A stretch of DNA of 64,000 nt from assembly GCA_020354025.1 (NCBI GenBank), contig CP070638.1:62001-126000 (forward strand). Reading direction: 5' to 3'. The notes beneath the pieces were generated by a model. It saw only the letters and a program-made list of their open reading frames with translations, searched no databases and had not been told where the DNA came from. Origin of the DNA: Fidelibacterota bacterium (lineage in GTDB: Bacteria; Fidelibacterota; Marinisomatia; SCGC-AAA003-L08; TS1B11). Below, one piece after another: positions 1-64,000 of the stretch. The translations under genes were made by a program, and so were the position numbers. The first letter of the stretch is position 1, and each line of letters opens with the position of its first letter.

Positions 1-62
1 TACGGCATGAGCTTATGTGAATCCGCGACGGAATTCGTCGGCTTGGACTTGGGTCTGCGCCG

Positions 63-329
63 CTACTCAGATGATTCAGTTGGTTGAGTTGTGAACCTAT
101 TGTACAACCAGGCTAGCAATACTCCCCCGATAAACCCGTCGACAAAGCCCCAGACCAGTCCGACAAACGCACCATACCATGTCACTGAATAACCAAGGTA
201 TACGTTTGAGAGCTTGCTCAGCGTGGTCCCGCCATGTCCGAATAGCAGGAACCAGTAAGTGATCAGAAAGATCACCAGTCCCCATACGATACCACCGGCC
301 AGACCTAGTGCCCTTACATTGAGTTTCAT
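63..329 (-). CDS. small two-helix membrane protein (holin-like annotation)
   Basis: An 88-residue protein with a hydrophobic segment at about residues 8-30 and a second at about 50-75, the latter rich in Gly and Phe (GFVDGFIGG). The pattern of a short basic start, two helices and the motif 'GYSVTWYGAFVGLVWGF' matches a widespread family of small inner-membrane proteins that databases often label 'bacteriophage holin', although no phage gene is near. The ATG follows a purine-rich stretch (minus strand AAAGGAGGGCACC), a strong ribosome binding site at normal spacing. Function is unknown; the protein family resemblance is from memory. Confidence 0.7.
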   Translation of the reverse strand: MKLNVRALGLAGGIVWGLVIFLITYWFLLFGHGGTTLSKLSNVYLGYSVTWYGAFVGLVWGFVDGFIGGVLLAWLYNRFTTQPTESSE

Positions 330-420
330 GGTGCCCTCCTTTCATTTCTCGCTGTTAAAATAAGCTTAAGTATTTTCAGGTCTTTCTGCAACCTGCCGTC
401 ACGCCCAGAGCTGCTATTAT

Positions 421-798
421 TTACAGTGCGCTTCCCAGGAAGAATAGCAAAGCCACTGCCGTTTTTACGTAGGGGCACAGCCGCATAGGGAGCAGGGCAG
501 TCCGCGCGCCGGTCAATTGGGACAGCACGGCCAGTACCACCAGCATCCCCGCTGATGTGCGGTAGACTATGAGAGCGATGGGTTCCTTGGACCATCCCAA
601 GAAGGTTGTCAGCAGCACCAGCACCCCGATGAAACAAAGGGTGAGCCCCTCGGCAATCCATTCCATGGTTATGATGCGCAGGTTGTCGGTGGATATATCC
701 CCGAAATCGGCGATCACTCCTTTAGTGGGGACGATATGGGCAATGCCCCAGGCGATGATGATAGCCGAACCGATATAGAGCAGGACGTCGTTTAGCAT
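421..798 (-). CDS. small four-helix membrane protein of unknown function
   Basis: A 125-residue protein that is almost entirely hydrophobic, with helices at roughly residues 4-25, 47-68, 75-95 and 105-125. A short soluble loop with acidic residues (about 28-45) separates the first two helices. The start is preceded on the minus strand by AAAGAGGAAACCCTG, a usable ribosome binding site. It lies 91 bases upstream of the 88-residue membrane protein on the same strand and may be cotranscribed with it. I do not recognise the family; no catalytic motif is visible. Confidence 0.6.
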   Translation of the reverse strand: MLNDVLLYIGSAIIIAWGIAHIVPTKGVIADFGDISTDNLRIITMEWIAEGLTLCFIGVLVLLTTFLGWSKEPIALIVYRTSAGMLVVLAVLSQLTGARTALLPMRLCPYVKTAVALLFFLGSAL

Positions 799-996
799 GA
801 TCAGGGTTTCCTCTTTGCTTTAATTGAAGTGGGTTGTGCAGACCCACCACCCCGAACCGCTACCCAGCCTCCACGCCCGAAAAAGATCGCTCCCCCGATT
901 TCACAGGGATTTCCCATCGGAAAAGGGGATTCCTTCGGAACAGGAGACGTCTTAATGGCCCGGTCCAGGTGTTGCTTGTGAATACTATTCCGTGAT

Positions 997-1959
997 CTAA
1001 TTCTCTCCCAGCAGGTACTGGTTAAAAAAGGCGGTTACCCGGGCTTCAAAAGCGGCTGCCTGGGTCAGGTCAGGTTCGGCGATCAGCATGTTGATCAGCT
1101 GGCTGAAACCGAGATGGTCCAGATGGTCTTCATACCAGTAAGTGCGGGGTTCACCGGCTGCCGCGTAGAGTGCTTCACCACCTTCCGGCGGGACCATAGG
1201 ATCGCTGCCTCCCATCATGATGAAAACCGGCCGGGGACTGATCTCCCCGATACGATTGACCGGGGAGACGCTGGCAAGAGGAAAGCCCAGCTTCTGCTCC
1301 AGGAAATAGACGATCAGGGCAGGAATCGGCCAGGGCATACCGGTGAAGGCCGCCACGGATTCCTTGCTGAGTTCGTGGTAGGGACTCTCTGCCACTACGG
1401 CCTTGATCTTTGGATTGTCAGCGGCGTACAGGATGACCAAGGCCCCGCCCATGGAGGTGCCGATAGCCCCGATCTTCTCCGGATCGACCTCCGGCCGGTT
1501 CGCCAGATACTGATAGGCGGCCTCCAGGTCTTTAACCTCATGGTGACCGAAGGTAATGAGTTCGCCTCCACTTTCGCCGTGGGCCCTCAGGGTTGGTAGA
1601 ATGGCGCCGTAGCCCTGACGGATGAACATGGCCGCCATTGGAATCATGTCGGAGCCGCGGGCGAAGCCCCCATGTTGGATGATAATGGCCGCACCATTGT
1701 GGGAAGGGAAATGCAGGGCTTCCAGCTCCAGGTCGTCAGCCGTGACCAGGGTTATCTTCTCACATTCCAGCAAACCGTATTCAGCCAGGAGGGTGTCGGC
1801 ATGGAGCTCCGGTAGAGTGGCCCAGAATTCACGACGTTTTTCCAGCGGATTGCTACCAAGACTGGCACTGATATAGTATGAGAGTGCGAAAGCCGCGATT
1901 ATCACCAGGCTAACCACGGCCCCGACGGTTCCCAGAGTGACTTTCTGCCATTTTTTCAT
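997..1959 (-). CDS. membrane-anchored alpha/beta hydrolase
   Basis: A serine hydrolase of about 320 residues. Residues 8-30 form a signal anchor, followed by an alpha/beta-hydrolase domain. The oxyanion segment HGG is at about 96-98, the nucleophile elbow G-T-S-M-G puts the catalytic serine at about 169, and the acid and histidine are probably Asp253 (GGSDP) and His282 (DHLG). A frame extension of nine codons exists upstream (to 1986), but the ATG at 1959 has AAGGAAA at good spacing and gives a cleaner anchor, so it is preferred. It sits 38 bases downstream of kbl on the same strand and is probably cotranscribed. Substrate unknown; dienelactone-hydrolase or peptidase-like esterase activity is possible. 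Confidence 0.85.
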   Translation of the reverse strand: MKKWQKVTLGTVGAVVSLVIIAAFALSYYISASLGSNPLEKRREFWATLPELHADTLLAEYGLLECEKITLVTADDLELEALHFPSHNGAAIIIQHGGFARGSDMIPMAAMFIRQGYGAILPTLRAHGESGGELITFGHHEVKDLEAAYQYLANRPEVDPEKIGAIGTSMGGALVILYAADNPKIKAVVAESPYHELSKESVAAFTGMPWPIPALIVYFLEQKLGFPLASVSPVNRIGEISPRPVFIMMGGSDPMVPPEGGEALYAAAGEPRTYWYEDHLDHLGFSQLINMLIAEPDLTQAAAFEARVTAFFNQYLLGEN

Positions 1960-1997
1960 GTCCCGTTTCCTTCGGATTGGTAGCATGCGATCCAGGA

Positions 1998-3179
1998 CTA
2001 AATTACCTTGAACTCCCGTCCCACCTTCGCAAAAGCGTTGATAGCCTTGTCCAGGTGCTCCCGGGTATGCGCAGCGCTGATCTGCACCCGAATGCGGGCC
2101 TCGCCCTTGGGCACCACCGGGTAGGAGAAGCCGATGACATAGACCCCTTCCTCCAGCAAGACGGCGGCCAGGTCCCGAGCCAGTTTGGCCTCACCCAGCA
2201 TAATGGGCACGATGGGATGCTCGCCGGGCTTGATGTCAAAACCGGTTGCGGTCATCTTTTCCCGGAAGTACTGGGTGTTTTTTTCTAGGCGGTCCCGGAG
2301 GAAGGTGGTTTCCGAGAGCATGTCCAGGCAGGCGATGGCAGCCGCGACGATGGCCGGGGCCAGGGTGTTGCTGAAAAGGTATGGCCGTGACCGCTGGCGC
2401 AGGAGCTCCACGATTTCCCGGCGCCCGGTAGTAAAGCCTCCCGAAGCACCGCCCAGAGCTTTGCCCAGCGTGGAGGTGATAATGTCCACCTTGCCCATGA
2501 CACCGCAGTGCTCGATTGAGCCCCGGCCTGTTGGCCCGAAGAAGCCGGTGGCGTGGGAATCGTCCACTATCACGAGGGCGTTGTGCTTTTCCGCAAGGGC
2601 GCAGATATCCTGGAGGGGGGCCACGTCGCCGTCCATGGAGAAAACGCCGTCGGTGGCGATCAGCCGGGTGCGGGCATCGGCAGTCTCTTTCAGGCAGCGT
2701 TCCAGGTCGGCCATATCGGCGTGGGCGAAGCGATGGCGTTGGGCTTTGCACAGGCGTATGCCGTCGATAATGGAGGCGTGGTTGAGGGCGTCGGAGATCA
2801 CGGCATCCTCAGGTCCCAGGAGGGTCTCGAACAGGCCGCCGTTGGCGTCAAAGCAGGAGGTGTAAAGGATAGTGTCCTCGGTTTGCAGGAAATCAGAGAT
2901 CTTCCGCTCCAGGGTCTTGTGGATGTCCTGAGTGCCGCAGATGAAGCGTACTGACGATAGACCGAAGCCCCAGCGCTCCAAACCTGCCTGGGCAGCCTTG
3001 ATCAGGTCAGGATTGTTGGCCAGACCGAGGTAGTTGTTGGCGCAGAAGTTGAGTACCGACCGGCCGCCAACCTTAATCTCGGCGCTCTGGGGCGACTGGA
3101 TCAGCCGTTCATCCTTGTACAGCCCGGCGTCCCGGATGCCGGTGAGTTCTGCAGTCAAACGGGATTGGATGGGGGGCAT
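1998..3179 (-). CDS. kbl: glycine C-acetyltransferase (2-amino-3-ketobutyrate CoA ligase)
   Basis: A PLP-dependent alpha-oxoamine synthase of 393 residues, the normal length of the family. It cleaves 2-amino-3-oxobutyrate with CoA to glycine and acetyl-CoA in the cytoplasm. The PLP lysine lies in STLGKALGG (Lys240), and the cofactor-contacting Asp and His are in [13 protein letters not shown] (about 206-209). The ATG has an upstream AGGAGC site. The neighbouring upstream gene (3340-4356) encodes the dehydrogenase that makes the unstable substrate, which separates this call from 8-amino-7-oxononanoate synthase or serine palmitoyltransferase, the main alternatives in the fold. Confidence 0.95.
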
Positions 3180-3339
3180 AGGTGCTCCTTGCTTATTCCC
3201 TCGCTTCCGCCAGGCCCGCCCTGAATCTGCCTGCTGGTTGAAGGTGTGTCAAGATCTCCACGATTATTACGAAACGCGTGCAGTCTGAAAACAAAAGATT
3301 TAAAATTTTTCTTAGTACTCTTGGTTGCTGCCATCAAGC

Positions 3340-4356
3340 CTAATACTGTTCTCGGATGCCAGGGATCAGGTATTCGGCAAAAGCCGCTTCGAAATCATGT
3401 TGCGGTTGCCAATCCCAGTCGTTATGAGCGGCAGTGCCGTCAACGTCGGAGGGCCAGCTGTCTACCATGGCCTGGCGGGCTTGGTCCACGGCAAAGCCGA
3501 TCCGGGCCTTGGGGAAATCGGCTAGTACCCGCTCGCGCAGTCGGGCTGCAGAGGGATTGAAGGCGCGGATATTATAGACCAGCCGGGTGATGGACTGGCG
3601 GGGTGCTTCCATAAGCTTTAGTATGCCTCGGATGGCATCGGGCATGGTCATGAACGGCATAGTGGTATCTTCCCGGACGAAGCAGTCGTACGGTGATCCC
3701 CGGGCAGCGGCGTGAAGCATTTCGGGGGCGTAATCGGAAGTACCGCCGGAGGGAGCGGTCACGGCGCTGATGAGACCGGGAAAACGCAGGGCTCTGAAGT
3801 CAACCCTGGTAGTTCCCGCCTCCGCCGTCAGCTGCTGGTAGTGGCGTGCATAATAAGTACCCAGCATTTCACAGTAGAGCTTGTTACAGCCGTACATGGT
3901 CCGGGGGAAGAGATATTGCTCTTCAGAAATGGCGCCGATCCGGTTTTTCTCTTCCAGACCAGCCAGACCATAGACCGCAATGGAGCTGGGGAAGAAAAAC
4001 TTCACTGGTTGGCCCCTGGTGCGGGCTTGATCCACTGCCATAGTGAGCAGGTTTAAGGTACCGTCCACGTTCACCTGGTGGGCAGTGGCAGGGGAGAATT
4101 CCGCCCGGGTGCTCAAGAGGGCTGCCAGGTGATAGATGGCAGAGAACTCGTACTGACTGTTGAGACGATCCAGGATAGTTCGATCCAGGATGTTCCCGGC
4201 AACGCTTTCCCAGAGGTATTCCTTGAAGGCCGGGTCCAGCTCTTCGATGTCCAGGCCGATGAGGTGCTCGTCGGTCTGCCTGGCGAGGGCTGATATGAGC
4301 CCGTGGCCGATCTCCCCGTTTGTACCGGTGATGAGTATACCCGGTCTGCGTATCAT
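3340..4356 (-). CDS. tdh: L-threonine 3-dehydrogenase, SDR/epimerase type
   Basis: A 338-residue NAD-dependent extended short-chain dehydrogenase. The Rossmann motif GTNGEIG is at residues 11-17, and the catalytic Ser124/125 (PSSIAVYG), Tyr155 and Lys159 (YGCNK) are present. Sequence features such as 'PRTMYG' and 'RFPG' match the threonine dehydrogenase branch of the UDP-galactose-epimerase family rather than the zinc-dependent alcohol-dehydrogenase-like enzyme of E. coli. It oxidises L-threonine to 2-amino-3-oxobutyrate, which kbl, 160 bases downstream, converts to glycine and acetyl-CoA. The pair forms a complete threonine degradation route. Confidence 0.9.
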   Translation of the reverse strand: MIRRPGILITGTNGEIGHGLISALARQTDEHLIGLDIEELDPAFKEYLWESVAGNILDRTILDRLNSQYEFSAIYHLAALLSTRAEFSPATAHQVNVDGTLNLLTMAVDQARTRGQPVKFFFPSSIAVYGLAGLEEKNRIGAISEEQYLFPRTMYGCNKLYCEMLGTYYARHYQQLTAEAGTTRVDFRALRFPGLISAVTAPSGGTSDYAPEMLHAAARGSPYDCFVREDTTMPFMTMPDAIRGILKLMEAPRQSITRLVYNIRAFNPSAARLRERVLADFPKARIGFAVDQARQAMVDSWPSDVDGTAAHNDWDWQPQHDFEAAFAEYLIPGIREQY

Positions 4357-4674
4357 TTTATTCGGTGACTGATTACACCCGCCTGGCGACTATCACCGGA
4401 TTCCTGGTGATGATTCCAGGGTGGGAATGTCGATCTTCCCAGCGACGTTGACCTGTCTAACCGATTCCGACAGACAGGCGACTGCCATCTGACTGGCAGT
4501 CCGGATGGTTCTGATGAGTATGGCTGAGTACAAGAACACATGAGACGCCGGAACGAATTTAGATTTCCCTCTTAAACGGGAGCAAGATATTACTCTACGA
4601 TCCCCGACCGAAAAGATTGAAGATAGTGGTTGACTCTCTTGCACTGGACAAGCCCGGAATCTTAGATTTAAAGC
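4357..4674. other. intergenic region between divergent tdh and parA
   Basis: About 318 bases with no convincing gene; the small reading frames here are shadows. The region holds two adjacent perfect inverted repeats (4452-4478 and 4480-4501). Promoters for the divergent tdh and parA should lie here, but I could not assign a convincing -35/-10 pair. No canonical parS palindrome is present. Confidence 0.5.
4452..4501. repeat. two adjacent short hairpins upstream of parA
   Basis: CCTGTCT (4452-4458) is complementary to AGACAGG (4472-4478) with a 13-base loop. Directly after it, GACTGCCA (4480-4487) is complementary to TGGCAGTC (4494-4501) with a 6-base loop. Both stems are perfect. They lie between divergent tdh and parA and could be operator sites, leader hairpins or relics of a terminator. 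Confidence 0.5.
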
Positions 4675-5481
4675 TTGAAGAAGGGTGAGATCATCAGCGA
4701 ATACCCCGTGTCTTACGATACAAAAATCATCACTATAGCAAATCAGAAGGGCGGTGTCGGCAAGACAACGACGGCGGTAAACCTGGCAGCCGGACTGGCG
4801 GCCTGCGAAATTCCGACCCTGCTCATCGACTTGGATCCCCAATCCAACGCCACCAGTGGTTTGGGACTGGAGACAAGTGCTTTCCAACGTTCAGTCTATG
4901 ATATTCTCACCAATAACACCACTTTTGACGAGACGATCGTCAATACTCAGTTGGATTGCCTTGACCTAGCGCCCTCCTCACACCAGTTAGTGGGGGCCGA
5001 AGTGGAGTTGGTGGGTATGTTGGCCAGGGAACACATCTTACGGAAAGCCCTGGGAGAGATGACCAAGCGGTACGATTTTATTTTCATTGACTGTCCACCT
5101 TCCCTGGGACTGCTCACTGTTAACGGTCTTACGGCAGCGGACTCGGTGTTGATCCCAATCCAGTGCGAGTACTACGCTCTGGAAGGTTTATCACAGCTGC
5201 TCAACACTATCCGCCTGATTCAGCGGCAGTTGAACAAAAATCTGGAGATAGAAGGGGTTCTCATCACCATGTATGATAGCCGGCTAAACCTATCTAAACA
5301 GGTTGCCGAAGAGGTACGTGCCTACTTCGGTGAAAAGGTGTATAAGACCGCGATACAAAGGAACGTACGCCTGAGCGAATCACCCAGCTACGGTAAGCCG
5401 ATTATACTGTACGATGCGTCCTCGATCGGCTCCCAGAATTACATGGCACTGGCAAGTGAAGTATTGGAGCACAATGGCTAA
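4675..5481 (+). CDS. parA: chromosome-partitioning ATPase ParA/Soj
   Basis: A deviant-Walker-A ATPase of 268 residues that drives segregation of ParB-bound origin regions on the nucleoid. The motif KGGVGKTT lies at about residues 25-32, with the Walker A' DLDPQSNAT and Walker [10 protein letters not shown]. The frame opens with TTG at 4675. A GTG at 4708 would give a start closer to the usual '[13 protein letters not shown]' N-terminus, but the purine-rich AAGAAGGGTGAG lies 16 or more bases upstream of it, so neither start is certain. The gene overlaps parB by 8 bases, indicating translational coupling. Confidence 0.95.
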
Positions 5482-6376
5482 ACAACGCCTCGGAAAGGGC
5501 CTGGAAGCTTTAATCCCTGTTTACGAGGAGGAAGTCTCCTCCGAGACCGGCAAGCCTCATCTGCCGGTAGATTTCATTGATCCTAATCCCCTCCAGCCCC
5601 GCAAGGATTTCGGAGATGAGGAGATGGCGGATCTGATCAATTCCATCAAAGCCAAGGGAATATTGCAGCCCCTCACGGTGCGTGAAGCGGGTGATGGCCG
5701 CTACCAGCTAGTTGCCGGAGAGCGGCGTCTGCGAGCGGCCAAGTCCCTGGGGATGGATAACGTACCTGCCTACATACTGAGTGTGGATTCGGACGTGGAT
5801 ATGATGGAGTATTCCCTTGTCGAAAACATCCAGCGGGAAGACCTTAACGTTGTAGAGCAGGCCGAGGCGTTTGCCCTTTTGCACAGCAAATACGATCTCA
5901 CGCATAGGATGATCGCAGAACAGGTAGGCATAAGTCGTCCAGCGGTAGCTAACACTCTTCGCCTCCTGAACCTACCGCAGGAGATCAAGGACAGCCTGAA
6001 GAAGGACGAGATCACCATGGGACATGCCCGTGCCCTCTTGGGCTTGCCCCAACCGGCTCTCATGCAGCGGCTATGGAAAAAGATTGTCTCTCAGGGATTA
6101 AACGTCCGCCAGACAGAGGCAGCAGTGAAGAATCTTACGGCACCCACTGAGGGAAAACCCGAAAGAACATCCGAGAAATCCAAGAAACCTCAACCGGCCA
6201 AGCCAACCTTTCTCAACCAGGTAGAAGTGGAACTCCTCAGCCGTCTGAACACCAAAGTCCGCGTCAAGCCAAGGGACAACGACACCGGTTCCATCGAGAT
6301 ATCATACTATTCTTACGACGATCTGGATCGAATTCTGGACGTTATTCTCGGCAGACCGGAACAGAAGCAGGAATAG
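5474..6376 (+). CDS. parB: chromosome-partitioning protein ParB
   Basis: A 300-residue ParB CTPase/DNA-binding protein. The N-terminal ParB/Srx-like nuclease-fold domain contains the GERR box ([11 protein letters not shown]) and ENIQRED, followed by a helix-turn-helix (about residues 125-165) and a C-terminal dimerisation segment after a Lys/Pro-rich linker. A longer frame starts 20 codons earlier, but the ATG at 5474 opens the typical '[10 protein letters not shown]' N-terminus and overlaps parA, so it is chosen. It loads at parS and spreads on DNA; no canonical parS is visible in this window, so the sites must lie elsewhere. Confidence 0.95.
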
Positions 6377-6404
6377 AAGTTTAAAACCCGGGACGCATTT
6401 TACG

Positions 6405-7256
6405 TTGACTCCAATTTTTACGAGGACTAAACTAGCGGGCTATTTGAAAAGCCTATGGCAGAGGAAATACCAATTCCTTATTATGTCCGAGGAAGGTGGA
6501 TGGACCAGGAGCTACCTGGTGAGGATGGATCACTTAGCCATCGCTCTCTTTCTGGCGGTACTTTTAATTGGAGGGCTGGCAGGAGGCTGGATCATATCCC
6601 AGACGCACCTCACCGATTACTCCCTGCTCCAGGCTGAGAACCAACGGCTGAAGAACTACCGGGATAAAGTCCGCCATACGATAATAAACAATTCCCAGTA
6701 CGGGCTTATTAGCTCAGACCTCCTCCAGGAGCTGGAACTGTCAATTGATCTAACGGATGACCAGGGACGGCCGGTGAGCATCCTGGATGAACGGAAGGGA
6801 GGGATTTTCGTTGACCAGATTTACATCAACTTTCTGGAGAATATTCCTACTTTCCCGCCGGTTAACGGGTATGTGACCCGCGGCCTGCTGTTGCATGAGT
6901 TGGACCTACAGGTCAATCACGAGGGCATTGACATTGCGGCGCCGGCCGGTGAGATTGTAGCCGCGGCGGCCTCCGGTCTGGTGGTACTCTCTCGATGGAC
7001 CGAGGATTTGGGGAACATGATTATTCTCAGCCATGGCGATGATTATTTCACTGTATACGGTCATAACCAGACGAACTTGGTTGCGCCTCGGCAGTGGGTG
7101 GAACGGGGGCAGCCTATTGCTCTGGTGGGGGATACCGGAATCAGTCACGGTCCCCATTTGCATTTTGAAATCTGGAAAGACGCCAGGTCCATTGATCCCC
7201 GGCTCCTTATAGACCTTTACAGAACACAGGACATTTCAGTAGAAACATATGACTAA
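6405..7256 (+). CDS. membrane-anchored M23 peptidase (LytM domain)
   Basis: A 283-residue protein with one transmembrane helix (about residues 42-65), a short coiled segment, and a C-terminal LytM metalloendopeptidase domain. The zinc ligands are intact: His172 and Asp176 in NHEGID, and His251/His253 in GPHLHFE. It should cleave peptidoglycan cross-bridges in the periplasm. The start is a TTG at 6405 with a weak ribosome binding site; ATG codons at 6483 and 6525 are alternatives, but the 'RKYQFLI' segment before them looks like conserved family sequence. Its last bases overlap the bactofilin gene, a pairing that is common in bacteria and links wall cleavage to the bactofilin scaffold. Confidence 0.9.
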   Translation: MTPIFTRTKLAGYLKSLWQRKYQFLIMSEEGGWTRSYLVRMDHLAIALFLAVLLIGGLAGGWIISQTHLTDYSLLQAENQRLKNYRDKVRHTIINNSQYGLISSDLLQELELSIDLTDDQGRPVSILDERKGGIFVDQIYINFLENIPTFPPVNGYVTRGLLLHELDLQVNHEGIDIAAPAGEIVAAAASGLVVLSRWTEDLGNMIILSHGDDYFTVYGHNQTNLVAPRQWVERGQPIALVGDTGISHGPHLHFEIWKDARSIDPRLLIDLYRTQDISVETYD

Positions 7257-7680
7257 GGAAGACAACTCCCAGACTAACACGATTGTAGGACCCAGTACCG
7301 TGGTTCAGGGTAACCTGGATATCAAGGGTTCGGTGCTGGTTTACGGCACCGTAATAGGAGATGTGCGTTCTAACGGCCATGTGCGTATGGCGAAGGACTC
7401 CGTGATTAAAGGCATCGTTATTGCGCAGGAAGCTGTCATTGACGGGGAACTTGAGGGCAACCTCATCATAGAGGGCCGGGCTACTTTGGGCCGTTCGGCA
7501 AAAATAGTGGGTGACCTCCGCGCCCAGTTGCTGGTTGTTGAAGAAGGCGCCCAGTATTCGGGTAAATGCAAGATGGATGGGGCCAAGGTCAAGCCGGTGC
7601 CAGAAGATGGAGACGGCTCCGTGGCCAAGGACGGTGATACTACTGAGGGGAAGGCAGCCAAGACCGACTCCTCCAGCTGA
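7249..7680 (+). CDS. bactofilin (polymer-forming cytoskeletal protein)
   Basis: A 143-residue protein with a right-handed beta-helix bactofilin core (about residues 12-110) recognisable by repeated short Gly/Val/Ile turns such as 'VQGNLDIKGSVLVYGTVIGDVRSNGHVRM', and a Lys/Asp/Thr-rich disordered tail. Bactofilins polymerise without nucleotide and place cell-wall enzymes; the start overlaps the preceding M23 peptidase by 8 bases. No transmembrane segment is present, so it is probably held at the membrane through its partner. Confidence 0.92.
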   Translation: MTKEDNSQTNTIVGPSTVVQGNLDIKGSVLVYGTVIGDVRSNGHVRMAKDSVIKGIVIAQEAVIDGELEGNLIIEGRATLGRSAKIVGDLRAQLLVVEEGAQYSGKCKMDGAKVKPVPEDGDGSVAKDGDTTEGKAAKTDSSS

Positions 7681-7761
7681 GCGCCGTGATGACATTGCCC
7701 CGATTGGTGGTTCTTATTGCATTCCGATTCAAGTTAGAACGCCAGATCATTCCTGGTTGAT

Positions 7762-7974
7762 ATGCCGCCGCCAACACCAAGCTCGTCGAGAAATGTTATT
7801 TCAGCAGCATACACCATAACCGGCGCGGTTCTGGGGTTGGGGCTGTTGGGATACGTCCTGGACCGGAAATTTGAGACAAAGCCTTACCTCCTGCTGGCGG
7901 GATTACTGCTGGGTGTAGTAGTAGGGATGTATGAACTCTGGAAGGCAATGTTTCCGCCCCGTGGAAGCGCATGA
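7762..7974 (+). CDS. atpZ: AtpZ/AtpI-family small F-ATPase accessory protein
   Basis: A 70-residue protein with two transmembrane helices (about 14-33 and 40-62) separated by 'DRKFETKPY', the pattern of the F0F1-ATPase subunit family PF09527. The proteins are encoded at the head of atp operons and are thought to assist c-ring assembly or magnesium supply. The stop codon overlaps the start of the next gene (ATGA at 7971), so the two are coupled. Confidence 0.8.
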   Translation: MPPPTPSSSRNVISAAYTITGAVLGLGLLGYVLDRKFETKPYLLLAGLLLGVVVGMYELWKAMFPPRGSA

Positions 7975-8366
7975 GGCCGCTAATCGCCGGGGCGAGCCTG
8001 GGAGTGCTTTTTTTCATAAGTTCGGGCTTGGTGTGGTTCACGGCAGGTAGTGCGGGCGCTGCAGCCGTGTTCGCTGGTGGTATCCTGCCCATCACCATTT
8101 CAATCTGCAGCCTGTTCATTTTCTCTATCCTGAAGCCCGATACCGGCGGCCATAAAAAATATCAGCGCTTTATCCTGGCCAATTTCCTGGTGAAAGTAGT
8201 ACTAATCGGTCTGTGGACAGCCCTGGTCCTACTGGCCATACATCTGCCGCGGGAACCGTTTATAGCCTCGCTACTGATAAACTTCTTTGCCTGGCATGTC
8301 TACGAGGCTTACCGTTACCAGCAACAGTTTAAGACCGCCCAACACTCAACTGCTGGCATGCCCTGA
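7971..8366 (+). CDS. atpI: ATP synthase subunit I-like membrane protein
   Basis: A 131-residue protein with four predicted transmembrane helices (about 5-25, 32-52, 68-88 and 95-115). Its position between atpZ and atpB and its four-helix layout match AtpI-like proteins, which act in c-ring assembly. Direct sequence conservation in this family is weak, so the name rests on context and topology. The start overlaps the atpZ stop by four bases. Confidence 0.7.
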   Translation: MRPLIAGASLGVLFFISSGLVWFTAGSAGAAAVFAGGILPITISICSLFIFSILKPDTGGHKKYQRFILANFLVKVVLIGLWTALVLLAIHLPREPFIASLLINFFAWHVYEAYRYQQQFKTAQHSTAGMP

Positions 8367-8426
8367 GCTTAACGAAGGATTAGAGATTGGTGAATGGTGA
8401 TTGGCAATTAGAAACTCATCAAGTAG

Positions 8427-9230
8427 ATGATGTCTCAGGAACATAGCGAAGATATCGGCTCGATCATCCTGCACCACGTCTCCAACAGCGAGGTGCTGGT
8501 GCCGCTCCACATATTCGGTCTGGATATGTCAATAACCAAGCATGTTATCATGTTGTGGGTGGCCGGGATCCTGGTGATCACTGCTTTCCTTCTGGGTACG
8601 CGGCGCTACCGCCGGGAGGAGATGCCGGTGCCTTCCGGATTCAGCAATTTCCTGGAGCTGGTGGTGGACTATGTTCACAACCAGATCGTGGTGCCTAATG
8701 TGGGGCGGCAGTACGCGCGGACCTGGTCGCCACTATTACTAGCCTTTTTCACGCTGATCCTCACGGCGAATCTTTTGGGGCTGATCCCCTTCTTTGATCT
8801 AATCCCCGGAGGCGGCACGGCCACCGGTAATCCCGTTGTTACTGCCTCACTGGCGGCTATCACCTTCCTGGCAATAATCGCGGCGGGCAGCCTGGCCCAC
8901 GGCTTTATCGGCTATTGGAAAAACCTTGCCCCCCACGGCGTACCTTGGCCAGTACTCCTCATCCTAATCCCTATCGAGGTGCTGGGCATGTTCGTCCGCC
9001 CCTTTGCCCTGACTATGCGGCTTGCAGCAAACATGACCGCCGGGCACATCGCTATGCTGGCCATCCTGGCTCCCATCTTCCTGATGGCCAATGCCTGGAT
9101 CGGCATCGGATCAGTAGCTCTGAATGTGGGCATCAACTTCCTGGAGATGATCATTGCCCTGGTGCAGGCATACGTGTTCACCCTCCTGTCAGCAGTGTTC
9201 ATCGGCACGGCAATAAATCCGGAGCACTAG
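8427..9230 (+). CDS. atpB: ATP synthase F0 subunit a
   Basis: A 267-residue integral membrane protein forming the stator half-channels next to the c-ring. The essential arginine lies in 'TMRLAANMTAGH' in the penultimate helical region, and the following 'EMIIALVQAYVFTLLSAVFIG' is the conserved last helix. The length and five to six helices fit the family. A 60-base spacer containing degenerate repeat-like sequence separates it from the preceding gene. Confidence 0.96.
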   Translation: MMSQEHSEDIGSIILHHVSNSEVLVPLHIFGLDMSITKHVIMLWVAGILVITAFLLGTRRYRREEMPVPSGFSNFLELVVDYVHNQIVVPNVGRQYARTWSPLLLAFFTLILTANLLGLIPFFDLIPGGGTATGNPVVTASLAAITFLAIIAAGSLAHGFIGYWKNLAPHGVPWPVLLILIPIEVLGMFVRPFALTMRLAANMTAGHIAMLAILAPIFLMANAWIGIGSVALNVGINFLEMIIALVQAYVFTLLSAVFIGTAINPEH

Positions 9231-9297
9231 CCGGGAACGAATTATGTCGGATAATGAAACCTTTAATTCTAAATGCAAACGAGAGGAAAACAAGCGT

Positions 9298-9618
9298 ATG
9301 AAATCCCTGTTTAGAAACCGTCTGTTTCAGTTAATAGCTGTTTTCACCGGTGTGATGGTAACCTCAGCATTGGGTCAAGAGGAAGCGGCTGGAGCTTCCA
9401 AGGACCTGGCCCTCCTGGGCGCGGCCATAGCCGCTGGCATGGTAGTCATCGGCGCCGCTCTGGGTATCGGCCGGTTTGCCACCGCAGCCGCTGAGAGTAC
9501 GGCCCGCCAGCCGGAAGCCGCCGCTGACATCCGCACGGCCATCAATCTGCCCCTGTTCCTGCTAGAAGGGGTGGCCATCATCGCGGAAGTGGTCCTGCTG
9601 CTCATTGTTCTACTGTAG
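9298..9618 (+). CDS. atpE: ATP synthase F0 subunit c
   Basis: A c-ring proteolipid of 106 residues. Two long hydrophobic helices flank the polar loop 'ARQPEA'; the ion-carrying glutamate is in 'LFLLEGVAIIAE'. The residue after it is Gly rather than Ser/Thr, so the Na+-type signature is absent and proton coupling is likely (inference). An upstream in-frame ATG at 9244 would add 18 polar residues; the ATG at 9298 is preferred because GAGAGGAAAA precedes it and it opens with a basic, signal-like N-terminus ending in 'SALG'. A short hairpin CCAGG/CCTGG follows the stop at about 9628-9644. Confidence 0.93.
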   Translation: MKSLFRNRLFQLIAVFTGVMVTSALGQEEAAGASKDLALLGAAIAAGMVVIGAALGIGRFATAAAESTARQPEAAADIRTAINLPLFLLEGVAIIAEVVLLLIVLL

Positions 9619-9669
9619 GTGGCTTCCCCAGGCATCATACCTGGCAAGCATTCATAAGGAGCAAGGCGT

Positions 9670-10164
9670 ATGGAGCAGTTGGTAAATCCTTACCCGGGAT
9701 TACTTATCTGGACCTGGATCACCTTCTTTGTAGTGCTGGCGATCCTGGCCTGGAAGGCTTGGCGGCCGATGATTAATGCGCTGGAGAAACGGGAGGCGGG
9801 TATCCGCGGCGCATTGGAAGCTGCCGAGAAAGCCCGACAGGAATCGGAGGAGCTAACCACGAAGGTGGAAGAAGAGATCCGATTGAGCCGCTACGAAGCT
9901 CAGCAGATCATCAGCGAAGCCCGCACCGTTGCCGAGAAGATCCACGGGGAGCTGGAGGGAGCGGCCAAAAAGAAGGCCGATGAGCTGGTTGACAAAGCCC
10001 GGGAGCAGATCGAGGCCGAGCGGGAGCGGACCCTGCGTGAGATCAGGACCACGGTGGTGGACCTTTCGCTGTCCCTGGCCGGCAAGGTAATTGAACGCAA
10101 TCTCACCACCGAAGATAACAAGAAGCTGGTAGAGAAGAGTCTCCGTCAGATCGGAAAAGCTTGA
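9670..10164 (+). CDS. atpF: ATP synthase F0 subunit b
   Basis: A 164-residue peripheral stalk subunit with one N-terminal membrane helix (about residues 12-30) followed by a long charged coiled coil rich in Ala, Glu, Lys and Arg. The 'LEKREAGIRGALEAAEKAR' heptad start is typical. The ATG is preceded by AAGGAGCAAGGCGT. Its TGA stop overlaps the atpH start (TGATG), showing coupling to the delta subunit that binds its C-terminus. Confidence 0.95.
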   Translation: MEQLVNPYPGLLIWTWITFFVVLAILAWKAWRPMINALEKREAGIRGALEAAEKARQESEELTTKVEEEIRLSRYEAQQIISEARTVAEKIHGELEGAAKKKADELVDKAREQIEAERERTLREIRTTVVDLSLSLAGKVIERNLTTEDNKKLVEKSLRQIGKA

Positions 10165-10697
10165 TGGCGACTGGTGCTAAAGCTCGGCACTTTGCCAGGG
10201 CCGTCTTCAGCGTGGCTGCCAAGCTGGGAGAAGTGGATGACTTCCTGGACCGCTTTGAGTTGTTGTCTCTGACCTTCCGGGAAAACAAAGCTTTCCGTCA
10301 TTTATTGATTACTCACCGAATACCGATTGAGCGAAAGATGGAAGTCCTTCACAGCGCATTTGGTAAAGCGCTTACCAATCTGGAGCTCGAGGTATTGCGT
10401 CTGTTACTAGTTCAGAACATGGGTCTACAGCTTCCCGCTGTGACCAGGTACCTGGTCCAGGAAGCCCGGGCGAAGGATGCCCGGCTGGAGCTTACGGTCT
10501 ACTCTCCCCAACCGCTCGCGGTGCAAGAGCTGAAAAGCCTGACTGACCGGGTCCAGGCCGACCTCGGGCGGTCGTTGCGGGTCATGGACATTACGGATCC
10601 GGGTCTGCTGGGCGGCATCAAGCTACGCCTGGGGAATGCCCTGGTTGATGGCACCGTGGCCCGTCGACTGGAGCTGCTACGGGAGGAGCTGGTCTAG
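10164..10697 (+). CDS. atpH: ATP synthase F1 subunit delta
   Basis: A 177-residue subunit linking the F1 head to the b stalk. The N-terminal helical domain begins 'ARHFARAVFSVA' and the C-terminal part carries 'DITDPGLLGGIKLRLGNALVDGTVARRLELL', the conserved OSCP/delta signature. The ATG at 10164 shares its A with the atpF stop. A 144-base spacer of repeat-like AT-rich sequence separates it from atpA. Confidence 0.94.
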   Translation: MATGAKARHFARAVFSVAAKLGEVDDFLDRFELLSLTFRENKAFRHLLITHRIPIERKMEVLHSAFGKALTNLELEVLRLLLVQNMGLQLPAVTRYLVQEARAKDARLELTVYSPQPLAVQELKSLTDRVQADLGRSLRVMDITDPGLLGGIKLRLGNALVDGTVARRLELLREELV

Positions 10698-10841
10698 GCC
10701 GGGGAATAGAGATTGAAAATTGTCGATCGAATATTGAAGAGGTTCAGCAGGAAATTGGCAATAGCAAGGCGTTAACAATTAATGACTAACAACTAAGAAT
10801 TAATCACTGATAGGCGAATATTCTGCGGAGCATATCGAGTT

Positions 10842-12374
10842 ATGGCTGAAAAATTTGATACAGATAAAATCACCAAACTCCTGAAGGAGCAGCTGGACGC
10901 CTTTAAGGTGGATCTGGACGTGGCCGAGGTGGGTGAAGTGATCATGGTGGGTGATGGCGTTGCCCGGGTCCACGGGCTGGACAACGTGATGGCCTCAGAG
11001 TTGGTGGAGTTCCCCCACGGCGTGTTTGGCATGGCGCTAAACCTGGAGGAGGACAACGTGGGACTGGTTCTCTTTGGCGAGAGCCAGCTGGTGAGTGAGG
11101 GAGACCTAGCCCGGCGCACGGGCCGGGTGGTGGAGATCGGCGTTGGCAAGTCGATGCTGGGTCGGGTGGTGAGCCCCTTGGGTCAACCCATTGACGGCCG
11201 GGGGGATATCGAGCCGGAGGAGTCAATGCACATCGAGCGCAAGGCACCGGATGTCATCTCCCGGCTGCCGGTGAAAGAGCCCTTGCAGACGGGTCTTAAA
11301 GCTATCGACAGCATGACCCCCATCGGCCGTGGTCAGCGGGAGCTTATAATCGGGGACCGTCAGACTGGCAAAACGGCCATTGCTCTGGATGCTATAATCA
11401 ACCAGAAGGCCACCCACGACACGGACTCGCCGGTCTACTGCATTTACGTAGCTATCGGACAGAAGGCTTCCACGGTGGCCACCGCCGTTGCCGAGCTGGA
11501 GAAAGCGGGTGCCATGGACTATACGGTGGTGGTGGCGGCCAATGCATCCGAGCCCGCCCCCTTGCAGTTTATCGCGCCCTATGCCGGAGCTACCATCGGC
11601 GAATATTTCCGTGACCAGGGCATGCATGCCCTGGCGATCTATGACGACCTCAGCAAGCACGCCGTGGCCTACCGACAGATGTCGCTTCTACTGCGGCGGC
11701 CGCCGGGCCGGGAAGCCTACCCCGGGGATATCTTTTACCTGCACAGCCGCTTGCTGGAACGGGCTGCAAAACTAAACGACGACAACGGTGGCGGCTCACT
11801 TACCGCCCTGCCCATTATTGAAACCCAGGCCGGTGACGTCTCCGCCTATATCCCCACTAACGTGATCTCCATCACCGATGGCCAGATCTTCCTGGAGACC
11901 GGTTTGTTCAATGCGGGCATCCGTCCTGCCATTAACCCAGGGATCTCCGTGTCCCGCGTGGGGGGAAATGCCCAGATCAGGGCTATGCGGAAGGTAGCCG
12001 GAACCTTGCGCCTAGAGCTGGCCCAGTTCCGGGAGTTAGAGGCCTTCGCCAAGTTCGGCTCGGACCTGGACAAGGCCACCCTGCAGCAGATTACCCGGGG
12101 CGAGCGGCTGCGGGAGATACTGAAACAGGACCAGTTCCAGCCGATGCCGGTAGAGGAGCAGGTGGCGGTCATCTTCGCCGCCACCAAGGGGTACCTGGAT
12201 GAGCTACCCCTGGAACGGACGCGCGCCTTCGAGACTGAGTACCTGGAATACCTGCGGGTCAATGCCCATAAGCACCTGGAAGCCATCCAGGATACCGGTG
12301 AGCTGAGCGACGAGGCTGAGCAGGGTCTGGTCGCTGCTGCAGATGAATTCGTGAAGACCTTCGCCGCCAGATAG
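10842..12374 (+). CDS. atpA: ATP synthase F1 subunit alpha
   Basis: A 510-residue non-catalytic nucleotide-binding subunit of full family length. The P-loop GDRQTGKT is at about residues 171-178 and the signature '[17 protein letters not shown]' follows near 365-385. It forms the alternating alpha3beta3 hexamer with the beta subunit encoded at 13317. Confidence 0.97.
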
Positions 12375-12384
12375 GAGTGTTCCT

Positions 12385-13251
12385 GTGGCCAGCCTGAAGG
12401 ACATCCGCCGCCGGATCAACTCCGTCCAGAGCATTCAGCAGGTGACGAAGGCCATGAAAATGGTGGCTGCCGCCAAATTACGGCGGGCTCAGATGAATAT
12501 GTTGCAGGCCCGGCCGTACGCCAACCGCATTCGGAACGTACTTTATACGCTCCTTCCTCAGATCGAGCGGCAGCTTCTCCCCGTACTGCACGTACGGGAA
12601 AATATCCAGCGCAGCTTGGTGGTAGTTGTAACCTCTGATCGGGGTATGGCCGGCAGCTTCAACACCAACCTGATGAAAGCAGCTCAGAAAAAAATCGACG
12701 AGCTCGGCCGGGACAAGGCTGACCTGGTCTGCATCGGCAGGAAGGGGCGCGACCACTTCGCTAGCCGGGGATACAACGTGGTGGCTGATTATGTGGACTT
12801 CTGGTCCGAGCTGGCCTTCGACCATGCCATGACCTTCGGCAGAGAGGTAACCTCCCGATATGTTAACAGATCGGTGGATCAGGTGTTGGTCTTCTTCAAC
12901 CAGTTCAAGAACGTCATCGTGCAGGAGCTCCGGGAAGAACGTCTGCTTCCGCTGGTAGTGGAGGAGGGCGAGGAGATCGAAACCGGCCAGGTCCTGTTCG
13001 AACCGTCTATGGTGAAGGTGGTGGACAGCCTGGTACCCCGTCACCTGGACATCCAGGTGTGGCGCTACCTGTTGGAGTCGTATGCCTCGGAACAGGCGGC
13101 CCGGATGACGGCCATGGACAACGCTACGCAGAACGCCGAGGAGGTGATCGAGCGGCTGCAGCTGGAGTTCAATAAGGCCCGCCAAGCCAGCATCACCAAG
13201 GAAATTCTCGATATTGTAGGCGGCGCGGAGGCGCTGGTGGTGGAAGCCTAG
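12385..13251 (+). CDS. atpG: ATP synthase F1 subunit gamma
   Basis: A 288-residue central rotor shaft. The N-terminal helix 'LKDIRRRINSVQSIQQVTKAMKMVAAAKLRRA' and the C-terminal helix 'ASEQAARMTAMDNATQNAEE' are both conserved. The start codon is GTG at 12385, ten bases after atpA, with AGGAGTG upstream. Confidence 0.96.
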   Translation: MASLKDIRRRINSVQSIQQVTKAMKMVAAAKLRRAQMNMLQARPYANRIRNVLYTLLPQIERQLLPVLHVRENIQRSLVVVVTSDRGMAGSFNTNLMKAAQKKIDELGRDKADLVCIGRKGRDHFASRGYNVVADYVDFWSELAFDHAMTFGREVTSRYVNRSVDQVLVFFNQFKNVIVQELREERLLPLVVEEGEEIETGQVLFEPSMVKVVDSLVPRHLDIQVWRYLLESYASEQAARMTAMDNATQNAEEVIERLQLEFNKARQASITKEILDIVGGAEALVVEA

Positions 13252-13307
13252 AATTGAATATCGATCTATAGAGAATTGTCGATTGTGAACTTAGAGGTAA
13301 CCGCTAA

Positions 13308-14711
<1,404 letters not shown>

Positions 14712-14728
14712 TGAAGTGACAATTCCCA

Positions 14729-15133
14729 ATGCCCCGATCATTTCAACTCGAAATCATTACTCCCACCCGGGTCCTTGACCTGGGGCCGGTGAACTACCTG
14801 CGGGCGCCCTCCCTGGATGGGCTGTTCGGGATTATGGCCAGGCATACCCGAGCCATGATCAGCCTGGAGGTAGGGGAGGTCAAGGTTGTGAAAGAGGGCA
14901 AGCCACAGTATTATGCCACCAACGGCGGTTACGCCGACATCCACGGCAACAGCGTGCAGCTGCTGGTGGAAACGGCCGAAGAAGCTGGCGAGATCGATGT
15001 TGAGCGGGCTAAAAGTGCCGCCGAGCGGGCCCGGGGGCGAATCCGTAGCCGTGAGACCGGCATCGACGAAGCACGGGCCGAGATCGCTTTGAAGCGGGCG
15101 CTGAACCGCTTGGGAATAGCTGGGAGAAGGTAG
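14729..15133 (+). CDS. atpC: ATP synthase F1 subunit epsilon
   Basis: A 134-residue subunit with an N-terminal beta-sandwich ('FQLEIITPTRVLDLGPVNYLRAPSLDGLFGIMARH') and a C-terminal helical hairpin ('AAERARGRIRS...RAEIALKRALNRLG'). It couples the rotor to the c-ring and can inhibit ATP hydrolysis. It is the last gene of the operon and is followed by an inverted repeat and a terminator. Confidence 0.93.
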   Translation: MPRSFQLEIITPTRVLDLGPVNYLRAPSLDGLFGIMARHTRAMISLEVGEVKVVKEGKPQYYATNGGYADIHGNSVQLLVETAEEAGEIDVERAKSAAERARGRIRSRETGIDEARAEIALKRALNRLGIAGRR

Positions 15134-15151
15134 CGATCAGAGCACCAAGCC

Positions 15152-15223
15152 GTGTCGCCCTTCGTGAGCCTCAGGGTGAAAAAATCTTGTCCTACTGAGG
15201 CTCTCGAAGCGTGAATAAGACAC
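15152..15223. repeat. REP-like inverted repeat
   Basis: CTTCGTGAGCCTCAG (15160-15174) is complementary with one mismatch to CTGAGGCTCTCGAAG (15195-15209), and an outer GTGTC/GACAC pair closes the structure at 15152-15223. The words 'TCGAAG' and 'CTCAGGGTGAA' resemble the dispersed CTTCGACAAGCTCAGGGTGAA-type palindromes found between genes in many bacteria. A related half is seen at 30127-30147. It lies in the 3' region of the ATP synthase operon. Confidence 0.6.
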
Positions 15224-15284
15224 GAGGATGAAGCGAGGGCAATCCTGAAAACCGTCAACCAAGCCTGTATGACTTTGAGCCAAT

Positions 15285-15308
15285 GCCCCGTAAATTCGCG
15301 GGGCTTTT
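15285..15308 (+). terminator. rho-independent terminator after the atp operon
   Basis: GCCCCG (15285-15290) pairs with CGGGGC (15299-15304) around an 8-base loop and is followed at once by TTTT and an AT-rich stretch. It ends 17 bases before aspS, so it should close the ATP synthase transcript. Confidence 0.75.
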
Positions 15309-15325
15309 AATTACTGGATTGTTAC

Positions 15326-17107
15326 ATGCACCTTAAACGCACGCATACCTGCGGCCAGCTGCGCAAGGGCGACGCCGGCGAGGAGGTGATCCTCAACGGC
15401 TGGATCAACTCGCGGCGGGACCACGGCGGGCTGATCTTCGTCGACCTGCGCGATCGCTACGGCAAGACCCAGGTGGTCTTCGACGGGGAGCAGACGCCGG
15501 AAGACTTCAACACCGCCAAGAAACTGGGCATGGAGGATGTTATTGCTGTACGGGGGGAGGTGGTACTCCGACCGGCGGATAGTCTCAATCCTGCTATGCC
15601 CACCGGCGAGATCGACGTGCAGTGCCTGGAGCTGGCGGTTCTCAACGAGGCCGAGCCGCTGCCGTTTCTGGTAACCGACCGGGACAGCGCCCTAGAGGAG
15701 CAGCGTCTCACCTACCGCTACTTGGAGCTGCGCACCGGGGAGCTGCAGGACAACCTGCTAACCCGCAGCCGTATCTACCAGATCGTGCGGGGCTACTTCG
15801 TTGAGCACGACTTCGTGGAGGTGGAGACTCCTTTCCTGATGAAGTCCACGCCGGAAGGGGCCCGGGATTACCTAGTGCCCAGCCGCCTGCATCACGGACG
15901 CTTCTATGCCCTGCCCCAGTCGCCCCAGACCTACAAGCAGCTGCTGATGATCGCGGGCCTGGACCGTTACTTCCAGATCGTCAAGTGTTTCCGCGATGAG
16001 GACTTACGGGCCGACCGCCAACCCGAGTTCACCCAGATCGACGTGGAAATGTCTTTCATTGACGAGCAGGACGTCTATACCGTAGTTGAGGGGCTTATCC
16101 GCCGACTCTATCAGGAGCTGCAGGACATCAAGCTGCCAGACCCGTTTCCCCGGCTGACTTACCGGGAGGCTATGGAGCGCTACGGCACTGATAAGCCCGA
16201 CCTGCGCTACGATTTGGAGCTACAGGACTTTACATCCTACGTGGAGTCGTCAGATTTCAGCACCTTCAAGGGTGTGTTGAAGGAGGGTGGCATCGTACGG
16301 GCCGTGGTAGCGCCGGGCTGCGCTGGCTATAGCCGCAAGGACACCGATGCCCTGACCAACCTAGTGACTGAATACCACCAGGCCAAGGGACTGGCCTGGA
16401 TGAAGGTGGGTACCAACGGGCTGGAGGGGGGCGTTGCCAAGTTCTTCCCCGGTGAGTTGCAGCAGCAAATCGTCACCGGGCTGGCTGCAAAGGAAGGTGA
16501 TCTACTGCTTATGATCGGCGACAAGGAGGAGGTGGCCCTGCCGGCTCTGGGGGCCCTGCGGGAGGAGCTCGCCCGCCGGGAGAATCTCATCAAAGAAGAC
16601 GAGGTACGCCCTGTATGGATCGTGGGCTTTCCCCTGGTAGAATTCGACGAGGAGGCGGGTCGCTGGCTGGCGGTACATCACCCCTTCACTGCCCCGCACC
16701 CCGACGATGAATCCTTGCTGGAGACCGATCCAGGCCGGATTCGCAGCCGGGGCTACGACCTGGTGATCAACGGCTGGGAAATCGCCGGGGGATCCATCCG
16801 TAACCACGACACCGGAAGCCAGGAGCGGGTATTCAAGCTGCTGGGAATCTCTCCTGAGGAGGCGGAGGAGAAGTTCGGCTTCCTGCTGAAGGCTCTGCTC
16901 TACGGCGCGCCGCCGCACGGGGGCATCGCCTTCGGCTTTGACCGGCTGGTGATGGTCCTGGTGGGTGCAACGCAAATCAGGGACGTCATCGCCTTTCCCA
17001 AGACCACCAGCGCCCTGTCACTCATGGACGGAGCCCCGGCCCAGGTCACTGACAGGCAGCTGAAGGAGCTGGGGCTATCGCTTAGGGGGAAAAGGAAATA
17101 CGAGTAA
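15326..17107 (+). CDS. aspS: aspartyl-tRNA synthetase
   Basis: A 593-residue class II synthetase with the bacterial architecture: N-terminal OB-fold anticodon-binding domain (about 1-110), class II core, a GAD insertion near residues 285-415, and motif 3 in 'GIAFGFDRLVMVL'. Motif 2 is in 'FQIVKCFRDEDLRADRQPEFTQID'. It charges tRNA-Asp; whether it is strictly discriminating cannot be told from the residues I checked, although tRNA-Asn also occurs in this window. Confidence 0.96.
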   Translation: MHLKRTHTCGQLRKGDAGEEVILNGWINSRRDHGGLIFVDLRDRYGKTQVVFDGEQTPEDFNTAKKLGMEDVIAVRGEVVLRPADSLNPAMPTGEIDVQCLELAVLNEAEPLPFLVTDRDSALEEQRLTYRYLELRTGELQDNLLTRSRIYQIVRGYFVEHDFVEVETPFLMKSTPEGARDYLVPSRLHHGRFYALPQSPQTYKQLLMIAGLDRYFQIVKCFRDEDLRADRQPEFTQIDVEMSFIDEQDVYTVVEGLIRRLYQELQDIKLPDPFPRLTYREAMERYGTDKPDLRYDLELQDFTSYVESSDFSTFKGVLKEGGIVRAVVAPGCAGYSRKDTDALTNLVTEYHQAKGLAWMKVGTNGLEGGVAKFFPGELQQQIVTGLAAKEGDLLLMIGDKEEVALPALGALREELARRENLIKEDEVRPVWIVGFPLVEFDEEAGRWLAVHHPFTAPHPDDESLLETDPGRIRSRGYDLVINGWEIAGGSIRNHDTGSQERVFKLLGISPEEAEEKFGFLLKALLYGAPPHGGIAFGFDRLVMVLVGATQIRDVIAFPKTTSALSLMDGAPAQVTDRQLKELGLSLRGKRKYE

Positions 17108-17165
17108 CCAGAGATCTGCGACCGGCGATCAGTTGCCGGTGGCTGGCGATGCTGGAGCTGCTTAT

Positions 17166-18593
17166 CTAAGAGCGGAGAGACGCGGCCTCTTCCACTGCCG
17201 GTTCCGGGATTTGGACCGGTACTTCCACCTGCCGCGGCTGCTCCGCCCGGCGCAGGGCCGAGCGCAGCCACAACACCCCCACCACCATTGAGACCAACCC
17301 GCCGCTGATCATGGCAAACCAGACCCACTCCACCGGCTTGTGCAGGGAGTAGCTGAACAGGGCGGCCAGGGGCGCTCCTATCGCCATCACCCGCAGGAAG
17401 GACAGCACCATGAACGGCAGTCCCTTGCCCATAGCCTGCATCACCCGGCCGCTAATCATGCCAATAGGAGCCAAGGGAAAGATAATGACTATGATCCGCA
17501 GGTAGCTAGTCCCGTAGGCCAGGATTTCCTCGTTGGGCTTGAAGATCTGCATGATCATAGGTGCCAGCGGGTAAATCAGTACGATAGACACCAGGCCAAT
17601 CATGATACAGCGTAGAATGGTATAACGGATGATTTCCCGCAGTTTGCCAAGCTCACCCGCACCGAAGAACATCCCCGCCAGGGTCACCAGACCGGTGGCA
17701 ATAGCTATGATGGGCATGAAATAGATCATTTCTACCCGGCCGGCGATCTGATAGGCCGCCACCGCATATTGTGAATAGCTGCTGAGGATCTTGTTATAAG
17801 CAGCCTGTCCCAGGGACATAAATACGAACGACAGGGAAGCCGGAAGCCCGATCCTGAAAATCCCCAAGAGGATTGCTGTCCTGAATCGGAAGTAGCGCAA
17901 ACGGAAGCGGACGAAGGTGATACGGCGCAGGAAAATCAGGTACACGAAAACAAGGCAGACAATCACCTGGCTGACCACTGTGGCGAATGCCGCGCCACGA
18001 ACTCCCAGGCCAAGGCCGAAAATGAACACCGGATCAAGGATGATGTTCAGCACCATACCGCCACCCATGATTATCATAGGCCGCATGGTATCGCCCTCAC
18101 CCGCCAGAATACCCCGGAAAAACGCCGATAGTATAGAAAACGCCATCCCCCAGCAGATTACCTGGAAATAAGACCATGCCAGAGTATTGACATCCCCAAC
18201 TGCTCCCAGAACTGCCAGAAGCTGCTGGCCCCACAAAAGACCGACAGCGACCATCGGTATACCGATTGCGAGACCAAGAGCGACGGCATGCTCGGCGGTA
18301 TTATCTGCGCGGGCGTGATCCCTGCCGCCAATAGCCTGGGCCATCACCGCCGTCACACCAGTGGATAAACCCATGGTGATTCCAAAAGCCATGAACACCA
18401 GCGGCATGTTGAACGCTAAGGCGGTCACTGCGTTCGGTCCTACCCAACCTACGAATATCATATCCACCACCGAATAGAAGGTATGGATAATCATACCGCC
18501 CAGGATTGGCAGGCTCAGCTGCCATAAGGCCTTTCGGGGATTTGCCAGAAAACCTGCTACTCGGGATTTATCCTGCCTGCTAGCCTTGTGCAT
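17166..18593 (-). CDS. MATE-family multidrug efflux transporter
   Basis: About 475 residues with twelve predicted transmembrane helices in two homologous halves. The N-terminal half carries 'LWQLSLPILGGMIIHTFYSVVDMIFVGWVGPNAVTALAFNMP', the classic MATE start with the acidic residue in helix 1. It should be an inner-membrane Na+ or H+ antiporter exporting cationic compounds. A longer reading frame reaches 18641, but the ATG at 18593 starts just before a basic stretch and is more likely. It converges with aspS and diverges from the FakA/FakB fusion gene. Confidence 0.92.
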   Translation of the reverse strand: MHKASRQDKSRVAGFLANPRKALWQLSLPILGGMIIHTFYSVVDMIFVGWVGPNAVTALAFNMPLVFMAFGITMGLSTGVTAVMAQAIGGRDHARADNTAEHAVALGLAIGIPMVAVGLLWGQQLLAVLGAVGDVNTLAWSYFQVICWGMAFSILSAFFRGILAGEGDTMRPMIIMGGGMVLNIILDPVFIFGLGLGVRGAAFATVVSQVIVCLVFVYLIFLRRITFVRFRLRYFRFRTAILLGIFRIGLPASLSFVFMSLGQAAYNKILSSYSQYAVAAYQIAGRVEMIYFMPIIAIATGLVTLAGMFFGAGELGKLREIIRYTILRCIMIGLVSIVLIYPLAPMIMQIFKPNEEILAYGTSYLRIIVIIFPLAPIGMISGRVMQAMGKGLPFMVLSFLRVMAIGAPLAALFSYSLHKPVEWVWFAMISGGLVSMVVGVLWLRSALRRAEQPRQVEVPVQIPEPAVEEAASLRS

Positions 18594-18809
18594 CGGGCCC
18601 GAACTTACATCGCAAACTTGCCGGTAGCAATCGACGGTCAACCGTCGGCGGTCAGCCTTTTTTAACTTGAAATTCCCAATTTTAAATCGTCAAACGCCCC
18701 CGGCCCCTAGCTATTCAGCGAAGCTTAGGGCAGATATCTAGGATCCAGAATCACATTGACTTCTGACCCCTTGCGTGTGTATCCTTAAACCTGATTAAAG
18801 CTCGCCTTC

Positions 18810-20672
18810 ATGACTCGTGGCAAAATCACCTATCTCGATGGAATCAGGCTACATCGGGCGCTGACAGCGGGAGTCCGCCAGTTGCTGTCGCGTCAGGGTC
18901 ACCTCAACCGGATTAACGTCTTCCCCATTCCAGACGGGGACACTGGTACCAACCTCAGCTTCACCCTTCTGTTTATCCTGGACAACACCAGCCGGCGGGT
19001 TCAGGTCCACGCCGGGCGCACCGCTGTGGCCATCGCCGATGCCGCCCTGGATGGTGCCCGGGGTTGCTCGGGGGTCATCCTGGCCCAGTTCTTTCAGGGA
19101 TTTTCGGATAGCTGCGCCGATCTGCACCAGCTGAACGTCCCGCAGTTCACCCAGGCTACCGAAACAGGCTACGAATATGCCTACCAAGCCCTGTCCGAGC
19201 CAGTAGATGGCACCATCCTGTCGGTCATTAAGGCTACTGTCGATGGCTTCAAGGAGCGAACCAGGGAAGGTGTCAACGATTTCATGCTGTTGTTGAAGGA
19301 GACGATGGGCCGGGCCGAAGAGGCCTTGCGCAGGACTCCCGAGCAACTGGAAATCTTGAGGAAGCGGGGGGTAGTGGACGCTGGCGGCCAGGGATTTGTT
19401 TACATCCTCAGAGGCATGCTCGATTTTGTTATGCGGGGATCACTGCGCAGTCGCTGGCGGCCGGAGAAAATACTACCTTCAGCAGAGCTACCCGAGCCGG
19501 TCCTGGCCCGACCTGCCGCCGGTACGGACCTGCGCTATTGTACCGAATGTCTGGTCCTTGGCCGCGACATCCCCCGAAATAAGCTGCGGGAGGCGATCAT
19601 GGGTCTGGGCGACAGCCTCATCCTGGGGGGATCGAAGGAGCGGGTACGGCTTCACATCCACACCAATGAGCCCCAGGCCGTCTTTGATACGGTGCGTACC
19701 TACGGCCAACTGACGGACGAGAAGGTGGATGACATGCAGCGGCAGACCGCGACAGCCAGGACAGCCAGGAAAGGGGTGGCAGTGGTAACAGATTCCACCG
19801 CCGACATACCTGTCGAACTTATCGAAGCCTACGATATACACGTAGTACCGCTAAAGTTGCACTTCGGGAACAAGGGCTATATAGATAAGGTCTCAATCAC
19901 ACCAGACGAGTTTTTCCAGGAGCTGGCCATCAATCCTCACCATCCCCACACCTCCCAGCCAACACCCGGCGATTTCTGGCGCACCTACCAGTTCCTGGCC
20001 AGTCACTACGACAGTATTGTTTCTCTGCACGTGTCGCGGGCGTTGAGCGGTACCCTCCAATCAGCGGAGAACGCGACCCGGCGCCTGCCGGACGCGCATA
20101 TCTCCGTGCTCGATTGTAATAATGCTACCGTGGGACTAGGGCTGATCGCCGTATCCGCGGCGAAAGTGGCGATGGAAGGCAAGAGTCACGAGGAGGTGCT
20201 ATCTGTGGCCCGAGCGGCCGTAAACCAGACGGTGTTCTACGCCGTTGTGAAGGACCTATCCTCGGTTGTGCGGGGTGGCCGGGTGCCCCCCGCATATAAG
20301 GTTATCGCGGATGTGTTGCGGGCTGTACTGGTGCTAAGCATGACCGCCAAGGGAAAAGTCAAGCTTGCCGGTGTGTTCTTCGGCCGCCGGGATACCACCC
20401 GGGGGTTGGCCAAATGGGTAGCCCGCCACATTGACCTGGACCAGACCTACGACGTCTTTATCAGCCACTCCCAGTCCTTTGAGGAAGCCCAACGGCTGGC
20501 TGGGCTTCTTCCTGAATTGGGTTTACGAATCAACCAGCTCCATATCACCGATACCGGGGCCGTCATCGGGGCTCATGCCGGCTCTGGCTCCCTGATCCTG
20601 GCTGTCCAGCCCGTCCGAATATCCCGGAAAGGTATCCCTCAGGGGGATCCCTTTGGTATCGGACTGGCATGA
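18810..20672 (+). CDS. fatty-acid kinase FakA-type domains fused to a DegV/FakB fatty-acid-binding domain
   Basis: A 620-residue fusion. Residues 10-200 are a DhaL/DAK2 kinase domain with the ATP/Mg motif 'INVFPIPDGDTGTN' (Asp42, Asp44) and 'GARGCSGVILAQ'. Residues 238-312 match the FakA middle domain, with 'CTEC' (Cys244, Cys247) and HIHT (His282, His284), residues that line up with the metal-binding Cys and His-x-His of FakA. Residues 322-615 are a DegV domain with 'VVTDSTADIP', 'TSQPTPGDF', 'SRALSGTLQSAE' and a 'GGRV' turn. In Firmicutes FakA and FakB are separate proteins that together phosphorylate a fatty acid to acyl-phosphate. The gene overlaps plsY, which uses acyl-phosphate, by four bases. 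Confidence 0.88.
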   Translation: MTRGKITYLDGIRLHRALTAGVRQLLSRQGHLNRINVFPIPDGDTGTNLSFTLLFILDNTSRRVQVHAGRTAVAIADAALDGARGCSGVILAQFFQGFSDSCADLHQLNVPQFTQATETGYEYAYQALSEPVDGTILSVIKATVDGFKERTREGVNDFMLLLKETMGRAEEALRRTPEQLEILRKRGVVDAGGQGFVYILRGMLDFVMRGSLRSRWRPEKILPSAELPEPVLARPAAGTDLRYCTECLVLGRDIPRNKLREAIMGLGDSLILGGSKERVRLHIHTNEPQAVFDTVRTYGQLTDEKVDDMQRQTATARTARKGVAVVTDSTADIPVELIEAYDIHVVPLKLHFGNKGYIDKVSITPDEFFQELAINPHHPHTSQPTPGDFWRTYQFLASHYDSIVSLHVSRALSGTLQSAENATRRLPDAHISVLDCNNATVGLGLIAVSAAKVAMEGKSHEEVLSVARAAVNQTVFYAVVKDLSSVVRGGRVPPAYKVIADVLRAVLVLSMTAKGKVKLAGVFFGRRDTTRGLAKWVARHIDLDQTYDVFISHSQSFEEAQRLAGLLPELGLRINQLHITDTGAVIGAHAGSGSLILAVQPVRISRKGIPQGDPFGIGLA

Positions 20673-21337
20673 TCCTCCTCTTTATACTGCTGCTGTTGAG
20701 CTACCTGGCCGGGAGTGTCCCGACCAGTATCATCATGGGGCGGATAACCCAGGGGATTGACATCCGGGACTTCGGCAGCGGCAACGCCGGTGGCACCAAT
20801 GCCTTTCGTGTACTGGGCTGGAAGCCGGCCCTGGTGGTAGTGCTGGTGGACATCTTTAAGGGCTGGTTTGCCGCCGCTATGATCTCCGGTTTGACCTTCG
20901 GGAGAGTCCTAGGTGACATACCGTTTAATGACCCCCACATCTCGCCTATCCTCTGTGGCGGGGCGGCCGTGCTGGGTCACACTTTCACCCTCTTCGCCGG
21001 CTTCCGGGGCGGTAAAGGGGTGGGTACCCTGGGGGGTATGATCCTGCACCTGTTTCCCCTGGCGCTTCTGCTGGGTCTGGCGGTATGGGTGCTGGTGCTG
21101 ATCGCTACCGGTTACGTCAGCGTAGGGTCGGTGACGGCGGTGGCACTGTTTCCGCTGGTCACCTACCTGCGTGATGGTACACTGAACTCCAGCCTAGGCT
21201 ACTTCAGCCTGTTCATTTTGGCCTTCATCTGGTTCACCCACCGCTCCAATATGGCACGCATGCTGGCCGGCAACGAGAACCGCTTTGAAAAGGCTATGGT
21301 CTGGCGGAAGAAGAAATCATCCCTGTATGGAGATTAG
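20669..21337 (+). CDS. plsY: glycerol-3-phosphate acyltransferase PlsY
   Basis: A 222-residue inner-membrane enzyme with about seven helices. It transfers acyl from acyl-phosphate to glycerol-3-phosphate, giving lysophosphatidate. The first signature 'GSVPTSIIMGR...DIRDFGSGNAGGTNAFRVLG' and the later 'HTFTLFAGFRGGKGVGTLGG' are intact. The length slightly exceeds the usual 190-210. The ATGA overlap with the fatty-acid-kinase fusion points to coupled synthesis of the acyl-phosphate source and its consumer. plsX, the other acyl-phosphate source, begins at 63659. Confidence 0.95.
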   Translation: MILLFILLLLSYLAGSVPTSIIMGRITQGIDIRDFGSGNAGGTNAFRVLGWKPALVVVLVDIFKGWFAAAMISGLTFGRVLGDIPFNDPHISPILCGGAAVLGHTFTLFAGFRGGKGVGTLGGMILHLFPLALLLGLAVWVLVLIATGYVSVGSVTAVALFPLVTYLRDGTLNSSLGYFSLFILAFIWFTHRSNMARMLAGNENRFEKAMVWRKKKSSLYGD

Positions 21338-21361
21338 CCCACGACTTAAGTCATGGGCTAA
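21334..21361. repeat. near-perfect palindrome at the plsY stop codon
   Basis: TTAGCCCA (21334-21341) and TGGGCTAA (21354-21361) flank CGACTTAAGTCA, so the whole 28-base element is its own reverse complement except for one C/T pair. The plsY TAG lies inside it. It could terminate convergent transcripts, although no T-run follows, or be a REP/IS200-IS605-type palindrome. Confidence 0.6.
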
Positions 21362-21457
21362 CAGAATATTAAAGCACATTGATGCCTGCTTCAGCGGCTT
21401 TTATTCCGCCCCCAGCCCCTGGCCCCCGTCTTCAATCGTCAATCGACAATAGTCAAT

Positions 21458-21605
21458 AAAAACGGCCTCCCGCGGCTTACCCTTTGAAAGAACCCCTTGT
21501 GAAAGGCGGTAAGGCAAGCTGTCCCTGGAGGGATCCTTTTTCCCGAAGGGAGATCCTTCGAGTTCGGGACGGGAGGCCAGCACTGGGGCTGAGCACACTC
21601 AGTGC
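21458..21605 (-). ncRNA. candidate structured RNA or complex terminator
   Basis: GGCCTCCCG (21464-21472) and CGGGAGGCC (21570-21578) form a perfect 9-bp closing stem. Within it, CTTACC/GGTAAG (21476-21481/21508-21513), GTCCC/GGGAC (21521-21525/21566-21570) and GGATC/GATCC (21531-21535/21552-21556) with a TCCC-GAA-GGGA tip form branches. On the minus strand the closing stem is followed by G and five T residues, and a further hairpin (CTGAG/CTCAG, 21589-21602) precedes it. It lies in a convergent gap between plsY and the LPP20 gene. I do not recognise it as SRP, 6S, tmRNA or a riboswitch. It may be only an elaborate terminator. Confidence 0.4.
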
Positions 21606-21625
21606 ATATTTATTTCAACCGGCTA

Positions 21626-22174
21626 CTATCTCAGTTTAGACAGCTCGCGCTCCAGATCCTCAAAGCCCTGCTCGGCCTTGAACTCGTTCCAGAGAGCTTC
21701 CTCCTGCCGGGCCGACTCCACGGCTGCCTGCCGGGCCTCGTCCAGTGAATACTCCACCAGGACGAAATAGGTGCCGTCTTTAGCGATGTACGTCTCCTTG
21801 ATCATGGCACCGTTGAGGGTAGCGTCCGTAACACCCTTGCTCACCGCCTGGGTGAACTCCAATGCTCCGGCCTGCTCGCCGACGCCGCTCTCCTGCATGA
21901 AGTCCTTGACCAGTGATTCCACCTTGATCTTCACGGCAGCGGCTATTTCGTCGCGGGCCCGCTGGGCAGCTACCGTCTTGGCCAAGCTGGGATTCTGCTT
22001 CTTGGCTTGCCCTACGCCGTATATTATGCCTTCCGCAATAGGCCGCTCCAGTGACCACTCGGGCACGTCCCGGCTCTCCCGAGCCTCGGTTGTACCTGAA
22101 ACCACCTTGCCGGCACAGCCCGCCAAAGTCAGCAGCATGCCCCCAAGGATTACTGGGATAAAGATCCGCTTCAT
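21626..22174 (-). CDS. LPP20-family lipoprotein
   Basis: A 182-residue lipoprotein with a lipobox LAGC at residues 17-20. The mature part has 'PEWSLERPIAEGIIYGVGQA' then 'KTVAAQRARDEIAAAVKIKVESLVKDF', the pattern of the LPP20 family: a short PEW/Y segment, a GxG turn, and a helix of repeated small residues followed by a beta 'YFVLVEYSLDEA'. Such proteins are outer-membrane or periplasm-facing anchors of unknown function. It is the last of five coupled genes, starting 4 bases after the DUF4384 lipoprotein stop. The C-terminus is highly charged and helical. Confidence 0.8.
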   Translation of the reverse strand: MKRIFIPVILGGMLLTLAGCAGKVVSGTTEARESRDVPEWSLERPIAEGIIYGVGQAKKQNPSLAKTVAAQRARDEIAAAVKIKVESLVKDFMQESGVGEQAGALEFTQAVSKGVTDATLNGAMIKETYIAKDGTYFVLVEYSLDEARQAAVESARQEEALWNEFKAEQGFEDLERELSKLR

Positions 22175-22178
22175 GGTT

Positions 22179-23240
22179 CTACTCCTTCTCGCTTACGATA
22201 TGAAATTGTACGGCCTTCTCGATCCGCTGGCCTAAGGGAATCTCCGCCAGCCAGCGTTGGAAATCGGTAAAACTTTTGTCTCCGGCCGAAAAGGAGACGT
22301 TCCCTTCCGGTACACTAAGTAGATCTGACAGGTCGGCGATGGGTTGTCTAGTAAATACCGTATAGATGGTCTCGTTGGTAGTTGGTGCACCGGGATCGGC
22401 GGACACCCGGTAATGTATGCCCCGGGAACGTTCCTGTCTCGTGGGCGTCTCCAGCCACTCTCCGGCGGATATGGTATTATCCGGCATGGCGGTGCTGGGG
22501 AACATGAGCATGACCGAATTGTCGCTGAGGAAGTTGAAGACGTAAAGGTATCCATCGGTGCTTGAACGGGCTCGTACGATCAGCTCGTCACCGGCCTTGA
22601 GCAAACGCTCGTTAAGCTCCAGCTCCAGACGCAGGGATGGGTCCCGCTCACCCTTTACTGGCACTACCCGCGCTTCCAGGACGATGCGATATCGGTAGGC
22701 ACCACCTTCCAGTTGCTGTAGGTCGGTGGATAGGATCTTTTCGTCCACCAGGTGGCCGGTGACCGATGAGAGGGCGAAGGTGCTCCAAGTTGACTTCTCG
22801 AAGGCCGCGCCGGCGGTCTCGTCCATAATATCGCTGAGCAGGGAAGTGAAAGACACTTTTTGGGGGAGAGCCTGTTCCAGGCCGGCACCCCGGGCTATCT
22901 GTAGGACCTGCTGCCGGGCCTTCTGGGGAGAAACGGAGGCAGGGAACACTAGCGTGGTATCCACCAGGAACCAGCCTTCTTTCACCTCGTACTCCAGACG
23001 TTCAGTTGAAGCCCGAGTTTCCGCACCAGCCCGGGCTTCTTTGAGAAGAGCTTCCTCATCAGGAACCGGGGCTACAGCGGGCAGAGGAACCACCTCGCCC
23101 CCCTCCAGTTCAACGAAGGCCCGCTCAGCTGCAGTTTGAGATTGATCTGGACCTTCACCCTCGGGACCTGTATCCCGGGGTTTTGAACTACAGCCAGCTA
23201 CAAGGAAGCCGGATAGAATAACGACCTGTAGTAAGCGCAT
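22179..23240 (-). CDS. DUF4384-domain lipoprotein
   Basis: A 353-residue protein with a lipobox LVAGC (Cys17) followed by a Pro/Glu/Gly-rich linker. The middle (about 85-200) is an alpha/beta region with repeated Arg/Ala segments. Residues about 205-300 match DUF4384: 'GDELIVRARSSTDGYLYVFNFLSDNSVMLMFPS'. DUF4384 domains are commonly found beside or fused to caspase-like peptidases in bacteria; the molecular role is unknown. Its start codon shares a base with the caspase stop (23240), so translation is coupled. The lipid anchor would place it on a membrane in the same compartment as the exported caspase. Confidence 0.82.
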   Translation of the reverse strand: MRLLQVVILSGFLVAGCSSKPRDTGPEGEGPDQSQTAAERAFVELEGGEVVPLPAVAPVPDEEALLKEARAGAETRASTERLEYEVKEGWFLVDTTLVFPASVSPQKARQQVLQIARGAGLEQALPQKVSFTSLLSDIMDETAGAAFEKSTWSTFALSSVTGHLVDEKILSTDLQQLEGGAYRYRIVLEARVVPVKGERDPSLRLELELNERLLKAGDELIVRARSSTDGYLYVFNFLSDNSVMLMFPSTAMPDNTISAGEWLETPTRQERSRGIHYRVSADPGAPTTNETIYTVFTRQPIADLSDLLSVPEGNVSFSAGDKSFTDFQRWLAEIPLGQRIEKAVQFHIVSEKE

Positions 23241-24208
23241 CAGTACTCCACCAGAATCTGGTCCATAGTTCCGCCCATAAGTTGGGGAGTTTGCTCGCGG
23301 CTACGTAGCCGCCGGGCCAGGTAGGGTACGTTCTCCATGATATAGCCGAAGACCTCGTCCGAGGTAACCTTGCTGTCCCGGTCGCCGTCGGCCTCGCCCC
23401 GGATACCCTTCAGGAAAAAGTAGGTGAACAGCCCGTGACCTTTCTCCCGGTACCAGGAGCTGATCTGATTGCCGGATGAGGAGGTCAACACCACCCCATT
23501 CTTAAGGTTGGCGGCGGGATTCTCGACGGAAATGAAGATAGGCGAGGCCTGCTGGATGAGCATACCGGCCTCGCTGCCCCCGCTGAAACAGGCATCTACT
23601 ACTACAGTCACCGACCGGACCTCCAGCTCGTTCAATTGGCGGTAGAACTGCTCCAGGCTGTAGCCGGTCTGGGCGGCGTAGTTAGGATCGGCGTCGTGGG
23701 GAACGAAGTAGGCGCTGGCGTTGTCCACGTCTGGGGCGCCATGGCCGGAGTAGTAGATGAATACATCGGATTCGCCGGACTTGATATAGTCCTTAAGCTG
23801 CCCCTCGAAGATGCGGTTGAAGGCTGCCTTGGTGGCCTCCTGGTCCACGGCCATTATGATGTTCTCCTCACGATAGCCCATGGCCTGTACCAGGTAGTCT
23901 CGCACAAGGTTGGCGTCGCGCCGGGCGAAGTCCACCGGGGGAACGTCCTGGTGAGCATACTCGGTGATGCCTATGACCACCCCCACGGCATCGGGTCGCA
24001 GATTGGCGGCGGTGGGAATATCGACATCTACGTCGCTAGTGGGATAAGCTTCCACCGGCTCCGGCTCGGTAGCGGTGGGTTCAGTGTATCCCGGCGGCAC
24101 GATCTTTACCTTTCTGGGTCTGCTCACTCCTTCGAAATCCTGGGCGACCAGCCAGCCCAAGCCCAGCACCAGAACCGCCAGCAGATTAATAATAGATTTC
24201 AAACGCAT
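23240..24208 (-). CDS. exported caspase-family (C14) peptidase with EF-hand-like loop
   Basis: A 322-residue protein with a signal peptide (residues 1-23, ending 'WLVAQ') and an acidic linker (about 40-70). The C14 domain starts at 'AVGVVIGITEYAHQDVPPVDFARRDA' and carries the catalytic His156 in YYSGHGA and Cys207 in VDACFSGG. Residues 274-285 (DGDRDSKVTSDE) fit the EF-hand calcium-loop spacing with Asp at 1, 3 and 5, Val at 8 and Glu at 12. Both catalytic residues are present, so it is likely active. The 5' end overlaps the preceding lipoprotein gene by 23 bases and its stop touches the DUF4384 gene. Export places it in the periplasm or on the surface, unlike cytosolic defence caspases. Confidence 0.9.
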   Translation of the reverse strand: MRLKSIINLLAVLVLGLGWLVAQDFEGVSRPRKVKIVPPGYTEPTATEPEPVEAYPTSDVDVDIPTAANLRPDAVGVVIGITEYAHQDVPPVDFARRDANLVRDYLVQAMGYREENIIMAVDQEATKAAFNRIFEGQLKDYIKSGESDVFIYYSGHGAPDVDNASAYFVPHDADPNYAAQTGYSLEQFYRQLNELEVRSVTVVVDACFSGGSEAGMLIQQASPIFISVENPAANLKNGVVLTSSSGNQISSWYREKGHGLFTYFFLKGIRGEADGDRDSKVTSDEVFGYIMENVPYLARRLRSREQTPQLMGGTMDQILVEY

Positions 24209-24998
24209 CGGAAATGCTCATTCTCTCGGGATTATCAGTGAAATAGATCATTATACGATAATCAGTACCCAATTCGAGATCATTAGGGATATGCCAATCT
24301 AATTTAGGTTCATCGTCATAATAAGTGGCGTTACTGTCACTTTTAATAAACTGTATAATCACAGGTCCTTTCAATAGGGCAGCCGTCACGGATTGACTTT
24401 GTACAGTTCCCCAACTGATAGTCTCTGTGTTATTCCGTCTCCATCTGTAGTCTCTCTTGGGGTATATTATTTCCAGACCATCCTCATGAGTGATACTCCT
24501 CCAGCTCAAACTGTATTGTCCCTCGTTGCTGCGGGATTCGCCTTGGAGCAGCATAGTAAAGGAAAAGTCCAGGCCATAAAGGATTGTCCAGTAACCCTGC
24601 TCAAAGTTATCAACCGGATAATTGTAGAGGGTATCCAGCAGGAAATCATACTCCTCCAGGTTCCGGCTGAAAATGCGCATGGTGACATTATCCAGTTCAG
24701 ACCGCAACAGCAGCTGTCCGACAGAATCAGCAGTAATCTGGAGATTAAAATAATCCAGGTCGCCCGCCGGAGCTATGACGGGATAGATAGTAGTGTCGAT
24801 TGGCAGCGGGTAGGGATTGTAGTCGTTGCAGCATTGGTCTTCGACCAGTTCGTAAGGATCTTCCAGAACGTCCCGTTCCAACCATTGGTCGTTTTCGGAA
24901 AAGATGAGATTCTCGATAATTCCGGGTCGCGTCTGCTCACAAGCCGTCAGCCATAGGACAAACGGTAGAAAAATGAAAAGTAAATATTTTGGTTTCAT
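24186..24998 (-). CDS. lipoprotein with C-terminal Kre9/KNH-like Ig domain
   Basis: A 270-residue lipoprotein: lipobox LTAC at residues 17-20, a middle beta-rich region with two adjacent cysteines (QCCNDY), and a C-terminal domain (about 165-270) with 'YRWRRNNTETISWGTVQSQSVTAALLKG', 'WHIPNDLELGTDYRIMIYFTDNPERMSISDAFEIYY'. That spacing of SW, W-x-P, Y-R-I and S-x-x-F-x-I resembles the Kre9/KNH N-terminal domain (PF10342) seen on secreted bacterial and fungal proteins. The mean composition is AT-richer than its neighbours. It overlaps the genes on both sides, 23 bases with the caspase and 4 bases with the barrel-like protein. Confidence 0.7.
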   Translation of the reverse strand: MKPKYLLFIFLPFVLWLTACEQTRPGIIENLIFSENDQWLERDVLEDPYELVEDQCCNDYNPYPLPIDTTIYPVIAPAGDLDYFNLQITADSVGQLLLRSELDNVTMRIFSRNLEEYDFLLDTLYNYPVDNFEQGYWTILYGLDFSFTMLLQGESRSNEGQYSLSWRSITHEDGLEIIYPKRDYRWRRNNTETISWGTVQSQSVTAALLKGPVIIQFIKSDSNATYYDDEPKLDWHIPNDLELGTDYRIMIYFTDNPERMSISDAFEIYY

Positions 24999-25939
24999 TG
25001 GGTTGGAATATGTAATCCTATTTCTAAGAAAGCCTCGGTAAAGTTAACCCATGAGCTAAGGAAATACTGTCTGGCACCAACGTTCAACTTAATCCATCGA
25101 AATAGATTGACCTGCACACCCGCCTCAGCGAACAGACCCGGATTATTGATGGATGATGTAGTGCTTCCCTGAGCGTTGCCGATCCGAAATTGGCTAAAGC
25201 TCACGCCACCACCGACCTGTGGGAGGAACAGTCCAAACACCGGCAGCGGTGTGTAGGCCATGGAGAAGGAGAATCCGGCGTAGTGGAGCATGATCTGTCC
25301 GCCCTCGAACATCGGATCGCCGAAGGACAGATACTCCAAACGCTGCCGATCTCGCTCCTCGGCAAGGTTCATGTCCCAGTTGCGATATAGCAGGTTAAAG
25401 CGATAAACAAACGGCACGGCGGTGATGCGCAGGCCAAGCCGGCCATTGAGGTTTGGCTGCAGGTTCCTGTCATTCATTGTGTTCTCAGTAGGCCCGCTCT
25501 TAAGGAGGTAGTAATATCCGCTACCGCCATAGAAGGTAATGCCGTTACTCAGCCGCTTGGTGAAACGGTTGCCAACCACCAGGGAGCGGAAGAATCCAGA
25601 GACCGTCTGGCGCGTTCGACCCACTACCTTGATGACCAGGTTTTCGGAAACCAAGGCCGGCATATCATCCAGTACCTTCCAGAGGATGCTCTTCCGGCCC
25701 GCACCGACCACGCGCTGGCCGACATCACCAGTAACACTACCAGCATGGATAGGGAAGGCGTATCCACCATCCAGAGAAGCATAGAGGTCTATGGAGTAAA
25801 CGGCGTCGGGCTCCGTGTCATAAATGGTATAGGTAACCTCGATGAGATTGCCGGGGAGCACCTCAAAATCCACCATGGTGATAGATTGCGCTGACAACCC
25901 CGACACACAAATCATGAACATGAAGCTGAGCTTGCGCAT
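24995..25939 (-). CDS. outer-membrane barrel-like protein with N-terminal Ig-like domain
   Basis: A 314-residue exported protein (signal peptide 1-18, ending 'GLSAQS'). Residues about 20-105 form an Ig/FN3-like domain with 'VTYTIYDTEPDAVYSIDLYASLDGG' and 'SGDVGQ-type' turn 'VTGDVGQRVVGAGRKSILWKV'. Residues about 115-314 show alternating aromatic beta strands (YGGSGYYYLLKSG, FSFSMAYTP, VNLFRWIKLNVGARQYFLSSWVNF), as expected of an outer-membrane beta-barrel; the C-terminus lacks the classic terminal Phe. It is the first gene of the five-gene operon, 156 bases downstream of the 999-residue surface protein gene. Confidence 0.7.
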   Translation of the reverse strand: MRKLSFMFMICVSGLSAQSITMVDFEVLPGNLIEVTYTIYDTEPDAVYSIDLYASLDGGYAFPIHAGSVTGDVGQRVVGAGRKSILWKVLDDMPALVSENLVIKVVGRTRQTVSGFFRSLVVGNRFTKRLSNGITFYGGSGYYYLLKSGPTENTMNDRNLQPNLNGRLGLRITAVPFVYRFNLLYRNWDMNLAEERDRQRLEYLSFGDPMFEGGQIMLHYAGFSFSMAYTPLPVFGLFLPQVGGGVSFSQFRIGNAQGSTTSSINNPGLFAEAGVQVNLFRWIKLNVGARQYFLSSWVNFTEAFLEIGLHIPTQ

Positions 25940-26025
25940 GATGTAATTATAGACTATCGTGCAGTCCTTTTAGTTGCCCCCGAATATAGAGTTTGCAGGC
26001 GAAATAGCATAGTATTATCCAGTTC

Positions 26026-26041
26026 TGTGATATATGTCACA
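26026..26041. promoter_or_regulatory. CRP/FNR-family operator, perfect TGTGA-N6-TCACA
   Basis: The 16-base sequence TGTGATATATGTCACA is a perfect inverted repeat in its two half-sites and matches the CRP consensus core exactly. It is 87 bases upstream of the start of the first gene of the caspase operon (minus strand) and 55 bases after the stop of the upstream gene. A TATAAT lies within 10 bases of the start codon, and weaker -10-like sequences lie between it and the operator. The exact start site is not determined. Confidence 0.6.
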
Positions 26042-26095
26042 TCCTTGCCGGTCCCGAAGTTCTTCCGATATTGTCTTCCAGCTTGGCAGTCGTGC

Positions 26096-29095
26096 TCAAT
26101 GGACTACTACCAGCTTCAGATAGGCCGTATTTGCCCCAGCCTGGATCTCTGCTACGTACGGGCCCGACGCCACCCGCTGCCCGTTATCATCTCGACCATC
26201 CCATTGTGCCACATAGCGTCCCCGGTACTGCGGCTCGGTATGCAACACCTTCACCTTCCTGCCCATAGCATCATACATCGTGATCACGACATCGGAATAC
26301 CTGGGGATGGTATATACGATATGCGTATAATCACTGAACGGATTAGGATAGTTTGGCCCGAACGAGAATGCCAATTCCTCCTCGCTCTCCGGCGCAACTC
26401 CGATCATCGATTCCAGCATCAGTGTGAGTGTATCACTGGAAGTAATGGCCCCTTCGCTGTCACGTGCCAATACTGTCCATCGGAAGATGCCTGTAGTATC
26501 CAGATGAGCAGTCACATCCGTGGAGAGACCCGCCGGGAGCTCCTTGAGTACCTGTTGTCCGGTGATGTCCAGGAGCTGCCAGGTATAGACAAGGTCATCG
26601 TCAGGATCGAGGTTGGGACTCGGGGCCCATTCGAAGGTAATCAGAGTATCGTTCCCGGTATAGCGCAGGCGCTCTTCCCATTCATGGCTATCAGGGCCGA
26701 TTCCCAGGAAAAGGCCTGGTGGATCATTTTCAGGGATCACGCTCACAGCAAAATCCCGGCTCGAGGCAGCTCCAGCCTGATCGGTAACTTTGAGCCTTAC
26801 AGCCAGCTTCCCGAACCAGTTAGCCCGAGGACGTACGACGGTGATGGGCCCTTCCCTTTCAAAGGTGAGGGGCAGAGAACCGCCGCCCACGCGCATAAAA
26901 CGGAGGATCAGATCCTCAAAGCTGTCGTCCACATCGTGTACATAGGGGCGCCAATCGACGTGTGCTGTGTCGTCTTCCATTAGGCGGAGACCGGGCAGAC
27001 GTCCCAGCGTAGGTGGATCATTCACCGCCAAAACGGTCACTTTGAATCTGTCGAAGACCACTGCGCTGGTATCGCTGGCATCCCGGGCGGACACCACGAA
27101 TGACCGGCTACCGTGCCAGTCGGGCGTAACCGCCAGCACCAGGTCATCCTCTCGCTTAACCAGGCTGACCGTATCGTCATTGGAAAGACTGTATATAGTA
27201 TATTGGGTGATAACCGTATCCCGGGTATGGTCAGGATCAATAAATATCTCGGACAGCCTCCCAATAACGGAGGGGGTGGCATCTTCAATAAGCACCATAT
27301 CGGGGAGCGGCGCTACCAACCGGGGCAGGTCATTGACGGGAGTGATGGCCAGCAGAAAAGTATCAGCTACTACCTGCTCCAGCTCATTAACTGCCTCTAC
27401 TATCACACTGCCGGTCCCGTGGTAATCTGGGCTTCCGGCCGCCCTCAGCCACCCGTCATCTTCCGCTTTAAGTTCCACATTTTCTCCGAACGGATTAGAG
27501 ATGCGATAGGATATTTGGTGGTTGGCATCAGCAAAGACTTTTGTTAGGTCAACCAGCGGATACCAGCCGGGAAAATCTTCCATCAGAGTGACAGCAGGGA
27601 TAGTATCTAGCCGCAGGAGTGGCTGGTCGAGTCCACTACCGCTCAGACTTACCCTGAATTCTTGTGGTTCATCGAGGACAGCGAAGTGTAGTATCGCGGT
27701 GTCGGAATAGTCCCGCATGTCGAAGGGACGGAAATAGAGCGGAATATCAAGATGTTCGCCGGGAGCAAGGCCGAAAACCAGTGGCGGCGTGGAAAATGCC
27801 GCTTCCCCTCTCTCAAGCTCCAGGGATATACTCAAGGGCACAGTGCCCTGGTTCGTCACGGCCAGGGATTGCATGGCGGTTTCCAGGACTGGTTGCAGGC
27901 CGAAGTTCACGTGGGCGGTGGAAGCGGTGAGGGGCAGGACCACCTCCGCTCTGACAGGCAGCATCAGATCCGGTAGCATTTTCGGTCCGTAGTCGCTCTC
28001 GGATCTAAACTGCTGAATGAAAGGGATCTCGGCCTGGAATAATCCGGCTCTGAGCGGCGAAAATACCAGGTCGATGTAGGCCGTATCTCCGGGGACCACT
28101 TCCAGATGAGGAGCTATTTCGATCCACTGCAAGGGGTCTTTTGTTACCCCATATTCTGTGAATTCCACTCCACCCCCGCCGACTTGCCGCCGGTCCAGGA
28201 TAACAGTCCGCTCCGATCTATTCCCTACTGCCATACGCTGGTGATAGCTGTTGCCGGCGATCACCGAACCGAAGGTCAATGTATCCTCCATAAGATAGGC
28301 CGCCTGTATTGCCTCGCCCTGCAATCCTATTACCATTAAGGCCCTCGCATTTCCCGCCCGGTAGGGTAGACTGATCCGGGAGTTGAATAGACCGGCCATT
28401 TCCGGGATCCAGGTAACAGTAAGCGTTACAGAGGTCTCTCCCACTAAAATTTGTGGCAGTGGCGATAGCTTCACACCGACAGGTATCACCGGTGGCACTG
28501 TAAAAGTGATTGGGCGGGTACCCGTATTATGCAGCTTGACTTGGGTGGTATTTTCCGCACCTACGAAGCTGTGGAGCAAGACAGCGGTTGGCGGCGCAGC
28601 AATCAGCGGTGACTTGGGTGTCGCCATCAGTGTTATGGTCAAGATCTCAGCCAGATTGAATTCCGGCGACTGCCAATGGATATCCAACTCAATCTCGTGG
28701 GTATCCAGGTCGACCTGGGTATAGGTCACAGGAAAGCGTATAAACTGACCTGGGCTCAGTGTCTGGAGCGGGAGGATTACCTGCACAATCCTTTCAGGGA
28801 ATATCAGTGAATCTAGGGTGATCACTCCCTCACCCAAGTTGACCAAGTCCATGAAAAGGGTACGCGACTCATCCGGTAATAGCTCCTCGAAAAACAGTTT
28901 GTCAGTGCTGGGACTGAGTTCTGGCTTAGGCACAGCAATGGCAGATCGCTCCAGGGAATCCAGGTCGGTGGTATCCTCCTGCGGTGTGTAGCGCACACCG
29001 ACCTCACTAGCGATGCTTGTCGGATGGGCTAGACCTGCGGCCAGTATGAGTACAAACGCCGTCAATCGGTGCCATGGAACCGTTGGTTGAGTCAT
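26096..29095 (-). CDS. large surface protein with ASH/choice-of-anchor-D and cadherin-like repeats and C-terminal FlgD-like sorting domain
   Basis: A 999-residue exported protein (signal peptide about 1-30). Residues 50-480 are repeated Ig-like blocks of the ASPM-SPD-2-Hydin type, for example 'GEGVITLDSLIFPE' and 'GTVPLSISLELERGEAAFS'. Residues about 500-840 hold several cadherin-like modules marked by 'NDLPRLVAPLPDM', 'NDPPTLGRLPGL' and 'NDPPGLFLG'. The C-terminal 90 residues carry 'NYPNPF' and 'VYTIPRYSDVVITMYDAMGRKVKVL', the FlgD-like/T9SS-type A sorting domain. It is probably delivered to the cell surface. It is on the same strand as, and upstream of, the caspase operon, separated by an operator-bearing gap. 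Confidence 0.85.
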   Translation of the reverse strand: MTQPTVPWHRLTAFVLILAAGLAHPTSIASEVGVRYTPQEDTTDLDSLERSAIAVPKPELSPSTDKLFFEELLPDESRTLFMDLVNLGEGVITLDSLIFPERIVQVILPLQTLSPGQFIRFPVTYTQVDLDTHEIELDIHWQSPEFNLAEILTITLMATPKSPLIAAPPTAVLLHSFVGAENTTQVKLHNTGTRPITFTVPPVIPVGVKLSPLPQILVGETSVTLTVTWIPEMAGLFNSRISLPYRAGNARALMVIGLQGEAIQAAYLMEDTLTFGSVIAGNSYHQRMAVGNRSERTVILDRRQVGGGGVEFTEYGVTKDPLQWIEIAPHLEVVPGDTAYIDLVFSPLRAGLFQAEIPFIQQFRSESDYGPKMLPDLMLPVRAEVVLPLTASTAHVNFGLQPVLETAMQSLAVTNQGTVPLSISLELERGEAAFSTPPLVFGLAPGEHLDIPLYFRPFDMRDYSDTAILHFAVLDEPQEFRVSLSGSGLDQPLLRLDTIPAVTLMEDFPGWYPLVDLTKVFADANHQISYRISNPFGENVELKAEDDGWLRAAGSPDYHGTGSVIVEAVNELEQVVADTFLLAITPVNDLPRLVAPLPDMVLIEDATPSVIGRLSEIFIDPDHTRDTVITQYTIYSLSNDDTVSLVKREDDLVLAVTPDWHGSRSFVVSARDASDTSAVVFDRFKVTVLAVNDPPTLGRLPGLRLMEDDTAHVDWRPYVHDVDDSFEDLILRFMRVGGGSLPLTFEREGPITVVRPRANWFGKLAVRLKVTDQAGAASSRDFAVSVIPENDPPGLFLGIGPDSHEWEERLRYTGNDTLITFEWAPSPNLDPDDDLVYTWQLLDITGQQVLKELPAGLSTDVTAHLDTTGIFRWTVLARDSEGAITSSDTLTLMLESMIGVAPESEEELAFSFGPNYPNPFSDYTHIVYTIPRYSDVVITMYDAMGRKVKVLHTEPQYRGRYVAQWDGRDDNGQRVASGPYVAEIQAGANTAYLKLVVVH

Positions 29096-29294
29096 AACAG
29101 CAAAATTTACAGCCTCCCGGTGAAGGAATCACTTGAAGGGATTGTCAGGTAGCAACTGAATTCTATCGAAACCGGTCCTGTGTCCAGGTCTTGCAGCCCC
29201 TCATCTAAGTTGCCTTTCCGGCTGTGTTATAGGGAATGATCAAGCGGACGGGCAGTAAACAGAAAAAGCGCTGATTGGCCCGAAAAGTTTTTGA

Positions 29295-29975
29295 TCACCT
29301 TCTCAGCCTTCTCTGTACAGCCTCGCTCTCGAGCTCCCTGATGGCGTCCGAAGCGATCCAGCGAGCAGACTTGGAATCAATCCGCTGGATTTCCCTAGCA
29401 GTTTTCAATGCAGCCCGGTTCAATTTCGGATTCCTTTTTCCAATGTGCCTGAGCGCCCAGCTGACAGCTTTCTTCACGTAGTTGCGTTCGTCGGTAGTTC
29501 CTTGTATTATCACCGAAAACAGCTCGATGAATTCTTCGTCTTTCGCTTCTTTGTCGTGCCATGCCAGGCAGGCTATCAGCGCGAAAGCAGCCCTTTTAAT
29601 GAACTCCTCTTCCCGCTCAGACCAATCGCTGATTTTCTTCCAGGCCAGGGGAGTCTTATCAAAAAGGTTCATGCAGACCTGGTCGCATACGTCCCAAGAA
29701 TTAAAGTCTTTTACCCAATCCTCCATCTGATCTTCTGTCAGCTTATTGGGCTCGCCGATCATCGCTGCCAAGATCCTGGCTTCAGGGATCCCACTCTTCC
29801 ATAGCTCAAGCGCAAGCTGGTGGTCCTTCCCCGATTCTTTCGCTATCTTCCGCATATCGGGGACCGATACTCCCAGCCTTCGTTCAGCTGTCATACCATA
29901 TCGGGCCATCCCTGCCACCCGATCGGGTTTGGCCTGGGCTTTCAGTTTCTCCAGGATCTCTCTTGGGGTAGTCAT
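29295..29975 (-). CDS. AlkD-like DNA alkylation repair protein
   Basis: A 226-residue all-helical protein with HEAT-like repeats: 'GMARYGMTAERRLGVSVPDMRKIAKE', 'LALELWKSGIPEARILAAMIGEP', 'WVKDFNSWDVCDQVCMNLF', 'AFALIACLAWHD', 'YVKKAVSWALRHIGKRNPKL'. These match the DNA alkylation repair (AlkC/AlkD) family, in which AlkD removes positively charged N3/N7-alkylated bases. The WDxCD and KKAxxWALRxIGKR signatures are typical of the AlkD branch. It stands alone. Confidence 0.88.
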   Translation of the reverse strand: MTTPREILEKLKAQAKPDRVAGMARYGMTAERRLGVSVPDMRKIAKESGKDHQLALELWKSGIPEARILAAMIGEPNKLTEDQMEDWVKDFNSWDVCDQVCMNLFDKTPLAWKKISDWSEREEEFIKRAAFALIACLAWHDKEAKDEEFIELFSVIIQGTTDERNYVKKAVSWALRHIGKRNPKLNRAALKTAREIQRIDSKSARWIASDAIRELESEAVQRRLRR

Positions 29976-30351
29976 ATTCGCATCTCCCTGATCTGGATTA
30001 TTTATCCTTCATTAATCCAGTCCGTGTTGATCCAGGGATTGTTGAACAGCTCATGCGCCGGTCTAGAAGATTTCCCGTATTTGCCGGATAGAGCACGATG
30101 TCTCATGGTATTATGCCCTGAAAATAGTCCTAAGCTTGTCGAAGGATGGCTCGTCGAAAGACGGCCAGTCTGTCAGTAGTGTTTGCGGGCGATTTTCCTA
30201 TGAACCCTAGATAAGGTGGAAGTGGATAAAAACCGTATAGAACCACATTATTACACCAATTGGGTATATACATGTTGTGAGCAGAACGGCCCGAACGTCG
30301 GTACAAAAAGCTTGGCACGGATGGCGCTGAACAAGTTGTCAAAATATTATG
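29976..30351. other. intergenic region without a gene
   Basis: A 376-base gap. The only frame longer than 60 codons (30130-30342, minus) lacks a ribosome binding site and has unconvincing composition. The gap contains a REP-like half element at 30127-30147 (GTCCTAAGCTTGTCGAAGGAT), followed by CTCGTCGAAAG. Nothing else is recognisable. Confidence 0.4.
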
Positions 30352-31134
30352 CTATTCTCCCTTCTCAATAATTTTCACTACAATATCTTCATCGACCAGC
30401 TGCTTGAATATCTCCACTTGATCCGTTCCTATTTCGTAGTGCATTGGAACGGCAATCAGAGGTCTAATAGCATTGATTGCATCTGCTGCCTGTTCCGTTT
30501 CCATTGTAAGTGAACCGCCATCGATAGGAACCAAAGCGACTGTAATGTCCTTGATACTATTCATCTCAGGAATAAAATCTGTATCTCCCGCGTGATAAAT
30601 CCTCACATCGTTTATAGTAAGAATGTAACCAACGTTCATGTGTGATTTGGGATGGGCTGTTAACCATAAAAATGCGGTCTTTGTATTATACGCTGCTACA
30701 GCCTCGCACTGAATGTCTCCAAGATCAAGCACATCGCCGGGCTTTACTTCCTTAACTGTATAACCGGAAAGCCTTTTAACAGCCTTTTTCGGGCATACAA
30801 TAAGAGTTTCCTTCTTTGTTATCTTCTCTATGTCTGACGTGGACAAGTGGTCACTATTGGAATGGGTTATGAATATATAATCAGCAGGTTTTACATCTTC
30901 AATCACAAGCGGATCTATATAGATGACCTTTCCCTGTGCTTCTATCCTGAAGCTGGCAGGAAAAAAATCTGTATTAAGAATATTAACTGCTCCCGAAGGT
31001 GTAAGGATAACGTCAGTAGACAACTTAATACTCTGTGGAACATGAGCTCTCTTATCACTTCGAGTAACATTAATCAATGCACAATCCTGCAGGACAAGCA
31101 CTATGGAAGCGAAGAACAATAGACTTTTTTTCAT
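30352..31134 (-). CDS. MBL-fold metallo-hydrolase, exported, with altered metal motif
   Basis: A 260-residue protein with an N-terminal hydrophobic segment (residues 1-18) and a metallo-beta-lactamase fold of the UlaG/L-ascorbate-lactonase-like type: 'VIYIDPLVI', 'ADYIFITHSNSDHLS', 'VGYILTINDVRIYHAGDTDF', 'VALVPIDGG', 'AVPMHYE'. The first metal box is H91-S-N93-S-D95-H96; the canonical second histidine is Asn. The other boxes are intact. The coding sequence is AT-rich and uses many ATA and AAA codons compared with its neighbours, which suggests recent acquisition. The ATG is preceded by AAGGAG at proper spacing. Confidence 0.85.
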   Translation of the reverse strand: MKKSLLFFASIVLVLQDCALINVTRSDKRAHVPQSIKLSTDVILTPSGAVNILNTDFFPASFRIEAQGKVIYIDPLVIEDVKPADYIFITHSNSDHLSTSDIEKITKKETLIVCPKKAVKRLSGYTVKEVKPGDVLDLGDIQCEAVAAYNTKTAFLWLTAHPKSHMNVGYILTINDVRIYHAGDTDFIPEMNSIKDITVALVPIDGGSLTMETEQAADAINAIRPLIAVPMHYEIGTDQVEIFKQLVDEDIVVKIIEKGE

Positions 31135-31625
31135 TTAAAACTCCTTGCTTAATGATTCATGAATTCAACTCGTAGATGCAGCATTGGGTTTGACTCCGAA
31201 GAATACCTCATCAGGTGTTTAAAACGAAGGCAACAGTACTTCCTGGATGACACTTAAGTTGCGCTTGAACTCTGGGGCAGACCTTACGTATACCGACGCG
31301 TAGTACTGATTGGGCAGCAATACCTGACCGCAAGTTAGAGATGGGTGTGGTCTCGTCATGCATTGTTTCTTGCTAACCTTAACGAAAGCGGTCTTCTGAT
31401 GGTTTCAGGGTAATGGTTTGGCGGAAGACACGGATTTTTCTGGCAGCATTGGCAAGTATTCGCCATGCGCCTGTTTGATTCCGTAGTCGATTTGCACTCC
31501 GCGAAAGACTTGATATGGATTTATTGCTGTCATGCCTCGCAAGTATAATCTGAAATCCTTTTATCAGGTCTGACGAAAAGCAATGTCCTTGATTAGCCGG
31601 AGCATTCTTCGCCAGACGGGCTGCC
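31135..31625. other. 491-base region with decayed coding remnants
   Basis: No intact gene. On the minus strand a frame at about 31226-31380 reads a protein-like C-terminus ending 'RNLSVIQEVLLPSF', and another at about 31148-31214 reads 'TPDEVFFGVKPNAAS', which resembles the conserved end of IS-type transposases. These sit in different frames and are interrupted by stops, so they look like relics of an insertion element or another lost gene beside the AT-rich MBL gene. Confidence 0.35.
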
Positions 31626-32816
31626 CTAATCCTCCTCCTCATACAGCCGCCTGTAAAGCTCCCGCTCCGCTTTGGTCAGCTCCTGTCCCCGGCGGCGCTT
31701 GACAATCGCTATGGTCTTCAGGCATTTATCCAGATCGTACCTCTCCCGGCCGTCGCCGCCCCAGGCAAAGGAAGGTATCACCTTAGGCGTGACAACGCTG
31801 CCGAAGACGTTGGCGGCCACTCCCACGCGGGTGCCGGTATAGAACTGGATGCCGATGGCGGTCTTGGTGTGGTCACCAATGAAACAACCGATGAAAGTCT
31901 CCCCGGTGTTCACCGTCTTCCCGTTGACCGACACCTTCACCGCCCCATAGTTGTTCTTAAGATCGCTGTTGGAGGTGCCGGCCCCCAGATTGATCCACGA
32001 GCCGAGGTAGGCATGCCCCAGGAAGCCAGTGTGCTGCTTGTTGCTATAGCCCTGGATGATAGTACCTTCTATTTGCCCCATCACGTGACAATAGGGTCCC
32101 AGGATTACCTCGTTCAGAAACGAGAAAGGCCATACCTTGCACTTTTGGCCGATATAGCTGGGTCCGGTAATAACCGAGTGGGAGTTTACCGTAGTACCAT
32201 CATCGATCCAGATGGGACCATCGCGCGTGTCAAGGAGAACGAAGGGATCTATGGTCACATCTTTCCCCAAATAGACACTGCTGTCGCCTGCCACTTGTAC
32301 TCCTTTGGGATAGGCAGTGCTCACGGAATCCCGGCACCACCTGTTAAAATCGGCGGTGATCTGGTCTGCGTTGGTCAGCAGGTGGTCCCATAGGTAGCGC
32401 ATGAGCCTGGGGCCCTTGGTCTGTGGTGAGAAACCAGGATTGGTGCCGGCTTTTAGATGGGAGTAAAATTCCCTTGACAGTTCGGCAGTGAGATTCCCCC
32501 CGGTGATGCGGTCATCAGCGCCGACAAAGCCCTGGGTCACAAGGAGCTGTTCCCATGCGGCATCGTCCCACAGGGCTGCGCCGTTAAGCCACAGACCGGC
32601 TTCTACCTGTTTCGGATTGACGGATAGATCGGGGTAGCACTCCTGCATCCTAGCAGCTAGTCCAGGACGTACCACCAGGGTCAGGGGCTGGTTGCCTACT
32701 ACCCGGCGAATGCGTTCCAGGTGAGTGAGGGCCCCACAACGCAGATCGAAGGTACCCCGTGTGAGGGTTAATGGCTCCAGGTCCAAGGCATAATGGTCTT
32801 CAAAAACGTAAATCAT
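31626..32816 (-). CDS. GlmU-like sugar nucleotidyltransferase with left-handed beta-helix
   Basis: A 396-residue protein of the GlmU-related family common in Bacteroidetes-type genomes. The N-terminus 'MIYVFEDHYALDLEPLTLTRGTFDLRCGALTHLERI' matches the noncanonical nucleotidyltransferase start, and the C-terminal half has hexapeptide repeats (for example 'IGQKCKVWPFSFLNEVILGPYCHVMGQIEGTIIQGYSNKQHTGFLGHAYLGSWINLGAGTSNSDLKNNYG'). It probably transfers a nucleotide to, or acetylates, a hexosamine phosphate. A 50-codon longer frame exists upstream, but it overlaps the next gene; the ATG at 32816 opens the conserved start. Which activity remains is not certain. Confidence 0.8.
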   Translation of the reverse strand: MIYVFEDHYALDLEPLTLTRGTFDLRCGALTHLERIRRVVGNQPLTLVVRPGLAARMQECYPDLSVNPKQVEAGLWLNGAALWDDAAWEQLLVTQGFVGADDRITGGNLTAELSREFYSHLKAGTNPGFSPQTKGPRLMRYLWDHLLTNADQITADFNRWCRDSVSTAYPKGVQVAGDSSVYLGKDVTIDPFVLLDTRDGPIWIDDGTTVNSHSVITGPSYIGQKCKVWPFSFLNEVILGPYCHVMGQIEGTIIQGYSNKQHTGFLGHAYLGSWINLGAGTSNSDLKNNYGAVKVSVNGKTVNTGETFIGCFIGDHTKTAIGIQFYTGTRVGVAANVFGSVVTPKVIPSFAWGGDGRERYDLDKCLKTIAIVKRRRGQELTKAERELYRRLYEEED

Positions 32817-32838
32817 TTTTCCGATGGATAGACGCTGC

Positions 32839-33396
32839 TCATGGTTGACTTTCGCGGCCGTTATCCGTGAAGCCGATGTTACAGAGCGATAGTATTTGCT
32901 CATAGGCTCCCTCAAGGCCGCCCTCAAAGTCGGAGTGAATTTGAATATTGTAAAGGTCATCGGCATAGGGACCGGTAAATCCGATCCGCCGAGGTGTCCT
33001 GATCACGCTCATCACCCGGGCCATTTGAAAGTTCAACTCTGGCTCCAGGTTAATCACGGCATCGAATGACCGATCGCGGAAACGGGCTAGCATGACGTCC
33101 ATCAGAATCCTGGATGGTCTGTCAGGAGTCATGGGAAAGTAGAAAGTCGACCGGATCGGGCCGGCTATTTGATCTCGATAAGTGCTGGCGACAGCTAGCT
33201 GGATAGGATTATCCGGGAGGTGTCTTTTCAGACGCTGAAACACATAGCGGCTTTCGGCTAACCACTCCTTTTTGATGGGAAACAGAAAGAGAAGTCTTTG
33301 AGGCCGTGGCTCCAACGGGGAGAAAATAACTTCCTGTGGCGGGGCCGTTATGTAGTGAAAGGTCTTATATATTCGCAGCCGTGTAATCGCTTTCAT
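32839..33396 (-). CDS. glycosyltransferase-9-like/DUF6913-like protein of unknown function
   Basis: A 185-residue protein with one Rossmann-like half: 'QRLLFLFPIKKEWLAESRYVFQRLKRHLPDN', then 'FDAVINLEPELNFQMARVMSVIRTPRRIGFTGPYADDLYNIQI'. This resembles the N-terminal half of heptosyltransferases (GT9) and the DUF6913-type proteins of Bacteroidetes; a C-terminal nucleotide-sugar domain is missing. It ends 22 bases upstream of the GlmU-like gene and shares its strand with the chorismate mutase, suggesting a short operon. The assignment is by pattern only. Confidence 0.5.
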   Translation of the reverse strand: MKAITRLRIYKTFHYITAPPQEVIFSPLEPRPQRLLFLFPIKKEWLAESRYVFQRLKRHLPDNPIQLAVASTYRDQIAGPIRSTFYFPMTPDRPSRILMDVMLARFRDRSFDAVINLEPELNFQMARVMSVIRTPRRIGFTGPYADDLYNIQIHSDFEGGLEGAYEQILSLCNIGFTDNGRESQP

Positions 33397-33556
33397 ACCT
33401 TGAGTAACTCGATATAGTATATAAATTACCCTCGAAGAAGCATTATTGTCAGCCTAAAACCGCGGCTCGTGTGTCGGATCCCGGAGGGATAGATCGCGGC
33501 TGTTTTCGGCCGTTAGCTGCTGGCCTTATAAACAGGTCTCAACCAACCGCGAGTGT

Positions 33557-33850
33557 TCATTCTTCCTCCTGGCCGGATTGCAGGTCGCGGGAAATCCGAA
33601 GGATCACCGACGCCAGTTCCTCCACGTGCCATGGCTCCAGTACACCAGCGGAGAACTCTTTCAGTTTGACCTTAAGCAGGGCTTCGCGCACAGGATCGCT
33701 GATGGGCAGCCCCTGAGCGCGCTTCATGCCACCGATATCCCGGACAACAGCCATTCGCTGGGCGAGGAGTGAGAATAGCTGCCGGTCAAGATCATCTATC
33801 TCCCGGCGTAGGACTTCGAGGGATTTCTCTGGGGCTGTTTCCTTTTCCAT
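33557..33850 (-). CDS. chorismate mutase, AroQ type
   Basis: A 97-residue all-helical protein of the AroQ class, which converts chorismate to prephenate for phenylalanine and tyrosine synthesis. The helix 'EKSLEVLRREIDDLDRQLFSLLAQRMAVVRDIGGMKRAQGLPISDPVRE' contains the usual Arg/Lys pattern (LRREID, RMAVVRDIG-K, PVRE). No signal peptide is present, so it is cytoplasmic. It is a free-standing domain with no fused dehydratase. Confidence 0.88.
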   Translation of the reverse strand: MEKETAPEKSLEVLRREIDDLDRQLFSLLAQRMAVVRDIGGMKRAQGLPISDPVREALLKVKLKEFSAGVLEPWHVEELASVILRISRDLQSGQEEE

Positions 33851-34354
33851 AGCTTAAAACCAGAACTCCCGCTCTACTGACTAGGTAGCGATGCAAGGTA
33901 GCTACATAGCCCTCACTTCACATTCCAAGGTTACAAGTCCCGGCGACGGAAGTAAAAGGATAAACCGAGTCTATTTGCTTCATGAGGAAAGTAGTCAGCA
34001 GCCAGCAATCAACCGTCATGTAAGAATAAGAAAACCACCGAATCCGCGGAGAAAAAATATCTCGAAATACGATGTGTATTGTGCCGCTTCGATAAAGGTT
34101 CAGGATAGGCATCCGGGGACGCCAATAAAGAGGAGCGGATCATCTTTCTCAATGTGTCAGTGACGGATACACACGGGAGTGCTATCGTGTTCTAAGATTT
34201 CTTAATAAGTATATATAGAGTTCCAAGTCTATTATTGCTTTATTTGGGACAAGTTCTTAAACTCGCGCCTTATTAAGCCTACTTCGGGGTACGACTGACG
34301 TCCCGGTAGTGCCACCACGATTCACTGCTGTTCTAAAATCAAGGAGAAGAATAC
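33851..34354. other. 504-base AT-rich intergenic region
   Basis: Nothing convincing is encoded. A plus-strand frame at 33891-34163 lacks a ribosome binding site and reads as random, basic sequence. The right end holds a clear AAGGAGAAG site (about 34341-34349) for the next gene. The region is AT-richer than its surroundings. Confidence 0.35.
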
Positions 34355-35806
34355 ATGCAGCGTAGCTATCTCTTGCCGTCCATGCTAATAATAATTGGCC
34401 TATGCCAGATCCTTAGCGCCCAGCCCGACACTCTCTGGACCAAATCCATAGGTGGTGATTTTGATGATATGATCAATTCAGTGGAACAGATCCCCGGTGG
34501 GGGATTTATCCTGGGTGGATTTACGGAATCAAATCCTGATACGGTCAGAAATTACTGGCTGGCCCGACTGAATAGTACGGGGGATGATACCCTGTGGACT
34601 AAAGCTTTCCCGGCCGGCGACACTGAAGGGCGCATGGCCATCACCACTTCTGATGGTGGTGCTGTGATCGTAGGTACCGGTGATCCCAGGATCATCAAAA
34701 CCGACGGCGACGGCGTTCTTCAATGGCAACTTACATCTACTGAACTTGACGGGGAGTTCTTTGGGATTATGGAAACCTCCGACGGCGGTCTGATAGCCTG
34801 CGGAGTTAGTGAAGTTGGCGGGATTCGTTCTGCCTGCGTTGCTGAAATTACTGCCGCTGGAGCCGTCACTTGGGAGAAAACATATGGCCCCTCACATGAC
34901 TCTTACCTATTCTCGATCACAGAGTTGAGTACTGGAGAGTTTGCTGCAGCTGGCGCTCACCGTACAATACCAGATGGTAATAGCAGTGATGCCTGGCTAT
35001 TTATATTAAGCGCCACAGGCGATTCCACCGAATCTCATTTCTTTGGCAATCCGGACACCTCAAATAATGAAAGATTTTCTCAAATCAGGAGTACTATAGA
35101 TGGGGGTTTCATCCTGCTTGGTGACCAAACGCTGGAAGGTCAAAGCAAGACCCCATATCTGGTCAAGACTGATAGCGGTGGTGTGGAGCAGTGGTCCGAA
35201 ACATTTACCGGTCTTGGTATTAGCGAACTTTTCAACGTCATCCAGACCAGTGATTCAGGTTTCACACTAACAGGATATGGTGATCTGACCTTATCGGAAG
35301 GCTTTGATATGCTGGTGATTCATACAGATGCCGCTGGCACGACGGATTGGAGCAAGCAGATCAGCGGACCTAGTGGGGCAGCCGGCCTTGCCTCGACAGA
35401 AATCTCCGCTGGTGAATATCTTGCGGTGGGAGTAGTCATCCCAGAAGCGGACTCTCCCATGGATGGCTGGGTAGTCCGCCTGGGGACCGATGCGCCGGTT
35501 GCTGTGGCTGAACAACCAGGCATCCCGGTTGAGCTTACGCTCCATGCCAATTACCCCAATCCCTTCAATCCTACAACCACAATTGGTTTCGATCTGCCCC
35601 AAACGGGTGCAGTGACCCTGAGGGTATACGATGTCCTGGGACGGGAAGTGCGGCAGTTGATGAACCGACCAATGGGGCCTGGACACCATTACGTTACCTG
35701 GAATGGGCGAACCGACGATGGGCGGGAAGTGCCAACCGGTATTTACATAGCCCGGCTGGTAACGCCCGAAAATGCCAGGTCAATCAAGATGGTGCTACTG
35801 AAGTAA
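34355..35806 (+). CDS. secreted beta-propeller-like protein with FlgD-like sorting domain
   Basis: A 483-residue protein with a signal peptide (1-22, ending 'ILSAQ'). The core (about 25-385) repeats a unit of roughly 45-55 residues of the form 'DTLWTKSIGGDFDDMINSVEQIPGGGFILGGF', with W-x-x-x-x-G and D-G-G-x-x-x-x-G markers, as in delta-60/WD-like propellers. The C-terminal 90 residues contain 'NYPNPFNPTTTIGFDLPQTGAVTLRVYDVLGREV' and 'MVLLK' at the end, a complete FlgD-like/T9SS-type sorting domain. A strong terminator follows the stop. Ligand unknown. Confidence 0.9.
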   Translation: MQRSYLLPSMLIIIGLCQILSAQPDTLWTKSIGGDFDDMINSVEQIPGGGFILGGFTESNPDTVRNYWLARLNSTGDDTLWTKAFPAGDTEGRMAITTSDGGAVIVGTGDPRIIKTDGDGVLQWQLTSTELDGEFFGIMETSDGGLIACGVSEVGGIRSACVAEITAAGAVTWEKTYGPSHDSYLFSITELSTGEFAAAGAHRTIPDGNSSDAWLFILSATGDSTESHFFGNPDTSNNERFSQIRSTIDGGFILLGDQTLEGQSKTPYLVKTDSGGVEQWSETFTGLGISELFNVIQTSDSGFTLTGYGDLTLSEGFDMLVIHTDAAGTTDWSKQISGPSGAAGLASTEISAGEYLAVGVVIPEADSPMDGWVVRLGTDAPVAVAEQPGIPVELTLHANYPNPFNPTTTIGFDLPQTGAVTLRVYDVLGREVRQLMNRPMGPGHHYVTWNGRTDDGREVPTGIYIARLVTPENARSIKMVLLK

Positions 35807-35826
35807 CTCACTCCCCTTTATATGTA

Positions 35827-35856
35827 AAGCCCCCTCCCTTGAATGGGAGGGGGCTT
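35827..35856 (+). terminator. strong GC-rich hairpin after the propeller gene
   Basis: AAGCCCCCTCCC pairs perfectly over 12 bp with GGGAGGGGGCTT around TTGAAT. It is 21 bases after the stop codon. The trailing T-run is poor (TTAGGG), but the hairpin is very stable and could also stop transcription from the opposite, convergent gene. Confidence 0.7.
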
Positions 35857-35915
35857 AGGGTATTAGAGTCAATTGGCTGAGGGCTGACTACCTATAGCAT
35901 CTCACTTGCAGACGC

Positions 35916-36182
35916 TTACTGCGCCTTCTGTTCCAGTGTATGGGGACAGTCCTTGCCTTTAAAAGCGTCGACATCTTCCAGCTCCTCCTCACTGAAGTAC
36001 CAGATGCACTGGGGGCAAGTCCACGGCTTACCGTTGTAGCCGGGCCGTTTTTCGTTAAGCTGCAGGGGAATGCCCGAAAATGGACAGTTGCGTTCGGTGC
36101 CCGGCTCAGGCCAGGCATAGTTATCGTACAGGAAATCATAGGTCGGTTTCTGATTCTTCACGGAGTCTCCTTCACTCATCAA
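35916..36182 (-). CDS. small protein with CxxC zinc-ribbon-like cysteines
   Basis: An 88-residue protein containing 'NCPFSGIPLQL', 'WTCPQCIWYF' and 'KDCPH', so a CP...CPxC...CPH arrangement that could bind a metal as a ribbon. The ends are charged and there is no signal peptide. An in-frame second Met is at position 2. It lies between the propeller gene (convergent) and the glycosylasparaginase (same strand, 36 bases upstream), with which it may be cotranscribed. I do not recognise the family. Confidence is limited by the small size. Confidence 0.6.
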   Translation of the reverse strand: MMSEGDSVKNQKPTYDFLYDNYAWPEPGTERNCPFSGIPLQLNEKRPGYNGKPWTCPQCIWYFSEEELEDVDAFKGKDCPHTLEQKAQ

Positions 36183-36218
36183 GCTGGGAGCAGAGTTTAC
36201 GATTCTTCAAACGTTGGA

Positions 36219-37289
36219 TCAATTGTCCCGATCATATAGACAAGCGCAGTCTTCCAGACGGGCGCCTTTCCTGTCAGCCACGGCGAACCTGGCCGGCGCC
36301 CACATAGAGACGCCGGCATATGAGCCGTCCTTCCCGAGCAGGTAGAATTTCAGACCGAAGTCAGGCCGTCCTCTATCGTCCAGCAGCCGCTCCTCACGTG
36401 TATGGCTGGCCACCCGTCGCAGAACTTCCAGGCCTGCGTCTTTGGGAGACATGCCACCACGCATAAGCTCCACGGCGTGGAAACTGCACAGGTTCTGGAG
36501 GTTAGCCTCACCCCGGCCGGTGCTGCCGCAGGAACCCACGTCATTATCCACGTACAGCCCGGCGCCGATGATAGGTGAGTCGCCTACACGTCCCGGAATT
36601 TTATAGGACAATCCGCTGGTAGTGGTGGCGCACGAGATGTCCCCACTGCTGTTGATGCTGGCGCAATGAATCGTACCGGTATGCCTATCGAGCAGGCTGG
36701 CGGCACCCGTCTGCTGGTCTTCTTCGGGTGGAGTCAGCCAGTCATCCCTGGGTGAAAGTGACTGCTTCCACTTCAGCCAGGCTTTCCGCGCCTTATCGGT
36801 AAGCAGGTCCTGCTCCTTAAATCCATGGGCGCGGGCGAACCGTAGGGCGCCTTTCCCGACTAGCAGAACGTGGTCGGTGGTCTCCATGACCAGTCGAGCT
36901 ACCTTGGAGGGATTCCTTATGTTCCGCAGGGCGGCCACCGCCCCGGCCTTGTGGCTGGGCCCGTGCATTACCGCCGCGTCCAGCTCCACTACGCCGTCTT
37001 CGTTCGGTAGGCCGCCATACCCCACGGAATCGTCTTCCGGATCATCTTCCACTAGAGTTACCCCGGCGATGACCGCATCAAGCGGATCTTTTCCATCAGA
37101 TATAAGCTTGTAGGCCAGCTGAATGGCCTCGAGGCCGTTACGCGACGCAATGGCTGTGATAGAGTATTTCCCTCTTGCCAGGCGGTTGGCGGGAGAGTAT
37201 ACCCTCAAGTGGGATGCGAAAGGCAGACCGGCAAGCAGACCGGAGGCCGCTGTCAGGAAACGGCGACGGGTAATTGGATTAAGTGACAT
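36219..37289 (-). CDS. N4-(beta-N-acetylglucosaminyl)-L-asparaginase (Ntn hydrolase), Tat-exported
   Basis: A 356-residue glycosylasparaginase precursor. The N-terminus 'ITRRRFLTAASGLLAG' is a twin-arginine signal. The Ntn domain includes 'IIGAGLYVDNDVGSCGSTGRGE' and the RVGDSPI substrate-binding segment. The nucleophile is probably Thr206 in 'HTGTIHC', which would be exposed by self-cleavage; the classical site reads HD-T, here TG-T, as in a bacterial subfamily. It hydrolyses the N-glycosidic link between asparagine and GlcNAc, plausibly on host or environmental glycopeptides in the periplasm. Confidence 0.9.
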   Translation of the reverse strand: MSLNPITRRRFLTAASGLLAGLPFASHLRVYSPANRLARGKYSITAIASRNGLEAIQLAYKLISDGKDPLDAVIAGVTLVEDDPEDDSVGYGGLPNEDGVVELDAAVMHGPSHKAGAVAALRNIRNPSKVARLVMETTDHVLLVGKGALRFARAHGFKEQDLLTDKARKAWLKWKQSLSPRDDWLTPPEEDQQTGAASLLDRHTGTIHCASINSSGDISCATTTSGLSYKIPGRVGDSPIIGAGLYVDNDVGSCGSTGRGEANLQNLCSFHAVELMRGGMSPKDAGLEVLRRVASHTREERLLDDRGRPDFGLKFYLLGKDGSYAGVSMWAPARFAVADRKGARLEDCACLYDRDN

Positions 37290-37638
37290 GATCAGCTCCT
37301 GTAAATGGGCTTTGATATTATTGGCTGTAAATTAGTCCAGTGTAGGGCAAAGAGGCCATAGGCACCCGTACCCCAGAGATCAACCATGACCGCATTCTAT
37401 ATCGATCGGCAGTTCCCCCGAAATACCTGGGTGAATTTCATCGAAATGTAATATCATGACAGGTGCGGTATTCTCAGGTGCTGTGCATCTGAGAGATAAA
37501 TGATGAAAAATAAATTTTCGGGCAACTCCTGCGCCTGTAAAGAGCTTCCCCGGCTCAGTCGTTCTACGTAATATTCAGCTTGACACTTGCGACGGGCTTA
37601 GCTAATCGAGGTAGCATCTCCTAAATAAAGTCATACAA
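37290..37638. other. 349-base divergent intergenic region
   Basis: No gene. It separates the divergent glycosylasparaginase and subtilase genes and must contain both promoters. TTGACA at about 37578 is followed 17 bases later by TAATCG, a weak -10, so no promoter is called. Confidence 0.4.
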
Positions 37639-40600
37639 ATGAGGCTGAGACTGCCCCTCTCTAAATTCGTAATCATCGGCTGTGCGGCTATTACCTTGCT
37701 GTATGGCCAGCGACCGATGTCCCCGGAGCGAATCGCGACTCTACAGGCCTTTTCTGCCGATCTGCATCAGAAGCGGCTTGCCGAGCGACGGCAGGTGGAG
37801 CTCCGGGCCGCAGCCGCTGGGCTCCCGGTGCGTCGGAAACTTCTTGATGGCCGGATGGTAGAGGTGCAACGCTTCATTAACGGGCGTCCTCTCTATTACA
37901 TCACTACTAACCTGAATGCAGCTCAAACCGTCAGAACCGATCTCGTATGGCCGGGAGGAATGCTTGGGCTGAACCTCACCGGCGCTGGCATAACAGCGGG
38001 TCTCTGGGACGATGGCAGTGTGCTGATCACTCATCAGGAGTTCGAGGGTCGGGTGACACCGGCTGATGGTTCCGCCATCGGCAGCGATCATCCCACTCAC
38101 GTAGCGGGTACCATGATTGCAAGCGGCGTTGTTCCCCTAGCCCGGGGAATGGCCGGGGAGGCCAGCCTGTATAGCTATGACTGGGATGACGACAGCGCAG
38201 AAATGGCGGCGGCGGCTGCCGCCGGATTGACCATATCAAACCACTCCTATAGCTATATCGTCGGCTGGCAGCTGAACTCTCCTAAATCCGGTTGGAATTG
38301 GTGGGGAGATGTGAATGTCAGCTCCATAGAGGACTATTTTTTCGGCTTTTATGACAACACCGCCAGCGACTGGGACCAGATCGCGGTGAATGCGCCCTAC
38401 TATCTCATTGTTGCCGCAGCAGGGAACGATCGGGCCGATACAGGTCCGATGCCGGGCGGAGAGCATTGGATTAGTTATAACGGCGAGAACTGGGTACTGT
38501 CAACTGACACGCGAGACCCAGATGGCAATTTCGACTGCCTCCCCGGCGGTCCCCAGGTGGCCAAGAACGTCCTAGTGGTAGGGGCGGTTGAAGATATTCC
38601 CGCTGGTTACACGAATCCGGATGATGTGCTCATGACCTCATTCAGCTCCTGGGGCCCAACTGACGATGGGCGCATCAAGCCCGACCTGGTAGCAAACGGG
38701 TGGCAGCTTTACTCGGCCGTTGCGTTAAGCGATGTCGCGTATGACTACTCTAGTGGTACTTCCATGGCTGCGCCAAACGTTACCGGCTCCGTGGCTCTGC
38801 TCCAGCAGCACTATCGGCAGACTCACAGTGATAGTCTTCCATTGGCCGCCACCCTGCGGGCACTACTGATCCATACTGCCGATGAAGCCGGTACTACCAC
38901 GGGGCCGGACTATAGCCATGGCTGGGGATTACTCAATACCGCGGAGTCAGCGAAGCTGATTTCCCGGGATGCCGGAGCCCAGCAGATCGTCCAGGAACTG
39001 ACCCTCAATCAGGGGAATAGTTATTCTACAATGGTTACTAGCGCTGATGCTGAACCTTTAAAGGTAACAATCGCCTGGACCGATCCACCGGGGAATGTGC
39101 CTTCCCCGCAGCTAAATCCCCGCACGCCCATGCTGGTCAACGACCTGGACCTGAGGATCACCCGGGAAAACGATGGGCAGGTTTATTATCCCTGGCGTTT
39201 GGATGTGGATGCACCGGACATAGCTGCCAGCCAGGATTATGATAACAGCGTTGACAACGTTGAACAGGTGTTCATTTCAACGCCATTGCCGGGGGAATAC
39301 ACCGTTACGGTGAGCCACAAAAACACTCTCCTGGCAGGAGTCCAGGATTTTTCGATGGTAATTACCGGGGAAAGCAGGCCGCAGGTTCTGGTGTGGGAAG
39401 GGATTTCTGGCGGAGTAGACTATAGTGGACTTTTTATCCGGGATACCCTTCAGGCTTCCGGCGATGTGGATGTCACCTACACAACCACTTTCCCTGAGAA
39501 CCTTTTGGGATTTGACGCGGCGTTCCTGTCTTTCGGGAATTTCGGAGCGGCTCTCGGTAAGACCGCCCTTGATGTTGGGATGGCGACGGTGGTCCAAGAA
39601 TACCTTGAGGGTGGGGGCAGCCTTTACTTGGAAGGGGGAGACGCCCTGGGAGAGGATCTTGCAGGCATCGATAATGATACCCTGCTCTCATTACTGGGGA
39701 TTGAATCTGTGATCGGTGGACCAGATAATCTCATCGATTCGTTGATGGGGCAAACTTCAACGATCACTAATAGTATGCTCTTTACCGCCTCCACTCAAGA
39801 GTATTCACAATATATCGACCAGTATACGCCCGGGACCGGAACGGCGGCGTTTGTTGAGAGTAACTACGGCACGGTCGCCGTTCAGCATGCGGGATCATAC
39901 GGACAGCGGGCCTTTGTTTTTTCCTACGCCCTTGCCGGGCTGATTGACGGTAGCTCTCCTAGCACCCGATCGGACCTACTGGCGGCGATCCTGGATTTTT
40001 TCCTAGAGCCGACACCGAATACTGCCCCACAGATCACCTCCGCAGCTACAGCAACCGCCACCGAAGACGAGTTGTTTGTGTACCACGCCATGGCAACAGA
40101 TGCTGAAGGCGATATGGTTGCCTTCAGTTTCGATAACAAGTCGGATTGGCTTACGATAGCTGGTGAGGACTCGCTAGCGGGTATCCCTGGGGAAGGGATC
40201 ACCGGCGGCAATTTCCGGGTGATTGCATCTGATGGTCAACTGAACGACAGTCTAATGGTGAACATCAATGTGAATCCGATAAACGATCCTCCGCAGATCA
40301 CCTCCGCAGCCACGGCGACTGCCACTGAGCATGAGCTGTTCGTGTACCGTGCCACCGCCGCTGACCCAGACGGCGATTCGGTGAGCTTCACGTTTGACAG
40401 TCTATCTGCCTGGCTCACCGATGTGGGTCCCGACTCGGTAGCTGGTATCCCGGGCGAAGGGATAACGGGCGGTGGTTTCCGGGTAATTGCATCTGATGGT
40501 CAACTGAACGATTCCCTGGAAGTAACCATCACGGTGAACTCAGTTAATGACGCACCGATCGCTGTGAATGATACCGTCAAAACCGATGAAGATAAAGTAG

Positions 40601-41529
40601 TCACCCTGTCGGCTCTGGTTAACGACCGTGATCCAGACGGTGACGAGTTCTACCTTGCCGATACCACCTGGTTGGCTCACCACGGACAGGTGAGCGTCTT
40701 CTTCATAGATACAGTTGGGGTCGCGGGCACAGTCTTTATTTATATTCCTGACTCTGATTTCTTCGGTAGTGATTCGTTCAGCTACAGTATCACCGACGGG
40801 GTGCTGTTCGATACGGCACTGGTGCTGATAACAGTAACGCCGGTGAACGACCCACCAGGACCGTTCACACTGCTAAATCCGGCATCTGACTCCACCATTG
40901 TGATTACCGGCGAGACCCTCAACGATACTCTTACCGTTGCCTGGGAGGAGGCCCTAGACATCGATGGTGACGCGGTCAGGTACCGCTTCGACGCCACCGG
41001 CACCCTGGCCGCAATTTTCCCCTCCGGCGACACGTCTGCCACCGAGTTGAAACTGGCCTATTCTGGCCTCGTGCCCCTTATCCGGGAGGCCGGTGAGTCT
41101 GGCCAGGTTGCCGGCACATGGACTATTAAGGCTACCGATGGCAGCGATACGACCCGGGCCGCCAATGGGCCATTCAGCCTGACCCTCGATATAAGCAGGT
41201 TGGGTATTGACAGCCAGGGTGATGTTCCCAAAGAGTTTGCCCTGCAGCAGAACTACCCCAACCCGTTTAATCCAAGCACGACCTTGCGATTTGCCCTCCC
41301 CCGGGAGGTGAAAGTACGTCTGGTAGTAGTCGATTTACTGGGCAGGGAGATTGTCCGGCTGGTTGATGAGACCCTCCCGGCCGGTTTTCATCGGGTTGTC
41401 TGGAATGGGAAGACGCGCAGGGGGAAAGAAGCTCCCAGTGGAGTATACATCGTTCGCATGTTATTTCCACCAACAACAGGGGCGGTTCCGGGATCCATCT
41501 ACCAGATTAAGATGGTCCTTCTTAGGTAG
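37639..41529 (+). CDS. subtilisin-like serine protease (S8) with cadherin-like repeats and FlgD-like sorting domain
   Basis: A 1296-residue secreted protease. The signal peptide covers about residues 1-24. The S8 domain has Asp124 (GLWDDGS), His154 (HPTHVAGT) and Ser375 (SSGTSMAAP), all intact. A P-domain-like region follows ('QDYDNSVDNVEQVFISTPLPGEYTVTVSHKN'). Residues 797-884 and 885-972 are two nearly identical 88-residue modules starting 'PQITSAATATATE', then further cadherin-like modules to about 1190. The C-terminal 90 residues carry 'NYPNPFNPSTTLRFALPREVKVRLVVVDLLGREI' and end in 'MVLLR', a FlgD-like sorting domain. It is presumably surface-exposed and degrades extracellular protein. 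Confidence 0.93.
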   Translation: MRLRLPLSKFVIIGCAAITLLYGQRPMSPERIATLQAFSADLHQKRLAERRQVELRAAAAGLPVRRKLLDGRMVEVQRFINGRPLYYITTNLNAAQTVRTDLVWPGGMLGLNLTGAGITAGLWDDGSVLITHQEFEGRVTPADGSAIGSDHPTHVAGTMIASGVVPLARGMAGEASLYSYDWDDDSAEMAAAAAAGLTISNHSYSYIVGWQLNSPKSGWNWWGDVNVSSIEDYFFGFYDNTASDWDQIAVNAPYYLIVAAAGNDRADTGPMPGGEHWISYNGENWVLSTDTRDPDGNFDCLPGGPQVAKNVLVVGAVEDIPAGYTNPDDVLMTSFSSWGPTDDGRIKPDLVANGWQLYSAVALSDVAYDYSSGTSMAAPNVTGSVALLQQHYRQTHSDSLPLAATLRALLIHTADEAGTTTGPDYSHGWGLLNTAESAKLISRDAGAQQIVQELTLNQGNSYSTMVTSADAEPLKVTIAWTDPPGNVPSPQLNPRTPMLVNDLDLRITRENDGQVYYPWRLDVDAPDIAASQDYDNSVDNVEQVFISTPLPGEYTVTVSHKNTLLAGVQDFSMVITGESRPQVLVWEGISGGVDYSGLFIRDTLQASGDVDVTYTTTFPENLLGFDAAFLSFGNFGAALGKTALDVGMATVVQEYLEGGGSLYLEGGDALGEDLAGIDNDTLLSLLGIESVIGGPDNLIDSLMGQTSTITNSMLFTASTQEYSQYIDQYTPGTGTAAFVESNYGTVAVQHAGSYGQRAFVFSYALAGLIDGSSPSTRSDLLAAILDFFLEPTPNTAPQITSAATATATEDELFVYHAMATDAEGDMVAFSFDNKSDWLTIAGEDSLAGIPGEGITGGNFRVIASDGQLNDSLMVNINVNPINDPPQITSAATATATEHELFVYRATAADPDGDSVSFTFDSLSAWLTDVGPDSVAGIPGEGITGGGFRVIASDGQLNDSLEVTITVNSVNDAPIAVNDTVKTDEDKVVTLSALVNDRDPDGDEFYLADTTWLAHHGQVSVFFIDTVGVAGTVFIYIPDSDFFGSDSFSYSITDGVLFDTALVLITVTPVNDPPGPFTLLNPASDSTIVITGETLNDTLTVAWEEALDIDGDAVRYRFDATGTLAAIFPSGDTSATELKLAYSGLVPLIREAGESGQVAGTWTIKATDGSDTTRAANGPFSLTLDISRLGIDSQGDVPKEFALQQNYPNPFNPSTTLRFALPREVKVRLVVVDLLGREIVRLVDETLPAGFHRVVWNGKTRRGKEAPSGVYIVRMLFPPTTGAVPGSIYQIKMVLLR
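40027..40554 (+). repeat. two tandem 264-bp repeats inside the subtilase gene
   Basis: Units 40027-40290 and 40291-40554 encode 88-residue modules of cadherin-like type that share most residues ('PQITSAATATATE', 'AGIPGEGITGG', 'FRVIASDGQLNDSL'). The DNA is also similar, with exact blocks such as CAGATCACCTCCGCAGC. The repeat is in frame, so copy number could vary. Confidence 0.85.
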
Positions 41530-41578
41530 TAGTCGTGGGCGATTGCTGAGAAGATAACGGACCGCCCTGACAATCGAT

Positions 41579-43015
41579 TCACTTCAACGGTGGAGGCTGG
41601 TTAGCCGGTATGGGTGACCGGTAGGCTTTGCCGCCCGAAGCTTCCTTGAAAAACTTTTGTGCTTCTTTAAGTAGCTCTGGCCGGGTAAGTAGGTCTACAC
41701 CAGTTGCAGCCAGGACCTTAGCGGCTATTACGGCCCCTTTCCTGCTCGCCGCGGTGCCGTGAGAGGCTGTGGTAGCCCAGTTGTGCCAGGGAATCTCCTC
41801 GGGAGCAGTGACTACTGAGAATCCGGCGGTGGGAGTCATCCAGCTCACTTCTGCAACATCGGTAGAACCGCCCCGGGGAGGTTGAGGTTCATCGGCCAGA
41901 GGCTTAAGCTCTTCGCTGAATCCCCTTTCCTTGATCTTTAAGAAACGCTGAATCGATCGGGCAAAGGCCTGTTCCTTTTTGGTAAATATCGGTGTACCGA
42001 CAAGCTCCAGGTTGACCTGAATGGCTTCCTGGAGAGGCCGGTTAAGCAGGTATTCGTGCACGCCTGTGATCAGATGTACCTTGTGGGTGGTACCGGTGGC
42101 CAGTGCGGCGCTCTCAGCGATTTTCAGCACCCAGTCATAGTATTGCTGGACCTCCTCCCGGTTAAGTGCCCGTACGTAGTACCAAACCCGGGTGTACTCA
42201 GGGACGACGTTGGGTGCTTCCCCGCCTCCAGGGATAACATAGTGCAGGCGTGTGGTGGGCTTCACATGCTCGCGCATCAGGTTCACGCCGAAATTCATTA
42301 ACTCCACGGCATCAAGGGCGCTGCGACCGTTCCAGGGATCTGCCGAGGCGTGAGCCGCCTGGCCGAAGAATTCCACCTCGAAGTTGTTCATAGCCCGTCC
42401 GGGCTGGTTGCGCACGGAGTTTTCATCGCTTGGATGCCACTCCAGCGCGGTGTCCAGCCCCTTGAAAATTCCGTCCCGTGCCATGTACACCTTGCCTACT
42501 ACGGTTTCTTCGGCAGGAGTGCCGAACAATTTTATCGTACCCGGGAGCTGGTTTTCGGCCATTCCATTTTTCACTGCAATGGCCGCAGCCACGCAGGCGG
42601 CCCCGAACAAGTTATGGCCGCACCCCTGGCCGGAAGGCACACCGTCAGCACGTGGTTGCCGCCGGGGCACCGGCTCATTTCCCACTCCGGGTAGAGCATC
42701 GTATTCAGCTAGTATGCCAATCACCGGCTTACCCCTCCCATAAGTGGCCACAAAGGCGGTAGGCATGCCAGCCACGCCCCGTTCGACGATAAACCCGGCC
42801 TTCTCCAGCTTCCCACTAAGCATCTTCGCCGACAGAGTTTCCTCCAGGGCAAGCTCCGAGTAGTCCCATAGCAGAGTAGCCATTTCCTCAATGAGGGGCT
42901 TCAGCGCCTCCACGCTGGAGATGACCTCAGTCTTCAGGCCTTCCGTGGTCTTGTCATTTGCATTCGCTGGAGGAAAAACAAATGCCATAAGTCCAATACA
43001 TATAGTGGTATACAT
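41579..43015 (-). CDS. M20-family amidohydrolase (AbgB-like), exported
   Basis: About 478 residues, with a signal peptide (about 1-20, 'IGLMAFVFPPANA'). The peptidase core has 'VIGILAEYDALPG', 'GCGHNLFGAACVAAA', 'LFGTPAEETVVGK' and 'ALEWHPSDEN', which form the metal-binding set of the M20/amidohydrolase-1 family. The 'DVAEVSWMTPTAGFSV' segment resembles AbgB, which cleaves p-aminobenzoyl-glutamate. A longer frame reaches 43066, but the ATG at 43015 opens a proper signal peptide and is preferred. Export suggests an extracellular or periplasmic aminoacyl substrate. Confidence 0.88.
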   Translation of the reverse strand: MYTTICIGLMAFVFPPANANDKTTEGLKTEVISSVEALKPLIEEMATLLWDYSELALEETLSAKMLSGKLEKAGFIVERGVAGMPTAFVATYGRGKPVIGILAEYDALPGVGNEPVPRRQPRADGVPSGQGCGHNLFGAACVAAAIAVKNGMAENQLPGTIKLFGTPAEETVVGKVYMARDGIFKGLDTALEWHPSDENSVRNQPGRAMNNFEVEFFGQAAHASADPWNGRSALDAVELMNFGVNLMREHVKPTTRLHYVIPGGGEAPNVVPEYTRVWYYVRALNREEVQQYYDWVLKIAESAALATGTTHKVHLITGVHEYLLNRPLQEAIQVNLELVGTPIFTKKEQAFARSIQRFLKIKERGFSEELKPLADEPQPPRGGSTDVAEVSWMTPTAGFSVVTAPEEIPWHNWATTASHGTAASRKGAVIAAKVLAATGVDLLTRPELLKEAQKFFKEASGGKAYRSPIPANQPPPLK

Positions 43016-43126
43016 GGCGTCAACAAACGTGCGGCGATGTGGTTGAACGAATAGTACTGAGATCATACTTGTCTCCTAATAGAGGTGGCGAGGATTAACT
43101 AGGCGGGAGTGTGAGTGAATACTCGG

Positions 43127-44137
43127 CTAGAGCTGATCTTTGAGTTTTTCAGCGCTCTCCTGCTCCATTTTGGCCTTGAGGATTGCGTTCTGAATCCTTC
43201 TGGATTTGGGATTCAGGCTCAGGGCTGTCCTCAGGTGTTCGAGGGCTTCGTCGAACTGACCGGCGTAGGTTTCTGCCAGTCCGAGGTTATAGAAGGTCTT
43301 GGCCTGGACTTCGAGTGACAGTCCCGTCTTGCTGATAGTTCCTCTCAGGATGGTCATACCCTCTTCCCACTCACCGATACGGAAATAACTGATGGCCTGG
43401 TCGACCTCCGGCAGCTGCTTGTCAGTAAGGAAAGCGGCATGTACCTGCACGTCGTACGGCGCAACCATCCGTATGAACTGCTGTGAAATATCCTTCAGGC
43501 ACCGGGCATAGAGAATGTTGCGATCAATATTTGCAGGATTTTGCTTATCAGCGCTCGTTCGGGCGGTTCGCTCTGCCGACAGGTTTTTAACCGCCAGGAT
43601 CCGAGCTGTCTGGATGTCAATGACTTGCAAGTTCGCAGTAACACGGTAAGTCCCCGTGCGGGTGTGAATCTGGTGGGTACGCCCCTGTTTATCCTTATAG
43701 GGCTCACCCTTTTTTAGGTTCTCCTGGTACTGGTCTGTCTGAATACGGCCAAAGATCAGGGCGGCCGTGCCGATGATCGTCCCGATCTCGGCTGCGGTAC
43801 TCTCGTCGATAATCCCCGTTTCACTCAGCGAATGTTCGGTCATTATCCGGGCCAGATTCTGCCGATCAAGAACCTCGAACTGCCCTGAGGTAAACAGGAC
43901 TGACGTGATTTCGTCAGCCATATCCTTGGCGTGGCCACCTTTCTTTCCTCGCTGATCCACTATGTCACCAATGGCAATCTTGCGGTATTCCTTTAGGTTT
44001 ATCTCCGCTGGACGTTTGACATTAATGTAGATAGAGGAGGTACCGCACCCCGCGATAACAATAGCAAGAAAAAATACCCAAACCGCTTTAAACGTGCTAA
44101 ATTCCGCGCTGATTTTTATGCAGGGGATGCCTTTCAT
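43127..44137 (-). CDS. CsgG/HfaB-like lipoprotein with C-terminal TPR
   Basis: A 336-residue lipoprotein: hydrophobic segment 20-30 and lipobox IAGC (Cys31). Residues 48-240 match a CsgG-like fold: 'YRKIAIGDIVDQRGKKGGHAKDMADEITSVLFTSGQFEVLDRQNLARIMTEHSLSETGIIDESTAAEIGTIIGTAALIFGRI', which in curli secretion forms an outer-membrane pore. Residues 265-325 contain tetratricopeptide-like helices ('FYNLGLAETYAGQFDEALEHLRTALSLNP'). No curli gene is nearby. It likely functions in envelope assembly, but the pore role is inferred from the family only. Confidence 0.8.
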   Translation of the reverse strand: MKGIPCIKISAEFSTFKAVWVFFLAIVIAGCGTSSIYINVKRPAEINLKEYRKIAIGDIVDQRGKKGGHAKDMADEITSVLFTSGQFEVLDRQNLARIMTEHSLSETGIIDESTAAEIGTIIGTAALIFGRIQTDQYQENLKKGEPYKDKQGRTHQIHTRTGTYRVTANLQVIDIQTARILAVKNLSAERTARTSADKQNPANIDRNILYARCLKDISQQFIRMVAPYDVQVHAAFLTDKQLPEVDQAISYFRIGEWEEGMTILRGTISKTGLSLEVQAKTFYNLGLAETYAGQFDEALEHLRTALSLNPKSRRIQNAILKAKMEQESAEKLKDQL

Positions 44138-44659
44138 GGTATTTTCCTCGATTGCAGGTCCCGGGATCGTTTGCGTGGTCAGAATCTACACGTAGATAGA
44201 TCAGACCTGCTGAATGGAAAACAAAGCCGTGATATGAATTGATTCCGTATCACGAAATGTAACCAAGAAAATCGGAGAAGACCATAGGTCAGGTTATTTC
44301 ATGTCTGGTAGTGAATGGCGAATAGACGACTGGTTAGCGAGGTCGAGGTATGCTGGTGGCTTCGTTCGGCTGCTGCACCTGCTCCTGCGCTGTGAACCCA
44401 ATCTATCGCTCCTTAGGCACGGAAATTGCAGTGAAGTGTAGCAGCGATTATGGAGTGTATCGAAAGCATGTTCGATATCTACAAGCTGATCAGAGATGAG
44501 CGTATTCCGAATACGGAGGCGGACTGTCTGATACCTGCCACGTGTGCATCCCACAGGACCAACGGGATTTGGCTATACCATCCGGTCGGTCGAAACCTTA
44601 CAGGTAGTCTTTTACCAGCTACTGCACTTTCACTCTAAAATTCCCACCAAAAAAGCTCA
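44138..44659. other. 522-base divergent intergenic region
   Basis: No convincing gene in any frame; two weak frames of about 60-85 codons lie across it. The gap holds the promoters for the CsgG-like gene (minus) and the lysozyme-like gene (plus), but I cannot place them. The right end has an AAAAAAGCTC stretch before the next ATG. Confidence 0.35.
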
Positions 44660-45223
44660 ATGCGTTACCTTCTAGTCATACTAAGTATACCCATAATACT
44701 GGGGAGCGGTATCCGTACCCATACCCCTAACGGTTTCCACTACCCAGATACGCGCCTACTTGTGCGGCTTGTTCTTAAGGGACAGGGTATGTGGTCTTCG
44801 GACGTGGAAGAGCTAGTAATCAGAACCGGTGCGGTGGAGAGCCATTTCAAGTTACGTGAAGGGATCGATAACGGCCCTGAGCTGGGCTTCTGGCAGATTC
44901 ATCCGCGGACTGCCCGGGACATTCTGTTCCGTTATCTTCAGCGCCCTGGCAGACAGGACTGGAAACAAAACCTTGAGAGAATCCTGGGATATAAGCTCTC
45001 TTGGCTATTAGAGAGACCGGGGCGCTTCGATGATGAGCTGCGAAACAACGACATCCTTGGGATTGCCCTGTGCCGGCTCTGGTATATGATGGCACCCTAT
45101 CCTATCCCTGATGCTCGCAACCTCCCGGCCCAGGCTTGGCTGTGGAAGAAATGGTTTAATACCCGTAAGGGTACCGGCACGACGCGGAGGTTTATTAGAA
45201 CCGCCCGTCGGCTGAGAGTCTAA
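44660..45223 (+). CDS. lysozyme-like/transglycosylase-like protein
   Basis: A 187-residue protein with an N-terminal hydrophobic segment (about 1-17). The core 'VEELVIRTGAVESHFKLREGIDNGPELGFWQIHPRTARDIL' resembles the catalytic-Glu segment of phage-type lysozymes and SLT transglycosylases, where the E of 'AVES' would be the acid and 'GFWQIHP' the following helix. The C-terminus is strongly basic. It could be a phage or tailocin relic, but no phage genes flank it. No RBS is clear. Confidence 0.6.
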   Translation: MRYLLVILSIPIILGSGIRTHTPNGFHYPDTRLLVRLVLKGQGMWSSDVEELVIRTGAVESHFKLREGIDNGPELGFWQIHPRTARDILFRYLQRPGRQDWKQNLERILGYKLSWLLERPGRFDDELRNNDILGIALCRLWYMMAPYPIPDARNLPAQAWLWKKWFNTRKGTGTTRRFIRTARRLRV

Positions 45224-45922
45224 GCGAATCCCATCAACAAAGGTTGGCCTATCTCATACTAGAAGCAGCTGCCCGGATACCGTGGGCGGTTCGGAGGAGT
45301 AATAGCTATATAATCCTAGTAAGAGAAGAAGACAGCATCGTGGATACTGTCGGTCTGTACCTGGAGCAGGACGACTTATATCGCTTGCGATATAAAGGAC
45401 GGAATTGTAAGCGGCCTTACTTCCCGCTGCCAGAGGTCGGATTATAGTGTATGGCTGCAAGAATATGCGACCAGTCGCCGGTCAATTCCCGTTCACCCTT
45501 CAAATCTTGCAGAAATATCAGCGCTGGATCTTCTTTAGGTATCTACCGGAATCATCGCCATGTGCCTGTCCGAGCTTGAGCGGAGCCCGTCCGGGTTGCG
45601 TCGATCACCGCTGATGCGGTTGTCGTGCATCGATGTATCTTTATGAGGTTTACGCAACTGAGCTACAAGGACTGGACCGTTGCTAATGATGGCTTCTATC
45701 TATTGCCTGTGGATCATAAATAAATCTGTTGATTCTCCTGAAATAATCAAGTGCAACCATGGAACTCTTATGGGGATCTTTTGGTAGCAGATAGTAGAGT
45801 AATCAAGACCTAGTAATCCTCAGTTACGAAGCGAATTTTCAGTGGGAGTCTTAAATTGTCTCATCCAGAGGAGTTGATTAATCTTGGTGTTACAATGGTT
45901 CCAGCTCCAATTTTCATCTGTC
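45224..45922. other. 699-base region without a supported gene
   Basis: The 67-codon plus frame at 45244-45447 begins with TTG, has no ribosome binding site and uses rare codons, so it is not called. A repeat-like GTCCGAGCTTGAGCGG (about 45570) distantly resembles the REP-type words at 15152-15223. Some bases before 45923 may form the leader of the Ig-like lipoprotein gene. Confidence 0.35.
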
Positions 45923-47728
45923 ATGCGCTATTGTATTCTGCGACCAACTTTGTTGTTAGCCGCGTTGCCTTGTGCCGCCTTGCTCTGGCACTGCGCTGCC
46001 GAGAATCCTCCGACTGGCGGACCACCGGATACCGAGGGGCCCCGTGTTATCCGTGTTGATCCACCCAGTGGCACCTTAGACCTGGACCTCAACCAGACCA
46101 TCGAAATCACCTTCAATGAACAGGTAGATCCGATATCCGTATCTAGCTCAATGATTTTCACCCCGGAGGTCAGCTTCACCGCCAGGGTCCGCGGCAAACG
46201 CGTTCTGATCCGCCCTGCCAGCACATCAGGCGCCCGGACAGATTCCTTTTCTGTGGGGAATTCGTTCGGGGTCGAAGCCGGTGGATTCCAGGACGGACGT
46301 ACCTACGTACTCACCCTCCAACGAGGCATTCGGGACTATCGGAAAAACGGCCTGGCTCGGTCCTACCAGCTGGTCTTCAGTACTGGCGGAAATATACCAA
46401 CCGGCCGTATTCAGGGGCGTATTACTGAATTCAACACCGAGCGCTCGGTAGGGGTGGGCCTTTTTTTACGGGTGGATAGCGGTTTTGTCCATGTCCAGAG
46501 TGTAGATTTGGCCGCCGATAGCAGCTTCTCTTTCGATTACCTAGCGGACGGTACCTACCGTCTGGCCGCAGTTGAGGGGGGATTGAGCGGTTTCCCCGCA
46601 GCCATCCATCGTCGACCGTATGCTCTATCTCCCGCAGACTCCCTGCTGATCCAGGGTGATACCATCACTACGGCACTTTGCCTGTCACCACCCCTGTCCC
46701 GTCCCCAAATACAATCGGTAGAATGGATAACGCCCACTTATGTGGCTATCACCTTTGACATGCCCCTCGGCGAGGCGCAGCTCCCGCCGAATCTTTATCC
46801 AACTGATGATCCCCTAACCTTCGGTCACTTATTACGTCCCGAGACACAGACTTCGGATACTACGGTCATCGATCTGGGGCTGGGGCACGATTGGCTGGGT
46901 GAATCCTACCGGCTGGAACCACTGGCTATTCCCACACCTGAACTGGTGGATACTCTTCCACCAATTTCTGTGGTTTCAGGTGGCAAGGTGGTCCTTGAGC
47001 CTTCAATCGGTGGAGACAGTAGTCATTTCGGGGATATCTCAGGAAATAATCGTTATGGGGGGATACAGGGCCGGATTGTTTTTTCAGAGCCGGTGCATCT
47101 ACCTCCAGGTTTCACAGCCCGCTTGAGCGGCAAGGAAACCGTATCCCAGGGAGAACCATCGAGGCGCCCTGGACATGCCGTGGATCTGCCTCTGAATCAG
47201 GAGACACCACTGGTCGCGATCCTGGACGTACCTGAACCGGAACGATACGACCGGATGACTTTTTCCGGGTGGGAGATTACCGATGAAGCCGGGAATGCCA
47301 TGACCGATTCACTCATTAGCTTCACTCTCGTCAGTAATCCCCCCAGAGCCACGGGCAGTATTCGAGGCACAATTGTCGGATTTTCCGGCCGGGTGGTGGT
47401 GGAGGCCCGGGACGCTGCTACAGGCCGATGCGTCACCTATACTGTCACAGATTCAGCTAACCTGAACAGTGAGGATAGCCAGATACGCTACGTCCTAACT
47501 GATATCCTTCCCGGTTTTTATACCATCTTCGGGCATGAGCAGGTGGGTATCTCCCCTGTGCCCTACTACAGTGGCCGCTGGGAGCCCTACCAGAGAGCCG
47601 CCCGCTTCGGATCATATCCCGAGGTGATAGAGGTGCGTCCCCGCTGGGAAGTGGACGGTATTGATATTAACTTCAAGGTTGCGACTCCAATTCTGCCTCT
47701 AGATGATAATGCTATAAAAAGGGAATAA
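45923..47728 (+). CDS. lipoprotein with N-terminal SbsA-type Ig-like domain
   Basis: About 601 residues. A hydrophobic signal is followed by Cys24 and the linker 'AENPPTGGPPDTEGPRVIRVDPPSGT', the PTGGPxD linker typical of FCB lipoproteins with an SbsA Ig-like domain (residues 40-140, 'LNQTIEITFNEQVDPISVSSSMIFTP'). The rest is beta-rich with several further domains. The longer frame to 45884 adds a polar N-terminus, so the ATG at 45923 is preferred. Its stop is directly followed by the next ATG (47729), so it is cotranscribed with the mannose-1-phosphate guanylyltransferase. Role unknown, probably surface. Confidence 0.8.
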   Translation: MRYCILRPTLLLAALPCAALLWHCAAENPPTGGPPDTEGPRVIRVDPPSGTLDLDLNQTIEITFNEQVDPISVSSSMIFTPEVSFTARVRGKRVLIRPASTSGARTDSFSVGNSFGVEAGGFQDGRTYVLTLQRGIRDYRKNGLARSYQLVFSTGGNIPTGRIQGRITEFNTERSVGVGLFLRVDSGFVHVQSVDLAADSSFSFDYLADGTYRLAAVEGGLSGFPAAIHRRPYALSPADSLLIQGDTITTALCLSPPLSRPQIQSVEWITPTYVAITFDMPLGEAQLPPNLYPTDDPLTFGHLLRPETQTSDTTVIDLGLGHDWLGESYRLEPLAIPTPELVDTLPPISVVSGGKVVLEPSIGGDSSHFGDISGNNRYGGIQGRIVFSEPVHLPPGFTARLSGKETVSQGEPSRRPGHAVDLPLNQETPLVAILDVPEPERYDRMTFSGWEITDEAGNAMTDSLISFTLVSNPPRATGSIRGTIVGFSGRVVVEARDAATGRCVTYTVTDSANLNSEDSQIRYVLTDILPGFYTIFGHEQVGISPVPYYSGRWEPYQRAARFGSYPEVIEVRPRWEVDGIDINFKVATPILPLDDNAIKRE

Positions 47729-48787
47729 ATGCACTGTGTTATACTGGCGGGTGGAGCTGGGACCCGTTTCTGGCCCAGAAGCCGGCGCCAACACCCCAAA
47801 CAACTTCTTGACCTTGTCAACAATAAATCACTTATTGCCCAAACCGCTCACCGACTGGAGAAGGATGCTAGCTGTGAAGGTCTCTATGTAGTGGCTTCCG
47901 GTGCTCTTACCCAACAGATCAAGACTGCAATTCCCCATGTGCCGGAAGAAAACCTTTTTATTGAACCCAGCGGCCGGAATACCGCCCCGGCTATCGCCCT
48001 GGCAGCCTTTATCCTACGTAAACGTTTTGGGGATGGTGTTATGGGGGTGTTCCCAGCGGATCACTTAGTCAGAAAAGAGAAACAGTTCTACCGGGCCCTC
48101 ACTCAGGCAAGGAAGAAAGCCGTCGAGGGACCCAACCTCGTCACCCTCGGTATCCAGCCCACACGGCCCGCTACCGGTTTCGGCTATGTCCAGTTCAACC
48201 GAGATAATGATGGTGATGTCCACCCAGTGGTTCGCTTCACGGAAAAGCCTGACCTTGAGACGGCGAAAAGGTTCCTTGAGGACGGTGATCATCTCTGGAA
48301 CGGCGGCATGTTCATCTGGCAGGTAAGCACTATTCTGGATACTCTGGCTAAGTGCCTCCCAACAACCTATAATAAGATGGCAGATATTGAGCACCTCATT
48401 GATACTCCCGACTTCCAGCCCGCCCTCGTCAAAATTTGGCCCAAGGTGGATTCTATCAGCATTGACTATGGCGTCCTGGAACACACCGAATCTATCTATA
48501 CGGTCGAAACCCGCTTCACCTGGAATGATCTGGGCAGCTGGCGGACCCTATACGATGAGCTTCCAAAAGATAAGGCCGGCAACGTTACCCGGGGCGATGT
48601 AACAATTCTGGACACACGAAACTCGTTGGTAGCTAGCGAGGGGCCTTACGTCGCCGCTATTGGTGTGGAAGATCTGGTTGTTGTCGCCACGAATGATGCA
48701 ACAATTGTCCTCCCCCGCTCCGAGAGCGAACGAGTGCAGGAGATTGTCCGCTGGCTACAGTCCCGTAATCGTGAGGAGCTGTTATAG
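47729..48787 (+). CDS. mannose-1-phosphate guanylyltransferase
   Basis: A 352-residue nucleotidyltransferase that makes GDP-mannose from mannose-1-phosphate and GTP. The pyrophosphorylase signature 'LAGGAGTRFWPRSRRQHPKQLLDL', then 'EPSGRNTAPAIALAA', 'VFPADHLV' and 'FTEKPDLETAKRFLEDGDHLWNGGMFIW' are intact. There is no fused isomerase domain. It follows the Ig-like lipoprotein without a gap and precedes a small conserved protein by two bases. Confidence 0.92.
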   Translation: MHCVILAGGAGTRFWPRSRRQHPKQLLDLVNNKSLIAQTAHRLEKDASCEGLYVVASGALTQQIKTAIPHVPEENLFIEPSGRNTAPAIALAAFILRKRFGDGVMGVFPADHLVRKEKQFYRALTQARKKAVEGPNLVTLGIQPTRPATGFGYVQFNRDNDGDVHPVVRFTEKPDLETAKRFLEDGDHLWNGGMFIWQVSTILDTLAKCLPTTYNKMADIEHLIDTPDFQPALVKIWPKVDSISIDYGVLEHTESIYTVETRFTWNDLGSWRTLYDELPKDKAGNVTRGDVTILDTRNSLVASEGPYVAAIGVEDLVVVATNDATIVLPRSESERVQEIVRWLQSRNREELL

Positions 48788-48789
48788 CC

Positions 48790-49095
48790 TTGTCCCCCCG
48801 GAAGCCAAACGGAAGACTGGAAATCCTGTACAATGAACTGGAAGAGGTGGCTGCTAACCTGGGTCTGCAGGTGATCCTTGACAGGGGACCTTTCACTGGG
48901 GGCGCCTGCCTCCTGGAGGGAGAGGAGCTTATCGTCCTTAACAAATCCACAACCCTTGAGCAAAGGACTCGTCTGCTGGCAGAGGCTCTGAGTCATAAAA
49001 ACCTCTCGGGCGTTTATCTAAAGCCCGCTGTTCGGGAAGCCATTGAAGATTATCTCGATTCAAGCTTACCTGGGGCAGAGGGATTTCAAACCTAG
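48790..49095 (+). CDS. small conserved protein of unknown function
   Basis: A 101-residue cytoplasmic protein starting with TTG, two bases after the guanylyltransferase stop. The pattern 'YNELEEVAANLGLQVILDRGPFTGGACLLEGEELIVLNKSTTLEQRTRLLAEALSH' followed by 'GVYLKPAVREAIEDYL' is seen in small hypothetical proteins of Bacteroidetes/Chlorobi-type genomes. No catalytic motif or known domain is recognised. Context suggests cotranscription rather than shared function. Confidence 0.6.
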   Translation: MSPRKPNGRLEILYNELEEVAANLGLQVILDRGPFTGGACLLEGEELIVLNKSTTLEQRTRLLAEALSHKNLSGVYLKPAVREAIEDYLDSSLPGAEGFQT

Positions 49096-49378
49096 GGTTT
49101 CGGATTGCGGATTCCTGGTTCCTAGTTCAAAGGATTATGAGGATTAACGAAAGAAAGTGGTCACATTTCAGAGTTTTGAGGAGGTGGAAGCCAGACAATT
49201 TGAAATCCTCATGATCTTGGTCGATGAAACCTGCTGAATGATTACTGGATTGATTAGTTTTCCTAATTAGTCAGACATCAAAGAATAGAAATTCTCATAA
49301 CCAGATAATATTCTGTGACAGATTTAGCAACTCGTAACAAGTAACTTGCAACCAATATATTAGTAAAAAGGAAAAGAT

Positions 49379-51475
49379 ATGTCCCAATACAAGACGGAGG
49401 ACATCCTCAACTTCGCGGTAGTCGGGCATGGCTCGGCGGGTAAGACCATCCTGTCCGAAGCCATGCTATTCAACGGCGGAGTAATTACCCGCATGGGTTC
49501 CATCGAGGCCGGAAATACTACATCTGACTACCATGAAGATGAGATTGAACGCCAGATATCCATTAATGCTTCTGTGCTAGGCCTTCCTTGGGGGGGGAAG
49601 AAATTCAACATCATAGACACCCCCGGATACACCGACTTCTACGGCGAGATGCAGGGTGCCCTGCGTGTGGCTGACTTTGCCGTAGTGGTAATCCATGGCG
49701 TATCGGGCATAGAGGTGGGTACGGAACAGGTGTGGAACTCCGCAACCAACTACGGCCTGCCGCATCTGATAGCAGTCAACATGTTGGACAAGGAGCATGC
49801 CGATTTCGACGCCGTAATCAGCCTAGCGCGCGAGCGATTCGGCTCCAAAGTATTCCCCGTTAATGTGCCCGTTAATCAAGGGCCCGGCTTCAACCAGGTG
49901 GCCGACGTACTCCGCAAAGAGTTTTTCACATATAAAACCAACGGTTCCGGGCAGTATACACAGGAGCCCCTGTCGGGGGAGTGGGCCAAACGGATTGATA
50001 CACTCCACGAGGAGCTAATTGAGCTGGTGGCTGAGTCGGACGACACTCTCTTGGAGAAGTTCTTTGAGCAGGACAGGCTTACAGAAGAGGAGCTCCGGAG
50101 CGGCCTCCACGGAGCCCTCATGAACGGTTCTCTAATTCCGGTTTTCGCCGTCTCCGCCCTTACAAACATTGGCGTGCACCGCATGATGGATGTACTTGCC
50201 AAGTACGGTCCCTGCGCCGCCGACTTCAAGGAAGTGAAGGGCAAAGCCAGCGTTGATCACGAAGACGAAATTACACTGCCCGCTACCGAACAAAGCCCCA
50301 GCTCCGCCTTTGTTTTCAAGACTGTCAGCGAACCTCATCTGGGTGAGTTGTCGTTCTTCCGAGTTTATTCAGGTAAGGTGAAAGTTGGTGCCGACCTTAC
50401 TAACACCAGCCGGAGTCGGCAGGAGCGGATAGGTACCGTCTACAGTATGAACGGGAAGGACCGCAAAGACCTTGGTGAGGTGGTAGCCGGGGACGTCGCC
50501 GCAGTGGTTAAGCTCAAGCATACCCACACCGGCGACACCCTCAGTAATGGGGCAAATCCCATCGTACTGCCCGGCATACATTTACCCGAGCAGAAGATCC
50601 GCTCCGCTATCGTGCCCCGGGCCAGGGGCGACGAGGACAAGATCAGCAACGGACTGTCCACTCTGCATGAGGAGGATCCCACCTTCGTTTTCGGGTACGA
50701 CCCGGAGCTTAAGCAGACCATAATTTCAGGCCAGGGCGAGCTCCACCTGGAGACGGTCATCCGGCGGCTTAAACAACGGTTCAAGGTGGAAGTGGACCTG
50801 GTGCCCCCGAAGGTGCCGTATCGGGAAACCATTAGTGCCAGGGGTGAATCTAAATACCGCCACAAAAAGCAGACCGGCGGGGCGGGCCAGTTCGCCGAGG
50901 TCTGGATGTACATAGAACCCTTGCCGCTCGGCTCCGGCGTCGAGTTTGAAAGCAAGGTAGTGGGCATGGCCATCGACCGGGTATTCATCCCTTCCATTGA
51001 AAAGGGCATGCGGGCTGCTACCCAGGAAGGAGTACTGGCCGGATACCGCTGCGTAGATCTTAAGGCGGTTGTTTATGACGGCAAGCAGCACCCGGTAGAC
51101 TCTAAGGACATCGCTTTTCAGATAGCCGGGCGTGAAGCCTTCAAGGAGGCCTTCATGGATGCCCGGCCCAGACTGCTGGAGCCTATCTACGAAGTAGACG
51201 TTCTGGTACCCGAGGAATTTATGGGGGACGTTATGGGGGATATTTCGTCCCGCCGAGGCAAGGTCCTGGGCATGGAGACTGAGGGCAGGCACCAGAGAGT
51301 GAAGGCCCAGATCCCCCTAGCCAACCTGGACCAGTACGCCACCGCCCTACGCTCAATGACGGGGGGAAGGGGCGTCCACTCCCAGCGCTTCGATCACTAC
51401 GAGAACATTCCCCATGACGAGGAGCAGCGGGTTATCGCGGCGGCCAAGAAAGAAAAGGAAGAGGCCCAGGGTTGA
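49379..51475 (+). CDS. EF-G-like GTPase with diverged G-domain motifs
   Basis: A 698-residue protein with the EF-G layout: GTPase domain (about 1-280), domain II, III, IV and V. The P-loop GHGSAGKT is at residues 16-23. The DTPGHVDF motif reads DTPGYTDF (80-87), so the catalytic histidine is tyrosine, and NKxD reads NMLD (134-137). These changes match the EF-G-like (EF-G2/FusA2) branch rather than housekeeping EF-G. Such paralogues may act in ribosome recycling or regulation. The genome presumably encodes a second, canonical fusA elsewhere. Downstream the HIT gene overlaps its stop. Confidence 0.88.
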   Translation: MSQYKTEDILNFAVVGHGSAGKTILSEAMLFNGGVITRMGSIEAGNTTSDYHEDEIERQISINASVLGLPWGGKKFNIIDTPGYTDFYGEMQGALRVADFAVVVIHGVSGIEVGTEQVWNSATNYGLPHLIAVNMLDKEHADFDAVISLARERFGSKVFPVNVPVNQGPGFNQVADVLRKEFFTYKTNGSGQYTQEPLSGEWAKRIDTLHEELIELVAESDDTLLEKFFEQDRLTEEELRSGLHGALMNGSLIPVFAVSALTNIGVHRMMDVLAKYGPCAADFKEVKGKASVDHEDEITLPATEQSPSSAFVFKTVSEPHLGELSFFRVYSGKVKVGADLTNTSRSRQERIGTVYSMNGKDRKDLGEVVAGDVAAVVKLKHTHTGDTLSNGANPIVLPGIHLPEQKIRSAIVPRARGDEDKISNGLSTLHEEDPTFVFGYDPELKQTIISGQGELHLETVIRRLKQRFKVEVDLVPPKVPYRETISARGESKYRHKKQTGGAGQFAEVWMYIEPLPLGSGVEFESKVVGMAIDRVFIPSIEKGMRAATQEGVLAGYRCVDLKAVVYDGKQHPVDSKDIAFQIAGREAFKEAFMDARPRLLEPIYEVDVLVPEEFMGDVMGDISSRRGKVLGMETEGRHQRVKAQIPLANLDQYATALRSMTGGRGVHSQRFDHYENIPHDEEQRVIAAAKKEKEEAQG

Positions 51476-51966
51476 ACTTCGAGCGGCTATGGGCACCCTG
51501 GCGCATGGAATACATCCGAACCCCGGAAATGGCTGACGAATGTATCTTCTGCGATAAACCAGCAGCCGACAAAGACCGGGAGAACCTCATTGTCTATCGG
51601 GGGCAGCACGCTTTCTTGATGATGAACCTGTACCCTTATAACAATGGGCACGTCCTGGTTGCCCCTTACCGGCACGTCTCCGAGTTTGATGGCCTTGAAC
51701 CACATGTGCAGTTAGAGATGCTTGACCTGGTCAGCCGGGCCATGACCATTATGCGAGGGGAGATGCAGGCCGGTGGTTTCAACTTCGGGGCCAATATAGG
51801 AACCGCGGCCGGAGCAGGAATCGAGGAGCACGTACACCTGCACCTGGTCCCCCGCTGGATCGGTGACACCAATTTCATGCCGGTAATCGGCGCGGCTAAG
51901 GTCCAGGTGCAGTCACTCCGGGAAACCCGGGATCTGCTGGCAGCGGGATTTGAGCAATCTGACTAG
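51472..51966 (+). CDS. HIT-family nucleotide-binding protein
   Basis: A 164-residue protein with a conserved histidine triad in 'EEHVHLHLVPRW' (His120, 122, 124) and two N-terminal cysteines in 'CIFC' (24, 27) that often bind zinc in this subfamily. HIT proteins hydrolyse or transfer nucleotidyl groups from dinucleotides such as Ap4A. The start is TTG, overlapping the EF-G-like stop codon by four bases, so it is translationally coupled to it. Substrate unverified. Confidence 0.9.
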   Translation: MNFERLWAPWRMEYIRTPEMADECIFCDKPAADKDRENLIVYRGQHAFLMMNLYPYNNGHVLVAPYRHVSEFDGLEPHVQLEMLDLVSRAMTIMRGEMQAGGFNFGANIGTAAGAGIEEHVHLHLVPRWIGDTNFMPVIGAAKVQVQSLRETRDLLAAGFEQSD

Positions 51967-52485
51967 ATTGCCGATAACACCAAGAATATTATCCAGGCCT
52001 TAGCCGGAATCAGGCAAGTTAAGGTACTGGATAAGCGTCAAATATTTAGATTGAATCTACTTCAGCAGCACCATCGTTGTTGAAGTTGTGTATCCGGTAG
52101 TTTCCAGCCAGGTAGTGTAAACACCGGTTGGCACTTCCCGCCCGTCGTAACTTCGCCCGTTCAAGATCGCTTGATGGTACTGGTATCTGTACTTTTTTGC
52201 CTACCTGTAGCGGCATAAGGCGCATTCCCGGGTTGCAGGAGCTAAAGGCCTATGGCAGTTTTTCCTGGACCGGGAATTGTGGCTGTAGAATCCCCCTCGG
52301 AAAATGAGAAAGGAAACGAAAGACCTTCTATGCGTTTTCAACGGGTACTGGATCAAAATAGTGATGGTCGGGGCGTTATCAACCGATATCAAGGCTAAAG
52401 CAACGTTCCGGTTGACTGAGCAACATATAACAGCGAAACTCAATAAGTAGATATCGCTGAAACCGACAATAAAGGAGCTGAGTAA
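51967..52485. other. 519-base region holding a decayed sorting domain
   Basis: The region holds the remnant described at 52057-52200 and otherwise nothing clear. A minus frame at 52201-52539 overlaps the next gene and has no family pattern. Confidence 0.4.
52057..52200 (-). pseudogene. truncated FlgD-like C-terminal sorting domain
   Basis: A 47-codon minus-strand frame bounded by stops reads as the end of a sorting domain: 'NGRSYDGREVPTGVYTTWL' followed by 'TTMVLLK'. It closely resembles the tail of the propeller protein at 34355-35806 (WNGRTDDGREVPTGIYIARL...MVLLK). The NYPNPF half and the rest of the protein are absent, so this is a relic of a deleted secreted-protein gene. The coding part is not intact and is not expected to be expressed. 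Confidence 0.7.
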
Positions 52486-53709
52486 ATGATGGAAAGACCA
52501 ACTTCGACACTCAACTATCCCACGAGCAGATTTTGCCATTTATCAGTCATCCTGGGAATCGGTCTACTGTTGCTTTGGGGATCTCCCGGAGCCAGTGTTC
52601 AGGCTCAATTTCGGAGGGATCCAACCCCCAACGATACGCTGAAATCCCCCGTAGTACTTGCAGGTCATCACATCAGCTTCAGTATCTACGCCCCCCAGGC
52701 AGAAGATGTTCGACTTGGGGGTACCGATATCCCGAATCTGGCAGAAACCGGTTCCATGACCAAGGCTGCAAACGGAGTTTGGAGTATTGTGGTAGGCCCG
52801 CTGGATCCCGGATCCTATCGCTATTTATTCCAGGTGGATGGCATCCAAGTATTGGATCCCCGCAATCCGGTGACCAGCGAATCGAATGCCAATGCCTGGA
52901 GCTTGGTACATCTCCCGGGCAACGAGTATATGGATATGCGGAATGTTCCTCATGGAGCGGTTTCCGAGGCGACATATTTTTCAACATCACTGGGTCGAAT
53001 CCGTCGTATGCACGTTTATACACCCCCAGGTTATGAGCGAGGGAAGGGCAGCTATCCGGTTTTTTACCTTTTGCATGGCGCCTTCGATACTGATGATGCC
53101 TGGACCACTGTGGGGCGGGCTGCTGTCATCCTCGATAATCTGATTGCCCAGGATGAAGCTCGTCCGATGATCGTGGTCATGCCCGCTGGGCACACGGGGC
53201 CCTTCCGTTTCGGTCAGCCTCCAGCAAATCCCGCAAATCCCTGGCAGGATGCATTTGTCGAGGATTTTCAAACGGATATCCGCCCCTTTATCGAAAAGCA
53301 CTATCGCGTAAAGACAAAACGGAAAGACAGAGCGATCGCTGGTCTATCGATGGGTGGGGCTCACACTCTGAACATTGCATTAGCTAAACTGGAGGATTTC
53401 TCCTACATCGGTGTCTTCAGCTCCGGGATTTTCAATCTCTCTGGCCAAAGCGGGGACACGAATCGGGGGCAGGCGCCTACATGGATGGACTTGCACCGGA
53501 AAACCCTCACGGATTCTCGGCTTAAAGAGGGTCTGGACCTGGTATGGTTTGCCACTGGAAAAGAGGACTTTCTTATCAACACCACTCATGAGACGGTTGC
53601 TATGCTCAAGGAATATGGTTTCGATGTTATCTACCAAGAGACTGCGGGCGGGCACACGTGGGTGAACTGGAGGGATTACCTATATCGGTTCCTACCTCTA
53701 TTGTTTTAA
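52486..53709 (+). CDS. secreted esterase (enterochelin-esterase-like fold) with N-terminal beta domain
   Basis: A 407-residue exported hydrolase. The signal peptide ends near residue 36 ('SVQAQ'). An E-set/CBM48-like domain covers about 55-135 ('VRLGGTDIPN...PGSYRYLFQVDG'), and an esterase D-like alpha/beta hydrolase follows, with the nucleophile elbow 'GLSMGG' near residue 287. The C-terminal 'GGHTWVNWRDYLYRFLP' fits the catalytic histidine segment. Ferulate esterases of polysaccharide-degrading systems share this layout. It lies 106 bases upstream of a TonB receptor, suggesting a joint uptake role. Confidence 0.85.
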   Translation: MMERPTSTLNYPTSRFCHLSVILGIGLLLLWGSPGASVQAQFRRDPTPNDTLKSPVVLAGHHISFSIYAPQAEDVRLGGTDIPNLAETGSMTKAANGVWSIVVGPLDPGSYRYLFQVDGIQVLDPRNPVTSESNANAWSLVHLPGNEYMDMRNVPHGAVSEATYFSTSLGRIRRMHVYTPPGYERGKGSYPVFYLLHGAFDTDDAWTTVGRAAVILDNLIAQDEARPMIVVMPAGHTGPFRFGQPPANPANPWQDAFVEDFQTDIRPFIEKHYRVKTKRKDRAIAGLSMGGAHTLNIALAKLEDFSYIGVFSSGIFNLSGQSGDTNRGQAPTWMDLHRKTLTDSRLKEGLDLVWFATGKEDFLINTTHETVAMLKEYGFDVIYQETAGGHTWVNWRDYLYRFLPLLF

Positions 53710-53749
53710 GAGAGGCGACCTAAGTGACGTGTAGTCCAGGTTAATTCGC

Positions 53750-53779
53750 TTGAGTCATATCGGCAAGTCATGCTATAAA
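53750..53779 (+). promoter_or_regulatory. candidate promoter of the TonB receptor gene
   Basis: TTGAGT (53750-53755) and TATAAA (53774-53779) are spaced by 18 bases, and TGC precedes the -10, giving an extended -10 TGCTATAAA. It lies 37 bases upstream of the start codon. Suggestive, but the promoter rules of this phylum may differ. Confidence 0.4.
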
Positions 53780-53815
53780 TAGCCCAATTTTCAACGATCT
53801 ATTGAGGCATAGCAT

Positions 53816-56806
53816 ATGAAACTGATTGAGGTATTCTGCTTCATAAGCCTCATCGGGGCTGCTACAACCGCGGTGGGGCAAACAGGCACCATTGCCGGTC
53901 GGATTCAAACGGCGGATAAAAGGGAACCTGTCCTGGGTGCAAATGTGATGCTGATGGGTACCAATCTCGGCGCTACCACCGACCAGGACGGATTCTACAT
54001 TATTACAAACGTGTCGCCGGGGACCTATCATTTGCAGGCGTCTTTTGTGGGCTATGTCCGGACTACCGTCGAGGACGTAAGGGTTCTTCTCAACTACACC
54101 ACAACTATTAATTTTGAGCTGAAAGAAGAAGTATTGAAGGGAGAAGAAATCACCGTTGTAGCGGATCACCAGAACATCAAACATGATATTTCTGCAAACC
54201 TTGCGGACCTGGATGCCGAAAGTCTCCAAAGCCTTCCGATCGCTACAATTGAAGATGCCATTTGGCTACAAGCTGGCATCGAACCGGATTTATCGATACG
54301 AGGCGGCAACATTAATACCGCCTCCTTTCTGGTCGATGGTGTGAACCTGCGTGAAGGACGTACCAACGCGCCCATCATAGGTCTTAGTTATACTGCATTG
54401 GAACAGATGCAGGTGCAAACCGGCGGCTTCAATGCCGAGCATGGGAATATCCGCTCCGGACTTGTTCAAATTGTCACAAAGAATCCACCGCCAGATCACT
54501 ATGTGGCCGATCTATTTATCCGCCATCGCCCATCGCAAAGACTGAATTTTAATAGCAAGGAAGCGCCAACATCGGCTGGTTCTACTGTCCAAGGGAATCA
54601 TGCAATCGATGGCCCCGGATACGTTTTGGATATGACAATCGGAGGCCCAATGATCCCTCCTGCCAGTCAGTCTCTGGGAAATTTGCGTTTTTTAGCCTCC
54701 TATCGTCAGAAAGTGGAACCCTATCTGGAGGCATATGACCGTGCCGAGAGGTTTGATAGAACCTGGCAGCTAAAGCTTGTATCGGATATCAAATCCGACT
54801 TAAAGCTTACATTGACAGGATTATACGGAAACCTGAGAGGTGTGGCTGATTCAACCGCTTCGATGATGCAAGGCGGGATTCCTGCCTATCCCTGGGGTTT
54901 TGATAACGATCTTTTCCAAAGAGAGGGATTATTTAAAAATAACAATATCGGCCTTTCGGATATCGATCATAGTCTACTAGCCGCGACCTTGGGGCATTCC
55001 CTGAACGCAAATACATTTTATGAGATAAAGCTCCACCGTCTTGGTTCCAAATATTTCTTACGACCCGGGCAGCAGGGGTCCATCATTGATCGAGATACAT
55101 CGCGGGCTACAGTCTGGTCTGGCAAGATCGATATAACAAATCAGCTAAATAATCACACTCAGTTTAAATCAGGTGTAGAGTACATCTTCAGCAATTATAA
55201 CATCACTTCTGAGGTGAATGACGCCTGTTCGACAAGGATAACGGCCCTTGGCTCCGCTTCGGGTATGCTATGTGAGGAAGGCGGATCCCCTTTCCGGATT
55301 ATTGAGTCCTGGACTGCCACACCTCACCAGGGAGCAGCCTACATGCAAAGCAAAATTGAATTGAATGGAAGCATCCTGAACCTGGGTGTCCGGCTGGATT
55401 ATTTCTATCCCGGCGGTAATCGCTATATTTTCGATGACTTTAACGAATACTTCAGCGCGGAAGATCCACAAACTCGCGATGACTCCCTGACGACAGAGGC
55501 TGCAGAGCGACAGTTCGCGTTGAGCCCTCGTCTCGGTGTATCCTTTCCCGTCACCCCAAACTCAAAACTATATTTCAACTATGGTCACTTTTATCAAATG
55601 CCGCTAGCACAATATTTATACACACTCCAACAAAAATCGTTTACTGCCAATCTAAGTTCAATTGTCGCTATTGGTGATCCCAATATACTCATGCCCAGAA
55701 CGGTGTCATACGAGCTCGGCTACGATCATAACCTTTTCGACCAGTATTTATTAAGGATCGCAGGTTATTTAAAAGATGTTGACCGACAGACCAGCTTCAG
55801 GGTCTTCGTTAGCGATTTTGTTAAATATACACTGGCGCTTCCCTTGAATTACAATGACGCCAGCGGTTGGGAATTGACTTTCAGCAAAGTCAAAGGTGAC
55901 TGGATTCGTGGATTTGTGAACTATACCTATATGTCCTTCAGTTCCGGGAACTTTGGCCCTGCCGCCGTGATCCGAAATCCCCTGGATAGATTAGAATACG
56001 ATCCAATCACACAAGACCACTATCGGAATAAAGCAGCTTCTCAGCCATATGCCCGCTTTAATCTAGAATTCCTCACGCCGTCTCAGTTGGGGCCCCAGTT
56101 GTTTTGCCTGAAACCACTTTCGGACTGGAGATTAGACCTTCTGGGAGAATGGCGGGCAGGAAAGATCATAACCTGGAGCGGACCGATCGTAGATGAGTAT
56201 CCCATGACCTTCGGTTTTCAGTACACCCCTAATCCCATTTTACGAAACAACTTACGGATGCGAGATTTCTACCGTCTCGATATGCGTCTAGTCAAGAAGG
56301 TCAAGACCCGGTTCGGTTCAATGCAGTTCTTTGTTGATATAAACAACCTGTTAAACCTCAAATTCATGTATTTTGAACGCCCGTTTGTCACTTCCGCGGG
56401 CAATCCATTCGCGGATTATAATGACTATATGACGTCACTGCACTTGCCTGAGGATACATTTGGAGATCTTGCTGACGACGATGAATTTTATCGCTTCATC
56501 CCCGGCAAGGATCGCCCGGGGGACTTTCGCGAGGCTGATGTTGCGTTTGTTCCAATTCATATCATAGAAAATGCGTGGCGGCTGCCGTCAGAACCTCCGC
56601 GTTCATGGGGAGAGGGACCAAATCTGGTCTACATCCATGACACTGCTACCTATGTTCAATTCGCTGATGGTGCGTGGCACGACGCTGATCCAGAGTGGGT
56701 CAGTCAGGTTCTTGATGACAAGGCATACATCAACATGCCTGATAAAAGCCATCAGACCTTTCTCAATCCAAGAAGCATCAGCTTTGGTATCCGGTTTTCT
56801 TTTTAA
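53816..56806 (+). CDS. TonB-dependent outer-membrane receptor
   Basis: A 996-residue protein with a signal peptide (1-21, 'AVGQ'), an N-terminal carboxypeptidase-regulatory-like domain (about 23-105, 'GTIAGRIQTADKREPVLGANVMLMGTNLGATTDQDGFYIITNVSPGTY'), a plug domain (about 130-225, 'LSIRGGNINTASFLVDGVN' and 'NAEHGNIRSGLVQIVTKNP'), and a long beta-barrel ending in 'SFGIRFSF', a classic terminal Phe. It imports a ligand across the outer membrane with TonB energy. The partner esterase upstream suggests a carbohydrate ester or siderophore-like ligand, unproven. Confidence 0.93.
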   Translation: MKLIEVFCFISLIGAATTAVGQTGTIAGRIQTADKREPVLGANVMLMGTNLGATTDQDGFYIITNVSPGTYHLQASFVGYVRTTVEDVRVLLNYTTTINFELKEEVLKGEEITVVADHQNIKHDISANLADLDAESLQSLPIATIEDAIWLQAGIEPDLSIRGGNINTASFLVDGVNLREGRTNAPIIGLSYTALEQMQVQTGGFNAEHGNIRSGLVQIVTKNPPPDHYVADLFIRHRPSQRLNFNSKEAPTSAGSTVQGNHAIDGPGYVLDMTIGGPMIPPASQSLGNLRFLASYRQKVEPYLEAYDRAERFDRTWQLKLVSDIKSDLKLTLTGLYGNLRGVADSTASMMQGGIPAYPWGFDNDLFQREGLFKNNNIGLSDIDHSLLAATLGHSLNANTFYEIKLHRLGSKYFLRPGQQGSIIDRDTSRATVWSGKIDITNQLNNHTQFKSGVEYIFSNYNITSEVNDACSTRITALGSASGMLCEEGGSPFRIIESWTATPHQGAAYMQSKIELNGSILNLGVRLDYFYPGGNRYIFDDFNEYFSAEDPQTRDDSLTTEAAERQFALSPRLGVSFPVTPNSKLYFNYGHFYQMPLAQYLYTLQQKSFTANLSSIVAIGDPNILMPRTVSYELGYDHNLFDQYLLRIAGYLKDVDRQTSFRVFVSDFVKYTLALPLNYNDASGWELTFSKVKGDWIRGFVNYTYMSFSSGNFGPAAVIRNPLDRLEYDPITQDHYRNKAASQPYARFNLEFLTPSQLGPQLFCLKPLSDWRLDLLGEWRAGKIITWSGPIVDEYPMTFGFQYTPNPILRNNLRMRDFYRLDMRLVKKVKTRFGSMQFFVDINNLLNLKFMYFERPFVTSAGNPFADYNDYMTSLHLPEDTFGDLADDDEFYRFIPGKDRPGDFREADVAFVPIHIIENAWRLPSEPPRSWGEGPNLVYIHDTATYVQFADGAWHDADPEWVSQVLDDKAYINMPDKSHQTFLNPRSISFGIRFSF

Positions 56807-56889
56807 TCGACGGTCCCCGTTTTCCTGCCTCAAAGTGTTAATAACCGACGGAGCAGGAATGAATTGGATATACATGAGGTTAAACCTGA

Positions 56890-56916
56890 ACACCCCCGGG
56901 TTCCCGAGGGTGTTAT
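56890..56916. terminator. hairpin between the TonB receptor and tRNA-Asn
   Basis: AACACCC (56890-56896) pairs with GGGTGTT (56909-56915) with CGGG/CCCG continuing the stem. It lies between a plus-strand gene end and the tRNA on the minus strand and could terminate either transcript; the T-run is short on both sides. Confidence 0.5.
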
Positions 56917-56935
56917 AATCAGACCTTCCGTCAGG

Positions 56936-57007
56936 CTCCGGCGGAGGGACTCGAACCCCCAACCTAGTGGTTAACAGCCACCCGCTCTACCATTGAGCTA
57001 CGCCGGA
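56936..57007 (-). tRNA. tRNA-Asn(GTT)
   Basis: The minus strand folds as a standard cloverleaf of 72 bases: acceptor TCCGGCG/CGCCGGA with a G discriminator, D-arm GCTC/GAGC, anticodon arm GGTGG-CTGTTAA-CCACT with anticodon GTT, and T-arm GGGGG-TTCGAGT-CCCTC. CCA is not encoded. It decodes AAC and AAU. A promoter-like pair lies just upstream. Confidence 0.97.
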
Positions 57008-57024
57008 AATGAATCTGTGGCGTG

Positions 57025-57053
57025 AAGTTACCAGACTCCGGTAATACAGTCAA
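57025..57053 (-). promoter_or_regulatory. promoter of tRNA-Asn
   Basis: On the minus strand TTGACT (57053-57048) and TAACTT (57030-57025) are spaced by exactly 17 bases, and the -10 is 17 bases upstream of the tRNA 5' end. The -35 matches sigma-70 consensus at five of six bases; the -10 is weaker. Confidence 0.5.
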
Positions 57054-57185
57054 GACCGGGCCTACTTTCGCTAGCCTTTGCACCCTAATCGACACTAAAA
57101 TAGCCACACTTTGCTATTATTATGCACGTAAAAGTTCCTTTGGAGATCTCGTCAATATTGTTGGTGGATTCACAACCATCTGAAA

Positions 57186-58145
57186 ATGTCTAGGCCAGTC
57201 CTAATAGATAACACCATACTCGTTGCCCTCGGCGGGAATGCCCTGGCGCCAGGAGAAACTACCGGCGACATTCACGAACAGTTTGCCCTAGCTCGGGCAG
57301 CCTTGCGAACGGTCATGCCCTTTATCCGCCGGGGTTGCAGACTGGCCATTACCCACGGTAACGGCCCGCAGGTAGGCGAAGAGCTGCTCCGGGCGGAACT
57401 GGCTGCTGACCGTGTTCCGCCACTGCCCCTAGGTGTCTGCGTGGCCGCTACCCAGGGTAGCATGGGCTATATGATCGAGCAATCCCTGCAGAACGCGCTG
57501 ATCGACGAGGATATACAGCGCGATGTAGTTTCCCTTATTACGCAGGTGGTGGTGGAGGCCGATGATCCGGCGTTGAAGTCACCCTCCAAGTTCATCGGCG
57601 ACCGTTACTCCCAGGAAAGGGGACAGCGGCTGGCCGAGCGGTTCGGCTGGAATATCGCTGAGCAGGAAGCGGGAGTATGGCGCCGGCAGGTCCCTAGCCC
57701 CACACCGATACGCCTGATCAATGGCCAGTCCATCAGGCACCTCGTGGATATGGATTCCATCGTGATCGCCTCGGGTGGAGGAGGAATACCTGCTTATATT
57801 ATGGATAACGGCCATTATGAAGGAGTGGACGCGGTGGTTGATAAAGATTTGACCGCAGCCGTTCTGGGATCGGATATTGGGGCTCAGGAGATGTATATTC
57901 TGACCGATGTGCCGGAGGTATATCTTCACTTTCGTACCGCTCGCCAGCAGCCTGTCCGGCGGATGTCACTCCGACAGGCCCATGAATACTTGGACGACGG
58001 TCATTTTCAACCCGGAAGCATGGGTCCTAAGATAGAGGCCGCCATTCAGTTCCTCCACAAGGGCGGCGAAAAGGTGGTTGTGACTAATATCGACACTATC
58101 GAGCAGACCCTGGCAGGTGAGGGGGGGACGACTATTCATCTCTAG
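57186..58145 (+). CDS. arcC: carbamate kinase
   Basis: A 319-residue amino-acid-kinase-fold protein. 'LVALGGNALAP', 'AITHGNGPQVGEELLR' and 'VVDKDLTAAVLGSDIGA' are the family signatures. It catalyses transfer of phosphate between carbamoyl phosphate and ADP, giving ATP, or the reverse. No arginine deiminase, ornithine carbamoyltransferase or agmatine genes are nearby, so its carbamoyl-phosphate source is unclear. It is 15 bases upstream of sucC. Confidence 0.93.
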   Translation: MSRPVLIDNTILVALGGNALAPGETTGDIHEQFALARAALRTVMPFIRRGCRLAITHGNGPQVGEELLRAELAADRVPPLPLGVCVAATQGSMGYMIEQSLQNALIDEDIQRDVVSLITQVVVEADDPALKSPSKFIGDRYSQERGQRLAERFGWNIAEQEAGVWRRQVPSPTPIRLINGQSIRHLVDMDSIVIASGGGGIPAYIMDNGHYEGVDAVVDKDLTAAVLGSDIGAQEMYILTDVPEVYLHFRTARQQPVRRMSLRQAHEYLDDGHFQPGSMGPKIEAAIQFLHKGGEKVVVTNIDTIEQTLAGEGGTTIHL

Positions 58146-58160
58146 TCCAAGGAAATCATT

Positions 58161-59351
58161 ATGAAGGTCCACGAATACCAAGGCAAAGCAATCTTCAGCG
58201 ATTTCGGAGTACCAATTCCGGAGGGGTATCCAGCCTTTTCCGTGGATGAGGCTGAGGAAGTCGCTCAAAAGATAGGTGGTCGGGTAGTGGTGAAAGCCCA
58301 GATCCACGCTGGGGGCCGAGGTAAAGGAGGGGGTGTTAAACTAGCTGATAGCTCTGAGGATGTGCGCCAGATTGCCGGGGAAATACTCGGCATGCGCTTG
58401 GTAACCCACCAGACCGGCCCCGATGGCAAAGAAGTGCAGCGCCTGCTAATCGAAAAGGCCATGCCTATCGCTCGGGAGCTGTACGCTGGTATCGTGTTGG
58501 ATCGCACCAGCGGCCGCTACGTAATGATGGTTTCCACGGAGGGTGGAGTGGAAATCGAAAAAGTGGCCGCCGAAACACCGGAGCTTATAGTCAAGGAATG
58601 GATCGATCCGGGTCTTGGCCTGCAGCCTTACCAGACGCGCAAACTGGCCTACGCGCTCCAGTTTGAAGGAGCTCAGGTAAAGCAAGGAGTCAGGTGCCTG
58701 CAAGCTCTTTGGCAAGCCTTTGAAGCCAACGACTGCTCTCTCATTGAGATCAATCCGCTGGTAGTGACCGAGGACGACCAGGTCCTGGCCTTGGACGCAA
58801 AGGTCAACTTTGACGACAATGCCCTCTACCGCCAGCCCGACCTAGCTGGCCTGCGGGATTTAAGCGAGGAAGATCCCCAGGAGGTAGAGGCATCGAAATA
58901 TAGTCTTAACTACATTAAATTAAGCGGCAACGTAGGCTGCATGGTCAACGGGGCGGGACTGGCTATGGCCACCATGGACATTATCAAGCTCCACGGCGGA
59001 GAGCCGGCGAACTTCCTGGATGTAGGGGGGGTGGCCAGCTCAGAGACGGTGGCCAACGGCTTCCGCATCCTACTTGGTGACACCAACGTCAAGGGAGTGC
59101 TTATTAACATATTCGGCGGCATCGTCCGCTGCGACCGCATCGCCCAGGGCATCGTTGACGGCTTGAAGGAAGTGAAAGTGAGCATGCCGGTGGTAGTGCG
59201 CATGGAAGGCACTAACGCCTCCGAGGCACGGCAGCTACTGGAGGATTCCCCCCTGGAGTTTCTCGTGGCTCAGACTCTAGAAGAAGCGGCCCGGACGGCC
59301 GTCAACGTCGTGTCAGAGGTGTCCATTGTCGGAGAGGCAGGTCGGACATGA
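58161..59351 (+). CDS. sucC: succinyl-CoA synthetase beta subunit
   Basis: A 396-residue ATP-grasp subunit that forms the alpha2beta2 or alpha-beta ligase with sucD, converting succinyl-CoA and NDP to succinate and NTP. The N-terminus '[21 protein letters not shown]' and '[21 protein letters not shown]' are typical, as is '[19 protein letters not shown]'. The stop overlaps the sucD start by four bases. Confidence 0.97.
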
Positions 59352-60223
59352 GCATCCTTGTCAACAACGATACGCGGTTGATCGTCCAGGGCATTACCGG
59401 TAGTGAGGGTAGTTTTCACACCGCCCAGATGGTGGAGTACGGGACCCATGTAGTGGCTGGGGTTACACCTGGGAAAGGTGGGCAGAAAGGCCCAAACGAT
59501 GTCCCGGTCTTTAATACCGTCGAAGCGGCGAAAGATAACACCGGTGCCAACGCCGCCGTGATCTTTGTCCCGCCGTCCTTTGCCGCTGACGCCATTATCG
59601 AGGCTATAGCCGCTGAGCTGGATGTGGTGGTCTGCATCACCGAGGGCATTCCCACTTTCGATATGGTACGCGTCAAGGCTGCCCTGGACCAGAGCAGCAC
59701 CAGGCTTATCGGACCCAACTGCCCCGGGGTCATCACTCCCGGCCAGTGTAAGATCGGCATTATGCCTGGATTTATACATATGCCGGGTAGGATAGGAGTA
59801 ATTTCCCGCAGCGGGACTTTAACCTACGAAGCGGTCTTTCAACTGACCGAACTGAACATCGGCCAGTCTACTTGCATCGGAGTAGGTGGTGATCCCATAA
59901 TCGGTTCCACTTTTCTGGATCTGCTCAAGCTGTTCGCTAATGACAGTGGTACCGATGCGGTAGTGCTTATCGGTGAGATCGGTGGCACGGCCGAGGAGGA
60001 GGCCGCGGCCTGGATTCAAAAAACGGGCTTCAAAAAACCGGTAGTGGCCTTTGTAGCCGGGCGAACGGCTCCTCCAGGGAGGCGCATGGGACACGCGGGG
60101 GCAATCATATCCGGCGGGCAAGGCACCGCCCAAAGTAAGATGGAAGCCCTGCAAGCCGCTGGAATCCACGTTTGTGACAGCCCGGCCAGGATCGGAGAAA
60201 CGGTAAAGCGGGCAATAGCCTAG
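59348..60223 (+). CDS. sucD: succinyl-CoA synthetase alpha subunit
   Basis: A 291-residue CoA-binding subunit with the Rossmann motif '[12 protein letters not shown]', '[10 protein letters not shown]' and the phospho-histidine segment '[18 protein letters not shown]', in which the catalytic histidine is the one in GHAG. It is complete and directly coupled to sucC. Confidence 0.97.
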
Positions 60224-60266
60224 CTTCTCAATTGTTGATTGGCAAGAGACTACGGACTACAGATAG

Positions 60267-60692
60267 ATGGGCAATAGGACACTTGCCATAATCAAGCCGG
60301 ATGCTATTCGTGCCCGCCGACAGGGGAAGATCATTGACCGCATCCTACAAGCTGGATTTGAGATTCAAGCTGCGAGGATTATCAGAATGACGAAATCTCA
60401 AGCAGAGGGCTTCTACGAGGTACATCGAGGCAGGCCCTTCTATGAAGAACTTACGACCTTCATGTCCTCGGGTTCCTGTCTACCGATGGTGCTTGAAAAG
60501 GAAGACGCCGTGGAGGAGTTCCGCAAGCTCATTGGTGCCACCGATCCGGCTCAGGCTGCGCCCGGCACCATCCGCAAGGATTTCGCTGCCAGTGTTGGGG
60601 AGAATGCCGTTCACGGTTCGGACTCTGATGAAAATGCTGAGAAAGAGGTTGCTTTTTTTTTCACAACTGGGGATATTCTAAGCAACCTCTAA
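60267..60692 (+). CDS. ndk: nucleoside-diphosphate kinase
   Basis: A 141-residue hexameric kinase that equilibrates NTPs. The catalytic histidine is in 'NAVHGSDSDENAEKE', and the N-terminus 'NRTLAIIKPDAIRARRQGKIIDRI' is typical. It lies after sucCD, as in many bacteria. Confidence 0.96.
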   Translation: MGNRTLAIIKPDAIRARRQGKIIDRILQAGFEIQAARIIRMTKSQAEGFYEVHRGRPFYEELTTFMSSGSCLPMVLEKEDAVEEFRKLIGATDPAQAAPGTIRKDFAASVGENAVHGSDSDENAEKEVAFFFTTGDILSNL

Positions 60693-60709
60693 ACCGAAGG
60701 GGACTTATT

Positions 60710-61522
60710 ATGATACGCCACCTTAAGGTCTTGTCCATCATCCTGCTCTTTGGTTGGTACGGCTGCCAGTACCTGCCATGGGGTAAAAAAGAAGCGAAAC
60801 CGATCTTCGTCGGCGAACCGGAAACCATAATCGTTGAACCTCCAGAGGATGCCTTTGACATTAACTATCGCTGGAGCATCCTGGAGCTGCCTGACGAGAG
60901 CCTCCTGGTTCCCGACTTCTCATCTCAATCCAATCTTTTTACATTCACCGCTGATGTCGTAGGGGACTATGCCTTCGCGGTGATGGTTGTTTCCTATGAA
61001 GAGGAAGTGTCTGATCATGAGTTTTACTTCACCGCTATGGAAGACACTTCTGTAGTTCCCCGGAGAGAGCCCGCAGCCGTGGTTGCCACGACGGAGACAG
61101 CTACCTCGGAGAGAGAGCCTGAGACCCTTGTTCCAACCCCACCCAAGCCAACCGTACCAACTACCGTAGCCCCGCCGTCACCGAAGGCGAAACCCGCTCC
61201 AGCTAAAGTCGTAACGCGGGCAAAATCCCCTAGGAAAATATACCGCAGCGACGTCATAGAAGGTCATTTCACCGTCCAGGTAAGTAGCTGGAAGACTGCA
61301 AAGCAAGCCCAGAAGGTTCTCCAGCAGGTAACCGAAACGGGATACGATGCCTATATCCAGCGGGTATGGCTGGAGGATCGGAACGAAGTGTGGTGGAGGG
61401 TTCGCATCGGTGATTTCACTTCCGTTAAAGACGCCAGAGCGTTACAGAAGAAGGTCAACACCCTCTACCCCGGTGCCTGGGTGGACAATGTGCGTAAAGA
61501 GGACATCGATCAACAGCAGTAG
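60710..61522 (+). CDS. SPOR-domain lipoprotein
   Basis: A 270-residue protein with a hydrophobic N-terminus and a cysteine at residue 19 ('LLFGWYGC', a weak lipobox). Residues 118-180 are Pro/Thr/Lys-rich and probably disordered. The C-terminal SPOR domain (about 186-262, 'EGHFTVQVSSWKTAKQAQKVLQQVTETGYDAYIQRVWLED') binds denuded peptidoglycan glycans at the division site. An N-terminal beta region precedes the linker. It is probably attached to the outer membrane and anchored to the septal wall. Confidence 0.85.
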   Translation: MIRHLKVLSIILLFGWYGCQYLPWGKKEAKPIFVGEPETIIVEPPEDAFDINYRWSILELPDESLLVPDFSSQSNLFTFTADVVGDYAFAVMVVSYEEEVSDHEFYFTAMEDTSVVPRREPAAVVATTETATSEREPETLVPTPPKPTVPTTVAPPSPKAKPAPAKVVTRAKSPRKIYRSDVIEGHFTVQVSSWKTAKQAQKVLQQVTETGYDAYIQRVWLEDRNEVWWRVRIGDFTSVKDARALQKKVNTLYPGAWVDNVRKEDIDQQQ

Positions 61523-61576
61523 CAGTAGCGCCTGAGCCCCGTTCAGTAACTGATCAATACAAGGAGACGCCTGGCC

Positions 61577-62785
61577 GTGTTTGAGCCTGAAAAGCTGCAC
61601 TTTAACTATATTGATCTTCTTGGTGCTCCCCGGAGAGCACTTAAAGGGAAGAAAATTTGGGCTCACCTGATGGGCCTCGTTGTGGGCTACTCGGCCTACG
61701 TTATCCTGACCTATCTAGCTCTCTGGGTGGACGGTGAATCACTATCCACCATTTGGGACCGATATGGAATTTATCCCTTCTTTTCCCTGTGCAATGGCCA
61801 ACTAATCAGTGTTGCCGGATGGATCATTTACTTTCTGGCACTCCTGGTCTGGCTAATGGCAACCCTGCTAGCCGCTACGGTAGTAGTCCGCATCACCTAT
61901 AAGGAGCTCAAGGGTGATCAATTCTACACGTTCACGAACGGGGTCACCTTTGTCAGGCGGCACTGGCGAACGACTATTTTATCCCCCCTTTCCATTATCC
62001 TAATCATCATGTTCTTCCTGGTCATGGCCGTCGTGATGGCCCTTATCGGGAAGATCCCCTTCTTGGGTGAAGTTATTTTCATGGGTTTATATCCCCTCTA
62101 CTTCCTGGGAGCGATATTCGTGCTTTACACTACGGTAGTACTCGTAGTGTTAATCCTGTACCTGCCGGCCATAATCGGAATCTGGGAGGAGGATGTCATG
62201 GGTTGCACCTTCCAGGCCTACGCTATTACTTGGAACCAGACCTGGCGTGCAGTGGTTTACTCCGCTCTGATAGGTGTCCTGGTGGTGGTGGGTACTACGC
62301 TATACGGCTGGGTGATTACCGCCGGATATCACTTTATTAACTGGATTTTTGGATCGTCCTGGCTGATGGGGAGCAAGTTGAGCCCGATTCTCGCCTGGGC
62401 TGAACAGATAGTCTTCTCGGGCTATAACTATCTATTTTCCTTTATCCCCGGTCAGGGTGCACCCCTGTCACCATTAACTGCTGACGTCAATCTTGCATTT
62501 GTGAGCGGCTGGGAGGCATTCATGGGGAGTATACTAGCCATCCTGCTGCTGTTCATCTACGGCTCGGTGTTTGCCTACGGCTTCTCCATCATCAGCGTAG
62601 GGCAGTGCCTTTCATTCCTCATCTATAAATTTAAAACCGATGATGAGAATCTCCTCGAACGCAAAGACGAGGAAGAACTAACAGAAAAAGTCGAAGAAAA
62701 AGAAGTGAGCACCGACGAGGCGGAGCAGCAAGCCAGCTCTGAGGAAACCGATAAAAAACAGGGAGAGGAAGAAGCCGACGTCTAG
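61577..62785 (+). CDS. multi-span membrane protein of unknown function
   Basis: A 402-residue integral membrane protein with about six helices (roughly 28-52, 86-110, 134-160, 168-198, 230-258 and 305-340). The C-terminal 50 residues are very acidic and rich in Glu ('DEEELTEKVEEKE'). The start is GTG at 61577 with an AAGGAGACG site. Glycerophosphoryl-diester- or YIF1-like families are not recognised. Its position behind the SPOR gene suggests an envelope role, unproven. Confidence 0.7.
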   Translation: MFEPEKLHFNYIDLLGAPRRALKGKKIWAHLMGLVVGYSAYVILTYLALWVDGESLSTIWDRYGIYPFFSLCNGQLISVAGWIIYFLALLVWLMATLLAATVVVRITYKELKGDQFYTFTNGVTFVRRHWRTTILSPLSIILIIMFFLVMAVVMALIGKIPFLGEVIFMGLYPLYFLGAIFVLYTTVVLVVLILYLPAIIGIWEEDVMGCTFQAYAITWNQTWRAVVYSALIGVLVVVGTTLYGWVITAGYHFINWIFGSSWLMGSKLSPILAWAEQIVFSGYNYLFSFIPGQGAPLSPLTADVNLAFVSGWEAFMGSILAILLLFIYGSVFAYGFSIISVGQCLSFLIYKFKTDDENLLERKDEEELTEKVEEKEVSTDEAEQQASSEETDKKQGEEEADV

Positions 62786-62899
62786 AGACCGGCCTACCGA
62801 CATCTGGCCATATTCCGTGAGGAAGGTGCAGGATTGGGTTGAAGGGATTCAGCGGGATTAATTTTTCATCAAAAGGTTGAGAGTAAAAGTAAATGTATA

Positions 62900-62926
62900 T
62901 TGTCATGACTTTGAATATTTTATAAC
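62900..62926 (+). promoter_or_regulatory. candidate promoter for the yceD-rpmF-plsX run
   Basis: TTGTCA (62900-62905) and TATAAC (62921-62926) are separated by a short 15-base spacer; a start at about 62933 would leave almost no leader before the ATG at 62938, and no ribosome binding site is visible. This could be a leaderless transcript. Confidence 0.35.
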
Positions 62927-62937
62927 TTTAAAGCTTT

Positions 62938-63450
62938 ATGAAAATTATTCGAAGCGACCTTCAACGTTACCACGAGCCGCAATTATTTCGAATAACTCTT
63001 TTTGACATCGGCGTCATTGATCTAGGAGCTCCAGAGACGCCGGTTGAAGTGGAGCTCACGGTTTACCAGCAGGGGGAAGATTTTCTTCTGAACGGTTTGG
63101 TGAGGACTGATCTCAGGCTTGCCTGTGACCGCTGTCTTGGTGATGTCCTATGCCCCGTAGAGGGTGCTTTTAAGGTGTGGCTGGTTTCGGAGATACCATC
63201 GGCATTGAATGTTGATGAGGAGGAAGTCCTAGTTTTTCAATCTCGTAAGCAAGAGGTAGAATTGTCCAGTATTGTCGCTGGAACGATATACATAGAACTC
63301 CCCAGCAAGACGTTGTGCCGGGAGGACTGCAAGGGTTTCTGCCCGACGTGTGGTACCGACTTAAATACAAAACCTTGCGGGTGTGTAACTGAAGAGACCG
63401 ACGAGCGCTGGTCGGTTCTTTTGGCAATCAAACAACAGTTGGAGGAATGA
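62938..63450 (+). CDS. DUF177/YceD-family protein
   Basis: A 170-residue member of the YceD family, with two cysteine clusters: 'CDRCLGDVLCPVEG' (about residues 63-72) and 'CREDCKGFCPTCGTDLNTKPCGC'. The family is encoded just before rpmF in many bacteria and contributes to 23S rRNA maturation or precursor stability. Its position directly before rpmF and plsX supports the assignment. The cysteines could bind zinc. Confidence 0.92.
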   Translation: MKIIRSDLQRYHEPQLFRITLFDIGVIDLGAPETPVEVELTVYQQGEDFLLNGLVRTDLRLACDRCLGDVLCPVEGAFKVWLVSEIPSALNVDEEEVLVFQSRKQEVELSSIVAGTIYIELPSKTLCREDCKGFCPTCGTDLNTKPCGCVTEETDERWSVLLAIKQQLEE

Positions 63451-63460
63451 GTGAGTCATC

Positions 63461-63637
63461 ATGGCTCATCCGAAAAGAAAGCATTCGCGTAGCCGCTCTG
63501 CGAAACGGCGTACTCATTGGAAGTTAACCGCACCGCAGGTCGCAACCTGCCCACAATGCGGGCAATCGAAACTACCTCACCGCGTCTGCGCCAATTGCGG
63601 ATATTATCGTGGGCGACCCGTTATTTCACCTAGATAA
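63461..63637 (+). CDS. rpmF: ribosomal protein L32
   Basis: A 58-residue protein starting at an ATG preceded by GGAGGAATGAGTGAGTC. The sequence begins 'MAHPKRKHSRSRSAKRR', and its zinc ribbon is intact: 'CPQC' (30-33) and 'CANC' (43-46). It is part of the 50S subunit. Because both cysteine pairs are present, it belongs to the zinc-containing form. The gene lies between yceD and plsX, the conserved order. Confidence 0.95.
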   Translation: MAHPKRKHSRSRSAKRRTHWKLTAPQVATCPQCGQSKLPHRVCANCGYYRGRPVISPR

Positions 63638-63658
63638 TCCTAACACTTGCTGATCACG

Positions 63659-64000
63659 ATGCGCATCGCGCTTGACGCCATGGGCGGGGATAATGCCCCA
63701 GAACAGACGGTGAAGGGTGCAGTTAACTACTTATGCCAGTGGCCTGATGAGAATGTTAAGGTCATTTTGGTGGGACATGAGGATGTTCTCAGAGCCGAGA
63801 TTGAAAAGTACTCTTTTGATGAAGCCCGCATCAACATAGTTCATGTACCAAAGGTAGTGGCTATGAACGATAAGCCGGCACGGATTGTCAAGACCAAACG
63901 CAATTCTTCCCTGGTGCGCATAGTTGAGCTCATGAAGAATGGGGAGGCCGATGGGGCGGTAAGCGCTGGAAACACTGGTGCGCTCCTTTCGGCGTCGTTG
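63659..64000 (+). CDS. plsX: phosphate acyltransferase PlsX, partial (cut by the window end)
   Basis: An ATG at 63659 opens a frame that runs past the window end. The encoded N-terminus 'MRIALDAMGGDNAPEQTVKGAV' and 'DGAVSAGNTGALLSAS' are PlsX hallmarks. PlsX converts acyl-ACP to acyl-phosphate, the substrate of PlsY encoded at 20669. Only about the first 114 codons are visible. The start lies 22 bases after rpmF. Confidence 0.95.
   Translation, partial: MRIALDAMGGDNAPEQTVKGAVNYLCQWPDENVKVILVGHEDVLRAEIEKYSFDEARINIVHVPKVVAMNDKPARIVKTKRNSSLVRIVELMKNGEADGAVSAGNTGALLSASL

Follow-up and report, generated by a model that had tools for sequence, protein, structure and literature searches.

Within the window, by which we mean the whole stretch of 64,000 nucleotides from a Neomarinimicrobiota bacterium that was analysed, five minus-strand open reading frames (25939-24995, 24998-24186, 24208-23240, 23240-22179 and 22174-21626, hereafter G1 to G5) follow one another in the same direction, their junctions overlapping by 4, 23 and 1 bases before a final gap of 4 bases, just as an earlier note on this DNA had described, though without naming the strand. 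Export signals were recognised by eye and by pattern on all five products, three of which carry a lipobox (LTAC in G2, VAGC in G4 and LAGC in G5), again as first noted; the leaders of G1 and G3 are of the signal-peptidase-I type and end in SAQ and VAQ, respectively. Purifying selection acts on each of the five (dN/dS of about 0.09-0.13 against genome G187, with dS near saturation for some of them). A scan for promoters and terminators gave no excess over shuffled sequences, and a PHROGs search returned nothing useful. Separated from G1 by 156 bases lies the gene of a 999-residue Ig-repeat protein with a type IX secretion system (T9SS) tail (29095-26096, minus strand), which precedes the set in every relative of the same GTDB family whose contig extends there. 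This sixth gene, for a T9SS cargo, is part of the conserved neighbourhood within the family, and the unit of five genes proposed at the outset, all of them present, was therefore drawn slightly short. The genes plsY and degV adjoin the locus, and this synteny is kept.

The third gene, G3 (23240-24208, minus strand), encodes an exported caspase-fold protease of 322 residues (Peptidase_C14, PF00656; Pfam, 45.8 bits against a cut-off of 21.4, 7.9e-12), in which a signal peptide is followed by a variable Pro/Glu-rich linker and a catalytic domain (residues 77-310). The catalytic residues His156 (YYSGHGAPD, codon at 23741-23743) and Cys207 (DACFSGG, 23588-23590) are invariant in 14 of 14 caspases, and so are two acidic residues of the S1 pocket, Asp98 (23915-23917), which aligns to the metacaspase N-D motif and is the equivalent of TbMC2 Asp95, and Asp205 (23594-23596), which lies two residues ahead of the Cys and which we therefore take to be the equivalent of Asp211. 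Asp95 and Asp211 make up the acidic S1 pair of TbMC2 (PMC6426788), and from the presence of both equivalents an Arg/Lys specificity is predicted for G3. An EF-hand-like loop, DGDRDSKVTSDE (residues 274-285; 23354-23389), is a candidate Ca2+ site, its positions 1 (D274) and 12 (E285) being invariant in the same 14 caspases. Conserved just after the signal peptide is a motif of 14 residues, Q-x-(F/Y)-E-G-x-(S/G)-(R/P)-x-x-x-V-x-(I/L) (residues 23-36; 24101-24142), a candidate docking tail that is found in all nine of the caspases linked to barrel and KNH genes and is missing from those of the phylum's remaining caspases that were examined. No conserved basic site was seen in the linker between p20 and p10 of G3.

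Discussion of caspase homologues in bacteria has mostly centred on proteases of cell death or immunity. The generic PADLOC model "caspase" does match G3 (1.2e-15), the NCBIfam model of EACC1-associated caspases (NF047832) reaches 80.2 bits, below its cut-off of 140, and a possible role in fratricide has been proposed for extracellular metacaspases (PMC3501461). It is nevertheless very unlikely that G3 is the effector of a defence or programmed cell death system, killing its own cell or a neighbour: it bears a signal peptide and no cytosolic sensor, its locus is syntenic beside plsY and degV, its partner proteins have no PADLOC matches, and the set contains no toxin or immunity gene. The opinion that this is no cytosolic suicide device was borne out, a cytosolic suicide or defence role being unsupported. 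Rather than to cell suicide, an exported caspase that shares a compact set of conserved order with a predicted outer-membrane barrel and three lipoproteins points to controlled envelope proteolysis.

The presumed partners at the outer membrane are encoded by the first two genes. G1 (24995-25939, minus strand), conserved in 8 genomes, is an exported protein of 314 residues with an N-terminal beta domain and a predicted 8-stranded outer-membrane barrel. Its AlphaFold model, of low confidence (mean pLDDT 49.8), shows eight long strands between residues 133 and 312 and matches Ail, OmpX and NspA in Foldseek (E ~1e-7), so that the barrel-like character suspected beforehand is backed by a model, if a low-confidence one. 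G2 (24186-24998, minus strand) is a lipoprotein of 270 residues with a C-terminal Kre9/KNH-like Ig domain. For the window protein itself this assignment fell short of the Pfam cut-off (Kre9_KNH, PF10342; 19.2 bits against 24.6), but the positional homologue in genome G001 scores 65.6 bits, and the cut-off is also passed by the KNH lipoproteins at the corresponding loci of G119 and G130.

The last two genes also encode lipoproteins. G4 (22179-23240, minus strand; 353 residues) joins a putative SHS2/FlgT_N-LPP20-like domain (residues ~90-195) to a DUF4384 domain (215-300) that scores above the Pfam cut-off (2.2e-11). Compared with the LPP20 profile by hhalign, its N-domain gives a probability of 94%; FlgT_N is weak (2 of 25 G4 homologues, best 0.0063), and Foldseek found nothing significant with the low-confidence AlphaFold model of G4 (mean pLDDT 36.6). 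The models of both G1 and G4 are poor because only 2-3 sequences entered the alignments. G5 (21626-22174, minus strand; 182 residues) is an LPP20 lipoprotein of the SHS2-like fold family (47.3 bits against a cut-off of 25.9, 2.9e-12), and its profile matches PDB 5ok8 (8e-7). G5 matches the LPP20/SHS2 class, as the N-domain of G4 probably does, which might suggest a flagellar or envelope-ring accessory, that is, a FlgP/FlgT-like disk of G4 and G5 trimmed or licensed by the caspase; a neighbour gene at the Verrucomicrobial locus has a FlgT_N match (4.2e-7), and a strong FliG is found in most genomes of the family, the source genome included. No flagellar genes adjoin the locus, however; on the 3.40-Mb contig it lies at 0.08 Mb and the strong FliG at 2.94 Mb, and G130 (96% complete) has the barrel, KNH, caspase and DUF4384 genes but only a weak FliG-like match (2.7e-20), making such an accessory decidedly improbable.

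Conservation of the gene order in relatives, on which the earlier note had staked its proposal, was found. Across the GTDB family the genes follow one another as barrel, KNH lipoprotein, caspase, DUF4384 and LPP20, and G001, which belongs to another class, has all five roles in the same order at about 25-50% identity. G130 has the barrel-domain, KNH lipoprotein, caspase and DUF4384 genes in this order as well, with a caspase from a different clade. Of 20 further genomes of the phylum with a match to this DUF4384 protein, 13 have a caspase adjoining DUF4384, and in a Verrucomicrobium the caspase is linked to a DUF4384 that is there fused with CsgG. Loci with other caspase architectures are devoid of barrel and KNH genes. 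DUF4384 had no match in plasmids by tblastn, and the plasmid caspases of Methylobacterium and Runella have no adjoining DUF4384. As judged from these sequence comparisons, the gene arrangement exceeds chance. In G116 and G214, DUF4384 and the caspase are separate adjacent ORFs and not a fusion. Parts of the caspase or of DUF4384 seem to be missing in G186 and G185, but this was not accepted as biology, since both scaffolds have runs of N at the breakpoints.

The block of barrel, KNH and caspase genes has been deleted in three genera, through at least two independent events, with DUF4384 retained, as is LPP20 on those contigs that extend to it. As the three genes are lost jointly and DUF4384 is kept, the five genes read as two modules, and as DUF4384 and LPP20 are kept without the caspase, they are not merely its anchors or substrates, the role first suggested for the lipoproteins. 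With the scaffold genes persisting where the protease has been lost, no physical link between the modules is required. That the modules are able to separate would also suit a set of separate envelope genes merely co-located behind one promoter, without common function, but the same order in another class, the repeated pairing of caspase and DUF4384 and the co-loss of G1 to G3 would be difficult to account for if the genes were not functionally linked, and we hold mere co-location to be improbable. The T9SS cargo gene raises another possibility, namely that the caspase, in the manner of a gingipain, matures or sheds this neighbouring cargo or other T9SS proteins. Its constant place upstream within the family, and a source genome with a PorU-type sortase (628.8 bits) and 73 T9SS tails, would fit such processing, but the cargo gene outlasts deletion of the protease module and does not adjoin the caspase set in G001, G130 or the Verrucomicrobium. 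Being near-universal across the phylum (189 of 245 genomes), the sortase does not discriminate. Overall, we consider T9SS-linked processing rather unlikely.

The reading that we favour, with a probability of roughly 45%, is that of a conserved, two-module proteolysis system associated with the outer membrane, in which G1 to G3 would form the protease module and G4 and G5 the scaffold module. The small barrel, with its periplasmic beta domain, and the KNH/Ig lipoprotein would together hold the exported metacaspase-type protease, which may dock by means of the conserved motif that follows its signal peptide, the flexible linker coming next. Upon Ca2+ filling the EF-hand-like loop, the caspase would become active and cleave envelope or secreted proteins after Arg or Lys. 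The lipoproteins G4 and G5, with their putative SHS2-like domains and one of them with DUF4384, may build an assembly, perhaps a ring. The protease would work on or against this assembly, which would also have a function of its own. One might speculate further that this is an undescribed class of proteolytic machine at the outer membrane, in which a Ca2+-controlled Arg/Lys caspase, tethered to a complex of barrel and KNH protein by a short tail at its N-terminus and seated on a ring of SHS2 lipoproteins (in Verrucomicrobia, a CsgG-DUF4384 pore), carries out controlled envelope proteolysis in several phyla, although this wider proposal is doubtful.

In the papers searched, no account of this gene set turned up, in agreement with the initial impression of an undescribed system; the set appears undescribed, and every part of it belongs to a known family. 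A conserved exported caspase with fixed outer-membrane partners would give the family a role other than cell death that can be put to the test. The unexplained DUF4384 domain, which bacterial caspases often carry, would gain a location and partners, and caspases would be linked to the SHS2 lipoproteins that are familiar elsewhere from flagellar disks.

Among known systems, G3 resembles the prokaryotic metacaspases and orthocaspases (MEROPS C14) in its caspase fold, its His/Cys dyad, its acidic S1 pair and a presumed Ca2+ dependence. Orthocaspases are known to carry DUF4384 as an accessory domain (PMC7475262, PMC6426788), and metacaspases can share an operon with genes for surface proteins, OmpA being one example (PMC3501461). 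Unlike the orthocaspases, G3 has a signal peptide with a docking-like motif after it and an EF-hand-like loop in its C-terminal part, and here DUF4384 resides on a separate lipoprotein, with barrel, KNH and LPP20 proteins as fixed partners. G5, an LPP20 protein, and the profile-similar N-domain of G4 recall the LPP20/FlgP/FlgT class of envelope proteins, which have an SHS2-like fold in common and of which FlgP and FlgT form outer-membrane-associated rings (PMC12222027), but G4 and G5 adjoin a protease instead of flagellar genes, and rings of G4 and G5 are a proposal. Like the gingipains and PorU, G3 is a clan CD cysteine peptidase that is predicted to act outside the cytoplasm of a T9SS bacterium, with a basic P1 preference in the gingipains and a predicted one in G3; it differs from them in being a C14 and not a C25 peptidase, in having no T9SS sorting-tail domain and in coexisting with a separate PorU in the genome. 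Finally, it shares an exported clan CD peptidase domain with the caspase-like releasing peptidases of polymorphic toxins (PMC3482391), from which it is set apart as a standalone protein with neither toxin domain nor immunity gene.

All five genes of the set lie on the minus strand, in one direction, where the earlier note had placed them (window positions 21626-25939), and the reported overlaps and last gap were recovered as junctions of -4, -23, -1 and +4. The claimed export signals were likewise found: genes 2, 4 and 5 (KNH, DUF4384 and LPP20 lipoproteins) carry lipoboxes, and genes 1 (barrel) and 3 (caspase) a cleavable leader without a lipobox. The family assignments stood for C14, DUF4384 and LPP20, which score above the Pfam cut-off, but KNH falls below it. 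Gene 1 has no family match; its C-terminal half was modelled as an eight-stranded barrel resembling Ail, OmpX and NspA (Foldseek, E ~1e-7), in agreement with the proposed barrel-like first protein, and with a mean pLDDT of only 49.8 this low-confidence model backs the general fold, not its details.

Gene order, which the earlier note had proposed to check in related genomes, is kept in the window's GTDB family (f1) and in G001, which belongs to another class. The f1 order is a T9SS-tailed Ig protein, barrel, KNH, caspase, DUF4384 and LPP20, then convergent plsY and degV; it is complete in G192 and G193, is followed in G187, G189 and G184 to the extent of their contigs, and is interrupted by runs of N in G185 and G186. 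The KNH/caspase overlap is 23 bases in the window versus 20 in all relatives. G001 has the five equivalent roles in identical order (barrel 33% identical, caspase 50%, DUF4384 25%; KNH lipoprotein 65.6 bits, LPP20 3.4e-6), and in G130, elsewhere in the phylum, the gene order runs from a barrel-type N-domain through a KNH lipoprotein and a caspase to DUF4384. Among 20 non-f1 genomes matching the window DUF4384 protein in a phylum search, 13 have a caspase match at most ~4 kb away on the same contig (G001, G021, G116, G119, G130, G132, G206, G207, G214, G217, G218, G220 and G237). The conserved five-gene arrangement is more than chance. In a Verrucomicrobium (L005 2012-9019), a CsgG-DUF4384 fusion lies immediately upstream of an exported caspase, with a lipoprotein and, a few genes further, an FlgT_N protein, all in one direction; this is possibly a cross-phylum version of the system. 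In G106 (L063 3115-4101) an FGE-sulfatase-type enzyme is fused to the barrel-protein N-domain and adjoins a DUF4384 lipoprotein.

The constant cargo neighbour within f1 could point to a caspase role in T9SS cargo handling; however, no cargo gene adjoins the G001, G130 or L005 sets, and the sortase is near-universal across the phylum. The window's genome encodes the sortase PorU (G000:C1:2827930-2831196, 628.8 bits) and 73 T9SS sorting tails. Export of the caspase, synteny with housekeeping genes and missing defence partners speak against a role in defence or cell death; the earlier note, too, had inferred something other than a cytosolic suicide device.

Directly after its leader, the caspase carries a conserved motif (window, QDFEGVSRPRKVKI; G001, QTFEGTSPAKKVEI; G130, QTYEGTGRSKKVSL), followed by a variable Pro/Glu-rich linker. 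This motif is present in 9/9 caspases adjoining barrel and KNH genes and, except for one chance WD40 match, in none of the other caspases read, a contrast somewhat weaker than the counts since some of those N-termini are incomplete. In the caspase tree, G001 groups with the f1 operon caspases (SH-aLRT 86) and G130 falls in another clade (99); the neighbourhood and tail motif thus occur with two caspase lineages.

In three genomes the barrel-KNH-caspase block is deleted, leaving remnants of the caspase tail. Compared with its intact sister G189 (~96% DNA identity), G188 lacks 2145 bp; the deletion is clean, shows 4 bases of microhomology and fuses barrel residues in frame to the caspase tail (L044 3501-4049). 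In G191 the barrel leader is fused in frame to the last 27 caspase residues (L045 9555-9746), and in G190 only caspase residues 285-322 remain, between the Ig protein and DUF4384 (L075 5798-5911). The extreme end of the caspase gene survives in all three. Its stop codon overlaps the start of DUF4384, and the coupling to DUF4384 is preserved; LPP20 is retained in G188 and G191, and the G190 contig stops within DUF4384. The deletions look real, as these contigs contain no Ns, and represent at least two events, since G190 and G191 might have one in common. Between G188 and G189, dN/dS is ~0.2 for LPP20 and the Ig protein and 0.49, on few changes, for DUF4384. We infer that barrel, KNH and caspase work as one unit, and that DUF4384 and LPP20 have a separate function of their own.

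Four caspase residues, His156, Cys207, Asp98 and Asp205, do not vary among 14 aligned relatives. Nor do Asp274 and Glu285, which open and close an EF-hand-like loop, DGDRDSKVTSDE; the metacaspase N-D motif aligns with the Asp98 region (HMMER). Asp98 and Asp205 correspond to the two acidic S1 residues that reportedly hold basic P1 residues in TbMC2 (PMC6426788), and metacaspases as a class are Arg/Lys-specific and generally Ca2+-activated (PMC4357240). From this correspondence and these class properties, Arg/Lys specificity and Ca2+ control are predicted. In the alignment, the stretch that separates the Cys from the C-terminal part has no conserved basic residue, which would argue against activation by intersubunit self-cleavage.

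The window's genome has a second caspase (G000:C1:3273407-3274192; L046 9402-12338), 52% identical, in a 978-aa ORF with CARDB, convergent to two M16 peptidase-like genes, a layout repeated in G185 and G187. Tandem exported proteins of family f18 (~1615 and 1098 aa; L086 2188-10386, L087 3126-11463) have caspase folds with the catalytic His/Cys lost, and are large pseudo-caspases conserved in that family. Family f29 has a conserved trio of a ~200-aa small lipoprotein, a ~1050-1100-aa caspase protein and a DUF4384 protein (L060 5101-9855, L061 3484-8237, L059 4722-9403, L064 4058-8884); WD40 repeats in the caspase protein were confirmed in the G214 homologue.

FliG occurs in most f1 genomes, as expected if the set served the flagellum, but the locus is far from FliG, and G130 has the gene set yet only a weak FliG-like match. 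Phylum-wide, FliG_C matches comprise a strong group (E ~1e-40) and a weaker family of ~310-340 aa (E ~1e-18), which is present in many genomes without a strong match and may not be flagellar FliG.

We found no description of the five-gene set in the open-access literature; earlier papers already note orthocaspases that carry DUF4384 and the presence of metacaspases in operons alongside surface genes (PMC7475262, PMC6426788, PMC3501461). The LPP20 protein matches PDB 5ok8 in a profile comparison (8e-7), the N-domain of the DUF4384 protein aligns with the LPP20 profile (hhalign 94%), and homologues give weak FlgT_N matches (0.0063). LPP20, FlgP, FlgT and dodecin have an SHS2-like fold in common; two of them, FlgP and FlgT, build rings associated with the outer membrane (PMC12222027). 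By this likeness, the DUF4384 and LPP20 lipoproteins may form rings as well.
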